NCBI GenBank assembly: GCA_947176375.1 | Contig: CAMWQM010000011.1 | Coordinates: 1-55,836, forward strand | Direction of reading: 5' to 3' | DNA length: 55,836 bases | Source of the DNA: an uncultured Helicobacteraceae bacterium | GTDB taxonomy: Bacteria > Campylobacterota > Campylobacteria > Campylobacterales > Helicobacteraceae | Shown here: piece after piece, positions 1-55,836 of the stretch | Position numbering within the stretch: position 1 is the stretch's first letter | Layout: every line of letters begins with the position of its first letter | Notes under the pieces: generated by a model | What the model saw: only the letters and a program-made list of their open reading frames with translations | What the model was told of the DNA's origin: nothing | Databases searched by the model: none | Made by a program: the position numbers and the translations under genes

Positions 1-19
1 AACATTAATTGGAAAAAGT

Positions 20-121
20 GTTTTAGTCACTTCTTAAATCACTTTATGGTAAAATTTTATTTTAAATCGTATCCCTTACCAAGAAGTTTTAGTCACTTCT
101 TAAATCACTTTATGGTAAAAT
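20..121 (+). CRISPR. Tail of a type II-C CRISPR array (two repeats, one full spacer)
   Basis: Two identical 36-nt repeats lie at 20-55 and 86-121, separated by a 30-nt spacer (56-85). Positions 1-19 are the end of another spacer, so the array continues to the left of the window. The repeat begins GTTTTAGTCACTTC and ends TTTATGGTAAAAT. It has the length, 5' GTTTTAGTC and 3' TATGGTAAAAT of the Campylobacter jejuni type II-C repeat (family knowledge). The 3' end of each repeat looks like an extended -10 box (TGGTAAAAT), as in other II-C arrays whose crRNAs start inside the repeat. The orientation is fixed by the anti-repeat in the neighbouring tracrRNA. cas9, cas1 and cas2 are not in the window. 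Confidence 0.9.
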
Positions 122-201
122 CTAGTGATGAAAAGAGCTAGTTTAAGGGGATTTGATAGATGTTTACTACATAAAATACCCTTAAATTTTAAGAATTATG
201 C

Positions 202-207
202 TATAAT
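202..207 (+). promoter_or_regulatory. -10 box of the tracrRNA promoter
   Basis: A perfect TATAAT sits 8 nt before the anti-repeat of the tracrRNA. Transcription would begin near 213-215. There is no convincing -35 box, which is usual for vegetative promoters in this phylum. Confidence 0.6.
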
Positions 208-212
208 TCTTT

Positions 213-296
213 TTAAGTGATTTAAGAAGTGACTAAAATAAGGGAGTTTAGAGTCTTCCGCAGGGTTACAATCCCTATCAAAACTCTAATTTTTAT
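213..296 (+). ncRNA. tracrRNA of the type II-C CRISPR system
   Basis: Positions 215-239 are the reverse complement of the first 25 nt of the CRISPR repeat, with 24 Watson-Crick pairs and one G-U. The RNA then folds into the expected tail: GAGTTT (244-249) can pair with AAACTC (281-286), enclosing a small AGGG/CCCT hairpin around TTACAAT (262-276). A run of T at 291-294 would terminate it. The segment GGGTTACAATCCC is the same as in the C. jejuni Cas9 tracrRNA (known family). It is encoded downstream of the array on the same strand. The ends are estimates. Confidence 0.88.
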
Positions 297-935
297 AATC
301 TAAATCCTAATCAAATTTATATAAAATCCATTAATCTCAATAAATACAAAAAGATATAGCAAAGTATACTTTGATCTTACAATTAAATTTCTAGAATCAT
401 TAATATAATTTAAAAATAAACCATAAATGAAAGTTTCAGATTTTTTCTTTAAAAAGCCTTTGTATGGCAGTAATTTTTATATCTTAATTCAAATCTCTAC
501 TAATAGCAAAATCACAACAATACTTTTAAATACAAATACATTCTTACCATAATTTCGAAGATTTCCTTAAATATTAGCTATAAATTTGCTTTAAATTCTA
601 TATTTTACAAATAAATGGTGAAAACATTTTGACGAGGACTAGACTACATTAGATGCGTTAGAGCATATAGAGATAATTTAGAAGGCATTATTCAATAATG
701 TAAAGCCATATTTTGGAATTAAATGTGGCAAAAAACATTAATTTATCGCATACAAACACAGCCATTTTTATAATGTAGATTTGACAAAATATATAAAAAT
801 ATTTACAAATCCACAACATGTTTAAAAATAAAAATCTCATAGTAAGCTATAAAATAAACAATTTAATAATAATATGATTATATTTTAAGTCATACTTTAA
901 GAAAATATAACACAAAAAATAAGGAAAAATGTTAA
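297..935. other. Intergenic, no gene recognised
   Basis: AT-rich stretch after the tracrRNA with stops in all frames. A 30-residue open stretch around 650-740 (LDALEHIEII, a stop, then KALFNNVKPYFGIKCGKK) reads like protein but I cannot assign it. Nothing else stands out. Confidence 0.5.
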
Positions 936-1166
936 ATGAAATTTTTAAAGTGGCAAAGATTTTACAAAGTAGAAAAACCATCGTTACAATTTTTGACAAT
1001 ATTGCTATATGATGCCTTTGGTAAAGCTTATGATTCTTATAGCAAGATTAAAGATAAAGATATTATTGCCTTGCATTTAGGATTCTATCTAGCAAGTTGG
1101 AGAATATATCATGGAATCTCTCAACTCCTAAAAAAGGATTATAAAATTCATGCAAAAAGCTGTTAA
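936..1166 (+). CDS. Hypothetical protein, probably a truncated fragment
   Basis: A 76-residue reading frame preceded by AAGGAAA about 9 nt before the ATG. It has no signal peptide or clear membrane segment. The stretch LHLGFYLASWRIYHGISQLL resembles, from memory, a longer uncharacterised protein in other bacteria in which a similar motif is followed by more sequence. If so, this copy ends early, just after that motif. It stands alone between the CRISPR tail and several gene fragments, in a region where most genes are broken. No function can be given. Confidence 0.45.
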   Translation: MKFLKWQRFYKVEKPSLQFLTILLYDAFGKAYDSYSKIKDKDIIALHLGFYLASWRIYHGISQLLKKDYKIHAKSC

Positions 1167-1211
1167 AATGAACTTATACTAAAAATAAAACTAACAATCA
1201 CCTTCTTTTCA

Positions 1212-1415
1212 TCATATTTTATCAAAAGAGGAGGTAAAATCGGTGATGAATGTAACAATGAGTTCTAAAATACTCACAACCCAGCTAGTGTGTGCGATAC
1301 TCACATTATACACTTTAGCTACAATGGGCAGCATACTCATCACTCCAAACTCCATACTTAAAAGTGCAAATACTCCACGCTTAGTGTAGAGAGGAAAAGT
1401 TTATTTATTTTTCAT
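1212..1415 (-). pseudogene. 5' remnant of an MFS transporter
   Basis: An ATG at 1415 follows AAGGAATTGA, but the fifth codon is TAA. The same frame then stays open to a TGA at 1214-1212. It encodes a stretch with GVFALLSMEFGVMSMLP and VAKVYNVSIAHTSWVVSI, which looks like the first membrane helix and loop of a drug-efflux-type (DHA1) major facilitator protein. Only about 60 residues of a protein normally near 400 remain. The early stop and missing body make this a dead fragment. Family assignment is by pattern only. Confidence 0.55.
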
Positions 1416-1530
1416 TTCAATTCCTTATGAGCACAATAAAAATGACATTATAAAGCCCAATGCTCAGTGCTTGCCAAGGGCTTTTATGTAAATAAAAGCC
1501 AAAATATATTAGAATCCAAAATACCAAAAT

Positions 1531-1797
1531 GTGACACTTTTTAAACCAAAAATTATTAATGATTTTTTAAATCAAATCACCTTTGGCACACTTGTAATTG
1601 CTGATAGCATTCCTTATGCTGTTCCGCTTAGCTTTTGTTATGAGGATTCACAAATTTATATGCATGGAGCAAAAGCAGGGCAAAAATACGCACTTTTTAA
1701 GCATAATCCCAAAGTTGCCTTTAGTGCGTCAAAGCCCTATGCATATATTCCTAGCCATTTTTTATTCCTACGCAGTTTTTCTTCTCTGTCTTTATAG
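1531..1797 (+). pseudogene. Fragment of a pyridoxamine-phosphate-oxidase-like flavin-binding protein
   Basis: An open frame from a GTG at 1531. It starts inside what looks like the N-terminal strand region of a PPOX/NimA-type split-barrel protein: FLNQITFGTLVIAD, then SFCYEDSQIYMHGAKAGQKYAL followed by NPKVAFSA. In this family the pattern of strand, 'F.YEDG.IYFHGA..GKK', helix, 'NP.V.F' is typical. After SHFL the frame runs into unrelated sequence and stops, at 88 residues instead of about 150-170. I see no frame that restores the C-terminal half. Probably a remnant. Confidence 0.55.
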
Positions 1798-1887
1798 AGG
1801 GGCAGTTTTGCGTGGTGGAGTATTTGGCAGAGAAAAAGACATATTTTAAATACTTTGTTGTGAAAATATGAGCCAAAAAATACACAA

Positions 1888-2091
1888 ATGAATATGGGTA
1901 AAGGCCAGTTTATCGGCAAAGAAAAAGTCACTTTTGTAGGCAAGATTATTATAGAATCTTTAAGCGCTAAAGCAAAATTTGGACAGAATCTAAAGAGCGA
2001 AGATTTTGAGCAGATTATGCTAGATTTAGAACATCGTGGAAGCACGATAGATATAGAGACGATTAAACTGATGAAGCAATTTTTAACATAA
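1888..2091 (+). pseudogene. C-terminal fragment resembling PaiB-type FMN-binding regulator
   Basis: A 67-residue frame whose core (GKIIIESLSAKAKFGQN, then a helix, then LEHRGS) resembles the C-terminus of PaiB-like FMN-binding negative regulators, where 'I..IE.K.KLSQNR...D...V...L..RGD' is typical. The N-terminal part of such a protein is absent. The preceding fragment at 1531-1797 is also flavin-fold-like, so the two could be pieces of one disrupted gene. The similarity is short and the call tentative. Confidence 0.4.
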
Positions 2092-2099
2092 AAGATTAA

Positions 2100-2340
2100 G
2101 TTTTATATTAAAAATTTATCTTATGATAGTCTATGATAATCTGCACAGCACTTAATATAAGTAAAACTAACATTGTGAGATGAGTGATTTTATAATGATA
2201 AAAAGCTTTAAGTGTGACACCAATGATGATTTACAGCAGTATCTCAAAACCAATAGAATAAATAATAAAAGCCTTTTGCCACTGCTTTATCTCTAAATTT
2301 TAAAAGTATTTTATCAAAAAATTCAAATCAAGGGGTAGGA
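2100..2340 (-). pseudogene. Remnant of a small membrane protein
   Basis: On the minus strand a frame ending near 2100 encodes IIIGVTLKAFYHYKITHLTM followed by LVLLILSAVQIIIDYHK. It has two hydrophobic stretches broken upstream by a TAA and a frame change; before the break the other frame reads KGFYYLFYWF. This looks like the tail of a decayed multi-pass membrane protein. I cannot assign a family. Confidence 0.35.
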
Positions 2341-2529
2341 GAATAAATGAGTATATCACTTAAGCCTCTAATCCTTTATTTCAAAGCATTTTGTATTCAT
2401 CACTAATGCTGAATTCCTAAGCCTTCAAGCCATTATGATTGGGCAAATAAGTGCATTAAAAATCCACAAAGGATTTATAGAATTAACCACAAAATTTCTT
2501 TAATCTTTCTATTTTTATGTGTTTTTATA

Positions 2530-3379
2530 GCTAATCCTCATTTTGTTAGCTATTGCTTGCGAAACAGAGATTGGACTGAATTTGTAAATGGCGCATTAGG
2601 TGGTTCAGCACAACCAAATATTAATGCAAAACAAATGTCTGATTTTCGCCTTAAACTTCCGCCCCTTAAAGTCCAACAACAAATCGCAGAGATTCTAAGT
2701 AGTTTTGATGACAAGATAGATTTGCTTCATCGCCAAAACAAAACTCTAGAATCCTTAAGCCTCACTCTTTTCCGCCATACTTTTATAGACAATCCTAAAC
2801 GCAATGAGTGGGAGGAAAAACCTTTAAGCGAGATTGCAGATTTTCTTAATGGTTTAGCTTGTCAAAAGTTACCACCCCAAAATGAAATAAACAGATTGCC
2901 TGTTTTAAAAATTAAAGAACTTCGGGAAGGCATAACAGAATCTTCAGATTGGGCAACTTCAAAGGTGGATTCTAAATATATTGTGCAAAATGGAGATGTT
3001 ATTTTTGCTTGGTCTGCTTCATTAATGGTAAAAGTTTGGGCTGGTGAAAAGTGCATTCTTAATCAACATTTATTTAAGGTGAGTTCTAAGGAGTATCCAA
3101 AATGGTTTTATTATTTTTTGGTGCTTGTTTCATTTGGAAAATTTTATTTCTATTGCTTCAGCTCAAGCCACAACAATGGGACATATTAAAAGAAAGGATT
3201 TAGACAATTCAATATGCGATATTCCACCTAAAGATTTTTTAGATTCTATGGATAAACAAATCTCCCCGATTTTTGATAAAATCTACAATAACTCTAAGCA
3301 GATTCAAAACTTAGAATCTTTGCGTGATATAATGCTACCGAAATTACTAAGCGGTGAAATGGAGATAAAGAGAGATTAA
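2530..3379 (+). pseudogene. hsdS: Type I restriction specificity subunit, truncated and frameshifted
   Basis: HsdS directs type I restriction-modification to its target through two target-recognition domains (TRDs) separated by helical spacers. Here only the end of TRD1 remains (from about NPHFVSYCLRNRDW, then GGSAQPNINAKQM). It is followed by the conserved helix (PPLKVQQQIAEILSSFDDKI) and TRD2. TRD2 is broken at a six-T run at 3114-3119. Removing one T would continue the frame as YFWCLFHLENFISIASAQAT into the second piece, which ends with the usual final helix (LESLRDIMLPKLLSGE). hsdM and the HsdS N-terminus are absent. The stop lies 1 nt before rloC, so the two were one operon. Confidence 0.85.
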
Positions 3380-3380
3380 G

Positions 3381-5570
3381 ATGATTCATTTAATTACTAT
3401 CAAAAATGTAGCGAGCTATAATGAAGCCGCATTAGAAGATTTAAAAAGAATAAATTTGATTTATGGTTTGAATGGAGCAGGTAAAACTATTTTGTCAAAT
3501 TATTTAAAAGATAGAGAAAATGAGAGTTTTAAAGAGTGTGAAATTCAAGGGCTAAATGATGAAAAAATCTTAGTCTATAATCAAAATTTTATAGAAGAAA
3601 ATTTTTATTCACAGGACAACCTAAAAGGAATTTTTACTTTGTCTAAGGTTAATGCTGAAGTTGAAGAAATAATCAAAAATTCTAAAGAAACAAAAGAAAA
3701 ACTTTCTAATGAAAAAAGCGAAAAAGAAAAAAGTAAAAACGAGCTAGAAAAGAAATTAAATGACGAAGCTAATTCTATTAAAGACAAATTGTGGAAAATA
3801 AAAACTTCGCACACAGGAGGAGATAGAATCTTAGATTATTGTTTTGAAGGAGTTAAAAGCTCTAAAGATAAACTATTTGAAAAAATCAAAGATATTACAA
3901 AAGGCAATCAATCCACAAGAAGCATTGATGATTTAAAGAAAGAATTGTCTAAAATAGGGGAAAATACGCAAGAAATACCACAAGTAAGTTTGATAAATCT
4001 TGATAATGTTTTAGGCATTGAAAAAGAAGTTATTTTTAATGAAGTGGTTGTAGGAAACGAAAACAGTGTGGTTTCTACTTTAATTAAGGAATTAGGAAAT
4101 TTTGATTGGGTGAAACAAGGTTTTGAAAGTTATGTTAGGGAGGATAGTAAATGTCCATTTTGTCAGGAAAACACTATTACGAAAGATTTAAAAAATGAAT
4201 TTGAAAAATATTTTGATAAGGTTTTTAAAGAGAAAATGCAACAAATACAAAATTTATCTCAACAATACTCTAATTATTTGGAGGGAACACCAAGCCAAAA
4301 TAAATTTTTAGAGAATATATTTATAAAAGATGAGGAAAGTAATTTTATAAATCTATACTCTCAACTTTACCATAATTTAAAGACAAATGAACAATCTATT
4401 AAGAAAAAAATAAATAACCCTAGCACAAAAATTATTTTGCAATCATCGCAAGAACTATTAGAAAAATTAAACAGCTTTCTTGTGAATATACAAAAGAAAA
4501 TTGATGGGTATAATGAAAAAATTAAAAACAAAAAAGAAATCAAAGAAAATCTTAAAAATGAATTTTGGCAGATTATGCGTTGGCAATATGATGACGATAT
4601 TACAGGATATGAAAAATATAAGAATAAACAAGAATCTGAAATTAAAAAAGTTGAGACTGATATATCCAATTTGCAACAAAAAATTAAAGAACAAGATAAA
4701 ATTATCCTAGAAAATCAAGCAAAGACTATCAATATAGAAAATACTATAATATCAATTAACCAAAGTTTGAAAGATTTGGGGCTCGTTGGATTTACAATAG
4801 AAAAATACGAAGAAAAATTTTATAGAATTGTTAGAAATAAGGATAAAAATCCAAACTTTAAATTTCTTAGTGAGGGCGAAAAAATGATTATTAGCTTTTT
4901 GTATTTCTTGGAATTATGCAAAGGCAAAACATCTAAAACTGAAGAGGATAAAAAGAAAGTAATAGTTATTGATGACCCAATATCTAGCTTATCACATAAT
5001 CATATTTTTAATGTAGCCCAACTTATTAAACAAATATTTTTTAGCAAAAATAATGAATTTGAACAAATTTTTGTTTTAACTCATAATCTTTATTTTTTTA
5101 ATGAACTTCGTAGAATAGTAGAACAAGAATATAAAAAAGAAAATAAAAGGAAAGAAATGTTATCTAAAATTAGAATTTTAAAAGACGAAAATAATTTTTC
5201 TTTGTTTAATGAAATTAAAGATAATGAAATTCTAAATGACTATCAAGCATATTGGCAAATATTAAAAGACTTTGATAATCAGAAAGGATATTTAGCTATT
5301 ATTCCTAATACAATGAGGAATATTTTAGAACATTTTTTTACATTTATTGGAAAAGACTATAAAAACGAATTGAATAAATCGAACAATATTAAAGACAAGG
5401 CTTTCTTGAGATATATCAATAGAGAATCTCATTCAGATTCTGAAAATTTAAGTGATACGAAAGACATAGACATTAAAAGTTTTGAGGGATGCTTTAAACA
5501 GATTTTCACAAATTTGGGATATGAAGAGCATTATAATATTATGATGAATGTTGATAACCAAGCCAACTAA
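3381..5570 (+). CDS. rloC: RloC-type anticodon nuclease (ATPase with zinc hook)
   Basis: RloC is a tRNA-cutting nuclease linked to type I restriction genes; it excises the wobble nucleotide of target tRNA, and is thought to act as a last-resort antiviral device. The 729-residue protein has a Walker A motif GLNGAGKT (29-36), a long coiled coil interrupted by a zinc-hook-type CPFC (258-261), a second coiled coil, an ABC signature-like SEGEK (497-501) and Walker B VIVIDDP (527-533). The C-terminal nuclease domain keeps R646-N-I-L-E650 and H684 within RESHSD, matching the Arg/Glu/His triad known from PrrC. Length is near that of known RloC. It starts 1 nt after the hsdS remnant. No frameshift is seen, unlike the restriction genes around it. 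Confidence 0.85.
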   Translation: MIHLITIKNVASYNEAALEDLKRINLIYGLNGAGKTILSNYLKDRENESFKECEIQGLNDEKILVYNQNFIEENFYSQDNLKGIFTLSKVNAEVEEIIKNSKETKEKLSNEKSEKEKSKNELEKKLNDEANSIKDKLWKIKTSHTGGDRILDYCFEGVKSSKDKLFEKIKDITKGNQSTRSIDDLKKELSKIGENTQEIPQVSLINLDNVLGIEKEVIFNEVVVGNENSVVSTLIKELGNFDWVKQGFESYVREDSKCPFCQENTITKDLKNEFEKYFDKVFKEKMQQIQNLSQQYSNYLEGTPSQNKFLENIFIKDEESNFINLYSQLYHNLKTNEQSIKKKINNPSTKIILQSSQELLEKLNSFLVNIQKKIDGYNEKIKNKKEIKENLKNEFWQIMRWQYDDDITGYEKYKNKQESEIKKVETDISNLQQKIKEQDKIILENQAKTINIENTIISINQSLKDLGLVGFTIEKYEEKFYRIVRNKDKNPNFKFLSEGEKMIISFLYFLELCKGKTSKTEEDKKKVIVIDDPISSLSHNHIFNVAQLIKQIFFSKNNEFEQIFVLTHNLYFFNELRRIVEQEYKKENKRKEMLSKIRILKDENNFSLFNEIKDNEILNDYQAYWQILKDFDNQKGYLAIIPNTMRNILEHFFTFIGKDYKNELNKSNNIKDKAFLRYINRESHSDSENLSDTKDIDIKSFEGCFKQIFTNLGYEEHYNIMMNVDNQAN

Positions 5571-5581
5571 ATATTTTTATT

Positions 5582-5636
5582 TTCCACATTTCAATTTGCA
5601 CCCAACTTTTGCTATAATATCCCGCAAAATGTGGAA
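5582..5636 (+). promoter_or_regulatory. Promoter of the toxin-antitoxin pair bracketed by a 10-bp inverted repeat
   Basis: TTCCACATTT (5582-5591) and AAATGTGGAA (5627-5636) form a perfect 10-bp inverted repeat 35 nt apart. A TATAAT (5613-5618) lies between the arms. The position, just upstream of the antitoxin, suits an operator for autoregulation by the antitoxin. It could also be part of the rloC terminator. Function is inferred. Confidence 0.45.
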
Positions 5637-5671
5637 TCCTAAAGGCAGATACAACAAGGGAAGGAACAAGA

Positions 5672-5902
5672 ATGACCTTAATTATTACAAACGCAAATAA
5701 ACAATTTGCAAAAGCGGTAAAGAGTATGGCAAAGGCATGTGATTCCAAGATAAAAATCATAGAACAAAACGAAACTTTCTTAGAAAAGCAGCCAAGCGAT
5801 GAGCTTTTGGAAGCTATTAGAGAAGTGCGAAATGGGGAAGTAGAGCGATATGAAAGCTTTGAGGATTTCAAAAAGGCAATGCTAGATGAAGTATCGCATT
5901 GA
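5672..5902 (+). CDS. Antitoxin of a YafQ/RelE-type toxin-antitoxin module
   Basis: A 76-residue acidic protein encoded directly before, and overlapping by 17 nt, a RelE-fold toxin. It starts TLIITNANKQFAKAVKSMAK and ends in an acidic, probably unstructured toxin-binding tail (LLEAIREVRNGEVERYESF). This is the layout of small antitoxins paired with YafQ toxins: an N-terminal DNA-binding/dimerisation part and a C-terminal neutralising part. AAGGAA stands about 8 nt before the ATG. The assignment rests mainly on size, charge and partner; I do not recognise the exact antitoxin family. Confidence 0.7.
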   Translation: MTLIITNANKQFAKAVKSMAKACDSKIKIIEQNETFLEKQPSDELLEAIREVRNGEVERYESFEDFKKAMLDEVSH

Positions 5903-6161
5903 ACATTCCAAACGATTCAAAAAGGCACTCAAAAAGCTTTGCCTTGATGATGTGAATCTTATTTTGCACGTTGTTGGCAAGCTTGCCAATGATGAGCCTT
6001 TGGATTCTAAATATAAAGACCATAAGCTTAAGGGGAATCTTGAGGATTTTCGCGAATGCCATATTAAGCCAGACTTACTGCTCATCTATCAAAAGCAAGA
6101 GGATATTCTAATCCTTACTTGTATCTCTGTAGGTAGCCATAGCATACTTTTTAAACTCTAA
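5886..6161 (+). CDS. YafQ-family toxin (RelE-like mRNA interferase)
   Basis: A 91-residue basic protein. YafQ toxins bind the ribosome and cut mRNA in the A site, and are held inactive by the co-encoded antitoxin. The C-terminal half carries the family pattern: LDSKYKDHKLKGNLEDFREC, then HIKPDLLLIYQ, then a strand and GSHSILF, with His and Asp residues where YafQ has catalytic ones. The start overlaps the antitoxin by 17 nt, giving coupled translation. It lies between rloC and hsdR, so the pair is nested inside a type I restriction locus. No damage is visible. Confidence 0.8.
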   Translation: MKYRIEHSKRFKKALKKLCLDDVNLILHVVGKLANDEPLDSKYKDHKLKGNLEDFRECHIKPDLLLIYQKQEDILILTCISVGSHSILFKL

Positions 6162-6169
6162 GGCAAACA

Positions 6170-8738
6170 ATGCAAGAACCTCAAAAGCTTGATGAAAACG
6201 CGGTAGAATCCTTGCTCCTGCAACATTTAGAAAATGCAGGATACACTTACAAAAGCGGCAAAGAGCTAGAGCGCGTCAGCGAGGAGTGGATACTTGAGGG
6301 CGCATTTAAAGAGGCGGTGCGGAGGATTAACTTTGCGGATTCCAAACCTTGCAATCTTAACCTAAGTTATGAAATCCAAGAGCAGCTTATAAGCGAGGCA
6401 TTGGCTAGACTTAAAGCCCTTGAAAATGAGGAACTTTTAGAAGCAAATGCGAAATGCCACGCTTATCTTACGCAGGATATCCCGCTTGAAGTGCTACTTG
6501 ATGGTGAAATGCGAGGCATTCTCTTGCAAGTGCTAGATTTTGAAAACCCGCAAAACAATCACTTTTTGTGTGCTAATCAACTCCATTTTGAATCTAAAAT
6601 GCCCAAACGCCCTGATGTTGTGCTCTTTATCAATGGCTTACCCTTAGTGGTGTGTGAGCTTAAAAATCCTCTAAATCCAAATGCTACCTTGCAAAACGCC
6701 TATCATCAGATTCAAACTTACAAGGCGCAGATTCCTATGCTTTTTATCTCCAATGCGCTATGTATGGTAAGCGATGGGCTAAATAGCAAGGTGGGGAGTT
6801 TGAGTGCAGACTTCACACGCTTTATGGTGTGGAAAAACGAGGATAAAACCAATACGCAAATGCCCCAAATACCTGATGTATTAAAGCCTCACAATCTTTT
6901 GGAATTTACGCGCTTTTTTATCCTCTTTGAAAAAGAGACTTTTTATGATAAAGCAGGCTTATCCACGACACAAATCAACAAAAAAATCGCTGCCTATCAT
7001 CAATACTATGCGGTGCAAAAGGCAATAGAATCCGCTAGAAGCGCAATGAATGGAGACAAAAGAGGAGGGGTGCTCTGGCACACGCAAGGGAGTGGCAAAA
7101 GTCTCACAATGGTGTTTTTTAGTGCAAAGGCGATTGCGAGCTTTGCCAACCCCACGTTTTTACTCATCACGGATAGAAATGACCTTGATGAGCAGCTTTT
7201 TGGCACTTTTGCTAGAGCAAAGGAGCTTTTACGCACAGAGCCGATACTCGCAACGAGCACACAGGACTTAAAAGCAAAGCTTAAAAGGGCAAGTGGAGGC
7301 ATTGTCTTTAGCACGATTCAAAAATTTAGAAGCGAAAAAGAAAGCTTTGAATGCTTAAGCAAGAGGGAAAATATCCTCGTGCTATGTGATGAAGCCCACA
7401 GAAGCCAATATGGCTTTGAAGTGCGACTTGATGAGGAGGCGCAACTCCGCTATGGCTATGCAAAATATTTGCGAGACGCGCTACCAAATGCCACTTATCT
7501 AGGCTTTAGCGGCACGCCGATAGAAAAGGCAGACGCGGACACAAGGCGCGTTTTTGGAGAATACATTGATATTTATGATATTGCAAGAGCGGTAGAGGAT
7601 AAGGCGACTTTGCCAATTTATTATGAAAGCAGGTTAGCTAAAATTGCTTTAAGCACAGAGGGACAAGAGATTTTAAGCGCGCTAGATTCTAAACTAAGCA
7701 AAAGTGAGGAGCAAGAGAAAATCAACGCCAAAGCCACAAGATTATGCGAGATTGTCGGGGCAAAGGATAGACTACAAACTATTGCAAAGGATATTTTAGA
7801 GCATTTTACACAGCGACAGAAGATTTTGCAAGGCAAGGCGATGATTGTTTGTATGAGCCGAGAAATCGCAGTGTCTTTGTATGAGCAAATCGTGCATTTA
7901 AATCCCTTGTGGCATAATGAGGATTCCACAAAGGGTAAAATCAAAGTGATTATCACCGCAAAGAGCGATGATGGAGAAAAGATAGGCAAACACCACACGA
8001 GCAAGGCGCAAAGAAGCGAAATCGCTAAAAGGCTTAAAAAGCATTGATGATGAACTACAAATGGTTATTGTGTGCGATATGTGGCTCACAGGCTTTGATG
8101 TGCCACCCCTACATACGCTTTATATGGATAAATTCCTAAGCGGACATAACCTTATGCAAGCCATAGCGAGGATAAATCGCGTGTATAAAGACAAACCGGC
8201 GGGGCTAGTGGTGGATTATTTAGGAATTGCCAATGAACTAAAAAATGCACTAGAATTTTACACTCAAAGCGGAGGCAAGGGCGCGTTTGTGCAGGATAAA
8301 GACAAAATCATTGACAAAATGCAAGAAAACTATGAAATTTTGATGCAGATGATTCACAGAATCAACCCGCTAGACTATTTCACACTTGATAGTCAAGGCA
8401 AGCTTGCATTGATTGCCCAGCCTGATTTTATCACACAAGAACTCTTTGAATGGGCGTGTGAGGAGGTGCAGAGCAAAAAGGGCATAGACTGCTCCAATGC
8501 GCGATTATTGCGCTTTGAAGAGGGACTTTGCGTGCAGATACTACATATCGGCTCGTATGATGAGGAGCCACAAAGTCTCGCAAAAATAGAGGAATTTATC
8601 ACTCGTAATGGCTTGCAAAATGACATCGGCAAAGATAATCTCACAAGAGCGCACCACGAAATCTATTTGAGTAATCCAAACAAAACTCCCACGCATAAAT
8701 TTAAAACAATTTTACGCATTCCTGTGCGTGATGGGTGA
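6170..8738 (+). pseudogene. hsdR: Type I restriction motor subunit, frameshifted, fused to a GyrI-like C-terminus
   Basis: HsdR is the ATP-driven DNA translocase and nuclease of type I restriction enzymes. The first piece (6170-8047) has the nuclease residues D149 and E163-L-K165, Walker A QGSGKS with K310, and a DEAH box at 407-410. At an A5 run (8036-8040) the frame is lost; with four A it would continue as [20 protein letters not shown] into 8061-8738, which holds helicase motif VI ([11 protein letters not shown]). Near 8345-8390 the HsdR sequence stops matching the family. The remaining ~115 residues ([43 protein letters not shown]) match the C-terminus of GyrI-like ligand-binding proteins. 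The normal HsdR C-terminus (total about 1000 residues) is missing. Confidence 0.85.
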
Positions 8739-8797
8739 AAGGCTGACATTTGCTGCAAATTAGGCTTTTAGTTCAATTTGTTTATAGCTTGGTTTGG

Positions 8798-8803
8798 TAT
8801 AAT
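8798..8803 (+). promoter_or_regulatory. -10 box before the type II methyltransferase
   Basis: TTTGGTATAAT contains TATAAT at 8798-8803, 51 nt before the methyltransferase start. This suggests that the restriction pair has its own promoter and is independent of the hsd remnant. Confidence 0.5.
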
Positions 8804-8853
8804 ATTGGATTCGAAATTACAATAGAAAATAAGGAAAGTTTAAGGAGGATTTT

Positions 8854-9780
8854 ATGACCGCAATAATAGAGAGTATGCAAAAGGATTCTAATGTGGAATC
8901 TACATTAAACTATAATATTTATAACAAAGATTGCATAAAGGGGCTTAAAATACTTCCTAATGATTCTATTGATTGCATTATTACCGACCCACCTTATTTC
9001 ATTGATGGTATGGGGAGTGAATGGAATGATACAAATCTTAAAACCAAAGCTTCAAAAAGTGGAGTAATTGGGGGCTTACCTGTGGGTATGAAGTTTGATA
9101 AAGCTCAAGGGGAGAGATTGCAAGAGTTTATGAATCCTCTAGCAAATGAGTTTTATAGAATCTTAAAGCCCGGGGCATTTTGCATAGTGTTTTCACAAGC
9201 AAGGCTTTATCATAGAATGGCAATGAGTTTGGATTTAGCAGGGTTTGAAATACGAGATATGTTAGTGTGGAAATATGAGGGACAAGCAAAGGCATTTTCT
9301 CAAACACACTTTATCAAAAAAGATAAGAAACTCACAGAGATACAAAAAGAATCTTTAATCAAAGAATTGGAAGGATATAAAACACCTCAATTAAAACCTC
9401 AAATTGAACCTATGGTAATGGCACAAAAACCAAAAGATGGAACATTCGTGCAAAATTGGCAAAAGCATAAATTAGGGCTTATTAATACGAAAGAAAGTTT
9501 AGATGGTAAGTTTCCTAGCAATGTAATGGAGGTCTCTAAGCACACAAGAAAAAGTGAAAGCAATATAAAAATAGAACATTTAACACCAAAACCCGTGTGT
9601 CTTATCTCTCATCTTATCAGGCTTTTTACACAAGAGGGGCAAATCGTGCTGGACCCCTTTATGGGAAGTGGCTCTCACGGTATTGCTGCCTTAAACAATC
9701 ATCGCTTTTTTGTAGGCTATGAGATTGAGAAAAAATATTTTGAAATAGCAAAAAAACGAATAGAACAAGAAGTTTTATAA
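8854..9780 (+). CDS. Type II DNA methyltransferase (beta class, adenine-N6 or cytosine-N4)
   Basis: Transfers a methyl group from S-adenosylmethionine to a base in a specific DNA sequence, protecting it from the neighbouring endonuclease. The catalytic motif IV, T-DPPYF (D45-P46-P47-Y48), lies near the N-terminus. The SAM-binding motif DPFMGSG (267-273) lies near the C-terminus, followed by YEIEKKYFEIAKKRI. This order defines the beta class. The length of 308 residues is normal. An AAGGAGG stands before the ATG. The gene is intact, and 14 nt separate it from the endonuclease gene. The target sequence cannot be read from the protein. Confidence 0.88.
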   Translation: MTAIIESMQKDSNVESTLNYNIYNKDCIKGLKILPNDSIDCIITDPPYFIDGMGSEWNDTNLKTKASKSGVIGGLPVGMKFDKAQGERLQEFMNPLANEFYRILKPGAFCIVFSQARLYHRMAMSLDLAGFEIRDMLVWKYEGQAKAFSQTHFIKKDKKLTEIQKESLIKELEGYKTPQLKPQIEPMVMAQKPKDGTFVQNWQKHKLGLINTKESLDGKFPSNVMEVSKHTRKSESNIKIEHLTPKPVCLISHLIRLFTQEGQIVLDPFMGSGSHGIAALNNHRFFVGYEIEKKYFEIAKKRIEQEVL

Positions 9781-9794
9781 AGCAGGATTTTAAG

Positions 9795-10526
9795 GTGAAT
9801 GAGCAAGAAATTTTAGAAACTTTCAAAATAATTACTAAATATTACGAAGAATGCCTTAAAGATTATGGTGTAAAATCTATAAAATTAAAAGATTCAAAGG
9901 GAAATTACACCAAAGATGCTTTAGTTCTTGTATATTTGGCACGAAACTATCCAAATACAAAAGCAATTTCAAAGACAGAATTAACAGATTTTGTAAGAAA
10001 ATTTTATCCCGATGTGAGTGATGTGCAACAAGCAAGGCATTTAAGCAAACAAGGCGGATATAATATTATTTCGGGCACAAGAGGAGATATAGGGCAGAAG
10101 ATTCCAGCAGGATACTATCAACTTATCACGTTAGAAAAACCTTATCTTTCATTCAAACCAAATAGAAGAAACGGAATAGAATCTGCAGATTTTGAAGAAT
10201 TGAAAAAGGAATATGATTATAAATGTGCGACTTGTGGAAGCGTGGAGGGAAAACCTCACAATATTCGCAAAAATGAGATTACAAAATTACAAGAGGGACA
10301 TATGAATCCGAGCCTACCGCTAGAAATTGGCAATATTATCCCCCAATGCCAAGTGTGTAACCGACCTGATAGGGATAGATGGATTTATGATAAAACAGGG
10401 AGAGTGATAGAAATAGCCGATTCTGATGATGGCAAAAGAGTGGTTGAAAAATATTTTAAAAGAGTAAGCACACATACAAAGGAATATTTTTTAGAATTTT
10501 TGAAAAAGCTTTTGAAATTGAGATGA
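9795..10526 (+). CDS. HNH-type type II restriction endonuclease
   Basis: A 243-residue protein following the methyltransferase at 14 nt. The C-terminal half forms a zinc-bound HNH-like nuclease: C144-x2-C147, then GHM with H169 and NP, then C185-x2-C188 followed by N189-R and DRDRWIYDKTGRVIEI. The N-terminal half is probably for DNA recognition (a winged-helix-like section around residues 35-100). Start is GTG with AAGG about 6 nt upstream. The pair would form a complete restriction-modification system. I recognise the nuclease fold but not the enzyme or its specificity. Confidence 0.8.
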   Translation: MNEQEILETFKIITKYYEECLKDYGVKSIKLKDSKGNYTKDALVLVYLARNYPNTKAISKTELTDFVRKFYPDVSDVQQARHLSKQGGYNIISGTRGDIGQKIPAGYYQLITLEKPYLSFKPNRRNGIESADFEELKKEYDYKCATCGSVEGKPHNIRKNEITKLQEGHMNPSLPLEIGNIIPQCQVCNRPDRDRWIYDKTGRVIEIADSDDGKRVVEKYFKRVSTHTKEYFLEFLKKLLKLR

Positions 10527-10543
10527 TTAAATAAGGAACTCCA

Positions 10544-10819
10544 ATGCGCTACTTCATCGGCATAGCATCAAAAAATCATATTCAAATAGGACAAGCAGGG
10601 GGATTTTGCCAACTCTGCCACGGCAAAGCCGCACCGCTTAAAAGAATGAAGCAAGGGGATAAAATCATTTATTATAGCCCAAAGCTCACTATGGAATCTA
10701 AAGAGCCTTATCAAGCTTTCACTGCACTAGGCGAAATCGCAGATGAAAATGTGTATCAAGTGGAGATGTTTAAGGGATTTTTACCTTTGCCAAAATCTTT
10801 TAGAATCTCAATAATATGA
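10544..10819 (+). pseudogene. EVE-domain protein, 3' end deleted
   Basis: EVE domains are PUA-like folds, some of which bind modified bases and which often sit near restriction genes. This reading frame starts like the family: MRYFIGIASKNHIQIG, then GGFCQLCHGKAAPLKRMKQGD, then IIYYSPK and EPYQAFTALGEI. It keeps to about VEMFKGFLP. From about 10786 the DNA is the antisense of the aldo/keto reductase gene and the protein ends at 91 residues. Complete members have about 145-150. It follows the HNH endonuclease by 17 nt, so it was probably in the same operon. Confidence 0.8.
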
Positions 10820-11676
10820 TAGTTTGCTTCCATTGCATCAGGTTGAAATCTAGGGAATGAAGCTCGATTATCATTTTTTGCATCAAATTTTGTATTTTTA
10901 GTTAGTTTGCCACTTAGATATCCACGATTAAGCGGAGAATAAGCTACAAAGCCAATTTTTAGTTTCTCAAGAGTAGGGAATATCTCATTCTCTACATTAC
11001 GCCACATCAAATGATATTCACTTTGCACTGCTGTAATTGGACAAATTTTATGTGCTTTTTGTATGGTATTTGCGCTCAATTCACAAACACCAAAACGAGC
11101 AACTTTACCTTCTTTGATTAAATCTTTCACACATAAAGCTACTTCTTCAATTGGTGTTTTAGGATCAAAGCGGTGCTGATACAAAAGCGGGATTTGCTCT
11201 AAATGTAGACGCTTTAGGGAATTTTCTACAACTTCACGAATGCGTTTTGGAGAGGAATCTAAAGTGTTTATATACTTGCCAAAACCAAATTTAGTTGTGA
11301 TAAAAATCTTTTTATTATAGGGTTTTAGCAACTCACCTACAAGAATCTCATTACTATCAGGTCCATAGACTTGTGCAGTATCAAAAAGCGTGATACCAGA
11401 ATCAATTGCTTTTTCTAATATTATTAAAGCCTGTTTTTTGGAAAGCTTAGCAGAGCGATGATAATTTAACCCCATACATCCAAAAGCAAGAGCTGAAACT
11501 TCAAAAGCATAATTACCATCACCAAATGTGCGTTTAGGCATTAGAATCTTATTTGTTTTATTTGTCTCTGCAAACAGAGTATTAAAGCCTCCTGCGCTTA
11601 GTGCTACGCCAAGCACTGCATAAGTTTTTAAAAATTCTCTGCGAGAATATAGGCTTTGTGATGATATGTTTTCCAT
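10756..11676 (-). pseudogene. Tat-exported aldo/keto reductase, C-terminus deleted
   Basis: Aldo/keto reductases reduce carbonyls with NADPH. The ATG at 11676 is chosen because AAGGAG lies 7 nt upstream; an in-frame start 42 nt earlier lacks this. A twin-arginine signal follows (SRREFLKTYAVLGVALSAGG). The barrel has GCMGLNYHRSA, FDTAQVYGPDSNE (catalytic Asp and Tyr) and FITTKFGFG (catalytic Lys). Family members then continue to about 340-370 residues with a conserved IPIPGT segment. Here the protein stops after IIEILKDFGK with a short foreign tail (GKNPLNIST) read from the opposite strand of the EVE gene. The cofactor-binding C-terminus is lost, so it is probably inactive. Confidence 0.8.
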
Positions 11677-11753
11677 TTTTTGCTCCTTAAAAATAAAAAT
11701 TTTATAATTATAAAGCATTACACTTAGTGTTTATCAAGGGCTATAATGTGATT

Positions 11754-12292
11754 TTATGTTTGTATTATTTTTTGAGATGTTTTAGTTTTTAGAGTTTTAT
11801 TAGTATTTATCTTTTTATAATAAGATTCAACTTTTGGATTCTTAAACTTCATTTTTTCTTTAAGATTCCTATCAGAGTAAAATGTTATAATTATACCATC
11901 ATAGGGGGATAGTGGCGGGATGAGACCCTCCCCTTTGATTTTATCAGTTGCTATTCTAAAACGCACACTTTCATTATTTTCCCATTCATATACTTTTCCG
12001 CCTCTTCCATCATCAAAAGGTTCTTTAAATATCTTTAAATATTTTCTTATTGAATTCCCAATATTTAATAATTCTTCTAAAGTGATTTGTCCTTCACTAT
12101 TTGGTTCTAAATGTAGTTTTATATGTTCTGCACCCCTACCTTTATCCCTTTTTACATTATGCCAACCTTTCACATAGTGAATCACATAATCAATCACTGC
12201 ATTTTCAATAGCTTCTAATTCTGCATTTATAGGAGTAGAAGATTTATTATTAAAACTTACTTATAGATTCCAATCTTTTCTTTTTTATCCAT
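11754..12292 (-). pseudogene. Phage-type protein of unknown function, frameshifted near its start
   Basis: From an ATG at 12292 the frame reads MDKKEKIGIYK and then a stop (12259-12257). A shifted frame continues without a start as SFNNKSSTPINAELEAIENA into a 147-residue open frame (HYVKGWHNVKRDKGRGAEHI, GQITLEELLNIGNSIRKYL, YEWENNESVRFRI). The strand-rich layout with conserved-looking His, Arg and Trp resembles small phage-associated nuclease domains of the Barnase/EndoU/ColE5/RelE-like set. That is a guess from pattern. It follows the neighbouring phage-type gene at 4 nt. Probably decaying. Confidence 0.45.
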
Positions 12293-12296
12293 TTAT

Positions 12297-12936
12297 TTAC
12301 CTGTTATTCCTAGTATTTTCTTGTTTATTTTCTTTTTTGATATTTTTAATTGCATTGTTAATATAATTATTTAGTTTATTACTAGCAGAATCTAAATATT
12401 TCTTATCAATATCTTTATTTTCTAAAATATTATTAGCATTATGTGCTACTTCCTCACCTGCATACCAAGATAAGGCATTTTTAATGTTTGTATGTGTAAA
12501 GTTATTTTCGCTTTCACCTTTAAAATTACAAATTTCATTTATATCTTTTAGTGTTATTGTTTCTCCTTTAAGGCAATTAAAGTTCTCTAACATTTCTAAT
12601 TCATTTTTATATCCAAAATCTTGAGCTTGATTATTTAATAATTCTAGTATCAAATCTTTATTATCATCAAAGAATTTTGCAGTATCGCTATAATAAATAA
12701 ACCCACCATAACCACCATTTATGCCATAATTTGATATATTTTTAAATTCATCACTTAACTCTAATAGTTCTAGGGTTTTATTTTTATCATATCCTAACTG
12801 CTTGATAACATTTTTAGCTAATTTAGCCAAGACCCCCCTTATCACTATCAAGAGTAGCCATAATAGAAGCAATTTTTTCAATATTTTCATTAGTTTTTAA
12901 ATTTTTAATATTTTGTATTTCATCTTTTGTAGCCAT
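12297..12936 (-). pseudogene. Phage-associated DUF7222-like protein with a G6-tract frameshift
   Basis: The probable true start is ATG 12936, with AGGAG 7 nt upstream, giving MATKDEIQNIKNLKTNENIE and so on. At a run of six G (C6 on the plus strand, 12833-12838) the frame is lost and stops four codons later. With five G it would continue as DKGVLAKLAKNVIKQLGYDK into the long frame ending at 12297. The body (GGYGGFIYYSDTAKFFDDNK, LNNQAQDFGY, NALSWYAGEEVAHNAN) resembles a small phage protein domain of unknown function (DUF7222, by recollection). The hydrophobic leader seen when starting at 12890 is an out-of-frame reading and is not a signal peptide. Confidence 0.55.
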
Positions 12937-13124
12937 TTTAATTCTCCTAAAAATTCACTCTAAATTAATAAATTTGATTAGTTTAATCAAAAAAATAAAT
13001 TAATCCAAATGCTAAAATGGCAAAGTTACACAACTTTTACACAACTTTTTTAATAAGGAAAATATTTGAATTTAGGAATCTTAAATTAATTTTACTTTAA
13101 ATTTTAAAGCCATAATTCTTAGGC

Positions 13125-13130
13125 TATAAT
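13125..13130 (+). promoter_or_regulatory. -10 box before ilvD
   Basis: GGCTATAAT with TATAAT at 13125-13130 lies 30 nt before the ilvD start, which has AAAGGAG 6 nt upstream. This suits a short leader with no room for an attenuator. Confidence 0.5.
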
Positions 13131-13160
13131 ACAAAATTTAACAAATTTAAAGGAGAATCT

Positions 13161-14876
13161 ATGCGAAGCGATACTATTAAAAAGGGCTACCAGAGAGTGC
13201 CACATAGGAGTTTATTACGAGCCACAGGACTAAAAGATGAGGATTTTGATAAGCCATTTATCGGCGTGGCAAATAGCTATATTGATATCATTCCAGGACA
13301 TTTTTTCTTGCAAGATTATGGTCGTATTATAAAAGAGGAAATTAGAAAGGCTGGTGGCGTGCCATTTGAATTTAATACTATAGGGGTTGATGATGGAATC
13401 GCTATGGGGCATAGTGGAATGCTCTATTCTCTACCAAGCAGGGAGCTAATCGCTGATAGCATAGAGAGTGTGATGAACGCACACTGCCTTGATGCGATGA
13501 TTTGTATCCCAAATTGCGATAAAATCGTGCCAGGTATGATTATGGGAGCATTGCGTGTGAATGTCCCTACAATCTTTGTGAGTGGAGGTCCAATGCTAGC
13601 TGGTAAATTAGAAGATGGCACTACGCTTGATTTAAACTCTGCATTTGAAGCTGTGGGGGCATTTGGCGAGGGTAAGATTGATGAAAAAAGACTACACGAG
13701 ATAGAATGTAAGGCTTGTCCTAGTGGTGGGAGTTGTAGTGGAATGTTTACTGCAAACTCGATGAATACTCTTTGTGAGGCTATGGGGATTGCATTAAGTG
13801 GAAATGGGACAATTCCAGCTCTCACAAAAGAGCGAGAGGAGTTATTGCGAAAAGCAACAAGAAGAATTGTAGAAATCGCATTAGATACTAAAAAAAGCGA
13901 ACAATTTAGGCTAAAAAATATCCTTAATGAAAATGCTGTCCATAACGCCTTTGTGATAGATTTAGCAATGGGTGGAAGCACAAATACTATTCTTCATATG
14001 CTTGCTATTGCTAAAGAAGCGGGAGTGGAATTCAATCTTCAAAAAATCAATGAAATCGCCAAAAATGTAGCCCATATCGCTAAAATTGCTCCAGCTTTAA
14101 GTAGTGTGCATATGGAAGATATTAATCGTGCAGGAGGCGTGAATGCAGTGATGAATGAAGTCTCAAAAAAGTGTGAGATTTTAAAGCTTAATGCGCTAAC
14201 TATCACAGGCGAAACTTTAGGAGAGAGGATAAGTGGGGCAGAAATTTTAGATTTTAATATTATTCGCACAAATGAAAATGCCTACTCACAAGTAGGTGGG
14301 CTAAAAGTCTTCTTTGGAAATCTAGCAAGAGAAGGAGCTGTATTAAAAGTCGCAGCAGTCGCAGAATCTATGAAAGAGTTTAAGGGTAAGGCAATTTGTT
14401 TTAACTCCCAAGATGAAGCGATAAAAGGTATTATAGGAGGTAAAGTAAAGGCTGGAAATGTTGTCGTTATTCGCTATGAAGGACCAAAGGGAGGACCTGG
14501 AATGCAAGAAATGCTTTCTCCCACAAGTTTAATTATGGGAATGGGGCTAGGGGAGAGTGTGGCATTAATTACTGATGGGCGATTTAGTGGGGCTACTCGT
14601 GGGGCTTGTATCGGGCACATTAGCCCAGAGGCAGCAGAAGGAGGGCTTATCGCACTTATAGAAGATAATGATGAGATAGAAATTTCTGTTTCTCAAGGGA
14701 GATTAGAATTGCTCGTAGATGAGGAGATTTTAAAGGTTAGGCAAGAAAAATGGCAAAATGGAAATGTAGCTAAAAATATTATGAACAATAAAAATATAAC
14801 AAGTAAGTGGTTAAAAAGATATGCTATTTTAGTAAGTAATGCAGCAAATGGAGCGGTGCTAAAAACGGAGCTGTAA
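13161..14876 (+). CDS. ilvD: Dihydroxy-acid dehydratase
   Basis: Third enzyme of isoleucine, valine and leucine synthesis: it removes water from 2,3-dihydroxy acids to give 2-oxo acids, using an iron-sulfur cluster in the cytoplasm. The 571-residue length and sequence are typical: [20 protein letters not shown] at the start, cluster cysteines in [13 protein letters not shown] and [18 protein letters not shown], and the C-terminal signatures GGPGMQEML and [12 protein letters not shown]. It has its own promoter and no other branched-chain synthesis genes beside it. The gene is intact, unlike the phage-type genes to its left. Confidence 0.95.
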
Positions 14877-15052
14877 GGCGGAATCTGAATAATAAAGAAA
14901 TTAAGTTTATTAAAAATAGGTTAGAAATTCTAATCAATTAGATTTATTTCTACCCTACAAGATATACAGAAATAATTATTTAAAAAATTTAAAATAAACT
15001 GCACATTTTTACAAATAAATATATTTTTAATCAATTATACAAGGAAAAATAT

Positions 15053-15913
15053 ATGAAAATACTTTATATAATAATACTTTTATTCTCTTGTGTTACTGCT
15101 AAACCACAACAAGAGATACCTCCTATTAACATAAAAGCAAATGAAATTTTTGAGATTAAAACTATTGATATGCAAAATACAAAGGGAATATATTATAAAA
15201 TCCATATTGCTTTGCCAAAGCATAATAAAGATAATAGTGTATTGTATACACTAGATGGAAATGCATTTTTCCCTATATTACTTAATCTTATTGCGTTAAA
15301 TAAGAAAGATTTTACAAAGCTTCCTATTATCGTAGGTATTGGACATAATACTCATTTAGCGTTTGATAGGGCTTTACGCACTAAAGATTATTTGCCTCCT
15401 CTTGAAGAATCCTTGCAAAGTGAATTTAGTGGGGGTGGTGGAGCAAATGAATTCCTAGACTTTATTACACAAAAGCTACAACCCTTTATCTATAAGCAAT
15501 TTGGCACACCTCAAAAAGAGCTGCTTTTGGGGCATTCTTTTGGAGGGCTTTTTGTGCTATATGCAATAATAAATAAGAATATAAGTTTTACACATTATAT
15601 TATCGGCTCACCATCTCTATGGTGGGGGTATGGGAGATTTGTAAAAGAAGGATTAGTAAATTTAAAAAATATCAATGCAAAAATCATTTTAACGCAAGGC
15701 AGTCTAGAGGCACATAAATTAGTTAAGCACCCTACTAAAGCTAATAATATTACAAAATCAGATTCCACACCTACAACTAAAGAAGTGCTAGAGTTGCTTC
15801 AGCTAAATTCTACAAATCCTAATAATATTAGATTTATAGAATTTGAGAATGAATCACACGGAAGCTCTATCCCAAAGACTTTGATATTAGGGATAAAAAT
15901 ATTAGAGGAATAA
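15053..15913 (+). CDS. Secreted alpha/beta-hydrolase of the esterase D / siderophore esterase type
   Basis: A 286-residue protein with an N-terminal signal peptide (ILYIIILLFSCVTA) and a putative-esterase fold. The nucleophile elbow is GHSFGG with Ser162; the strand before it is VLYTLDGNAFFP, typical of the family. A closing His is likely in ESHGSS near the C-terminus. Related proteins (IroE, BesA-like) cut iron-siderophore esters in the periplasm, but this is only one possibility because no siderophore genes are nearby. AAGGA lies 7 nt before the ATG. The leading Cys could be a weak lipobox but is not convincing. Confidence 0.75.
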   Translation: MKILYIIILLFSCVTAKPQQEIPPINIKANEIFEIKTIDMQNTKGIYYKIHIALPKHNKDNSVLYTLDGNAFFPILLNLIALNKKDFTKLPIIVGIGHNTHLAFDRALRTKDYLPPLEESLQSEFSGGGGANEFLDFITQKLQPFIYKQFGTPQKELLLGHSFGGLFVLYAIINKNISFTHYIIGSPSLWWGYGRFVKEGLVNLKNINAKIILTQGSLEAHKLVKHPTKANNITKSDSTPTTKEVLELLQLNSTNPNNIRFIEFENESHGSSIPKTLILGIKILEE

Positions 15914-16146
15914 TAATATTTTTATTTACTGCACTGCCACACCCACAAGAATTAGAATCAATTTTATCATTTTTATTAGTTTTTAATTTAAAAAGCTTAT
16001 AAAAAGGACAAAATGAAAAATAAGCACTACCTAAAAGCAAGATTCCAAATATCCATAAAAGATTAGCAAATATCACACCACAACTTATAAATAAAAGTCC
16101 CAATATTATTCTTATAATCTTATCAATTTTACCAATATTTTATCAT
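15867..16146 (-). pseudogene. DUF2892 small membrane protein, frameshifted at its third codon
   Basis: The body, IIRIILGLLFISCGVIF then LLWIFGILLLGSAYFSFCPF and YKLFKLK, is typical of the DUF2892 two-helix membrane family that accompanies rhodanese or redox regulators. The natural start, ATG at 16146-16144, overlaps the stop of the Crp-like remnant. A run of four A (16141-16138) puts the frame into a stop; with three A it would read MINIGKIDKIIRII and run straight through. A TTG at 16103 could still start a shortened version. The 3' end overlaps the convergent esterase gene by 47 nt. Confidence 0.65.
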
Positions 16147-16239
16147 TATATAAACCCTTCTACATTTATTTTTTGCAATATTCTTGATAAAGTCTCTTGA
16201 GAGATATTTAATAATTGTGAAATTGTCTTTATGACAAGC
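16146..16239 (-). pseudogene. 3' remnant of a Crp/Fnr-family regulator
   Basis: The minus strand encodes VIKTISQLLNISQETLSRIL, then QKINVEGFI and a stop. This is the recognition helix and end of a Crp/Fnr-type DNA-binding domain ('IA..LGIS.ETLSR.L..L...G'). Nothing of the effector domain remains to the right. The stop overlaps the start of the DUF2892 gene, a common pairing. Confidence 0.6.
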
Positions 16240-16485
16240 AAAAGCAGAATTAATAATACAGATATAAAAATTTACAATTTAAGCTTTCTGTATAGAGTGA
16301 ATGACTACTTACCTACATCACTTATTTCTCTACTCTTTAATAATCATTTGATTTTGGGTCAAGCATTAGATTCCAATAAAATTCCTATTTTAAAAATCAT
16401 TTTTTATAAATTTATCTATTATTCTTATAAGACTAGCTTGATTTATCTGCATAAATGGGTATTATTTAGCAGCACTTTTGGTTAA

Positions 16486-17413
16486 ATTTGAGATTTAGCA
16501 ATCCTAACTAAAAACAACTTCTGCCTTAAAGAGTGAGTAATCCTCCTTATATTAACCAATAGTATTATTTCTAGTAATCTCATTTGAATTAAATTTCTTG
16601 CTACTCTCCACCATATATTTTAGTTCTCTAGGCTATAATGATTAAAAGATTTAAATCTATTTGACTAGAATCTAGTGGCTCTAAAATCTTATTCCTATCA
16701 CTTAAAATTTTATAGATAAACAAATACAATCTTTATAATTCTTCTTTAATTATGCAGTAACTATATCCCCCTCTATTAGGTATTTACCTCTCTTTTATGT
16801 AGTTTTCTTTATCCAAATCATAATAAAAGCCAAGATAGGCGGGGTGCTCTATAATGCTTAAAATATCATAGTGGTTACTTGCCTCCTACTTATGATTAAA
16901 AATTTTCTTATCGTTAAATTCCATCTCTTAACATTAGCACATAGATTATAACACGAGACTTTTTGACTTTATGATATTAAAAAGCCTTTGTTTTTTAGCT
17001 TTGTGAGTAAGTCTGGTGGGATTACTAGCATTTCTAAGCTAGGATTACTAAGCTCTCTTATCTAAAACTTCTTTTTGATAATCCCCTATGGCGTGATAAT
17101 AAAATGGCTGAGATTCTAAATCTAGAATTCTTTTACGCATTATCATACAACTTGGTTTACTAATATCACCCATCCATTTGCGATTTAGAATCTAGATTTG
17201 TATTTGAATTTTCTAAATTATAGCTGCTGCCATCCCATATGAGACTATTTGTGATTTGTTGGTTTCTTAGATGGAATATAAATATCTACTTTTGCTATTG
17301 TGTAAGCAATAATAAAGGCAAATAAAGATGAAACTATGCATCACATTAATTAAAATTAGATTATAAATTAAATGGGAGAATGAGTTTTTATAATTTTTAT
17401 TTTTATGGTAATT
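16486..17413 (-). other. Decayed coding remnants, family uncertain
   Basis: About 930 bp with no intact gene. On the minus strand several short protein-like stretches appear in changing frames: MGDISKPSCMIMRKRILDLE then SQPFYYHAIGDYQKEVLDKR (about 17030-17180), and NHYDILSIIEHPAYLGFYYD then LDKENYIKER (about 16780-16890), then ILSDRNKILEPLDSS. The order and style suggest one large dead gene. A type III restriction subunit is one possibility but I cannot support it firmly. Confidence 0.35.
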
Positions 17414-18541
17414 TTACTCTAGCACAATTCTATTTTTATGAGTATAAATGTTGATTGTCTCCCCCCTCGCAAATCCAATGAGTGTGATACCAAGTTTTAA
17501 TGCACTTTTAATTGCTAAAAGTGTGGTGGCAGACTTTGAAATGACTATAGGAATATCATTCATCGCACATTTTATTACCATTTCCATTGAGAGCCTACCA
17601 CTCACTATCAAAATAGCTTTGCTCATATCTACCCCTTTTAGTCTAGCTTTGCCAATAGCCTTATCGAGGGCATTGTGTCTGCCTATATCCTCAGCTAAAA
17701 AGCATTTATTTTCACAAAATAGCATTACCTTATGGCTACAACCAGTCAAATTAAAAAGTTCTGAATCTTTTCTAAAGATATCTAAAAACTCCCCAATTTG
17801 TGTTAGATTAAAACTAATTTTAGAAGTGATAAATTTACTTATAATTTTCCCCTCGAAATTCGCACTTACCCCAACGCAGCAGCCTGAAGTTAGTGTTTTC
17901 TCGTGATAGAGATTTGATAGATTAGATTCTAATATTTTAGCATTCACATAAACTTTTAGCCCATCTTGCGAGATTTTAATACTCTCTATATCACTAATTT
18001 TTTCAATCACCCCCTCACTCATTAAAAAGCCCACGGCATATGCGTCCTGACTATCTAGCAAGCACATTGTAGAGATGATTTTAGTGCCATTTAGATAAAC
18101 GCTAAGTCTATCTTCTAGTATCACAAAGTCGTTATTAGAAAAGCTATTTATAAAATCATTGGTGGCAAATTCATTGTTTTTGTGGTTTTGGTTGATAAGG
18201 TGAATAGGAGGCTTGTTAGCTGTATGTTTTGAATGGTTAGATTCTAGCTTTTGTTTAAAATGTGTGGAATCCTGTGAACTAGATTTAAGAAATTTAGATT
18301 CTAAATTAAGTGAAACTTTTGTGATAGGCACTTTGAATACAAATTTATTAATTTCTTTAGAATCTGCTAAATTTTCTAAATTTAGCAAATCTTTTTGTAT
18401 GGAATTTGTTTTATTTAAAACTATGGGTTTTGAATCTATCGAAGTTAAACTCAGCTTATTTATCATATTTGGCAAATCTAAATCTTGTGGTTTTGAATCT
18501 AGATTAGATTCTAGATTCAAATCTATAGTATATTTTTTCAT
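17414..18541 (-). CDS. fdhD: Formate dehydrogenase accessory sulfurtransferase FdhD with N-terminal extension
   Basis: FdhD carries sulfur to the molybdenum or tungsten bis-MGD cofactor before its insertion into formate dehydrogenase. The last ~245 residues match the family: AYAVGFLMSEGVI, LTSGCCVGVS, GCSHKVMLFC, DIGRHNALDKAIGKA, IVSGRLSMEMVIKCA, and IGFARGETINIYT. The cysteine motif is GCCVG, where E. coli has C-x2-C. About 130 residues precede the conserved part, rich in Asn, Ser, Leu and Lys, so the protein is 375 rather than about 260-280 residues. A later start is possible but I see no strong ribosome site. It is last in the fdh cluster, 6 nt after fdhC. Confidence 0.88.
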   Translation of the reverse strand: MKKYTIDLNLESNLDSKPQDLDLPNMINKLSLTSIDSKPIVLNKTNSIQKDLLNLENLADSKEINKFVFKVPITKVSLNLESKFLKSSSQDSTHFKQKLESNHSKHTANKPPIHLINQNHKNNEFATNDFINSFSNNDFVILEDRLSVYLNGTKIISTMCLLDSQDAYAVGFLMSEGVIEKISDIESIKISQDGLKVYVNAKILESNLSNLYHEKTLTSGCCVGVSANFEGKIISKFITSKISFNLTQIGEFLDIFRKDSELFNLTGCSHKVMLFCENKCFLAEDIGRHNALDKAIGKARLKGVDMSKAILIVSGRLSMEMVIKCAMNDIPIVISKSATTLLAIKSALKLGITLIGFARGETINIYTHKNRIVLE

Positions 18542-18547
18542 TATGTT

Positions 18548-19552
18548 TTAATGTCTTACTCGCATTGAATTGAGTTTAGAACTAGATTCTAATTCTTTAT
18601 AATAAATGCTATGTAAAATAGATAATTCTTCTTCACCCATTTTGCCATTTAAAATAGATTCTACCGCCCCTTCTATTGCAAATAAACTCATATAAATATG
18701 AGTAATTAACATAGCAATTATCATAAAACCAACTAAATTATGAAGTATTGCCATTAAACGCAAAGTGTTTATATCTGTGTATTGAAAGAACATAATTGCA
18801 CCTGTGAAAGCCATAATGCCGCCACCAAGAGTGGCTATCCAAAACCACATTTTTTGTCCAGCATTAAACTTACCAGCAGGTATAGGCTTATTTTCTTGAC
18901 TTAGATATCCACCCATTATTTTAAACCAACTAATATCATATTTTTTAAATAATGCTTCTTTAAACCACATTAAAAACATCATTGAACCAAATATTATAAA
19001 CATAATAGTTGCTAAGCCGTGTAAATCTCTTGCAAGTCTTACAAAAGAACCACCACCAAAATATGAACCAAATACCATAATAAGACCTGTCAAACATATT
19101 AACACAAAAGGTATGGCAGCTCCCCAATGCACTATGATATTAAATTTTGAGAAAACTTGAAGTTTTTGATGATGATTGAATCGTCTTTGTCCAACCACAA
19201 CAAAATGTCCTAAAAATGATAAAGGCACTAGGATAATTATTGCAAGAAAAATCCATTTAAAGTATTGATTTTGCAAAATTGTGAAAAGCTCTCCTAGCCC
19301 ACTCATTCCACGAATTCCACCTATTTTTTCTCCACTATTTATAGGATTTATGCTCCCACTCTCAAAGTTTAGTGTATTGCCTAGTGATATGCCAGAAGTT
19401 TTGGAATCTAATCCCCAGCTCCTAATTGCTTCAATTTGATTTTTGCCATAAATATCTTCATTATAGCTTAAATCAGTAGCTCCTTTAAAATCTTCTGCCC
19501 CAAAAGCAAGGCTCAAAATTAGGGAAAATAGTAACAATTTTATTAATTTCAT
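18548..19552 (-). CDS. fdhC: Formate dehydrogenase cytochrome b subunit
   Basis: Membrane anchor that takes electrons from the iron-sulfur subunit through two b hemes to the quinone pool. The ATG at 19552 follows AAGGAGG and gives a signal peptide (LIKLLLFSLILSLAFGA); an upstream in-frame start would lie inside fdhB. The 334-residue protein has four further membrane helices with the FdnI/FdoI pattern: FNIIVHWGAAIPFVLICLTG, RDLHGLATIMFIIFG, and LMAILHNLVGFMIIAMLITH. The paired His residues in helices 1, 2 and 4 are the expected heme ligands. There is an extra periplasmic N-terminal segment of about 90 residues. It starts 10 nt after fdhB ends. Confidence 0.92.
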   Translation of the reverse strand: MKLIKLLLFSLILSLAFGAEDFKGATDLSYNEDIYGKNQIEAIRSWGLDSKTSGISLGNTLNFESGSINPINSGEKIGGIRGMSGLGELFTILQNQYFKWIFLAIIILVPLSFLGHFVVVGQRRFNHHQKLQVFSKFNIIVHWGAAIPFVLICLTGLIMVFGSYFGGGSFVRLARDLHGLATIMFIIFGSMMFLMWFKEALFKKYDISWFKIMGGYLSQENKPIPAGKFNAGQKMWFWIATLGGGIMAFTGAIMFFQYTDINTLRLMAILHNLVGFMIIAMLITHIYMSLFAIEGAVESILNGKMGEEELSILHSIYYKELESSSKLNSMRVRH

Positions 19553-19562
19553 TTCTCCCTCC

Positions 19563-20195
19563 TTATTCCTTATATGCCGCACTCCACATAGTTGAGGAAG
19601 TATTTGCATTTTGACCTTTTTTAATTACTCTAGTTCTAATTATTGCACTAACCTCATCACTATTTCCAGCAAGTAGGGCTTTTGTAGAACACATAGCGGC
19701 ACACATCGGCACTTTACCTTCTGCTATTCTATTTTGTCCATAGAGCTCAAATTCCTCTTTGCTAAAAGTTTCCTCTGGTCCTCCAGCGCAGAATGTGCAT
19801 TTATCCATAGCTCCTCTGCTACCAAAAACATCTGATTTAGGAAATTGTGGTGCGCCAAAAGGACAAGCATATAGGCAGTATCCGCAGCCTATGCAAGTTT
19901 TTTTATCGTGTAAAACAACTCCATCAGCTCTAATATAGAAACAATCAACAGGGCAGACTTGCGCACAAGGTGCGTCAGAGCAGTGCATACAGGCGATAGA
20001 AATGGATTTTTCTTTTCCTACTAGCCCATCATTTATGGATATTACTCTTCGTCTATTTATCCCAACAGGCAAGTGATGAGCTTCTTTACAGGCTACATCA
20101 CATCCGTGGCAATCTATACATCTAAGCTCATCGCAGTAGAATTTGATTCTTGCGTGATTAGTGGCATTGAAGCCCCCAGTAGTTACATTACTCAT
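19563..20195 (-). CDS. fdhB: Formate dehydrogenase iron-sulfur subunit
   Basis: Electron-transfer subunit between the catalytic FdhA and the cytochrome b FdhC. The 210 residues carry four [4Fe-4S] cysteine groups: CIDCHGCDVACKEAH, CMHCSDAPCAQVCPVDC, CIGCGYCLYACPFGAPQ, and CTFC with CAAMC. No signal peptide; it is probably exported together with FdhA through the Tat system. It begins 11 nt after the fdhA stop and is translated from an ATG with GGGGGAAA upstream. The gene is intact. Confidence 0.93.
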   Translation of the reverse strand: MSNVTTGGFNATNHARIKFYCDELRCIDCHGCDVACKEAHHLPVGINRRRVISINDGLVGKEKSISIACMHCSDAPCAQVCPVDCFYIRADGVVLHDKKTCIGCGYCLYACPFGAPQFPKSDVFGSRGAMDKCTFCAGGPEETFSKEEFELYGQNRIAEGKVPMCAAMCSTKALLAGNSDEVSAIIRTRVIKKGQNANTSSTMWSAAYKE

Positions 20196-20206
20196 AATTT
20201 CCCCCT

Positions 20207-23032
20207 TTAAGCTTTTTCAATTCTGCATAGTCCGCATTTTGTCTCAGGACACGCAGTATTATAATCAAATCCATAGCTTGTAACTAAACTAGCAGCTTCA
20301 CCTATTGCATAAGGTTCTGTGCCTTTTGGATATTTATCAAGTAGGCTTTGTCCGCTATATACACCCGAGAAATTTTGGGGTAAAAATACGCTGTTTTCAT
20401 CTACACGATAAGAATACCTTGCCTTTACTAGAATCTTAGTATATGATGTCCCATGAACCCATACCATATCCCCATCTCTTACTCCAAGTTTTAGAGCAGT
20501 ATCTGGGTGGATTTCTACAAACATCTCTCCTTGCACTTCAGCTAGATATTTCGCACTTCTAGTTTCTGTGCCTGTTCCCATATGTGCTACAAGTCTTCCT
20601 GTTAGCATATTAAGTGGGAATTCACTCTTCCAATCTTTTTCTTTCTGCCTCGAGATATATTTAATATTTGCCCTAAAATGGTCTTTTTTATCTGGGAAGC
20701 TAGGATATTTATCAACTAAATCGTTTCTAAAGCTATGCAAAGGCTCTCTATGAAGTGGAATCTTATCATACCAATTCCAAGCTACCATTCTAGCTTTTCC
20801 ATTGCCATAAGGGCATATTCCTGCCTCTAATGATTTAGAAACTAGTATATTGCTATTATCAGTAGCGAAAGTTGTGCCTTTTACTTTCTCTTTTTCTTCA
20901 TTACTTAATTTTATTCCTAGCACACTCTCAATATTTTCAGCAGTAATTGCAGGGTGTCCTTTAATTTTGGAATCTGGTAAGCCTCTTAAGCTCATCATAT
21001 TTGTTCCATCAGGTGCAGTTATGCCCCAATTTACTCTAAAGCCCATACCACCTTTCATAACAGGTATATCATCAGCATACATTATTGGAGTTCCTGGGTG
21101 TTTCTCACTCCAGCAAGGCCAAGGTAGTGCATAATATTGTCCTTTCATAGGACCTTTGCCTTCTAATGTAACGCTATCAAACATATGCCAATTATCACAA
21201 TGCTCTTTTAATCTTTTTGCACTAAGTCCTTGTAATCCGATGCTTCTAATACTTTGTGCCATTTCTGTTGTTGCATCATCAGGCCAAATAAATTCGCTTC
21301 TACCATCTTTTTTAGCAATCTCATATAAAGATTTTTGATATTCATTTTTAAAGCCGAGTCTATGTGCTAAATCAAATAAAATATCGTGGTCTTCCCTACA
21401 CTCAAACATAGGCTTGATTACTTGATATCTCCATTGATAGCTTCTATTTGTAGCTGCCACACAACCGCTTGTTTCCATTTGAGAGGCTGCAGGAAGTAAA
21501 AAAAGATTATCTTTTTTATCAGTAATTACCGCTACATCATTTACATAAGGATCGATAAATACGAGTAATTCAAGTTTATCAAGCGCTGCTTTTGTTTTAT
21601 CGAGTAAGGTTGTAGTTGAGATTCCATTGCCTATAACTATCATTGCTTTAATTTGTGTGTCTGCGTTGTTTGCATAATTTTCTTCATCAAGCACACCAAA
21701 TCGCCAAGTAGATAGTGCATAGCCGGTTTTCTCCATCATTTCTTTGCTTTTAAATCTACTTTTCATCCACTCATAATCTACATACCAATGCTTGCAGAAA
21801 TGTCTCCAAGGTCCTTCGCCTAATCCATAGTATCCTGGAAGTGAATCAGAGAGATTGTTCATATCGCTTGCACCTTGCACATTATCGTGTCCTCGAAGGA
21901 TATTTACTCCACCACCTTTTTTACCAATATTGCCTAGTATTAGTTGTAAGATAGGCATTATTCTTGTGTTGTTTGTACCGATTGTATGCTGTGTTAAGCC
22001 TTGATTCCAAATCAGGCTTGCAGGTTTTGCTTTTGCCATTTCTTTTGCAATTCTTATTATTGTATCAGCTGGAATCCCTGTAATATCTTCTGTTACTTCT
22101 AGGCTGTATTTTTGAGCCTCTTTGAAAATCTCCTCATAGCCATAAACTCGCTCTTTTAGATATTTTTCATCATATAGTTTATTTTTTACAATAACATTTA
22201 TCATTCCATAGATAAAGGCTACATCGGTTCCACTTCTAATTCTTACATACTCATTTGCTTTTGCAGCAGTTTTACTAAAGTGAGGATCAACGCATACAAT
22301 CTTAGCTCCAGATTCTTTTGCCCTTAAAATATGTACCATTGATACAGGATGATTTACTGCAGGATTTGCACCAATTATTAATATAAATTTAGAAAACATC
22401 ATATCTGCTATATGGTTTGTCATTCCACCATATCCAAAAGTATTTGCCACACCGGCAACTGTTGGAGAATGTCAGATTCTAGCTTGATGGTCTATATTAT
22501 TAGTGCCAAAAAATGCTGCAAATTTCCTAATGTAGTAACTTTGCTCATTGCTAACTTTTGCACTTCCTATAAACATAACACTATCTGGTCCATGTTTTTC
22601 TCTTAATTCGTTTAATTTTTTAGCAATCTTATCCATAGAGCTATCCCAAGTAGTTTTTTGCCATTCGCCATTTACTTTCTCAATAGGATAGCGAAGTCTT
22701 GTCGTGCTTCTAACCCTATCGATCATATCAGCACCTTTGCAGCAGTGTCCGCCTTGAGAGATAGGGTGGTCTTGCGCTACTTCTTGCCTAACCCATACAT
22801 CATCATTTACTTCAGCTATGATTCCACAGCCCACAGAGCAGTGTGTGCAAATGGTTTTGATTTTTTTAGAATTTGGAAAATTCTCTTTTAATTCACTGCT
22901 TGTAGCTTCTCTTAAGATTCTACCATCATCATTACCAAATACTTGCGTAGTAGCGATTGCAGAACCAAGCAAAGAGAGCTTTAAAAAATTTCGTCTATTG
23001 CTTTTGGTATTTTGCAAATTTGTATCACTCAT
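20207..23032 (-). CDS. fdhA: Formate dehydrogenase catalytic subunit, selenoprotein
   Basis: Oxidises formate to CO2 in the periplasm with a bis-MGD cofactor, a [4Fe-4S] cluster and selenocysteine. The coding region is continuous only if the TGA at 22474-22472 is read as selenocysteine (residue 187): the context is QARI-U-HSPTVAG, exactly where FdnG/FdoG/FdhF proteins have Sec. A hairpin follows the TGA. Other marks: twin-arginine leader (SNRRNFLKLSLLGSA), cluster motif CTHCSVGC with CCKG, and molybdopterin-binding segments such as GANPAVNHPVSM and NMLTGRLVAHMGTGTETRSA. Total 941 residues, normal for the family. A GTG at 22450 gives an apparent second start, which is not needed. Confidence 0.95.
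22444..22474 (-). promoter_or_regulatory. Selenocysteine codon and bacterial SECIS-like hairpin in fdhA
   Basis: Reading the minus strand, TGA (22474-22472) is followed 13 nt later by TTGCC-GGTGT-GGCAA (22458-22444), a 5-bp stem with a 5-nt loop containing GGU. Bacterial SECIS hairpins that recruit SelB have a GGU-type loop about 11 nt after the UGA. The fit supports recoding. selA, selB and selC are not in the window. Confidence 0.75.
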
Positions 23033-23048
23033 AATTTCCTCCTTATTT

Positions 23049-23243
23049 TTAATATGCTACTTTATAGTAGGCTTCCCAATATGGGCTTTTTTGGTATAAA
23101 ACTTCTTGTTTTTTGCTTTTTCCTTTGAATACTTCTTGCTGCGTTTTTGTGCTATTAGAACAAGCACTAATAGCCACTCCAGTAGCAACAGCTGCTACAC
23201 CGACTTTCGCACTATCTTTTAGAAATTTTCTTCGTGGATTCAT
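23049..23243 (-). CDS. Small twin-arginine protein of the formate dehydrogenase locus
   Basis: A 64-residue protein that begins with a complete twin-arginine signal (RRKFLKDSAKVGVAAVATGV then ISACS) and leaves a mature part of only about 35 residues, ending SPYWEAYYKVAY. This is the short 'formate dehydrogenase region Tat target' type found just before fdhA in many bacteria. Its role is not known; it may accompany FdhA during export or assembly. AAGGAG lies before the ATG, and the stop is 16 nt before fdhA. Confidence 0.85.
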   Translation of the reverse strand: MNPRRKFLKDSAKVGVAAVATGVAISACSNSTKTQQEVFKGKSKKQEVLYQKSPYWEAYYKVAY

Positions 23244-23320
23244 CGCATCTCCTTGATATTTATTTTAGCTTGAGTAATTAAACCCAGTAGAATCTTTAAA
23301 ATTTAAAGATTCTAATCGAT

Positions 23321-24022
23321 TTAAGCACTCTCTAATTCTAAAAAGCTCTCCAGAATATAGGCTATATGACTATACAAACTCTCCTTCCTTCTTTTTAATC
23401 CCTCTATAATACTATCTTGCATAGGCTTTAAGCAATCTATAAATGTTTCATCAAATAATTCAAACTCATTATTTTGTAATAAATTTTTCATAAATACAAG
23501 CAGGAATCCAAAATGTTCTTCATTTTCCTTAAAGCTCTTTTCATTTAATCTAAATTTACTTTTCTTAACTTTGCTTTTAGCTAGAATTAGCCCACCTCCC
23601 GCGATAGTTTTATCTAAATAGTATGAAAGATAGAGAATTACTGCGTCTTTATTTTCCATTTTTCGTTTACCTTTTTTGCGACTTAAGCCCTCTTTAATCT
23701 CATCTTTAATATTTGGATTAAAGGGTAGCATAAAAAGATAGGTATATTCAAAGATCAGATTTTTCACTCCGTTTGCATTAATTTCATTTTCTATTGCCTC
23801 AAAATGTGAAATATCAGCTATCGGCTCTTGCTTTAGCAACTTTATTTGCTCTTTTAGAAGAATTTCGCGCTCTAGCAATAAATCATAAGTAAAAAGCCCA
23901 GCAAAGAAGTCATAATATAAGATTCTAGCTTGTAGTATCTCATCAATCTTATTTTCTTTTCTTTTTATCATTCTTTTGCCTCTTTTGATCTTATTTTTCT
24001 TGCTTTTACCATCTCTAGCCAT
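23321..24022 (-). CDS. TorD-like chaperone of the formate dehydrogenase locus
   Basis: A helical cytoplasmic protein of about 233 residues. TorD/DmsD-type chaperones hold the unfolded molybdoenzyme and its Tat signal until the cofactor is in place. Support: all-helical composition, ILQARILYYDFFAGLFTYD near the start (the typical 'R...Y..L..LF' helix), NLIFEYTYLFMLPFNPNI in the middle, and the position directly upstream of fdhA. The ATG at 24022 overlaps the upstream gene's stop by 8 nt and is preferred; an ATG at 23971 is also possible. The segment KKGKRKMENKDAVILYLSYY holds an unusually basic insertion. Assignment rests on fold pattern and context. Confidence 0.7.
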   Translation of the reverse strand: MARDGKSKKNKIKRGKRMIKRKENKIDEILQARILYYDFFAGLFTYDLLLEREILLKEQIKLLKQEPIADISHFEAIENEINANGVKNLIFEYTYLFMLPFNPNIKDEIKEGLSRKKGKRKMENKDAVILYLSYYLDKTIAGGGLILAKSKVKKSKFRLNEKSFKENEEHFGFLLVFMKNLLQNNEFELFDETFIDCLKPMQDSIIEGLKRRKESLYSHIAYILESFLELESA

Positions 24023-25748
24023 TAAACATAACTTTAACCTTGCAATCACTACAACATAGCAAAGTCTTATTTTTTACTTCGTTATTCCCAAAGATTGGCT
24101 GCATAATGCTTTTGACCTTTTGTATTGATTTGGTGCTAGCAAATACTTTTCCACATTCAATACAGGCAAATGGCTCATCTTTTGCCTTTACATTGTAGTT
24201 TAAAAAGCTATTTTTTAGTTCAAAGCCAGAAAAAGGAATAGAGATAGCAGCTTCTGGGCAAATATCTTCACAGATTCCACAAGTTGTGCAAAGAGATGGA
24301 TTTAAAAGAAGAGAAAAATTATCTTTAGAACTAATCAATGCCTTTGCATTGCAAGATTCTACACAGGACATACAAAGTGTGCATTTAGAACTATCTATTA
24401 AAAGGTTTGTATAGAGGATATTTTTAGCATTAGGCAGGATTCCAAAGTCGCTATCTTTAATAAAATATTTTAGACGATTTGAAAAGATTTCCCTGCTAAA
24501 CTCTTCACTGCTGACTTCATAGCTATAATGTGGAATCCTAACTAAAGCTATTTCCTTTAAAACAAGAGAATTTATAGAATCTAATATAGTTTCTGTGTCT
24601 TTCACATTATTTAAATCCCTAAAGTGAATTACTTGTTTTTTAAAAATCGTGGTATAAAGGATATTTACATAATCTATACTCTCTTTTAAAAGATTTTCAA
24701 CCTCTCCTAAAATAATGCACTCTCTCGCGCTCTCCTGTAAAATTGATAGTAAATAGACTTCATTTAGCATATTAATATTTGGCAAAATTAGAGGAAATAA
24801 CTCACTTTGATTTATAGATTCCACTAAGGATTCTGCTAATTTGTGTGGTATCTCATCGATGAAATTTTGGCTTAAAATTAATATAGGCTTATTTTTATAA
24901 AGCTTTAGAGCTTTGGTGAAATTAATTAGCGAAGCATTTGCCTTTTGCATCGCACCACTTGGACAGATATTCACACAAAGTCCACAAGTTATGCAGTCTA
25001 AATCACTAAATTTTAACTCTCTAATGCTATCATCTTTACTAATTGCTATATTCGGGCAAATATTAGCACATAAATGGCAGTAGGAAAGTTCGTTTTTATC
25101 TCTATGAAAATATTGACATTTATTTTCATCGTAGAGTATGGTTTTCTCAAAGCTAAAGTCGCCTATAAGGCTATCAATCTCATTTATCAAAGATTCTTGT
25201 GAGTTAAAATCATTTGCAAAGTGGATTCCAAGTTGAGGTTTTAGAATCTCAAATTTGCTAAAAAATACAATCTGTGCAACTTTAATTTGTAAATCTTTAT
25301 TCTTTATGGTTTGAGATGAAGCATTAATGTTAGTTTCTATTTGTTTGGGTTGTTTAGATTTGGTATTAAAGTTGTTAGATTTCTCTATTTGAGTTTCCAA
25401 TTGAGTCTCTAAAGTAGAATCTGTGGCGCTATGGCTAAAATCTTTATTAGATTGAAATAATAAAGTGGAAGGCGTTTTTACGCTAAAATTCCCTAGATTC
25501 CCGCTAAAACTCTCAATATAATCTACTTGTATAATATCATATTCATTTTTTTGGGAATCTATAAAATCCTGTGTTAGTTTACTTTTTCCTACAACTAAAA
25601 TGCTATTATTTACGCTAATATCGCTAGTATAGTTTTGAGTTAGATTGTTGGAAAAAACTTCAAAGCTTTGGTTTAAAATCTTTGCTTTGCTAGATTCTAA
25701 ACTATTTAGAAAAGTTACTATAGTAGTGCTTAGGCTAAAATTGTGCAT
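24015..25748 (-). CDS. Multi-cluster 4Fe-4S protein of the formate dehydrogenase locus
   Basis: A 577-residue cytoplasmic protein with two ferredoxin modules: CHLCANICPNIAI with CITCGLCVNICPSGAM (about residues 225-270), and CTLCMSCVESCNAKAL with CTTCGICEDICPEAAI (about 450-510). The C-terminus has a zinc-ribbon-like CIECGKVF and CCSDCKVKV. Between the modules is a domain without cysteines. Similar 4Fe-4S proteins precede fdhA in other Campylobacterota. An electron donor or maturation role is likely but not shown. The N-terminal ~140 residues are rich in Asn, Ser and Thr. It is the first gene of the cluster. Confidence 0.75.
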   Translation of the reverse strand: MHNFSLSTTIVTFLNSLESSKAKILNQSFEVFSNNLTQNYTSDISVNNSILVVGKSKLTQDFIDSQKNEYDIIQVDYIESFSGNLGNFSVKTPSTLLFQSNKDFSHSATDSTLETQLETQIEKSNNFNTKSKQPKQIETNINASSQTIKNKDLQIKVAQIVFFSKFEILKPQLGIHFANDFNSQESLINEIDSLIGDFSFEKTILYDENKCQYFHRDKNELSYCHLCANICPNIAISKDDSIRELKFSDLDCITCGLCVNICPSGAMQKANASLINFTKALKLYKNKPILILSQNFIDEIPHKLAESLVESINQSELFPLILPNINMLNEVYLLSILQESARECIILGEVENLLKESIDYVNILYTTIFKKQVIHFRDLNNVKDTETILDSINSLVLKEIALVRIPHYSYEVSSEEFSREIFSNRLKYFIKDSDFGILPNAKNILYTNLLIDSSKCTLCMSCVESCNAKALISSKDNFSLLLNPSLCTTCGICEDICPEAAISIPFSGFELKNSFLNYNVKAKDEPFACIECGKVFASTKSIQKVKSIMQPIFGNNEVKNKTLLCCSDCKVKVMFNG

Positions 25749-26106
25749 TTGTTAAAGTATCCAAATTTACAAAATATTAAGTGAAATTTTAACTAAAATA
25801 AAATTTTTAAAGCACTAAAAAGCCATATTTTAATCTATAAATTACTTTTTGTTACTAGCTTGAATATTGTTTAGATTTTACATAAAGTTTATATGAAAGT
25901 TGTGCGGAATTTGCATAAGTTTTATGGTATGTATTTTATAGTATATATGTGAAACTAATAAATTTTTATATGTGAATTATATATACAACAGAAGCCACTT
26001 TTTAGATCCTATTTTTAAAGATAAAAATTTAAGCATTTAGATTCTACTTTTAAAGCGGAATCTAAATCCAAAAGCATTTATAAATGCGGAATTAAAATAT
26101 AATTTT
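25749..26106. other. Intergenic between the fdh cluster and clpB, with a hairpin
   Basis: No gene seen. It must hold the fdh cluster promoter but I see no strong -10 near 25760-25800. ATTTAGATTC (26035-26044) and GAATCTAAAT (26058-26067) form a 10-bp hairpin 40 nt after the clpB stop, probably its terminator. Confidence 0.5.
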
Positions 26107-28677
26107 TTAATCTATTTTTGCAATTATTTGCTTGTCTTTTACATCAAAAATTATGCTAGATTCCTCTTTTATCTCATCTTTTAAAATCATCTCACTTAAA
26201 CGATTTTCTATCTCCTCTTGCAATGCCCTTTTTAGCGGTCTAGCACCAAAAATTGGGTCGAATCCCACTTCTGCTATTAGCTCTTTTGCCTCTTTTGTAA
26301 GAGTAATTTTGATGTCTTGTAAGGCAGCTTTTTGTTTAATTTCCTCAAACATAATATCAACGATTTTTACAATCTCTTCCTTGTCTAGCGGATTAAAAAT
26401 CACTATCTCATCTAAGCGATTTAAAAATTCTGGCTTAAAATGCTTCTTTAGCTCATTATTCACTGCCTCTTTTCTCTCTTCTTTGGAGCTAATTTCCATA
26501 ATCTTATCACTTGCGATATTTGAAGTGAGAATTATTATAGTATTTTTAAAATCCACTACTACACCTTTATTATCAGTCAATCGCCCATCATCAAGCACTT
26601 GAAGAAGGGTATTAAATACATCATTATGCGCTTTTTCAATCTCATCAAAAAGAACCACACTATAAGGCTTTCTACGCACTGCTTCAGTTAGCTGTCCGCC
26701 TTCCTCATAGCCTACATAGCCAGGTGGTGAGCCAATTAATCTGCTAACAGCATGCTTTTCCATATATTCACTCATATCAATTCTAATTAAATTTCTGTCG
26801 CTATCAAATAAGAAATTTGCTAGAGATTTTGCAGATTGCGTTTTTCCAACTCCTGTAGGTCCTAGGAATAAAAAGCTTCCAATAGGGCGATTTGACGCAC
26901 TAAATCCTGCTTTATTTCTCTTAATTGCTTTTGAAATTGCATTTAATGCCTCATTTTGTCCTACTACACTTTTTTCTAGCTCATCTTTAATGTGTAAAAC
27001 TCTCTCTTTATCAGAAGAGAGCATTTTAGTAACAGGAATCTTACTCCATTTAGAAATAATGCCTGCAATAGTCTCCTCATTAACTTCATTTTTAAGCAAT
27101 GAACCTTCTTTTGTCATATTTTCCCATTTTTCTTCCAAAGCCTTGTTTTTTGCCTCAAGCTCAGGAATCTTACCATAATCAATTTCGGCAGCTTTGTTAA
27201 ATTCCCCATTTCTCTTTGCAATCTCAGAGCTAGTTTTTAGAGAATCTATCTCATTTTTGATATTTGCAATCTCCTCAAACACTTTCTTTTCGCTGCTAAA
27301 TTTTGCTTCAAGCTCGGAGTGTTTTTCCTTTGCATTTGCCAATTCACGCTCTAGCTCCTCTATCCTATCCTTATTTTTATCGCCTTCTAAACGCAAAGCT
27401 TCTTTCTCAACCTCCAAATTCGCAATGAGTCTTTTTGTAGCAAGTAGCTCTGCTGGGGAAGATTCTATTTGCATTCGAATCTCGCTTGCTGCCTCATCGA
27501 TTAAATCAATAGCCTTATCAGGCAAGAATCTATCCGTGATATACCTAGAAGAAAGCCTTACAGCAGCCACAAGAGCGGAATCTAGAATCGTTACATTATG
27601 ATGAGATTCTAATTTTTCTTTTATTCCTCTTAACATATGAAGAGCTTCGCTTTGACTAGGTTCCTCAAGGCTTATGGGCTGGAATCTTCTCTGTAATGCC
27701 ATATCTTTTTCAAAATATTTTCTATATTCTTTTAGCGTTGTTGCGCCAATTGTGTGCATTTCACCTCTTGCAAGTGCTGGTTTGAGGATATTTGCAGCAT
27801 CCATTGAGCCTTCGCTTCCGCCTGCTCCTACAATTGTGTGAATCTCATCGATAAAAAGTATTATATTTCCACTTTTTTTGACCTCATTCACCACGCTTTT
27901 TAGTCTATCTTCAAACTCACCTCGATATTTCGCACCAGCAATTAGGGCAGTCATATCAATGGCAATCAATCTCTTATTTTGCAGACTTAAAGGCACATCT
28001 TTTTTAATAATTCTTTGAGCTAATCCTTCTACCACAGCCGTTTTACCAACACCTGGCTCACCTAGCAAAATGGGATTATTTTTAGTTTTTCTAATTAGAA
28101 TCTGCATCATTCTAGTGATTTCCTCATCTCTGCCAATTATAGGGTCTAGTTTGCCCTCTAGTGCCTTTTTTGTCAAATCGATCCCATATTTTTCTAGGCT
28201 TTGTAAATTCTCATCTCCTGAGTTAGATTCTATCTTTGTGCCATTTCGCATAGTTTCTAAAGTCTTTTTTAACTCATTTATATCAAAATATTTTTTGAAA
28301 ATGTCCTTCAAAGGCTCTTTTTGACTAGCTACAATAAGCCAAATATCAAGTGCGATAAAGCTATCACCATTTTGCGTAGCATAGCCATAGGCTTCATTTA
28401 TGCTATCAAGCAAAGTTCTTGCAATGCTAATGTTTTCCTTGCTGACGATGGAGCTTTTAGGGTATCCATCAATTAGACTTTTTAGCTCTAAATTTAGTGC
28501 ATTTGTATTGATATTCATAGAATGTAGGGCAGAATTTAGTATCGAATTAGAATTTGAAATTAAAGCAAAGGCTAAATGCCCAATATTTACCTCTTGATTT
28601 TTATTATTAAGTGCTAGTGCCACAGCAGAATCTAGCATTTCTCTAAACTGGTTTGTAAGCTTTTCTATTATATTCAT
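26107..28677 (-). CDS. clpB: ATP-dependent disaggregase ClpB
   Basis: Hexameric AAA+ machine that pulls proteins out of aggregates together with the DnaK system. The 856-residue protein has the double Clp_N repeat, the first nucleotide-binding domain ([18 protein letters not shown], Walker B LFIDEIHT), the long coiled middle domain (about residues 400-530), and the second domain ([29 protein letters not shown]). The C-terminus ([16 protein letters not shown]) is typical. AGGAG precedes the ATG. I see no HspR or CIRCE operator before it. A stretch of this gene, 26442-26634, is repeated in inverted orientation at 29122-29314. Confidence 0.96.
26442..26634 (-). repeat. 193-bp inverted repeat, copy inside clpB
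   Basis: I compared this stretch base by base with 29122-29314; the two are reverse complements with no mismatch over 193 bp. It encodes the clpB segment from [12 protein letters not shown] to NNELKK. Here the sequence is in its native gene, so this is the source copy. Confidence 0.95.
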
Positions 28678-28954
28678 TTTTTAACTCCTAATAGAATTAC
28701 TATAAAAAATATTATAGTGGGTTACATTATATAACTTTAGTCTATTATTGTCAAGTATTGGAGATGAAATTGTTTAAAATATCCAGATAATGAAATTATA
28801 TAAATTTATAGAATCTCCAGATAATCAAAATATAAAAGCTTAATTTATGCTACATCAATGCCAAATTTTGGAATCTGAATTTCTGCAATCAATCACTTTA
28901 AAAGTTATAATATAAATTTAAAATTTTTTAGGGGTTGTGCAAAAGGAGTAAAAA

Positions 28955-29343
28955 ATGAAAACAATAATAAAAAAGTGTGTATTTTTAATCTCAATATTTA
29001 GCTTTAGTGACAATATGAAGAATTTTGTGGCGATTGTTTTAGTTATGAGATGGCAAAAATCTATTCTAGATGTGATAATAATGATAAAAATGCTTGTAAA
29101 AAATTATTTGATATAAGTGCTAAAGCGCATAATGATGTATTTAATACCCTTCTTCAAGTGCTTGATGATGGGCGATTGACTGATAATAAAGGTGTAGTAG
29201 TGGATTTTAAAAATACTATAATAATTCTCACTTCAAATATCGCAAGTGATAAGATTATGGAAATTAGCTCCAAAGAAGAGAGAAAAGAGGCAGTGAATAA
29301 TGAGCTAAAGAAGCTAAAAAGCACAATAGAATTAGGGCTTTAA
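28955..29343 (+). pseudogene. Small cysteine-rich secreted-protein gene disrupted by a clpB fragment
   Basis: ATG 28955 (AAGGAG 6 nt upstream) begins a signal-peptide-like MKTIIKKCVFLISIFSFS. A frame change near 29010 is needed to enter [20 protein letters not shown] and [19 protein letters not shown], which has the paired-Cys style of Sel1/Hcp proteins. At 29122 the DNA becomes a perfect copy of clpB, read in the clpB frame, to 29314, and the frame then stops at 29343. The product from an internal ATG at 29050 would be a 97-residue chimera. It is probably dead. Confidence 0.7.
29122..29314 (+). repeat. 193-bp inverted repeat, displaced copy of clpB
   Basis: A perfect reverse complement of 26442-26634, 2.5 kb away. 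The absence of any difference points to a recent copying event. Ends fall within codons: AAAGCGC on the left and AAGAAGC on the right. There are no insertion-sequence marks at its borders. Confidence 0.95.
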
Positions 29344-29592
29344 AAATATAAAAATGTAATCTAAAAGCATTTTTGCTAATTGCTGGCTTAAAGATTATGT
29401 TGAGTTTTAGTTGAAAGCTTTAGATTAAAAAGCATTTTATGAAATAGGATTTATTGCATAAATGAACTTTAATTTTTAAAAGTTATTTTTACGCAAAATA
29501 GCAATCTTAATATAAAATGCCCAAACCACAATTTTAGATCCTATTAAATAATAAAGATTATAAAATTTCTAGCAAAGTTAAAGCTTAAGGAG

Positions 29593-30759
29593 CTATTTTA
29601 TAATGTGTGGGACAAATTTTGCAAAATTATCCATTATATTACCACCTTTTCTAATTCCTAGCCCACAGCTCTCATAGGCAAAAAATACATTTGGCTGATA
29701 GTAGATTCCATTATGTGAATTTAGCTCATAAAATTCTTGATACACGCTTTTATAATTCCCATATTCGCCATTTTTTTTCTCTATTACAGAATTATTTTCT
29801 AATATCTCAATATTTGCTCCCTCACGCCCAAAAGAGACTTTTTTAACCTGCTTTTTATTTAGCGGATTGTATGAAGTTTCTAGCAATAATGGGTGATTTG
29901 GAAATAAATCCCATAGTATTTTTAATATTCTTTTACTTTGGAAAAGTAGCGTATATGCAGGGTTTAGGAATATTGTATTTTTATTTTGTATCATTTTATT
30001 AATGATTAATGCAAGTTCTGGCTCATCAATACTAATTATCTCCCAAGGAAGTAGTTTAAAAAGGAATTCAAATTTTCTATCATTAAAGAATACTCCCTCC
30101 TCCTCGCTAAAATTCACTTCATCAATATAGCAGAATTCTGTCTCCAGTCCCGCATTTTTAGCGCACTCAAGCAAGAATCTCGTCGTTTGCTCCTCCTCGC
30201 TATTACCTCGAATGCTTGAAAATAGCACACCCCAGCCCTCATACATTTCATCAAATCTGTTTATATCCTCACCTAGTGTAATCATTCTTTTAAAATTATC
30301 GCTAATACAATCAAAAATATTGTTAAACTGCGAGTTAGAATCCATTCTATTATATTTTAATAATGCCCATTGGATCATAGCGCTTTCATAAAGAAGTGTC
30401 GGCGTATCAGCATTAAACTCAAGTAATTTTATAGGCTTATTGTCAAATCCACCTGCAAAGTCAAATCTCCCATAAATATGCCAATGCACCTCATTTTCCC
30501 AACTATCCTTAATTGTGTCAATCAAAGTCGTAGGAATATCAAGCTCAAAGAAAAGATTATTATCAATCACATACTGCCCAGCCTCCACAAACATATCATA
30601 AAGCTCATTTCCAGCCTCATAAAACGTCTCTGCCTCACTCTTGCTTATCTCTACTACTTCATTTGATATATAGTCGGTATTATCGCTATCTGTGTGCCAC
30701 TCTAGCCCAATTTCTTCCAGTGATTGCTTATCTAGCGGTTTTATCTCTTTTATATTCAT
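29593..30759 (-). CDS. Glutathionylspermidine-synthase-family ATP-grasp protein
   Basis: A 388-residue protein of the family formed by the synthetase domain of E. coli Gsp, which joins a peptide carboxyl to a polyamine-type amine using ATP. Typical segments: HWHIYGRFDFAGGFDNKPIK followed by LLEFNADTPTLLYES; the Asn/Glu metal site region; LPWEIISIDEPELA; NPAYTLLFQSKRILKILWDL; LLETSYNP; KPxGREGANI-like VSFGREGANIEI; and YYQPNVFFAYESCGLGIRKG near the end. There is no amidase domain. Whether it makes glutathionylspermidine is unknown; many short members act on unknown substrates. AAGGAC precedes the ATG; it is 41 nt downstream of kdsB on the same strand. Confidence 0.85.
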   Translation of the reverse strand: MNIKEIKPLDKQSLEEIGLEWHTDSDNTDYISNEVVEISKSEAETFYEAGNELYDMFVEAGQYVIDNNLFFELDIPTTLIDTIKDSWENEVHWHIYGRFDFAGGFDNKPIKLLEFNADTPTLLYESAMIQWALLKYNRMDSNSQFNNIFDCISDNFKRMITLGEDINRFDEMYEGWGVLFSSIRGNSEEEQTTRFLLECAKNAGLETEFCYIDEVNFSEEEGVFFNDRKFEFLFKLLPWEIISIDEPELALIINKMIQNKNTIFLNPAYTLLFQSKRILKILWDLFPNHPLLLETSYNPLNKKQVKKVSFGREGANIEILENNSVIEKKNGEYGNYKSVYQEFYELNSHNGIYYQPNVFFAYESCGLGIRKGGNIMDNFAKFVPHIIK

Positions 30760-30800
30760 TATTGTCCTTTTAAATTAAATTTTGCAAAATTAATCTATTG

Positions 30801-31520
30801 CTAGCACTTGTTCTTTAGTATTTCTTGTGCTTTGTTATAATCCTCTTGTGTGTCAATTCCAATTGACTTGCTTTCTACTTCTAGCATAAAAATATTTTTT
30901 TTGTGCCATATGGCACGAAGCTGCTCTAGCTTTTCTATATTTTCTAAATAAGAGTGAGGCAAAGAGCAAAATTCTAGCAGACTTTTCCTGCTAAAAGCGT
31001 AGATTCCAAGGTGTCCATAATATTTTTGCTCCACATTTTCTCTATTAAATGGAATCTTACTTCGTGAAAAATACAATGCATAAGAGTTTTTATCAAGCAC
31101 AACTTTTACTAAATTGCTATCATTTGCATTTTTTTCATCAATGATTTTATAACAGCTTGCCATAAAAGTAGAATCTTGTCTCTCTAGCATCGCATTTTTT
31201 AGGTCTTTAATTATTTGGCTTTCGATAAATGGCTCATCTCCTTGCAGATTTATCACAATCTCACTATCTTTTAGTTTTAATTTTGTGGCTGCTTCAGCGC
31301 ACCTATCAGTGCCACTTTGATGAGTATTTGAGGTTAAAATGCAATTAATATTATGTTTTTTACAAACCTCTAGAATCTCATTACTATCGCAAGCCACAAT
31401 ATAATCATCTATTTCTTTTGCGATATTTGCAACTCTAACAATAATAGGGATTCTATCAAGTAGCAGGAGTAGCTTATTTGGCAGTCTGTTTGAGTGTAGC
31501 CTTGCAGGTATGATAATCAT
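30801..31520 (-). CDS. kdsB: 3-deoxy-manno-octulosonate cytidylyltransferase
   Basis: Activates the sugar acid Kdo as CMP-Kdo for lipopolysaccharide inner core assembly in the cytoplasm. The 239 residues show the family start IIIPARLHSNRLPNKLLLLL, then VACDSNEI, HQSGTDRCAEA, VINLQGDEPFIES, FSRSKIPFNR, HLGIYAFSRKSLLEF, and ESKSIGIDTQEDYNKA near the end. Intact. AAAGGTC lies before the ATG. It is first in a short minus-strand pair with the GspS-like gene. Confidence 0.95.
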   Translation of the reverse strand: MIIIPARLHSNRLPNKLLLLLDRIPIIVRVANIAKEIDDYIVACDSNEILEVCKKHNINCILTSNTHQSGTDRCAEAATKLKLKDSEIVINLQGDEPFIESQIIKDLKNAMLERQDSTFMASCYKIIDEKNANDSNLVKVVLDKNSYALYFSRSKIPFNRENVEQKYYGHLGIYAFSRKSLLEFCSLPHSYLENIEKLEQLRAIWHKKNIFMLEVESKSIGIDTQEDYNKAQEILKNKC

Positions 31521-32876
31521 TGCTTGACCTTTAGAGAAAATTGATAAGGAATTTTTTTAGATTCTACAATAATTTTTGAGATAAATTTTCTCTAAACTCT
31601 ATTTTAAACTTTAAATAATGGAATCTAATTTTTCAAAAGAAAGGAGTAATCTTATCTAAGTTGGAGTAAAATTTCTATAAGATTGCGTTATAGGCAAAAC
31701 ATTATAATGATAGTCAAAAGCATCTGTGATATTCATTGTATCAGGTATATAAATAGTTAAATAATTAAAAATTTAAAATAATTAGTCAATTTTATTTTCA
31801 TTAATATCCATAAATATCCATAGATGACTTTATTGCATTTATCTTTAAGTAATTATATTTTCTTACCCCTTCTTGCTTTATTTTATTTCTAAATTCTTTA
31901 TATTTTATGCAGAGTTTTAAATTGCTTGTTTTATTCTATCAAGTCCATATATAGTTTTATTAATCATTTTAATGCCAAAAATCATAATGTTTAAATTAAA
32001 AGTTATAGGATTCTTACTAATGGATTAATCCACATAAAATCTTTATTTTCTCCGTATATCCCTTTTGTCTTGTAAAATAAAATATATATGCTTAAGTTTA
32101 TATTTCATATTTATCCTTTTGATTAGTTTGTTGTTAGGGTAAGATTGTCTTTAAAAATGCTTTTTTGGCGATAGATTTGTAGAATTTACATCGCTGCATT
32201 TATGCTAGATTCTGCTTTATTTGCAATTTTTTTGAATCTAAATATAATGATTTTGATAAATTTCTAAAATTTGCTAAATAGAGAGAGGGGGGGGGTAGAA
32301 TTAGATTTTTTAGAATGGAAACTATATGAAATCTATTTGTTTTAAAGTGGAACCTGAATTTATGCTATAAAATCCTTTGAATTTGTTTTTAAATTAGGAT
32401 TTTTTGCGTGGAAGTTAAAACAAAATTTTATATATTTAGTAAAAAATCTTTAGAAAAAAGTATCCATAAAACCCTATAAAACTATTAGTATGCGTTTGTA
32501 ACTAGATTTGCATTTTTAGTGATTGTTTAAAATAATCCGCAATATTTACAAATTTAATTTTTAATTAAGAGGAGGCTCTTATCGCTTTGCTGTTGTAAGT
32601 ATTCTGGTGTTTTATTTTAATTTTTAAATTTGTGACACATCTTACTTTCTATCCATATTTTGGTAGTATTATTAAAGAGTTTATAAGCCTATTCTTGTAA
32701 AAAACTTATTTTTAGAATCTGCATTACAAATTGCATAAAATTTAAGAGGTTGAAATATTTGCATTTGCTTAATTTAGCTATTTTTTAAAAACTTTTTATG
32801 CTAGAATTTGCATTTTAAATTTTATTAATTTTTTAAGATAAGCATTTAAAAATAATTTGCAAACAAAAGGATGAAT
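31521..32876. other. Gene-poor region with a nine-G tract
   Basis: About 1.35 kb with stops in all frames. On the minus strand near 31800-31930 a short stretch reads IKYKEFRNKIKQEGVRKYNY then LKINAIKSSM, possibly the tail of a dead gene. A run of nine G occupies 32287-32295 after GAGAGA. A TATAAT stands about 50 nt upstream of the tract. No RNA gene recognised. Confidence 0.5.
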
Positions 32877-33983
32877 ATGCTACTTTTTACTCCTGGTCCT
32901 ACACCAACTCCAGAGATTCTTCGTCAAGCAATGGCGACTCCTACACTTCATCATAGAACCAAAGAATTTGAATCTTATTTTGCATTTTGCAGAGAAAATC
33001 TAACCAAAATGCTTCAAATGCCAGAAGTGCTAATGCTAGCTTGTAGTGGAAGCGGTGCGATGGAGGCTAGTGTGCTTACATTTTGTAAAAAGCCACTTTG
33101 TATTAATAGCGGGAAATTTGGTGAGCGATTTGGCAAGATTGCAAAGGCACACAATATTGATTTTGTAGAGCTAAAAAACTCTTGGGATACAGCACCTAGC
33201 GCTAATGATATTGAAGATATTTTAAAGCAAGATGATAAAATAGATTCTATTTGTATTCAAGTATGTGAGAGTGCTGGAGGGCTTAGGCATAATGTAGAGA
33301 AGATTGCAAAGATGGCAAAAGAAATTAATAAAGATATAATAGTTATTGCAGATGCAATCACTGCAATAGGTGTAGAGCCACTAGATACCTCAAATATTGA
33401 TGTTTTGATTGGTGGTAGTCAAAAGGCTTTTATGTTACCGCCTGGAATGGCGATTTTAGGCTTAAGTAAGAGAGCAGTTGAGATTATTGAAAATAGGGAT
33501 GTTGGATTTTATTTTAATCTAAAAAGTGAGCTTAAAAATCAGCGTAAAAATACCACAGCCTACACTTCGCCAACGACTATAATCATTGGACTTGCAAAGT
33601 ATTTTGAAATAGCTAATTTAAATATGATTTATAAAGAGACAAAGGCTCGCTCCATTGCTACTAAAGAGGCACTAGGTTCATTAGGATTAAAAATTTATCC
33701 TAAAAATCCAGCCATAGCAATGACCACCATTTTTAATGAAAATTCTCCTGACATTAGAAAGCTACTAAAAGAAAAATATTCTCTAAATCTAGCAGGTGGA
33801 CAAGACAGCCTAAAAGATAGCATTTTTAGAATTAATAATATGGGGATAATTCCTATTTATGAGGTTCTTTGGGTTGTCAATGCTTTGGAGCTAGCATTAG
33901 ATGAGCTAAATATTAGGAAATTTGAAGGTATTGCGAATAAAGTATTTTTAGATAAATATTATGGTGAGATTAATAGAGATTAA
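32877..33983 (+). CDS. Class V aminotransferase (alanine-glyoxylate / phosphoserine aminotransferase type)
   Basis: A PLP enzyme of about 368 residues. It starts MLLFTPGPTPTPEILRQAMA, then HHRTKEFE, VLMLACSGSGAMEA, and has the PLP lysine in IGGSQKAFMLPPG. This is the pattern of the alanine-glyoxylate/serine-pyruvate subgroup. In Campylobacterota a protein of this type may serve in serine synthesis, which is an inference. I choose ATG 32877 because AAAAGGA lies 6 nt before it; the ATG at 32871 overlaps that site. It is followed after 53 nt by DUF507 and carA on the same strand. Confidence 0.85.
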   Translation: MLLFTPGPTPTPEILRQAMATPTLHHRTKEFESYFAFCRENLTKMLQMPEVLMLACSGSGAMEASVLTFCKKPLCINSGKFGERFGKIAKAHNIDFVELKNSWDTAPSANDIEDILKQDDKIDSICIQVCESAGGLRHNVEKIAKMAKEINKDIIVIADAITAIGVEPLDTSNIDVLIGGSQKAFMLPPGMAILGLSKRAVEIIENRDVGFYFNLKSELKNQRKNTTAYTSPTTIIIGLAKYFEIANLNMIYKETKARSIATKEALGSLGLKIYPKNPAIAMTTIFNENSPDIRKLLKEKYSLNLAGGQDSLKDSIFRINNMGIIPIYEVLWVVNALELALDELNIRKFEGIANKVFLDKYYGEINRD

Positions 33984-34036
33984 AAGCTTAAATTGATACA
34001 ATTCCTAAAAATTATTTTAAGATAGAGAGAAAAGCT

Positions 34037-34588
34037 ATGAGACTAAAAATATCACATATACAATATATTGCAGATAAGATTGCACTAGATTTAGGGAATG
34101 CAGGTTTTGTCGAGATCCTGACAAATAGTGGAGATATTATTAGGATTGCTAGTAAGTATTTAGAAGAGGACATAAGCAAAGAATTATCCATTGAGGAGCG
34201 GGTTAGAGTATTTATTGATGAAAATATTGATGATATGGAATCAAGTGGTGTGAATGAAAAGCAGCTATTCTTTTTGCTTAAAAAAAGATTCGCAGATGAA
34301 AGTGGCTTTACACTCTCATGGGAGGATAGATATAGTAATTTATCACATGAAATTATGGACGAGCTAATCGATACTAGCATTATCAATTTTAGAGTATCTG
34401 AAATAATGATAAAAAATATTATTTTTAAGGCGATAAACAGCTATGCAAAGGCTTATAAAGACATAGAATATAAAGTTATAGATAGGATTAAAAACTATAA
34501 AAAGAAGCTCCTTGTTGGCACTGAAGAATATGAATTAGTTTTTGGCAAAATGTATGAAGAAGAATTGCGAAAACAGGGCTTTTTATAG
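34037..34588 (+). CDS. DUF507 family protein
   Basis: A 183-residue protein of the DUF507 family, found beside carA in Helicobacter and relatives. It is helical and acidic: MRLKISHIQYIADKIALDLG, a middle part with VRVFIDENIDDMES, and FKAINSYAKAYKDIEYKVID. The repeat-like halves (each with 'I...I..DL') are typical. No catalytic motif is visible and the function is unknown. No signal or membrane segment. Confidence 0.85.
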   Translation: MRLKISHIQYIADKIALDLGNAGFVEILTNSGDIIRIASKYLEEDISKELSIEERVRVFIDENIDDMESSGVNEKQLFFLLKKRFADESGFTLSWEDRYSNLSHEIMDELIDTSIINFRVSEIMIKNIIFKAINSYAKAYKDIEYKVIDRIKNYKKKLLVGTEEYELVFGKMYEEELRKQGFL

Positions 34589-34663
34589 GATTTACAAGTG
34601 GAATTAATTGAGCTCTGCACTAAAGTTAATTTTTGTAATTTAAAAACATTGGAATTTTAAAAT

Positions 34664-35797
34664 ATGGAAACTAAAATAGCTTATATATATTTAGAAAATG
34701 GTGAGATGGTAGAGGCTCTATCATTTGGTGCTAGTGGGACAAAAACAGGAGAGATGATATTTAACACTTCCTTAACAGGCTATCAAGAAATTCTCACAGA
34801 TCCAAGCTATGCAGGGCAATTTGTGGTGTTTTGTATGCCAGAGATTGGTATTGTTGGTGTGAATGATAAAGATGTGGAATCCTATAGCAAGATTCCATTT
34901 AGCAAGGGCATTATTGTTAGAAATTATAATGATTTTTGCTCAAATTTCCGCTCCACACAGTGTCTTGCTTCTTATTTGAAAGAAAATGATATTATGGGAA
35001 TCTCAAATGTTGATACTAGATTTTTAACAAAATTTATTAGGGATAATGGGGCGATCAATATTGTCGTCTCAACAGAATTTTCTTCTGGCAAAAAATTAAA
35101 AGATATTTTGGAATCTAGCCCAAAAATAGAGGAGATAAATTATATTAAAGATATTAGCACAAAAAAAGTTAGTAAATATGATAAAAGCACTTTTAGCTTT
35201 GATTTATTAGATTATAAAAAGCCAAAATTTAGCAAAAAAATTATTGTGATTGATTTTGGGATAAAACAAAATATATTAAATGAATTGAGTGCAGTCGGAC
35301 TAGAATGTGAAGTGATGGGGCATAAATTTAGTTCTAGTGAAATTATAAAAAGATATAAAAATAAAGAAATTGGCGGAGTGTTTTTATCGAATGGACCTGG
35401 AGATCCTAGCATTTTAGTAGAAGAAATAGCAGAGATTAAAAAGCTAATCAAAGAAAAGATTCCGATGTTTGGAATCTGCCTAGGACATCAGCTTTTATCC
35501 CTAGCACATGGATATAAAACCTATAAACTTGCCTTTGGACACCACGGGGCAAATCATCCTGTGAAAAATATGCAAACAAATGAAGTTGAAATCACCTCAC
35601 AAAATCATATCTACTCTGTGCCAGAATCTATTTGTGAAATTGCAGAAGTCACACATAAGAATCTTTTTGATGGCACAATTGAGGGGCTCAAATATAAAGA
35701 TTCTCCTATTATTTCTTTGCAGCATCACCCAGAGGCAAGCCCAGGACCAAAAGAGGCAGCAAAGATATTTAAGGAATTTTTTAAGATGGTTAAATAA
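34664..35797 (+). CDS. carA: Carbamoyl-phosphate synthase small subunit
   Basis: Supplies ammonia from glutamine to CarB for carbamoyl phosphate, the precursor of pyrimidines and arginine. The N-terminal domain has EALSFGASGTKTGEMIFNTS and LTGYQEILTDPSYAGQ. The class I glutaminase part has the nucleophile Cys in MFGICLGHQLLSLAHG, the family's GHHGANHPV, and the catalytic His-x-Glu in HHPEASPGP. The 377 residues are standard. carB is not next to it. The stop TAA shares its last base with the next gene's ATG, so translation is coupled. Confidence 0.96.
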   Translation: METKIAYIYLENGEMVEALSFGASGTKTGEMIFNTSLTGYQEILTDPSYAGQFVVFCMPEIGIVGVNDKDVESYSKIPFSKGIIVRNYNDFCSNFRSTQCLASYLKENDIMGISNVDTRFLTKFIRDNGAINIVVSTEFSSGKKLKDILESSPKIEEINYIKDISTKKVSKYDKSTFSFDLLDYKKPKFSKKIIVIDFGIKQNILNELSAVGLECEVMGHKFSSSEIIKRYKNKEIGGVFLSNGPGDPSILVEEIAEIKKLIKEKIPMFGICLGHQLLSLAHGYKTYKLAFGHHGANHPVKNMQTNEVEITSQNHIYSVPESICEIAEVTHKNLFDGTIEGLKYKDSPIISLQHHPEASPGPKEAAKIFKEFFKMVK

Positions 35798-36459
35798 TGG
35801 AAAATTTAATAAGAATAAAGTCTCTAGCTAGATTCCTATCTATTGCGTTTTTATCATTTTTATTTATATCTTGTTCTACCAGTGTAGAGGAGATGAATAA
35901 ACCCGCATTATTTTGGTATGAGCGGATGATTATAGCAATCACAGATGGGGATTTAGAGCGAGCAGATAATTTTTTTAACTCACTTCAAAGTGAACACATT
36001 TCATCGCCTTTGATACAGGAGGCTTTGATTTTACTTGCAAATGCACATATGGAGAAAAATGAGCATTTATTAGCTGGATTCTTCGCAAGTGAATATAAAA
36101 CTAGATATAGTAATGTTAATAATGTCGATTACATCGCATTTTTAGGAATAGAAACTAATTATTATGCTTTTGGTAATTATGCAAAAGATCAAGGCTTTAT
36201 TAATAGCAATATAAGTAATATTTCAGGTTTTGTTTTGTTAAATAAAAATAATAAATATTTGCCTTACATTCGGCATATTTTAACGGCTTTTAGATTATCT
36301 CAATTAGAGATTAATAAAGAAGTAATTAGAATCTACAATATGAAAGACAAAGAAGAGGCAGTCAAAATCTATCAGCAAAAAAATGAAGAATTAGGGGTAA
36401 ATGATATTGAATATACACCTTCTAACATACCATGGTATGTTAGAATCTTTAGCTGGTAA
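35797..36459 (+). CDS. bamD: Outer-membrane assembly lipoprotein BamD
   Basis: Essential lipoprotein of the Bam complex, which inserts beta-barrel proteins into the outer membrane. The 220 residues begin with a lipoprotein signal (FLSIAFLSFLFISCS, lipidated Cys at about 27) followed by helical repeat-type sequence: ALFWYERMIIAITDGDLERA and PLIQEALILLANAHMEKNEH, with Tyr/Ala spacing as in TPR-like BamD. In H. pylori bamD also precedes lon, which supports the name. It overlaps carA by one base and lies 26 nt before lon. Confidence 0.85.
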   Translation: MENLIRIKSLARFLSIAFLSFLFISCSTSVEEMNKPALFWYERMIIAITDGDLERADNFFNSLQSEHISSPLIQEALILLANAHMEKNEHLLAGFFASEYKTRYSNVNNVDYIAFLGIETNYYAFGNYAKDQGFINSNISNISGFVLLNKNNKYLPYIRHILTAFRLSQLEINKEVIRIYNMKDKEEAVKIYQQKNEELGVNDIEYTPSNIPWYVRIFSW

Positions 36460-36485
36460 TATAATTTATAAAAAGGATTTTTAAT

Positions 36486-38834
36486 TTGAAAGATATAAAA
36501 TTTCCAACCATTTTACCTATATTAATTGAGGAGAGTTCTTTTGTATATCCTTATACAATTAGTCCTATTTTTATTAGCGATGAGGCGAATCTAGCTGCGT
36601 TAAATAAGGCGCAAGAGGAAAGCAATATTATTTTTATTACAACTTTAAAGGATAATATTGATTTTGAAAGCGATGATAGAGAGGAATTTTATGATGTAGG
36701 AGTAGTGGGTAAAATAATGCGTAAGCAAGCTATTCCAAATGGTAAGACTAAATTTTTATTTCAAGGAATTTCAAGAGCTAGAATTATAAAATATGAGTAT
36801 CAAAAGCCACTCATTGGAATGATAGATTTGATACTACCAGATAATCCAGAGCCAGCGAAGCTAAATGCGGCTATGGCATTTCTAAACGAAAAGCTAGAGA
36901 TTATGAGTAAGCTAATCCAATATTTCCCAACAGATTTGCTAAAGACTATTGAAAACTACGAGCCAAATCGCATAATTGATACAATTTTAAGCACGATTAG
37001 AATCTCAAAAGATAAAGTTTATAATGTTTATTCAAATAGCAATACGATAGAGCGTCTAATCACGCTCATAAGCTACATTGATGAGGAAATAGAATCTCTA
37101 AAACTCCAAAAAGAAATTAAAACAAAAGTAAATAATAAAGTCGAAAAAATTAATAGAGAGTTTTATCTAAAAGAGCAATTAAAACAGATTCAAAAAGAGC
37201 TAGGCATTGATAAAGCAAAAAATGAGGAGATAGAAAACTACATTAAAAGGCTAGAATCTATCAAACCTCATATCAATGAAGATGGTTATAAGGAGATTAA
37301 AAAACAGATAAATCGCCTCTCACGGATGCACCAAGACAGCTCAGAATCTAGTATGATACAAAATTATATCGAGTGGATGCTAGAGATTCCATTTGGCAAA
37401 TATGCTACTAAAAAGCTCTCTATTGAGGCAGTTTCAAAGCAGCTTGATAGTGACCATTTCTCACTTACCAAACCAAAAGAGCGAATCGCAGAATATTTCG
37501 CAGTAAAAGAATTATTAAACTTAAGAGGCAAAAGCAGTGAATTTAAAGGGACGATTCTATGCTTTTATGGACCACCAGGCGTTGGTAAAACTTCACTTGC
37601 AAACTCAATTGCAAAGGCACTCAAACGCTCACTTGTTAGAATCGCGCTAGGTGGGCTAGAAGATGTAAATGAATTAAGAGGGCATAGAAGGACATATCTA
37701 GGGGCGATGCCTGGACGCATAATTCAAGGGCTAATTGACGCAAAAGAGATGAATCCTGTAATCGTGCTAGATGAAGTTGATAAGGTAGGCAGGAACTATC
37801 GAGGTGATCCTACTTCTGTATTACTAGAGATTCTAGACCCAGAGCAAAATGTAGCATTTAGAGACTATTATGCAAATTTTAATATTAATTTGAGTCAAGT
37901 GGTATTCATAGCTACTGCAAATGATGTAAGTCAGATTCCAGCTCCTCTTAGAGATAGAATGGAATTTATTGAACTTTATAGCTATACTCCACAAGAAAAG
38001 TTAGAAATTGCCAGAAAATATCTTCTTCCACAAGAGCTGAAAAAACATGGAATCTCAAATACAGAATTTAGTCTAAATACAGGTGCTTTGAAAGAGATTA
38101 TTGAAAAATATACTAGAGAATCAGGAGTTAGAAAATTAAGAGAACGAATCGCCCAAATTATGCGAAAAAGCGCAAAAATGATTTTAGAAAATAAAAAAAA
38201 TAAAAAGATAAATATCACTACAAGTAATCTAAAGTCATTTTTAGATAAGAGCATTTTTGAGATAGAGAACACTAAAGGTATTGATAAGATTGGCGTTGTA
38301 AATGGACTTGCTTGGACAAGTGTAGGTGGAGATGTGCTAAAGATTGAGGCGATTAAAATCAATGGTAAAGGAACTTTAGAATTAACAGGGAATCTTGGTG
38401 ATGTGATGAAAGAATCTGCTAAAATTGCTTTTTCTGTGAATAAAGCGTTTATTGATAAAAATTTCAAAACAAAACATCAAATTTATAATAAATTTGATAT
38501 TCACATTCATGTCCCAGAAGGTGCTACGCCAAAAGATGGACCTAGTGCGGGTATTGCTATGGCTCTTGCTATCGCCTCTGTTTTGCTAGATAAGAAAGTG
38601 GATTCTAAAATTGCAATGACCGGAGAGTTAACATTAAGTGGAGATGTGCTTCCTATTGGCGGACTAAAAGAAAAGCTAATAGCAGCGCATAAAGCCGGAA
38701 TGGAAAGTGTTTTAATCCCTATAAAAAATCATAAAAGAGATTTAGATGAGATTCCAAAAGAAGTTCTTGATACTATGAAAATTATCCCTGTTAGTAGGAT
38801 TGAAGAGGTTTTATCTAAAGCTTTAAGAAAGTAG
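36486..38834 (+). CDS. lon: ATP-dependent protease Lon
   Basis: Hexameric cytoplasmic protease that removes damaged and regulatory proteins. The start is TTG at 36486 with AAAGGA about 11 nt upstream. The N-terminal substrate domain is followed by Walker A GPPGVGKT (K368), Walker B IVLDEVDK, and the proteolytic domain with Ser687 in PKDGPSAGIAMA and its Lys partner in KEKLIAAHKAGM. The 782 residues are typical of bacterial LonA. No heat-shock operator is visible, since it lies within the carA-bamD-lon-rimO-tilS run. Confidence 0.96.
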   Translation: MKDIKFPTILPILIEESSFVYPYTISPIFISDEANLAALNKAQEESNIIFITTLKDNIDFESDDREEFYDVGVVGKIMRKQAIPNGKTKFLFQGISRARIIKYEYQKPLIGMIDLILPDNPEPAKLNAAMAFLNEKLEIMSKLIQYFPTDLLKTIENYEPNRIIDTILSTIRISKDKVYNVYSNSNTIERLITLISYIDEEIESLKLQKEIKTKVNNKVEKINREFYLKEQLKQIQKELGIDKAKNEEIENYIKRLESIKPHINEDGYKEIKKQINRLSRMHQDSSESSMIQNYIEWMLEIPFGKYATKKLSIEAVSKQLDSDHFSLTKPKERIAEYFAVKELLNLRGKSSEFKGTILCFYGPPGVGKTSLANSIAKALKRSLVRIALGGLEDVNELRGHRRTYLGAMPGRIIQGLIDAKEMNPVIVLDEVDKVGRNYRGDPTSVLLEILDPEQNVAFRDYYANFNINLSQVVFIATANDVSQIPAPLRDRMEFIELYSYTPQEKLEIARKYLLPQELKKHGISNTEFSLNTGALKEIIEKYTRESGVRKLRERIAQIMRKSAKMILENKKNKKINITTSNLKSFLDKSIFEIENTKGIDKIGVVNGLAWTSVGGDVLKIEAIKINGKGTLELTGNLGDVMKESAKIAFSVNKAFIDKNFKTKHQIYNKFDIHIHVPEGATPKDGPSAGIAMALAIASVLLDKKVDSKIAMTGELTLSGDVLPIGGLKEKLIAAHKAGMESVLIPIKNHKRDLDEIPKEVLDTMKIIPVSRIEEVLSKALRK

Positions 38835-38841
38835 CTTAAAA

Positions 38842-40263
38842 ATGGCTAATATAAAAATTAATAAAACGGATAGCGTAAAAACTCTATGCCTAATATCGCT
38901 TGGTTGCACGAAGAATCTAGTAGATAGTGAAGTAATGTTAGGCAAACTAAAAGATTATACACTAATAAATAGCCCAAAGCAAGCCGATTTAATCATCATA
39001 AATACTTGCGGATTTATCGCTAGTGCGAAGCAAGAGAGTATTGAGAAGATATTAGAAGTTGGAATGCAGAAGAAAAAAGGTGCGATTTTAGTCGTAAGTG
39101 GTTGTTTGAGTGAGCGGTATGCAAATGAGCTAAAAGAGGAGATTAGAGAGATTGATATAATAAGTGGTGTGGGCGATTATAACAAGATTGATTTAATGAT
39201 TAAAGATTTGCAAAATAAGCAAAATAAGATTCCTACAAATAGCACTTCTACATTGAATCTAGATTCTTTAAACATAGCTTCATCAAATATTGCCCTAAAT
39301 AGAGTAAAAACTTTTTTGATAGATAAAGAGGAGAGGATAGTTACAGGCTCAAAGATTCACACTTATATTAAGATTAGTGAGGGTTGTAATCAAAAGTGTA
39401 GTTTTTGTGCAATTCCAAATATCAAAGGAAAGCTTAATTCAAGGAGTATAGAATCTTGTATAAACGAGATGGAGAATCTAGTAAAAAAAGGCTATTTTGA
39501 TTTTAGCTTTATAGCACAGGATTCTAGCTCATATATGAGGGATTTAGGTAAGAATGATGCTTTAGTTGATTTAATAAATGAGGTGGAAAAAATTAAGGGC
39601 ATAAGAAGCGCTAGAATTTTATATCTATATCCAAGCACCACTTCAAATAGGCTAATTGAGCGGATAATTGATTCTAAAGTTTTCCAAAACTATTTTGATA
39701 TACCTTTGCAGCATATTTCATCATCTATGCTTTCAGTTATGAAGCGAGGGGCAAGTCAAGCCAGGCATATTGAGCTACTTAATTTGATGCGAAGTGCTAA
39801 AGATAGTTTTATTAGAACTACATTTCTACTAGGACACCCAAAGGAGAGTGAGAGTGATTTTGAGGAGTTGTGCGATTTTGTAGAGAACTTTATCTTTGAT
39901 AGGATAAATATATTTGCATTTTCAAAAGAAGAGGGCACAAAGGCTTATGATATGAATGATTTGCCTAGCAAAGAAGTTACAAATGAGCGAATAAAAAAGC
40001 TAGATAAAATCATTCAAAAACAGCAAAAAAAATTATTAAAAAGCTATGTTGGAGAGACACTAACAGCTATAATTGAAGGTGTGTCAAAAGAGAGTAATTT
40101 GCTTTATTCTGCAAGGGATGTAAAATGGGATAGGGAGATTGACGGGGAGATTTTAATAAATGAGAATCTAACTTCTAGTGCGCTAGAGTGTGGATATTAT
40201 GAAGTTAAAGTGCAAGATTTTAATAATGGATATTTAATTGGCAAGGCAATTAAGAGGCTTTGA
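38842..40263 (+). CDS. rimO: Ribosomal protein S12 methylthiotransferase RimO
   Basis: Radical-SAM enzyme that adds a methylthio group to an aspartate of ribosomal protein S12. The 473 residues include the N-terminal cluster domain (LISLGCTKNLVDSEVML, NTCGFI, VVSGCLSERY), the radical-SAM motif CNQKCSFCAIP, the typical IPLQHISSSML-like segment, and a C-terminal TRAM domain. A 30-residue stretch rich in Asn and Ser (about 130-155) seems inserted before the radical-SAM part. It begins 7 nt after lon and overlaps tilS by 26 nt. Confidence 0.95.
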   Translation: MANIKINKTDSVKTLCLISLGCTKNLVDSEVMLGKLKDYTLINSPKQADLIIINTCGFIASAKQESIEKILEVGMQKKKGAILVVSGCLSERYANELKEEIREIDIISGVGDYNKIDLMIKDLQNKQNKIPTNSTSTLNLDSLNIASSNIALNRVKTFLIDKEERIVTGSKIHTYIKISEGCNQKCSFCAIPNIKGKLNSRSIESCINEMENLVKKGYFDFSFIAQDSSSYMRDLGKNDALVDLINEVEKIKGIRSARILYLYPSTTSNRLIERIIDSKVFQNYFDIPLQHISSSMLSVMKRGASQARHIELLNLMRSAKDSFIRTTFLLGHPKESESDFEELCDFVENFIFDRINIFAFSKEEGTKAYDMNDLPSKEVTNERIKKLDKIIQKQQKKLLKSYVGETLTAIIEGVSKESNLLYSARDVKWDREIDGEILINENLTSSALECGYYEVKVQDFNNGYLIGKAIKRL

Positions 40264-41260
40264 GAATTTTAATCTTCTTGGATTGGAGAAGTTAAGCGGG
40301 GTTAAAAATCTGCTTGGCTTTAGTGCACAGGTGGATTCTACTTGTCTTTTTTATTTGTTAAAAGAGAGAGAAATTGACTTCGATATTGCAATAATTAATT
40401 ATCAAACTAGAGCTCAAAGCAAAGATGAGCTCAAACTAGCCAAAAAGCTAGCCAAAAAATTTGATAAAAAAATTTTTATAAAAAATGCAAAATTACTAGA
40501 TTCTAACTTTGAGTGCAGGGCTAGAGACATTCGCTTTAAGTTTTTTAGCAAGATTATAAAAAAGTATAATTACTCAAATCTAATCCTAGCAAACCAGCTA
40601 AATGACAGGCTAGAGTGGTTTTTAATACAGATTACTAAAGGAAGCGGGATAAACTCAGCTCTAGGCTTTAGTGCTATTTCTAAATATTTTTATAAAGATA
40701 AATTTTATAATATTATCCGTCCACTCTCAAATACGCCAAGAAATGATATAGAGGTATTTTTAAAGCAAAATAAAATAAAACATTTTAAAGATAAAAGTAA
40801 TAAAGATGAAAAATATTTAAGGAATTTTTTTAGGAAAAAATATGCAAATTCTTTGATTAAACACTTTAAGAACGGAATTTTAAAGTCATTTTCATACATG
40901 CAAAGCGAGTATGACGCCTTATATCAAAGTGAGATTTTAAATGTGGATTCTATTTTTGTTTTTAAAAAAAAGAGTGATTTGCTAAATTTAAATAATATCT
41001 CACTTTGTGCCAAAAGGCTAGGCTATGTAGTTTCAAAGCCTCAAAGAGATGAGATTATCAAGTCTCAATTTTCTTGTATTATTGCCTCAAAAATTGTGAT
41101 TGATAGCAGTGATGATTTTGTTTTTATAACAGAATCTAGAGAAAAAATCAAGCATAGTAAAGCCTTTAGAGAAAATTTAAGAGTGGCTAATATCCCGCCA
41201 AAAATTCGCCCTTTTGTAGATATTGAGATTTTGGCTAAGCTTAAAATTTTGACTAATTAA
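40238..41260 (+). CDS. tilS: tRNA(Ile)-lysidine synthase
   Basis: Changes the wobble C of the AUA-reading isoleucine tRNA to lysidine, so that it reads AUA and not AUG. Family signs: PP-loop strand LLGFSAQVDSTCLFYLL, YQTRAQSKDELKLAKKLAKK, and RARDIRFKFFSKI, followed by LILANQLNDRLEWFLIQITK, RPLSNTPRNDIEVFL and RNFFRKKYAN. The PP-loop usually reads SGGxDS; here it is SAQVDS. The start is uncertain: TTG 40238 lies inside rimO, and a later TTG at 40280 is also possible. The length of 340 is normal. It is last in the run. Confidence 0.88.
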   Translation: MARQLRGFENFNLLGLEKLSGVKNLLGFSAQVDSTCLFYLLKEREIDFDIAIINYQTRAQSKDELKLAKKLAKKFDKKIFIKNAKLLDSNFECRARDIRFKFFSKIIKKYNYSNLILANQLNDRLEWFLIQITKGSGINSALGFSAISKYFYKDKFYNIIRPLSNTPRNDIEVFLKQNKIKHFKDKSNKDEKYLRNFFRKKYANSLIKHFKNGILKSFSYMQSEYDALYQSEILNVDSIFVFKKKSDLLNLNNISLCAKRLGYVVSKPQRDEIIKSQFSCIIASKIVIDSSDDFVFITESREKIKHSKAFRENLRVANIPPKIRPFVDIEILAKLKILTN

Positions 41261-43075
41261 AATCTAAATTGATTTTAGAATTTAATTTTGTATGCATTAT
41301 ATTCTAAATTTAGATTCTAATTTTGGAATCTAGAATTGATTTAAAAGGTTAAGATTTAGATTCTGCTTTAAACTCCAATCTACCATCCTTCTTACTTTTA
41401 ACAAGATAGATAAAAGGAGAGTTTATATTTAAATACTAATTTTCTCACCTGCAAATATCTCCTTAATCCTTTTATAAAAAGATTTAGGAAAGTATTAGAA
41501 TGTTTCCAGCTAGAATCTAAATTAAATGTGGAATCTAAAGTTAGAATCAAAGTTGGATTCAATATTAGAAACTGCGATAGTTTCCACTCCTTTAAAATTT
41601 AAAATAGATTTAGAACCTAAAATTAAATATTTGTGAAATATCTTATAATATGGGATTTGTGAGTATTAGTAGTTTTTAAGCAAAAAATTTAACAAAAGTA
41701 TTTAATGCTAAATTCATTTTTAGGATTTTATAAGTTTGTTGGAGCTTTTAAAAAATGTGTGTGGAAAAAAAGAGGATAGATGCTATTTTGGCTAAAAAAT
41801 GTTTGATAATAGTTGGTTAAAACTTGTGATATTTAATTAAATATTAAAAATTTAAATGATTATAAGATAAATACAATTTAAAATATACACAACCTCTAAA
41901 TCATAACATTCAAATAATGCTTAAAAATTCCTACTAGTTAGTTCCAATTCTATGCTAGATAGAACAATCTATCTTTATTTAAGTTTTTTTATTTTTATAG
42001 ATTCTATCTAGCGATTTACAGCCATTTTGTATGCAAAATTCAGCACAAGCCTTTTGTAGATAAAATATTGCTTTTCTCATCTGTAAATTCTGCCTTTGGT
42101 GTCAGAGAGTTTATCTACATCATATAAATTTCCCACAAACGCACAAGCCCTATCTTTGCCTAAATCACAAGCTTTCTTTAGATAGTTTTTTATTTAGCTC
42201 TAATGCTTTTTCTATACTCTACTTGCACTTTTGGATAGCATATTATACATACTAGCTATTAGGAACCTCCTATAAAGCTTTCAGCTGCTTAAAAATTACA
42301 GAGATATGTGTAACTTAATATTTAGAGAATATCATCTCCCATTTGATTTACTGTATTATTATAGTTGGAGTTGCATCTCTCCAAGTCCATCTTGAGATAC
42401 CATAGCCGAAGTCAGCTCTATTATAGAATGCCTCTAAAAGCACATAAGCCTCTGTTTGGTTCCTTATAGGTTGGTTCTCTATTATTCACATTAAAGCCCC
42501 TTTTTTGTAAATTTTATTGTATATATTTTTTTTAAGGTTGTATTTTAATACTAAATAATTTTCATTGTAGGTTTTAAGCGGTTTTGTGGAATTTTGCAAT
42601 AAATACTACAATAGATAAAATATATTTTAGAGATGGATTGTGCTTTCTATTACACCAAACCTTTGAGCTAAAATGTTGATACTAGCCCTTTGATTATGAT
42701 ATCGTGTGTAATGGCTTTTTGATAGTAGTGTTTTCTGGCAATATTTAGGAAAAAGACAAAGAAGAGGAAATACATTTAAGAAATATAAATATAAGTTTTA
42801 TGTTGTCGTGCTTATTTATTGTAGGATTTATAGTTTTAAAAATATTATTTATTTTAAGGAAAGTTTTATATTTATTAGCACTAATATTTATTATTGGTGA
42901 CTGGTAGCAGATTGGAAAAGATTGGTAAAAAGGACTATTCTGTAAAAAATCATTTTTTATCTCATTGTGTGCTTGGCTTCAGTAATTATCTCAATAAATA
43001 TAATGCTTAATAAATAATTTTAGAATTAATGTTATACTTCCGCTTCTGATTTTATAATTAATATGGATAAAATAA
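41261..43075. other. Long gene-poor region with decayed sequence
   Basis: About 1.8 kb with no intact gene, except for the Sel1 remnant listed separately. Many GAATCT/AGATTC words occur at 41270-41600. Near 42340-42480 the minus strand holds protein-like pieces without a frame long enough to name. No RNA genes seen. Confidence 0.5.
41995..42290 (-). pseudogene. Remnant of a Sel1-like repeat protein
   Basis: The minus strand encodes NYLKKACDLGKDRACAFVGN followed by LYDVDKLSDTKGRIY, after which stops occur. The C-x7-C spacing, with DLGKDRAC, is the mark of Sel1-like (Hcp-type) repeats. One repeat and parts of flanking ones are recognisable in broken frames. An intact relative lies at 48991-49881. 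Confidence 0.55.
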
Positions 43076-43561
43076 ATGAGATTTTTATTAATATGTATGT
43101 TCTTTGCTATGAGTTTTGCAGGTGGATTTTATCATGGTGATATTGAGGGTGTTTGGGAGATTCCAGAGGAGATTGAAGGACAAAGTTCAATAGGCAAGAT
43201 TTTTATAGAAAATGACAAGGCTTTTGTTTATACATTTAAATACATTTTTAGTGAAGATTCTAGTGAGCGAAATATCGATAATGAGGAGAGTAATGCAAAA
43301 CTTCTTAAAAATAAAATCTTTATATCAAATTTAGAGTTTGACGGCAAGCAGTGGGATAATGGAAAGGTATATAATCCTAATGATGGCGAGATTTATAATG
43401 TCAGCGCTGAGCTTAGCGATGATAAAAATACATTGCTTGTTAGAATCTCCTATGATAGATTCGGCTTTTTGGGTAAAACTTTACAATGGAGCAGGGTTAG
43501 CAACTTCAGTCATCATATTCCCAAACACGATGGCTTTGTAAGCTTAGATTTGGTAAATTAG
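43076..43561 (+). CDS. DUF2147 secreted protein
   Basis: A 161-residue exported protein with a signal peptide (FLLICMFFAMSFAGG). The mature part shows the DUF2147 pattern: GVWEIPEE near the start, QWDNGKVYNPNDGEIYNVSA in the middle, and VRISYDRFGFLGKTLQWSRV at the end. The family is a small beta-barrel, lipocalin-like, in the periplasm with unknown ligand. AATAA-rich leader; weak ribosome site (ATAAAATAA before the ATG). Intact. Confidence 0.8.
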   Translation: MRFLLICMFFAMSFAGGFYHGDIEGVWEIPEEIEGQSSIGKIFIENDKAFVYTFKYIFSEDSSERNIDNEESNAKLLKNKIFISNLEFDGKQWDNGKVYNPNDGEIYNVSAELSDDKNTLLVRISYDRFGFLGKTLQWSRVSNFSHHIPKHDGFVSLDLVN

Positions 43562-43596
43562 ATTTTGTTTTGTTTAGATTTTAAAAGGAGGAGATA

Positions 43597-43890
43597 TTGA
43601 GTAAATTGTTTGTATGTTTAGTTGATTATCTAGCAGATATTAGCGAAGTAGAGAGCGTTAGAGTAGAACATAGAGAATATTTAGGTGAATTTTATAAAAA
43701 AGGAGTTTTATTGGTATCGGGTCCTAGGAATCCACTCAATGGAGGGTTAATAATAGGAAAATTTGAAAATATGAATGAGGCTAGAGAATTTAGCAAAAAC
43801 GACCCTTTTGTTAAGAAAAATATCGCAGAATATAGAATATTTGAATTTGAAACTGTTATGTTTGATAATTGTTTGAGGAATTTTCTATAA
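43597..43890 (+). CDS. YciI family protein
   Basis: A 97-residue cytoplasmic protein starting at TTG 43597, chosen because GGAGGAG stands 6 nt upstream. It shows the ferredoxin-like YciI fold: FVCLVDYLADISEVESVRVE, then HREYLGEFYKKGVLLVSGPR, then GGLIIGKFENMNEAREFSKN with DPFV, and a final strand. The conserved His and Asp of the family are present. Function is unclear. It follows the DUF2147 gene at 35 nt and may be co-transcribed. Confidence 0.85.
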   Translation: MSKLFVCLVDYLADISEVESVRVEHREYLGEFYKKGVLLVSGPRNPLNGGLIIGKFENMNEAREFSKNDPFVKKNIAEYRIFEFETVMFDNCLRNFL

Positions 43891-43998
43891 TGATAGAATT
43901 AATACTTTGTTATAACTAAACTAAATAATCTTATTATATACATATAATATAAGTTTAGTCTATAAGTATAAACTTTATAAAAAATCTTAATTTTTATA

Positions 43999-44027
43999 TT
44001 GACTTAATAATTAAAAAAACATATAAT
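43999..44027 (+). promoter_or_regulatory. groESL promoter
   Basis: TTGACT (43999-44004) and TATAAT (44022-44027) lie 17 nt apart, a near-consensus vegetative promoter with a clear -35, which is rare elsewhere in this window. The -10 box shares its last base with the CIRCE operator. Confidence 0.8.
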
Positions 44028-44053
44028 TAGCACTTAAATTTTAAGAGTGCTAA
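44027..44053 (+). promoter_or_regulatory. CIRCE operator for HrcA upstream of groES
   Basis: TTAGCACTT, nine bases, GAGTGCTAA: the inverted repeat bound by the heat-shock repressor HrcA (consensus TTAGCACTC-N9-GAGTGCTAA), with one mismatch in the left arm. It covers the transcription start region, so HrcA binding would block RNA polymerase. Confidence 0.92.
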
Positions 44054-44141
44054 ATTGAAATCCATTTAAAAATATTATATTTTGGCAGTTTTTAATCACT
44101 TTTAATTTTTAAGAATATTTTTTAAATATAAGGAGTATCTT

Positions 44142-44411
44142 ATGAAATTTAGACCACTTGATAAGAGGGTTGTGTTAGAAAGAGTAGAAGAAGAGACAAA
44201 AACTACTTCTGGAATTATCATTCCAGATAATGCAAAAGAAAAACCACTTGTAGGGGTTGTAAAAGCAATCAGTAAGAAAATTGAAAAAGATTGTGGTTTT
44301 AAAGTAGGCGATAGTGTTGTATTTGATAAATATAAAGGTTCAGAAGTAAAGATTGATGGCAAGGAATACATAATCCTTGATGTAGAAGATTTATTAGGCG
44401 TTTTAGGCTAA
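44142..44411 (+). CDS. groES: Co-chaperonin GroES
   Basis: Ten-kilodalton lid of the GroEL folding chamber. The 89 residues show [20 protein letters not shown], the mobile loop region [15 protein letters not shown], and [26 protein letters not shown] lies 8 nt upstream. It is controlled by the CIRCE operator, with an 88-nt leader after it, and is followed by groEL after 23 nt. Confidence 0.97.
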
Positions 44412-44434
44412 AAATAAAATTTTAAGGAGTTAAT

Positions 44435-46072
44435 ATGGCAAGTAAAGAAATTATGTTTTCGGATAATGCGAGAAATAAACTATTTGATGGAATTAAGCAA
44501 TTAAATGATGCAGTAAAAGTTACAATGGGACCAAAAGGCAGAAATGTTTTGATACAAAAGAGCTATGGTGCTCCAGCTATCACAAAAGATGGCGTTAGTG
44601 TTGCTAAAGAAATCGAGCTAAAAGAGCCTATCGCAAATATGGGTGCTCAACTTGTAAAAGAAGTAGCGTCTAAAACTGCAGATGCAGCAGGTGATGGCAC
44701 TACAACAGCAACCGTTTTGGCTTATAGTATATTTAAAGAAGGACTTAGAAATATCACAGCAGGTGCGAATCCAATAGAGGTAAAAAGAGGAATGGATAAA
44801 GCTACTTCTGCGATAATTACTGAGCTTAAAAAATTAAGCAAAACAATTAAAGGCAAAAAAGAAATCGCACAAGTAGCGACAATTTCTGCAAATTCTGATG
44901 AAAATATTGGGAATCTAATTGCTGAGGCAATGGATAAAGTAGGCAAAGATGGTGTTATAACCGTTGAGGAAGCAAAAGGAATAAATGACGAGCTAAATGT
45001 AGTCGAGGGAATGCAGTTTGATAGAGGATATTTAAGCCCATATTTTGTAACAAATAGCGACAAAATGACAATCGAACTAGAAAATCCTTATATTCTTTTA
45101 ACTGATAAGAAAATCACTTCTATGAAAGATATTCTTCCATTATTAGAAGCTACTATGAAAAGTGGAAAGCCACTATTAATAATCGCTGAAGATATTGAAG
45201 GTGAGGCATTAACTACTCTTGTTGTAAATAAACTTAGAGGTGTGCTAAATGTAGCAGCTGTAAAAGCTCCAGGCTTTGGTGATAGAAGAAAAGAAATGCT
45301 AAAAGATATAGCAATTCTTACAGGAGGACAAGTAATAAGTGAGGAATTAGGAAGCACACTAGAGGGTGCTGCAATCGCTGATTTAGGACAATGCTCAAGA
45401 ATCTCTATTGATAAAGATAATACAACTATTGTAGATGGTAAGGGCAAAAAAGATGAAGTTAAAGCAAGAATAGGGCAAATCAAAGCTCAAATTGAAACTA
45501 CAACAAGCGATTATGATAAAGAAAAGCTCCAAGAGAGACTTGCAAAATTAAGCGGTGGAGTAGCTGTTATTAAAGTAGGTGCTGCAAGTGAAGTAGAAAT
45601 GAAAGAGAAAAAAGATAGAGTAGATGATGCGCTTTCTGCTACTAAAGCTGCTGTTGAAGAAGGTATCGTAGTAGGTGGTGGTATAGCTCTAATTCGTGCA
45701 GGAATTAAAGTCAAACTAAATCTTAATGGAGATGAGGCAATCGGCTATGATATTATCAAAAGAGCAATCACAGCACCATTAAAACAAATTGCACAAAATG
45801 CAGGATATGATGAGGGAGTGGTTGTCAATGAGATTGAAAAATCTAAAAAAGATAGCTATGGATTTGATGCTGCTAAAGGTGAGTATGTAGATATGTTTGA
45901 AAAAGGTATTATTGATCCACTAAAAGTTGAGAGAATTGCTCTTCAAAATGCTGTTTCAGTATCTAGCTTGCTTTTAACAACTGAAGCTACAATTAATGAA
46001 ATAAAAGAAGATAAACCAGCTCCGGCAATGCCTGATATGGGTGGAATGGGTGGAATGGGCGGTATGATGTAA
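44435..46072 (+). CDS. groL: Chaperonin GroEL
   Basis: Sixty-kilodalton subunit of the double-ring folding machine. The 545 residues carry [17 protein letters not shown], the ATP-site [10 protein letters not shown], the family signature around [15 protein letters not shown], and the Gly-Met tail ([10 protein letters not shown]). AAGGAG precedes the ATG. A strong hairpin follows the stop. Confidence 0.98.
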
Positions 46073-46098
46073 TCGCACTTTACTTTTTTAGTAATTTT

Positions 46099-46134
46099 AA
46101 AATATATCTTGCTTTTTAAAGTGAGATATATTTT
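46099..46134 (+). terminator. Terminator hairpin after groEL
   Basis: AAAATATATCT (46099-46109) and AGATATATTTT (46124-46134) are perfect 11-bp inverted arms with a 14-nt loop, followed by GTTT. It begins 27 nt after the groEL stop. The stem is AT-rich, as expected in this genome. Confidence 0.7.
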
Positions 46135-46683
46135 GTTTAAAAATTAATTTTTATATAATCACTTTTTTAAATAATCAATTATAAAACAAAAAATTTCAAA
46201 AAAAAGATTTATCTAGTTTTAGTAAAAATGGAATCTATTTTTTAAATCTCATATTAAATTTAAGTTTTTCAAAAACCCTCTTAAGTTATCTCCTTTTGCT
46301 TTATTAAGTTTATATTGAGGTTTAAGAAATAGATTTTTTAGTTTTTGGGATTTTAGTTTATGGTTTTAAAAGTGTTTTTAAGATTTTTGTTCCTCTTTTT
46401 TAGCTTTGGAATCTAGATTCTTTAAATTATTTTTCGTAGATTCTGTTTTTAATTGTGGCTTGATAGATTTTTTAGAATCCTATTAAGTAGTGTTATTAAT
46501 GCGAGAATTTAGCTACTTACAAAGAATCTAAATAAATCTTTAAAGAAATTTAAGTTTTTGGAATCTTAAAGCCTAGTTGCCATTTTTAAAAATAATCAAA
46601 CTTTCTTTGTAACAAGCCAAAATTGTTTGGCATTAGTGTAAAAATTAACTTGGTTGGAGTGCTTAATTGTCTCATTTAATCTT
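46135..46683. other. Intergenic, nothing recognised
   Basis: About 550 bp between the groEL terminator and the convergent pil-like trio. T-rich, with several TTTAGATT/GAATCT words and no open frame of note. Confidence 0.5.
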
Positions 46684-47334
46684 TTAAGGATTTAAAGTAG
46701 TGGTGTTAGATTGCGCCTTAGAATCTTGTTTATTGGGATTATTTGTAGGATTTTTGTTCTCCATTGCTTTAATTTTGTCTATATCTTGCATTTCTAGCTC
46801 GTGAGTGCTATTATAAAACATTAGTGACAATGCGATGTCTAAATCACCATAATCACTTTTATTAATTTTTATGGGAAAGGCTATTCTAATGCTGTATTCT
46901 AAGCTTGAGAGTGAGTTTAGAAATTTTATAATGTTGTTCGTATTTTTACTATTAGCATTAATTCTTATCGTAGTTATTTCTAGTTCATTGCTAGGCTTGT
47001 CTTCCGTGCCAAGATTTTGTATCTTTACATTAAAGAAATATTGATTTGCTATTTTATTTATAGTCTCAATATTTAGCTTGTTTCTAAAATTGCTAAAAAT
47101 ATGCAGATTTCCATCTATTACATTTTCCCTGTCTTGGCTTGCTTGAGTTAGATTCTGCTTGATTTGATTCTCTAAATTTAGTGCTTTTTTGTAATCCAGC
47201 ATTTGAGCTTTGTAACTATCAATAGTTGGGATTAGATAAAAATATACACAGACAATTATCACACTAATATATACAAGCAAGAAGATAATATTTTTAGTCC
47301 AATCAATCTCATTAAGAAAATCAAATATTTTCAT
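46684..47334 (-). CDS. PilO-like inner-membrane protein
   Basis: A 216-residue protein with one membrane helix near the N-terminus (NIIFLLVYISVIIVCVYFYL), then a coiled coil (YKAQMLDYKKALNLENQIKQ), then a ferredoxin-like domain with alternating strands. This is the plan of PilO/GspM-type alignment proteins in type IV pilus and type II secretion machines. The C-terminus is rich in Asn and Thr. It follows the PilN-like gene with no gap. Similarity is by layout; no strong sequence motif exists for the family. Confidence 0.6.
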   Translation of the reverse strand: MKIFDFLNEIDWTKNIIFLLVYISVIIVCVYFYLIPTIDSYKAQMLDYKKALNLENQIKQNLTQASQDRENVIDGNLHIFSNFRNKLNIETINKIANQYFFNVKIQNLGTEDKPSNELEITTIRINANSKNTNNIIKFLNSLSSLEYSIRIAFPIKINKSDYGDLDIALSLMFYNSTHELEMQDIDKIKAMENKNPTNNPNKQDSKAQSNTTTLNP

Positions 47335-47841
47335 CTATTTCTCATCTAGTGTGCTAATTGAAGTGAAATTATACCAACCATTTGGCAATGGAAAATAATC
47401 CACTCTGCTAGTGTTAAAAATCGACTTTAGCGGTGCTTGAAGCAAGAAAGAGTAGGTTTCTCTTGATGGTGTGATACCCTTTAAAACTAGCTTCTTTTCC
47501 TCTAGTTCTATATAAGTTATTGTGATTTGGTCTGGGATAAGAGAAAAAAGCTTAATGATCGCATCTTTTAGCTCATTATTATAATATTTATTTAGATTGT
47601 CCAACTTTAACTCATAGTTTAGGCGATTTGTATGAATATTGACTGTATTAATATTTTCATCTTGTGTATCAATTTGCGTATCTAGCATATTTTTTGTAGC
47701 TTTGAAAGTATCAGCTTTAATATTAAGATAGATTCCATTTAGATAAATCATTCCAACGCTTAATATAATGTAAAAAAGCCAAATTTTGGTTAGATATGAG
47801 ATTATGGATTTTGGAAATGGTTGAGTAAAGCTATATTTCAT
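47335..47841 (-). CDS. PilN-like inner-membrane protein
   Basis: A 168-residue bitopic protein: a short cytoplasmic start (FTQPFPKSII), one membrane helix (IWLFYIILSVGMIYLNGIYL), a coiled coil, then a domain with LFSLIPDQITITYIELEEKK followed by LVLKGITPSRETYSFLL. The segment 'IP..I.I..I......L.L.G...S...', with the coiled coil before it, is characteristic of PilN/GspL C-terminal domains. In pilus machines PilN binds PilM through its cytoplasmic start and PilO through its coiled coil. It overlaps the PilM-like gene by 4 nt. Confidence 0.65.
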   Translation of the reverse strand: MKYSFTQPFPKSIISYLTKIWLFYIILSVGMIYLNGIYLNIKADTFKATKNMLDTQIDTQDENINTVNIHTNRLNYELKLDNLNKYYNNELKDAIIKLFSLIPDQITITYIELEEKKLVLKGITPSRETYSFLLQAPLKSIFNTSRVDYFPLPNGWYNFTSISTLDEK

Positions 47842-48776
47842 AATTTTAGCTCCATTTTTGCTAGTTTTTCAATCTCCTCACAAGTATCAATCCTCAAAAA
47901 TTGCGTTTCTAACATAATATTATTTGTTAGGTGAGTTATAGAGCTATCGCTTATTCCACAACCATCTAATATCAAAAGCTCCTCTATAAAATCACTTGCA
48001 TATCTATCATCTTTATAAAAATTATTTAATGTATCTTTTATGATATTTATCATCGTATTTGCGACAGATAGGTCGTTTAGAGCGGATTTATCTTGAATAG
48101 TATCTTTATCATCAAAATCTTTGATAATGATATTTTCATCCATATCACTTATTGCTTCAAATTCAATATTTGTGCTAGTAGAATCTATTTCTTCTATTTC
48201 TTGCATACTATTTTCTTCTACAAACTTATTTTGCTCTAAAATTTTATAATCACCAAAATAAACTCCATTGCTATCAGCTACTAGCAAAGTGCAAGAGCCT
48301 TTTTCTTGCAGAATGTAGAGCTTTTTTATTTCATTTACCCTATCTTTTATTTTTTCATAAATTAGCACAAATGGAGAAAAGATAAAATCCACTCCCTGCA
48401 CTTTGCTAAATTTATTTTTATCTTTTATAATATCCTCTTTATTTATATAAACAAACCATTTTTTGCTAATCAAAATAATTGCTAGTGATTGTGCGCTAAT
48501 ATTGAATTTCTCAAATGAGTTAATTTTATTTCCAGCTATTAAGCCTTGATTTTTAGACCTAGACATTGTTGCTATATATGTAAATGGATATTTATTTTTA
48601 ATGCGCCTTATATACTTTGCTGCTTCTATGGGAAAGTCGCCATTTATTGTTTTATATGTTTTTTCTTCTTGTGATAAATTATTATTGTTATGGTAGGCGA
48701 TTCTAACTTTGCAAGTATAAACATCAATATCAACAGATATAATCACTTTTTGATATAATCTTCTTAAAAATGACAC
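47838..48776 (-). CDS. PilM-like cytoplasmic protein, first gene of an orphan pilus-like trio
   Basis: A 312-residue soluble protein starting at GTG 48776 (AAAGGGA about 7 nt upstream). Its start, VIISVDIDVYTCKVRIAY, resembles the actin-like phosphate-binding strand pair of PilM/GspL proteins, and its gene precedes PilN- and PilO-like genes with 4-nt overlap. C. jejuni has similar proteins in its DNA-uptake (Cts) machine. The central part has an acidic insert (about residues 195-230). No secretin, ATPase or pilin genes accompany the trio here. The call depends largely on gene order. Confidence 0.55.
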   Translation of the reverse strand: MSFLRRLYQKVIISVDIDVYTCKVRIAYHNNNNLSQEEKTYKTINGDFPIEAAKYIRRIKNKYPFTYIATMSRSKNQGLIAGNKINSFEKFNISAQSLAIILISKKWFVYINKEDIIKDKNKFSKVQGVDFIFSPFVLIYEKIKDRVNEIKKLYILQEKGSCTLLVADSNGVYFGDYKILEQNKFVEENSMQEIEEIDSTSTNIEFEAISDMDENIIIKDFDDKDTIQDKSALNDLSVANTMINIIKDTLNNFYKDDRYASDFIEELLILDGCGISDSSITHLTNNIMLETQFLRIDTCEEIEKLAKMELKL

Positions 48777-48990
48777 ACCAATCCCTTTGAAAAATTATGT
48801 GAAATTCTACAATTTTGTCTTTAAAAATTAAGTAAAATGCATTTATTTTATAATAAAATTAAAAGTTTGCTAGTATGTTTTTATTTTTTAATCACTTTTT
48901 GATTATTTTTACAAAATAACTATAACCCACTCTTCTTAAGCCAAAAGCACTAGAATCTGCTTTTAAATGTAAGCTTTATTGCGTCAATTG

Positions 48991-49881
48991 CTATCTTATG
49001 CTAGGCGACATCAAATCATTTGGTTTTAAAAGCTTGTTATTTAGATGTCTATAATTTTTGCAAGATTTTTTTAAACCTTTATCGCAAGCTATTCCATACA
49101 ACTCCATTGCTTTATCGTAGTTTTGTCTAACTCCACTACCATTTTCATACATCACTGCTAAATTATTACAACTACTCAAGATTCCACCCTCGCAGGCAAT
49201 ATTTAGATATTTTACTGCATTATAGTCGCTAATGGGAGTGTCCTTTAAACCAGTAGCATACATATAACCGAGATTCGCACAGCCTATCAAATCACCTTGA
49301 TTGCAAGCTATGTAGTTTAAATCTAGAATTCCTAATTTATCTTTATTTAGTCCAAAAATATTATAAGTATTGCTTAGCAATCCCAGGTTATAGCACCCAA
49401 GCGAGCTTCCAGCATCACAAGCAAATTTATAATACTGCAAACTTTTAAAATAATCTTTTTTTACACCAATCCCATTTGCATACATATAACCCAAATTGTT
49501 ACACGCAAAAACATCTCCACCATTGCAACCAACCATATATAATTCGCTTGCCATTAGCTTATCTTGTGGGATTATATCTGTGCCATTATCATAAATTGAG
49601 GCAAGATTCGAACACGCAAGAGCATTGCCACCACTACAAGCTCTTTTATAATATTTTAGAGCTTTTGCGTGGTCGCCATTTGTGCCAACTGCATACATAT
49701 ACATAAGCCCAACCCCAAGGCAGCCATCAGCATCACCCATTTCATCACAAGCCTTTGAAAATAAGTTAAATGCTTCTGCATAACTTCCCTTTTGTGCTAA
49801 TGCAATACCTGCATTTGTCGCAGATGAGGCACCAAATAGAAAACTAACCATTAAAAACATAGATATAAAAATATATTTCAT
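48991..49881 (-). CDS. Sel1-like repeat protein of the Helicobacter cysteine-rich (Hcp) type
   Basis: A secreted protein of 296 residues: signal peptide (YIFISMFLMVSFLFGASS), then about seven Sel1-like repeats of 36 residues, each with two Cys eight apart that would form a disulfide: for example CDEMGDADGCLGVGLMYMY, CSGGNALACSNLASIYDNG and CNGGDVFACNNLGYMYANG. In Helicobacter such Hcp proteins are secreted, and some are immunogenic or bind beta-lactams. The target here is unknown. The repeat around residues 170-190 (LSNTYNIFGLNKDKLGIL) lacks the usual pattern. Confidence 0.88.
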   Translation of the reverse strand: MKYIFISMFLMVSFLFGASSATNAGIALAQKGSYAEAFNLFSKACDEMGDADGCLGVGLMYMYAVGTNGDHAKALKYYKRACSGGNALACSNLASIYDNGTDIIPQDKLMASELYMVGCNGGDVFACNNLGYMYANGIGVKKDYFKSLQYYKFACDAGSSLGCYNLGLLSNTYNIFGLNKDKLGILDLNYIACNQGDLIGCANLGYMYATGLKDTPISDYNAVKYLNIACEGGILSSCNNLAVMYENGSGVRQNYDKAMELYGIACDKGLKKSCKNYRHLNNKLLKPNDLMSPSIR

Positions 49882-50225
49882 TTTAGCTCCATTTTTTATA
49901 GAGGATTTATAATATGAAGCAAAAATAGTGCCAAATTGATTTGTAATAGTAGGATAGGCAAAGATGCAAGCAAAAAAAGTGATAAAAATTATGGGATAAA
50001 ATATGAGGACAAAAACCTCTTATCTATTATTTTATAGTTTATAAACAAAGGGATTATTGCACTCTAAATTTAATTATGTTTTATGCTTATAATTTTTTAT
50101 TAAATTTTTTAAAAAATAAAGTTTGCGATATAATTTAAGCAAATAGTTTTTAATTAATGTTAAAAAATTGTTTGAATTAGATTTGGCATAAAATAACTAG
50201 AATCTTTTAAGAAGATTCTATCAAA
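49882..50225. other. Intergenic between nspC and the Sel1 gene
   Basis: About 340 bp. It contains the probable nspC terminator at 50198-50220 and, near the Sel1 gene, its upstream leader. No gene recognised. Confidence 0.5.
50198..50220 (-). terminator. Hairpin after nspC
   Basis: TAGAATCTT (50198-50206) and AAGATTCTA (50212-50220) form a 9-bp perfect hairpin with a 5-nt loop, 5 nt beyond the nspC stop, followed on the minus strand by GTTATTTTAT. Probably a terminator, though the T-run is weak. Confidence 0.55.
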
Positions 50226-51413
50226 TCACCCATTTCTACGTTTATAATCTTTATAGTTAAATTTTTTTACTATTTTAAAATCCCCATTTTTCTTTAGGAT
50301 TGCGAGACTAGGAAGCGGAATTCCATTAAAAGTATTATTTTTTACGATAGTGTAGTGAATCATATCTTCGATAATGATTTTATCGCCAATCTCTAGACTA
50401 TCTCTAAACGCATAGTCCCCAATAATATCCCCTGCTAAACAACTAGGAGAGCCGAGACGATAGCAATATTTAAAATCTTTAGGCAAATCTTGCAAATTGT
50501 TTAAATCTATGATTTTAGAATCTCTGATTTGTGGTGTATATGGCATTTCAAGGCAGTCTGGCATATGGGTTGCTGCGCTTAAATCTGTGATTGCAATATC
50601 AAAAGTATTGTGTATTAGATCCACTACTTCTCCCACTAAAACCCCACATTTCCAACCGATAGCCTCACCTGGCTCAAGATATACATCTACATTATATTTT
50701 GCTTTGAAGTCTTTGATGATTTTAATGAGTAAATCAATATCGTAATCCTCTCTTGTAATGTGGTGTCCTCCGCCAAAATTTACCCATTTTAAGCCATTTA
50801 AATATTTTCCAAAATATTTAATAAAATGCTCTAATGTCCGCTTTAGTGCATCACTATTTTGTTCGCAATGCGTGTGAAAGTGCAATCCACTCACATTTTT
50901 AAGCGAATAAATTTCTAGTGCTTTGCTAAACTCAAAAGGATTTATACCAAGTCTGCTACCTTGAATACAGGGGTTATAAATCTCTGGGTTAACTTCAGAA
51001 TACATAGGATTTACACGCAAGCCAATCTCAACATTTTTAAGCAAATGGTGGTATTTTATCATTTGATTAAATGAATTAAAAATAATGTGATTTGCAAATG
51101 GCGCTATATTTTTAATATCTTTTTGCTTGAAAGCTGGGGAAAATACAGAAATAATAGAATCTTTTTTGTGCCTCCTAAACTCCTCTAGCCCAAGCTTTGC
51201 TTCATAGAATCCACTCGCAGTAATACCATCTAAGTATTTTGCTACCATTTTAAAGCTACTCCAAAATGCAAATCCTTTAAGCGCTAAAAGGATTTTTGCC
51301 CCACTTTTTTCTCTGACATATTGTAGGATTTTTAGATTTTTTTCTAATTTTTCTTCCTCTAAAATATAGCAAGGCTTTTTTAATTTCTTTGCTATTTGCT
51401 TAATATCAATCAT
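50226..51413 (-). CDS. nspC: Carboxynorspermidine/carboxyspermidine decarboxylase
   Basis: PLP enzyme that makes spermidine (or norspermidine) from its carboxy form, the last step of the alternative polyamine route common in Campylobacterota. The 395 residues have the PLP lysine in LLALKGFAFWSSF, HFHTHCEQNSDALKRTLEHF, WVNFGGGHHITREDYD, YLEPGEAIGWKCGVLVGEV, and RLGSPSCLAGDIIGDYAF with the substrate Cys. AGGGGA precedes the ATG. The partner dehydrogenase gene is not in the window. It may feed the GspS-like enzyme at 29593. Confidence 0.93.
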   Translation of the reverse strand: MIDIKQIAKKLKKPCYILEEEKLEKNLKILQYVREKSGAKILLALKGFAFWSSFKMVAKYLDGITASGFYEAKLGLEEFRRHKKDSIISVFSPAFKQKDIKNIAPFANHIIFNSFNQMIKYHHLLKNVEIGLRVNPMYSEVNPEIYNPCIQGSRLGINPFEFSKALEIYSLKNVSGLHFHTHCEQNSDALKRTLEHFIKYFGKYLNGLKWVNFGGGHHITREDYDIDLLIKIIKDFKAKYNVDVYLEPGEAIGWKCGVLVGEVVDLIHNTFDIAITDLSAATHMPDCLEMPYTPQIRDSKIIDLNNLQDLPKDFKYCYRLGSPSCLAGDIIGDYAFRDSLEIGDKIIIEDMIHYTIVKNNTFNGIPLPSLAILKKNGDFKIVKKFNYKDYKRRNG

Positions 51414-51893
51414 TTTTGATTCCCCTTATATATTAGGAATTTTGCTAAAACAATATAAAATGAGAGTTTAAAAAGCAATTAATTCGCAAGATTTGAGAAA
51501 GCCTTTAGTTTTGCATTAAAATTTTTGGCAAGTTTGTTTTTAAGATTATCATTTAGATTCTATGTTTAAATTTTTAGAATTCGCACTTCAAATAGATTCT
51601 AAACTTTATTAATTTTTTTTAACATCCACTTAAATCTTTTTACAAAAGGCAATAAGGAAATATTATGTAGTGAAATATGAGTAAAACCACAGAATTTGAG
51701 GCAAAAACTAAAATTTTTAGAATCGCCTTAAAAATTAAATCTTTTTTAGATTCTTAAAGATCTCAATGTGGATTTCAATTCAATTTATAAAATTTTTAAA
51801 TTTATATTCTAGTTATTGTCTTTTTTGATTTTAAACCACACAATCTAAAATTAAGCAATTAATTTGCCAAATAAATATTCTGATTTTTAGCTT
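51414..51893. other. Intergenic, nothing recognised
   Basis: About 480 bp between nspC and the metalloprotease gene, both on the minus strand. T-rich, with several AGATTCTA words. No open frame or hairpin that I can support. Confidence 0.5.
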
Positions 51894-53393
51894 TTATCCA
51901 CCCATTTTTTCTAATGCTTTAATTCTTTGCTCTAGTGGTGGGTGAGTTGCAAAGATTGAATCAAATCCTTTTAAGAAAAACATATGAGCACAAGGTTTAG
52001 CATTGGGGTTGCTTATAATCGAGGGTTTGGTAGCGTTTATGCTTTTATATGGGGAGTGATTAACATATATTTTTCTAGTTTGAATATCAAATAATTTTTG
52101 TAGAGCGGATTTTATCCCTCTTGGATTTCTAGTGTATTGCACACTTGAGGCATCCGCTAGGAATTCCTTTTGCTTTGAGATTGCTGCTTGAATAATTTGA
52201 GCAAAAAGATTTCCTACAAATCCTAAAATATAGAAAACTAATGCAAATAACACTATTACGATTATGCCCTTTGCCCCATCTTTTGAGCTTCTTCTTCCTT
52301 TGTTACCCTTTATAACTGAGCGCATTATCACTTCGCCAATTAGCATTATAAAACCTAGCGCAAAAATAAAAGAAAAAATTTTAAGATTGAGTGCCACATC
52401 ATTATGAAATGCGTGTGAAAACTCGTGTCCTATTACGCCTTGCATTTCATCTCTACTAAAGTGATCAATCGCACCCTGTGTTACAAAAATTGCAATTCTC
52501 TCATTATGTTCCCCGAATTTCTCTCCACTACACATCGCATTAATTCCGCTTTCATCCTTCATTATGAAAACTCGAGGCATTGGCATAGTCGAGGCGATTG
52601 CCATTTCTTCAATGATATTAATAAGCTCTTTTTCTTTTGAACCTATCATAATTTTAGAATCTGTAATTTCTGTTGCATTTAGGCTTTTAGCAAGGTTATC
52701 AATGCTATGTTTTGCGATTAAAATTGATTTAAACAAATATGCAAAAAATATTGCCAAAACAATCACAAAGCTCACTCCTAGCGAAATAGCATTATATGCC
52801 AAATAATTATCTATAGGTAGAGTTCTAGGATAAAGCTCGATTTGAGAAATATGCAAAATTATCTCAAACAGACTAAATGCGGTTAGAAAAATCAAAAATA
52901 ACATTATGAAAAATAAAATATTTAGCCACAGAATCTTACTTTTTGCAAGATTTTGATTTTCCCAAAAATCATTTTGAATGGCAGTTTGTTTGCCTAGCAG
53001 TTTGCGTGTCAAAATGAATAGAACAAAGGCACTAATTGCCACAAAAACTAATATCACACAACTAAAAGGATACATATTAAGTCTTGCGATATAGGCAAAT
53101 GTGCTAGCAATAGAATCCTTGCTATTCATACTAGATTCGCTAGTATTAAGAGCGTTTTTTAAAGATAATTCTAAAAAATAGATTTGCTCTAAAGAATTTA
53201 TTAGCAATACTAAAGCCACGCAAAAGAGACAGAATGCCACAAAAAATAGAATAATTTTATTTCTAACCACATTAAAAATAATTATTCCAAATATTACTAA
53301 AGCAACTAATATTAATGCCTTAAAACCTAAAGGTAAAGCTTGAATGATGGCATTTTTAAATAAAAAAGATAGAATCCACAATATTTTATCCAA
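51894..53393 (-). CDS. M48-family membrane zinc metalloprotease, HtpX-like
   Basis: A 499-residue inner-membrane protein with about six membrane helices in the first half, then a cytosolic zinc protease domain. The zinc site is HEFSH in MQGVIGHEFSHAFHNDVALN, and a third ligand is likely the Glu in SKQKEFLADASSVQYTRNP. The C-terminus (ATHPPLEQRIKALEKMGG) is typical of M48 proteins. HtpX relatives degrade damaged membrane proteins. It follows lemA on the same strand at 32 nt; this lemA-M48 pairing is common in bacteria. Confidence 0.88.
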   Translation of the reverse strand: MDKILWILSFLFKNAIIQALPLGFKALILVALVIFGIIIFNVVRNKIILFFVAFCLFCVALVLLINSLEQIYFLELSLKNALNTSESSMNSKDSIASTFAYIARLNMYPFSCVILVFVAISAFVLFILTRKLLGKQTAIQNDFWENQNLAKSKILWLNILFFIMLFLIFLTAFSLFEIILHISQIELYPRTLPIDNYLAYNAISLGVSFVIVLAIFFAYLFKSILIAKHSIDNLAKSLNATEITDSKIMIGSKEKELINIIEEMAIASTMPMPRVFIMKDESGINAMCSGEKFGEHNERIAIFVTQGAIDHFSRDEMQGVIGHEFSHAFHNDVALNLKIFSFIFALGFIMLIGEVIMRSVIKGNKGRRSSKDGAKGIIVIVLFALVFYILGFVGNLFAQIIQAAISKQKEFLADASSVQYTRNPRGIKSALQKLFDIQTRKIYVNHSPYKSINATKPSIISNPNAKPCAHMFFLKGFDSIFATHPPLEQRIKALEKMGG

Positions 53394-53425
53394 CTTTTTT
53401 AGAAATTTGTTTTAAAAAAATCAAC

Positions 53426-54046
53426 TTAAAACTGCACTTTAGGAGCTTTATTTAACTCTTCTGTGCTTTCTTCAAACTCTAAAATATCTAAATCATTTTT
53501 AAATTTAGAGAATAAACTAGCAACGATGTTTGCAGGAAAAATCTGCTTTGTGATATTAAAATTCATTACACTATCATTGTATGCTTGTCTTGAAAATGCG
53601 ATTTTGTTCTCCATTGAGCTTAACTCCTCGCTTAATTGCATCATATTTTTATTTGCTTTTAGATCCGGGTAAGCTTCCACAGCAACATTCAATCCACCTA
53701 ACGCTCCTAGCAATCCACTTTCTGCTTTATTGAAATCTTTTATTCCGCCAGATTCTAGTCCTCTTGAATTTAGCGAATCTAGTGCTCCTTTTGCATTATT
53801 TCTTGCAGCTATAACTTTAGTTAGCGTTTGCTCTTCGTGTGCCATATATCGTTTTGCCACTTCTACTAGATTTGGGATTAAATCATATCGCTTTTTTAAC
53901 TGCACATCAATTTGTCCAAAAGCATTTTTAGCCCTATTTAGCAAAACTACGAGCTTGTTATATACACTAATCACATAAGCTGTAATTACAATTGTCACAA
54001 CCAAAATAATTATTAAAACAAGTATTGAAGCAAACATCTTTTCCAT
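53426..54046 (-). CDS. LemA family protein
   Basis: A 206-residue protein with one N-terminal membrane helix (SILVLIIILVVTIVITAYVI) and a long helical bundle. Family marks: YNKLVVLLNRAKNAFGQIDV, QLKKRYDLIPNLVEVAKRYM, HEEQTLTKVIAARN, AYPDLKANKNMMQLSEELSS, ENKIAFSRQAYND and IFPANIVASLFSKF. LemA proteins are often encoded with M48 proteases, as here. The biochemical role is unknown. The starts at 54046 and 54037 (M1 or M4) are both possible; AGGAAA-type sequence lies before the first. Confidence 0.92.
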   Translation of the reverse strand: MEKMFASILVLIIILVVTIVITAYVISVYNKLVVLLNRAKNAFGQIDVQLKKRYDLIPNLVEVAKRYMAHEEQTLTKVIAARNNAKGALDSLNSRGLESGGIKDFNKAESGLLGALGGLNVAVEAYPDLKANKNMMQLSEELSSMENKIAFSRQAYNDSVMNFNITKQIFPANIVASLFSKFKNDLDILEFEESTEELNKAPKVQF

Positions 54047-54165
54047 TTCCTTAATTTAATAAATTCTAGAATTTAATATGTATTATAAAATATTTAGATT
54101 AAAAATTGTAGAATACACCTTTATTTTCCTGAAATTTGTAAAACAATCTTTTAAAAGGGTAGATT

Positions 54166-54939
54166 ATGAAAGTAAAATTTGGGTTAATACTGCTGGCATT
54201 GATTGCATTTATGGGCTGTAAGAAAGAGAATTTAAGTGTAGCTACTTCGGCAAATTTCGCGCCATTTGAATACATTGAAGGTGGAGAGTTTAGGGGTATA
54301 GATATGGAGATTGCAAAGGTTTTAGCAGAAGAGCTAAAATTAAAATTAGTCATTAATGATATGGAATTTGATTCGGTTGTGCAATCGGTAGCTTCTAAAA
54401 ATGCTAGACTTGGAATTTCTGGACTAACTATTAATGAAACTAGAAAGCAAGTAATTGATTTTAGCGATACATATTTTAGTGCTTCTCAAATGATTTTAAC
54501 AAAAGAAAGTGATACAAATTTTGATAATCTAAAAACTAGCAATGAAGTTGTAGAAAAATTAAGTAGCCTAAAAGGCGTAAAAATTGGCGTTCAAGTTGGC
54601 ACAACAGGAGAATTTTATGCAAAAGGTGATAAGGATTGGGGATTTAGTGGATTTGCTAATGCAGAGATTTTAAGCTTTACAAATGGTGCAATGGCAGTAA
54701 ATGCAATGCTAAATAATCAAATTGATATAGTAATTATTGATGAAATGCCTGCAAAAGTGCTAGAAAAGTCAAATAAAGGAACAAAACTAATAAATATTGC
54801 CTTGACAAGTGAAAGCTATGCGATCGGTATCAATAAGGATGATAAAGATTTGCTAGAAAAAGTAAATAATGTAATAAAAGCTATGAAAGAAGATGGCAGA
54901 ATGGAACAAATCATAAATAAATATTACATAAAATCTTAA
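54166..54939 (+). CDS. Amino-acid ABC transporter substrate-binding lipoprotein
   Basis: A family-3 solute-binding protein of 257 residues. It begins with a lipoprotein signal (LILLALIAFMGC, lipidated Cys19), then VATSANFAPFEYIEGGEFRG followed by IDMEIAKVLAEELKLKLV, the standard binding-protein start. GLTINETRKQVIDFSDTYF and LKGVKIGVQVGTTGEFYA are further family signatures. It would capture a polar amino acid in the periplasm and hand it to a permease. No permease or ATPase gene follows in the window. AAAGGG lies 8 nt before the ATG. Confidence 0.92.
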   Translation: MKVKFGLILLALIAFMGCKKENLSVATSANFAPFEYIEGGEFRGIDMEIAKVLAEELKLKLVINDMEFDSVVQSVASKNARLGISGLTINETRKQVIDFSDTYFSASQMILTKESDTNFDNLKTSNEVVEKLSSLKGVKIGVQVGTTGEFYAKGDKDWGFSGFANAEILSFTNGAMAVNAMLNNQIDIVIIDEMPAKVLEKSNKGTKLINIALTSESYAIGINKDDKDLLEKVNNVIKAMKEDGRMEQIINKYYIKS

Positions 54940-55836
54940 TTTATTAGATTCTACAAATGTTATAAGTTCTATTATAGATAGACTAGGAGATAAATAAGCC
55001 AAAGCCATCTTATAATTCCACCAATACACTAAAGCGACAAAAGCTTCAAATCACAGCAATAAGATTTAAAAAATAAAGATGATAGGAGTGAGCAGTTTTG
55101 CATCCTAGATATTCCAAATAAAACCGATGAGGTATATCACATATTTTCACATCATTTGTAAGCCACAATATTACACAATGATGGGTTTGGTTTACTGGTG
55201 GATATAATAATAAAATTGATATGATATTTTAGTATGGCTTCAGCTTGGTTTAACCATAGAGAGATAAAAGAGAATGATTTTAATAGTGTGATTAATTCTA
55301 TGGCTTTATAGACAATTCACTAAAAATGGATTTACTATATGACTTATATTTTAAGCTTCTAGGCAATGTGTAATGACTTTGGGCTAAATGCTCAAGCTGG
55401 AATGAAAATATTAGTTGGTGATACTCATCCACACAAATAAATGTCTTTAATAGCAATGCTTTGTATAGCATAGGAGTAGATAGTTTTATAGGCTATGTGG
55501 GAGTTATGGCGAATTATGCAGTGAATGGTTAGAATTAAGTTTAGATTATCTTATGAAGCTATGGAAATAAATCTATGAGCAATAGCCGATTTTCAATGTG
55601 ATGGCGTTGCGGTAAAATATAAATAATTATCTTTGTAAGCTATACAAATATGTTTTAGAATCTTGAAAATTTTTATATAAGTTTATTTTGTAATTGTTTA
55701 TATACAATTTTTAAAATATTCTTCGTCAAATAATTCTAAAATATTTAGATGTGGAGTTTTTAAACCCAAAGAAGTGGAATCTAAAAAACACTAATATAAA
55801 ATTAATAAAATCGACACTTGCACTATAAACTCCATT
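54940..55836 (+). pseudogene. Remnant of an outer-membrane beta-barrel, possibly an autotransporter C-terminus
   Basis: No intact frame. Plus-strand pieces in changing frames read like barrel strands: MASAWFNHREIKENDFNSVI (about 55230), FGLNAQAGMKILVGDTHPH (about 55380), and NSNALYSIGVDSFIGYVGVM followed by ANYAVNG (about 55450), then ELSLDY. The order and alternating pattern resemble the C-terminal barrel of Helicobacter autotransporters. Stops and frame changes show it is dead. The last ~200 bp are featureless. Confidence 0.4.

Follow-up and report, generated by a model that had tools for sequence, protein, structure and literature searches.

The rloC gene and its product

The window analysed here, a stretch of 55,836 nucleotides from an uncultured Helicobacteraceae bacterium, carries at 3381..5570 on the plus strand an intact open reading frame of 729 aa, which begins with ATG and contains no internal stop codon. 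A profile search matched Pfam AAA_13 to residues 12-709 of the product (E 1e-122), while the PADLOC profile PDC-S06 matched the entire protein (3e-231) and the PADLOC PrrC profile matched its C-terminal part (residues 447-719, 5e-17). RloC has been defined by a PrrC-like ABC ATPase with an inserted CX2C zinc hook, a C-proximal Arg-X3-Glu-X36-52-His motif, often with Ser before the His, and a length of 658-897 aa (PMC2610378). The window protein falls within this length range and possesses a complete set of ATPase motifs: Walker A (GLNGAGKT at 29), signature (LSEGEK at 496), Walker B (VIVIDDP at 527) and His loop (LTHN at 566). The hook, CPFC at 258-261, lies between the Walker A and signature motifs, and the nuclease triad reads R646-X3-E650-X33-S683-H684, with Ser directly before His. 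The Glu-His spacing of 33 is three below the published range; it was accepted as agreeing with the definition, and close homologues have 33-38. R646, E650, S683, H684 and CPFC are invariant across ten aligned homologues, the others of which are 30-49% identical to the window protein. PrrC, in contrast, is 341-416 aa long, has no zinc-hook insert and is associated with a complete type IC hsd locus, none of which applies here. Judged by its sequence, the product of 3381-5570 is thus an RloC by the published definition, and every motif named in an earlier sequence-only reading of this DNA, which had reported an intact RloC with Walker motifs, CPFC and R646/E650/H684, was found at its position.

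Sequence and helix content suggest a coiled-coil insert in this RloC. A structure prediction from three sequences was too poor for use (mean pLDDT 48), and a search of solved structures with the RloC sequence gave weak matches, the best being the Walker A region of Rad50 (E 0.1). The frequency of promoter-like sites 5' of rloC did not exceed that in shuffled sequences, and Rfam gave no match within window positions 1-11000. RloC relatives in a plasmid collection were all distant (<60%), and nothing in that collection closely matched window positions 1-10600.

Remnants of a type I restriction locus around rloC

Upstream of rloC lies an hsdS relic (2530..3379, plus strand) that has lost its N-terminal ~115-150 residues and carries a frameshift near 3105-3140. 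HsdS proteins of relatives match the window only from their residue ~114-148 onward (window from about 2460-2530), in two frames, and the 3' end of the relic (3270-3364) is 90-97% identical to the hsdS of relatives. Downstream, an hsdR relic (6170..8419, plus strand) has a frameshift near 8045-8047 and lacks the C-terminal ~280 profile positions; its likeness to HsdR ends near 8410, where it is fused to the 3' part of a gyrI-like gene (8410..8738, plus strand). In a relative (genome G153), a gene 95% identical to this gyrI-like piece stands by itself, upstream of the hsd operon. HsdM proteins of relatives gave no match anywhere in the window, which bears out, together with the truncations and frameshifts, the earlier statement that hsdS and hsdR around rloC are broken and that hsdM is not seen. 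The idea that hsdM simply sits on another contig was rejected: ~2.5 kb of sequence that is not hsdM precedes hsdS, and the genome yielded no type I hsdM besides the contig C3 copy described below.

Between rloC and the hsdR relic, an intact YafQ/RelE-type toxin gene of 91 aa (5886..6161, plus strand) was recognised by a profile match. It is overlapped by an upstream ORF of 76 aa (5672..5902, plus strand), which has no profile match and is likely the antitoxin gene, judging from its position. DNA 97% identical to this toxin gene region also precedes hsdR in G153.

The flanks of the island were also compared with G153. At 1561-2098 there is a relic 75% identical to a 211-aa gene (L082:1701-2336) that lies ~4 kb from hsdR in that genome; therefore, the left flank has decayed too. 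On the right, 10529-10788 is 96% identical to the DNA immediately upstream of the hsd operon of G153, indicating that this edge has been rearranged as well, and a truncated ORF with an EVE domain (10544-11718) continues into the 3' end of an opposite-strand aldo/keto-reductase gene. At 8854-10526, an intact gene for a DNA methylase precedes an ORF of 243 aa that has paired CxxC motifs and matched no profile; the two may form a type II restriction-modification pair in which the nuclease is HNH-like.

Several other features of the window were recorded. Two exact copies of a CRISPR-like repeat lie 66 bases apart at 20-121, and a 26-base near-exact inverted copy at about 212-240 is followed by sequence resembling a type II tracrRNA; contig C6 at 41890-42054 was listed together with these repeats, and a 1104-aa open frame with a Cas9-type HNH_4 domain is found on another contig than the window. 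A G9 run at 32287-32295 lies between two genes in a 1.3-kb stretch without long ORFs, and a six-frame reading around it revealed no clear split gene. On the minus strand at 22450-22472, an in-frame TGA separates two formate dehydrogenase ORFs (context QARI-TGA-HS) and most likely encodes selenocysteine.

Exchangeable cargo between hsdS and hsdR

Five relatives whose hsd genes belong to the same family have other genes in the hsdS-hsdR gap, four of which encode predicted defence proteins: an OLD/AriA-like ATPase-TOPRIM protein (G142), an Mrr-STAND protein (G145), an AAA_15/AriA-like ATPase (G139) and an AbiP2-type reverse transcriptase (G011). The fifth, G153, has an unassigned 267-aa ORF on the other strand. 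In the three of these relatives whose hsdS 3' junction was compared, the conserved stretch of hsdS after which the cargo starts is the same one as in the window. None of the four genomes whose hsdR is closest to the window copy is an RloC carrier, and rloC itself was found between hsdS and hsdR of more complete operons in G006 and G036. With the same hsd flanks enclosing different cargo in relatives, RloC is one passenger among several in an exchangeable hsdS-hsdR slot, as has already been described for Campylobacter hsd loci.

Age of the decay and selective constraint

The first 623 residues of the window HsdR are 96-98% identical to the intact HsdR of G034, G142, G145 and G153, which belong to other genera of the same family. 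Pairwise dN/dS values for hsdR between the window and each of these four relatives ranged from 0.15 to 0.27 (for G034, dS was 0.06 and dN/dS 0.21). With the frameshift column set aside, window-specific hsdR codon changes comprised four synonymous and four non-synonymous ones, and so few non-synonymous changes would be expected only ~6% of the time on a purely neutral branch. hsdR evolved under constraint until recently, and the high identity of the dead gene to intact copies, together with its low dN/dS, places the death of the hsd genes in the recent past. The G+C content of the window hsdR (43%) differs from both the window mean (31%) and rloC (25%), so hsdR was probably acquired horizontally.

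Because the restriction genes died recently, rloC has had little time to decay, and its intactness says little about selection. From the lesion density of the hsd remnants, the chance that a 2.2-kb neighbour would remain undamaged without any selection was estimated at ~0.08-0.28. The earlier suggestion that the survival of rloC without a partner is telling is thus not upheld. The comparison of dN/dS between rloC and hsdR that had been proposed as a check was informative on the hsdR side, where it dates the death as recent, but not on the rloC side, where the nearest homologues are 49% identical or less.

Linkage of RloC to restriction genes

That anticodon nucleases normally come with a restriction partner, as the sequence-only reading assumed, proved correct for PrrC but not for RloC: RloC is rarely linked to restriction-modification, and only 8 of 73 published orthologues are linked to type I restriction (PMC2610378). 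We surveyed 12 homologues with an intact or near-intact frame, a small sample that is not random. Type I-like genes adjoin rloC in five of the 12 (the window relic, G006, G036, G066 contig C128 and L034) and other methylase genes in two (type ISP in G029 and MmeI-like in G078), while neither kind lies beside rloC in the remaining five (G021, G104, G066 contig C57, G090 and L035).

Within the family, an RloC match was present in 13 of 121 genomes, so most are without the gene; none of four sampled congeners carries rloC. Among the family's ten closest homologues, four are broken or fragmentary (G118, G020, G120 and G136). The frequent loss of rloC in relatives, which the sequence-only reading had named as a finding that would tell against it, was therefore observed in part.

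A second type I locus and other methylases

Contig C3 of the same genome carries a second hsd locus of the EcoR124 type (type IC-like) with an intact HsdR of 1008 aa. The frame is lost in hsdM at a G9 run (L015:9780) and in hsdS at an A7 run (near L015:7165). Phase variation in this group of bacteria is usually marked by long runs of G, and from the G9 tract the C3 system is probably a switchable one, captured in its off state in the assembly. The C3 HsdR is not a duplicate of the window HsdR, as the two share only ~24% identity. Thus, a second hsd locus does exist elsewhere in the genome, as had been conjectured, but its hsdM and hsdS are out of frame in the assembly. Contig C9 encodes two further N6 methylases unlike type I enzymes, one with no specificity gene beside it and the other with a specificity region in the same chain.

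Alternative explanations

The reading that we favour is that an ordinary RloC was left in a recently wrecked operon. The restriction locus might instead be alive, its breaks being assembly errors or phase-variable switches, given that both small frameshifts, of hsdS and hsdR, lie near short homopolymers (T6, A5) and that the C3 locus does have a G9 tract. However, the loss of the hsdS N terminus, the loss of the hsdR C terminus through fusion and the absence of hsdM are independent of the frameshifts and already largely refute this scenario; moreover, there is no long G or C tract within the hsd/rloC locus, and we consider a live locus extremely improbable. Granting that the locus is dead, selection could have preserved rloC as an intact stand-alone defence gene from the death of the restriction genes onward. 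Its open frame and the preservation of all catalytic and hook residues between two broken neighbours fit such a history, as do the stand-alone homologues in other genomes. The same state would be expected anyway after so recent a decay, though, the nearest rloC homologue is too distant for constraint to be measured, and RloC homologues are frequently broken. Selection of this kind is accordingly conceivable, but we are inclined to doubt it.

It is also conceivable that RloC is silenced in trans by the C3 type I enzyme, as PrrC is by EcoprrI, and becomes active once the C3 enzyme is inhibited. The C3 locus resembles EcoR124, and PrrC is associated with loci of this type; its HsdR is intact, and an interaction in trans was proposed by the discoverers of RloC (PMC2610378). 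Yet both hsdM and hsdS of this locus are out of frame in the assembly, its HsdR bears little resemblance to the one once encoded beside rloC, and hsdR and hsdM mutants of Acinetobacter baylyi neither activate nor block RloC (PMC3874168), making silencing in trans very unlikely.

Comparison with known systems

The closest parallel is the RloC of Geobacillus kaustophilus (Davidov and Kaufmann 2008, PMC2610378), which has the same domain order, a CX2C hook and an R-X3-E...(S)H motif (triad R692, E696, H737), and whose gene also adjoins an hsdR relic, with a full hsd locus elsewhere in the genome. In that species, however, the relic and the full hsdR share ~98% identity within one genome, whereas the second locus in the window genome is only distantly related; furthermore, the G. 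kaustophilus gene lies within an IS4-family transposon, and no transposon was noted in the window. In related bacteria, RloC-type genes (rloC, rloE and rloG) are inserted in type I hsd loci of Campylobacter jejuni, according to the account of Miller et al. 2005 cited in PMC2610378; set against the loci described there, the window operon has no hsdM, and its hsdS and hsdR are truncated. The RloC of A. baylyi (Klaiman et al. 2013, PMC3874168) is an anticodon nuclease that has its own DNA-break switch and is active without hsd genes, but unlike the window gene it is not linked to hsd. PrrC shares the homologous C-terminal nuclease region and triad and is likewise encoded in a type I locus, that of EcoprrI, but it has no zinc-hook arm and is without exception associated with the type IC enzyme that silences it. 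Nesting of a second defence gene set in a type I operon has also been described for DarTG2 (PMC12255303) and for RloF and TgvAB (PMC11411939), and DarTG2 and RloF occupy the same hsdS-hsdR position as the window cargo; the effectors differ, and the host operon was functional in the published cases that were tested.

Implications for RloC

A defining activity of RloC is to cut tRNA within the anticodon loop and remove the wobble nucleotide. RloC is activated by DNA ends through its own ATPase, in hsd mutants too, and hsdR and hsdM mutants behave like the wild type; activation by DNA ends is established for GkaRloC and AbaRloC (PMC3874168). By analogy with these homologues, the Rad50-like ATPase of the window RloC, with its coiled-coil/zinc-hook arm, would sense DNA ends, and ATP hydrolysis would then turn on the C-terminal nuclease, which would cut tRNA anticodon loops and stop translation during phage attack or DNA damage; HsdM, HsdS and HsdR would not be needed. 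The suggestion in the sequence-only reading that RloC works alone and senses DNA damage itself was right in this respect, but it describes a mechanism already published (PMC2610378, PMC3874168). We hold with considerable confidence that the locus contains an ordinary RloC anticodon nuclease, an interchangeable hsdS-hsdR passenger in a type I operon recently wrecked in this strain, that most likely works like its characterised relatives. Since RloC is already known to function without a restriction partner, the arrangement is an ordinary one.

A bolder proposal is that the hsdS-hsdR gap is a dedicated exchange slot for second-line effectors, that RloC can survive the loss of its host operon there by virtue of its built-in sensor, and that dying hsd loci may in this way give rise to stand-alone anticodon nucleases; we regard this as speculative and rather unlikely. 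Current understanding of RloC is unchanged by the locus, which is a further clean example of the published view that RloC is independent of restriction enzymes. It also illustrates how, within one hsd family, a single site holds RloC and a toxin-antitoxin pair, an OLD/AriA-like protein, a reverse transcriptase or an Mrr-STAND protein in different relatives.
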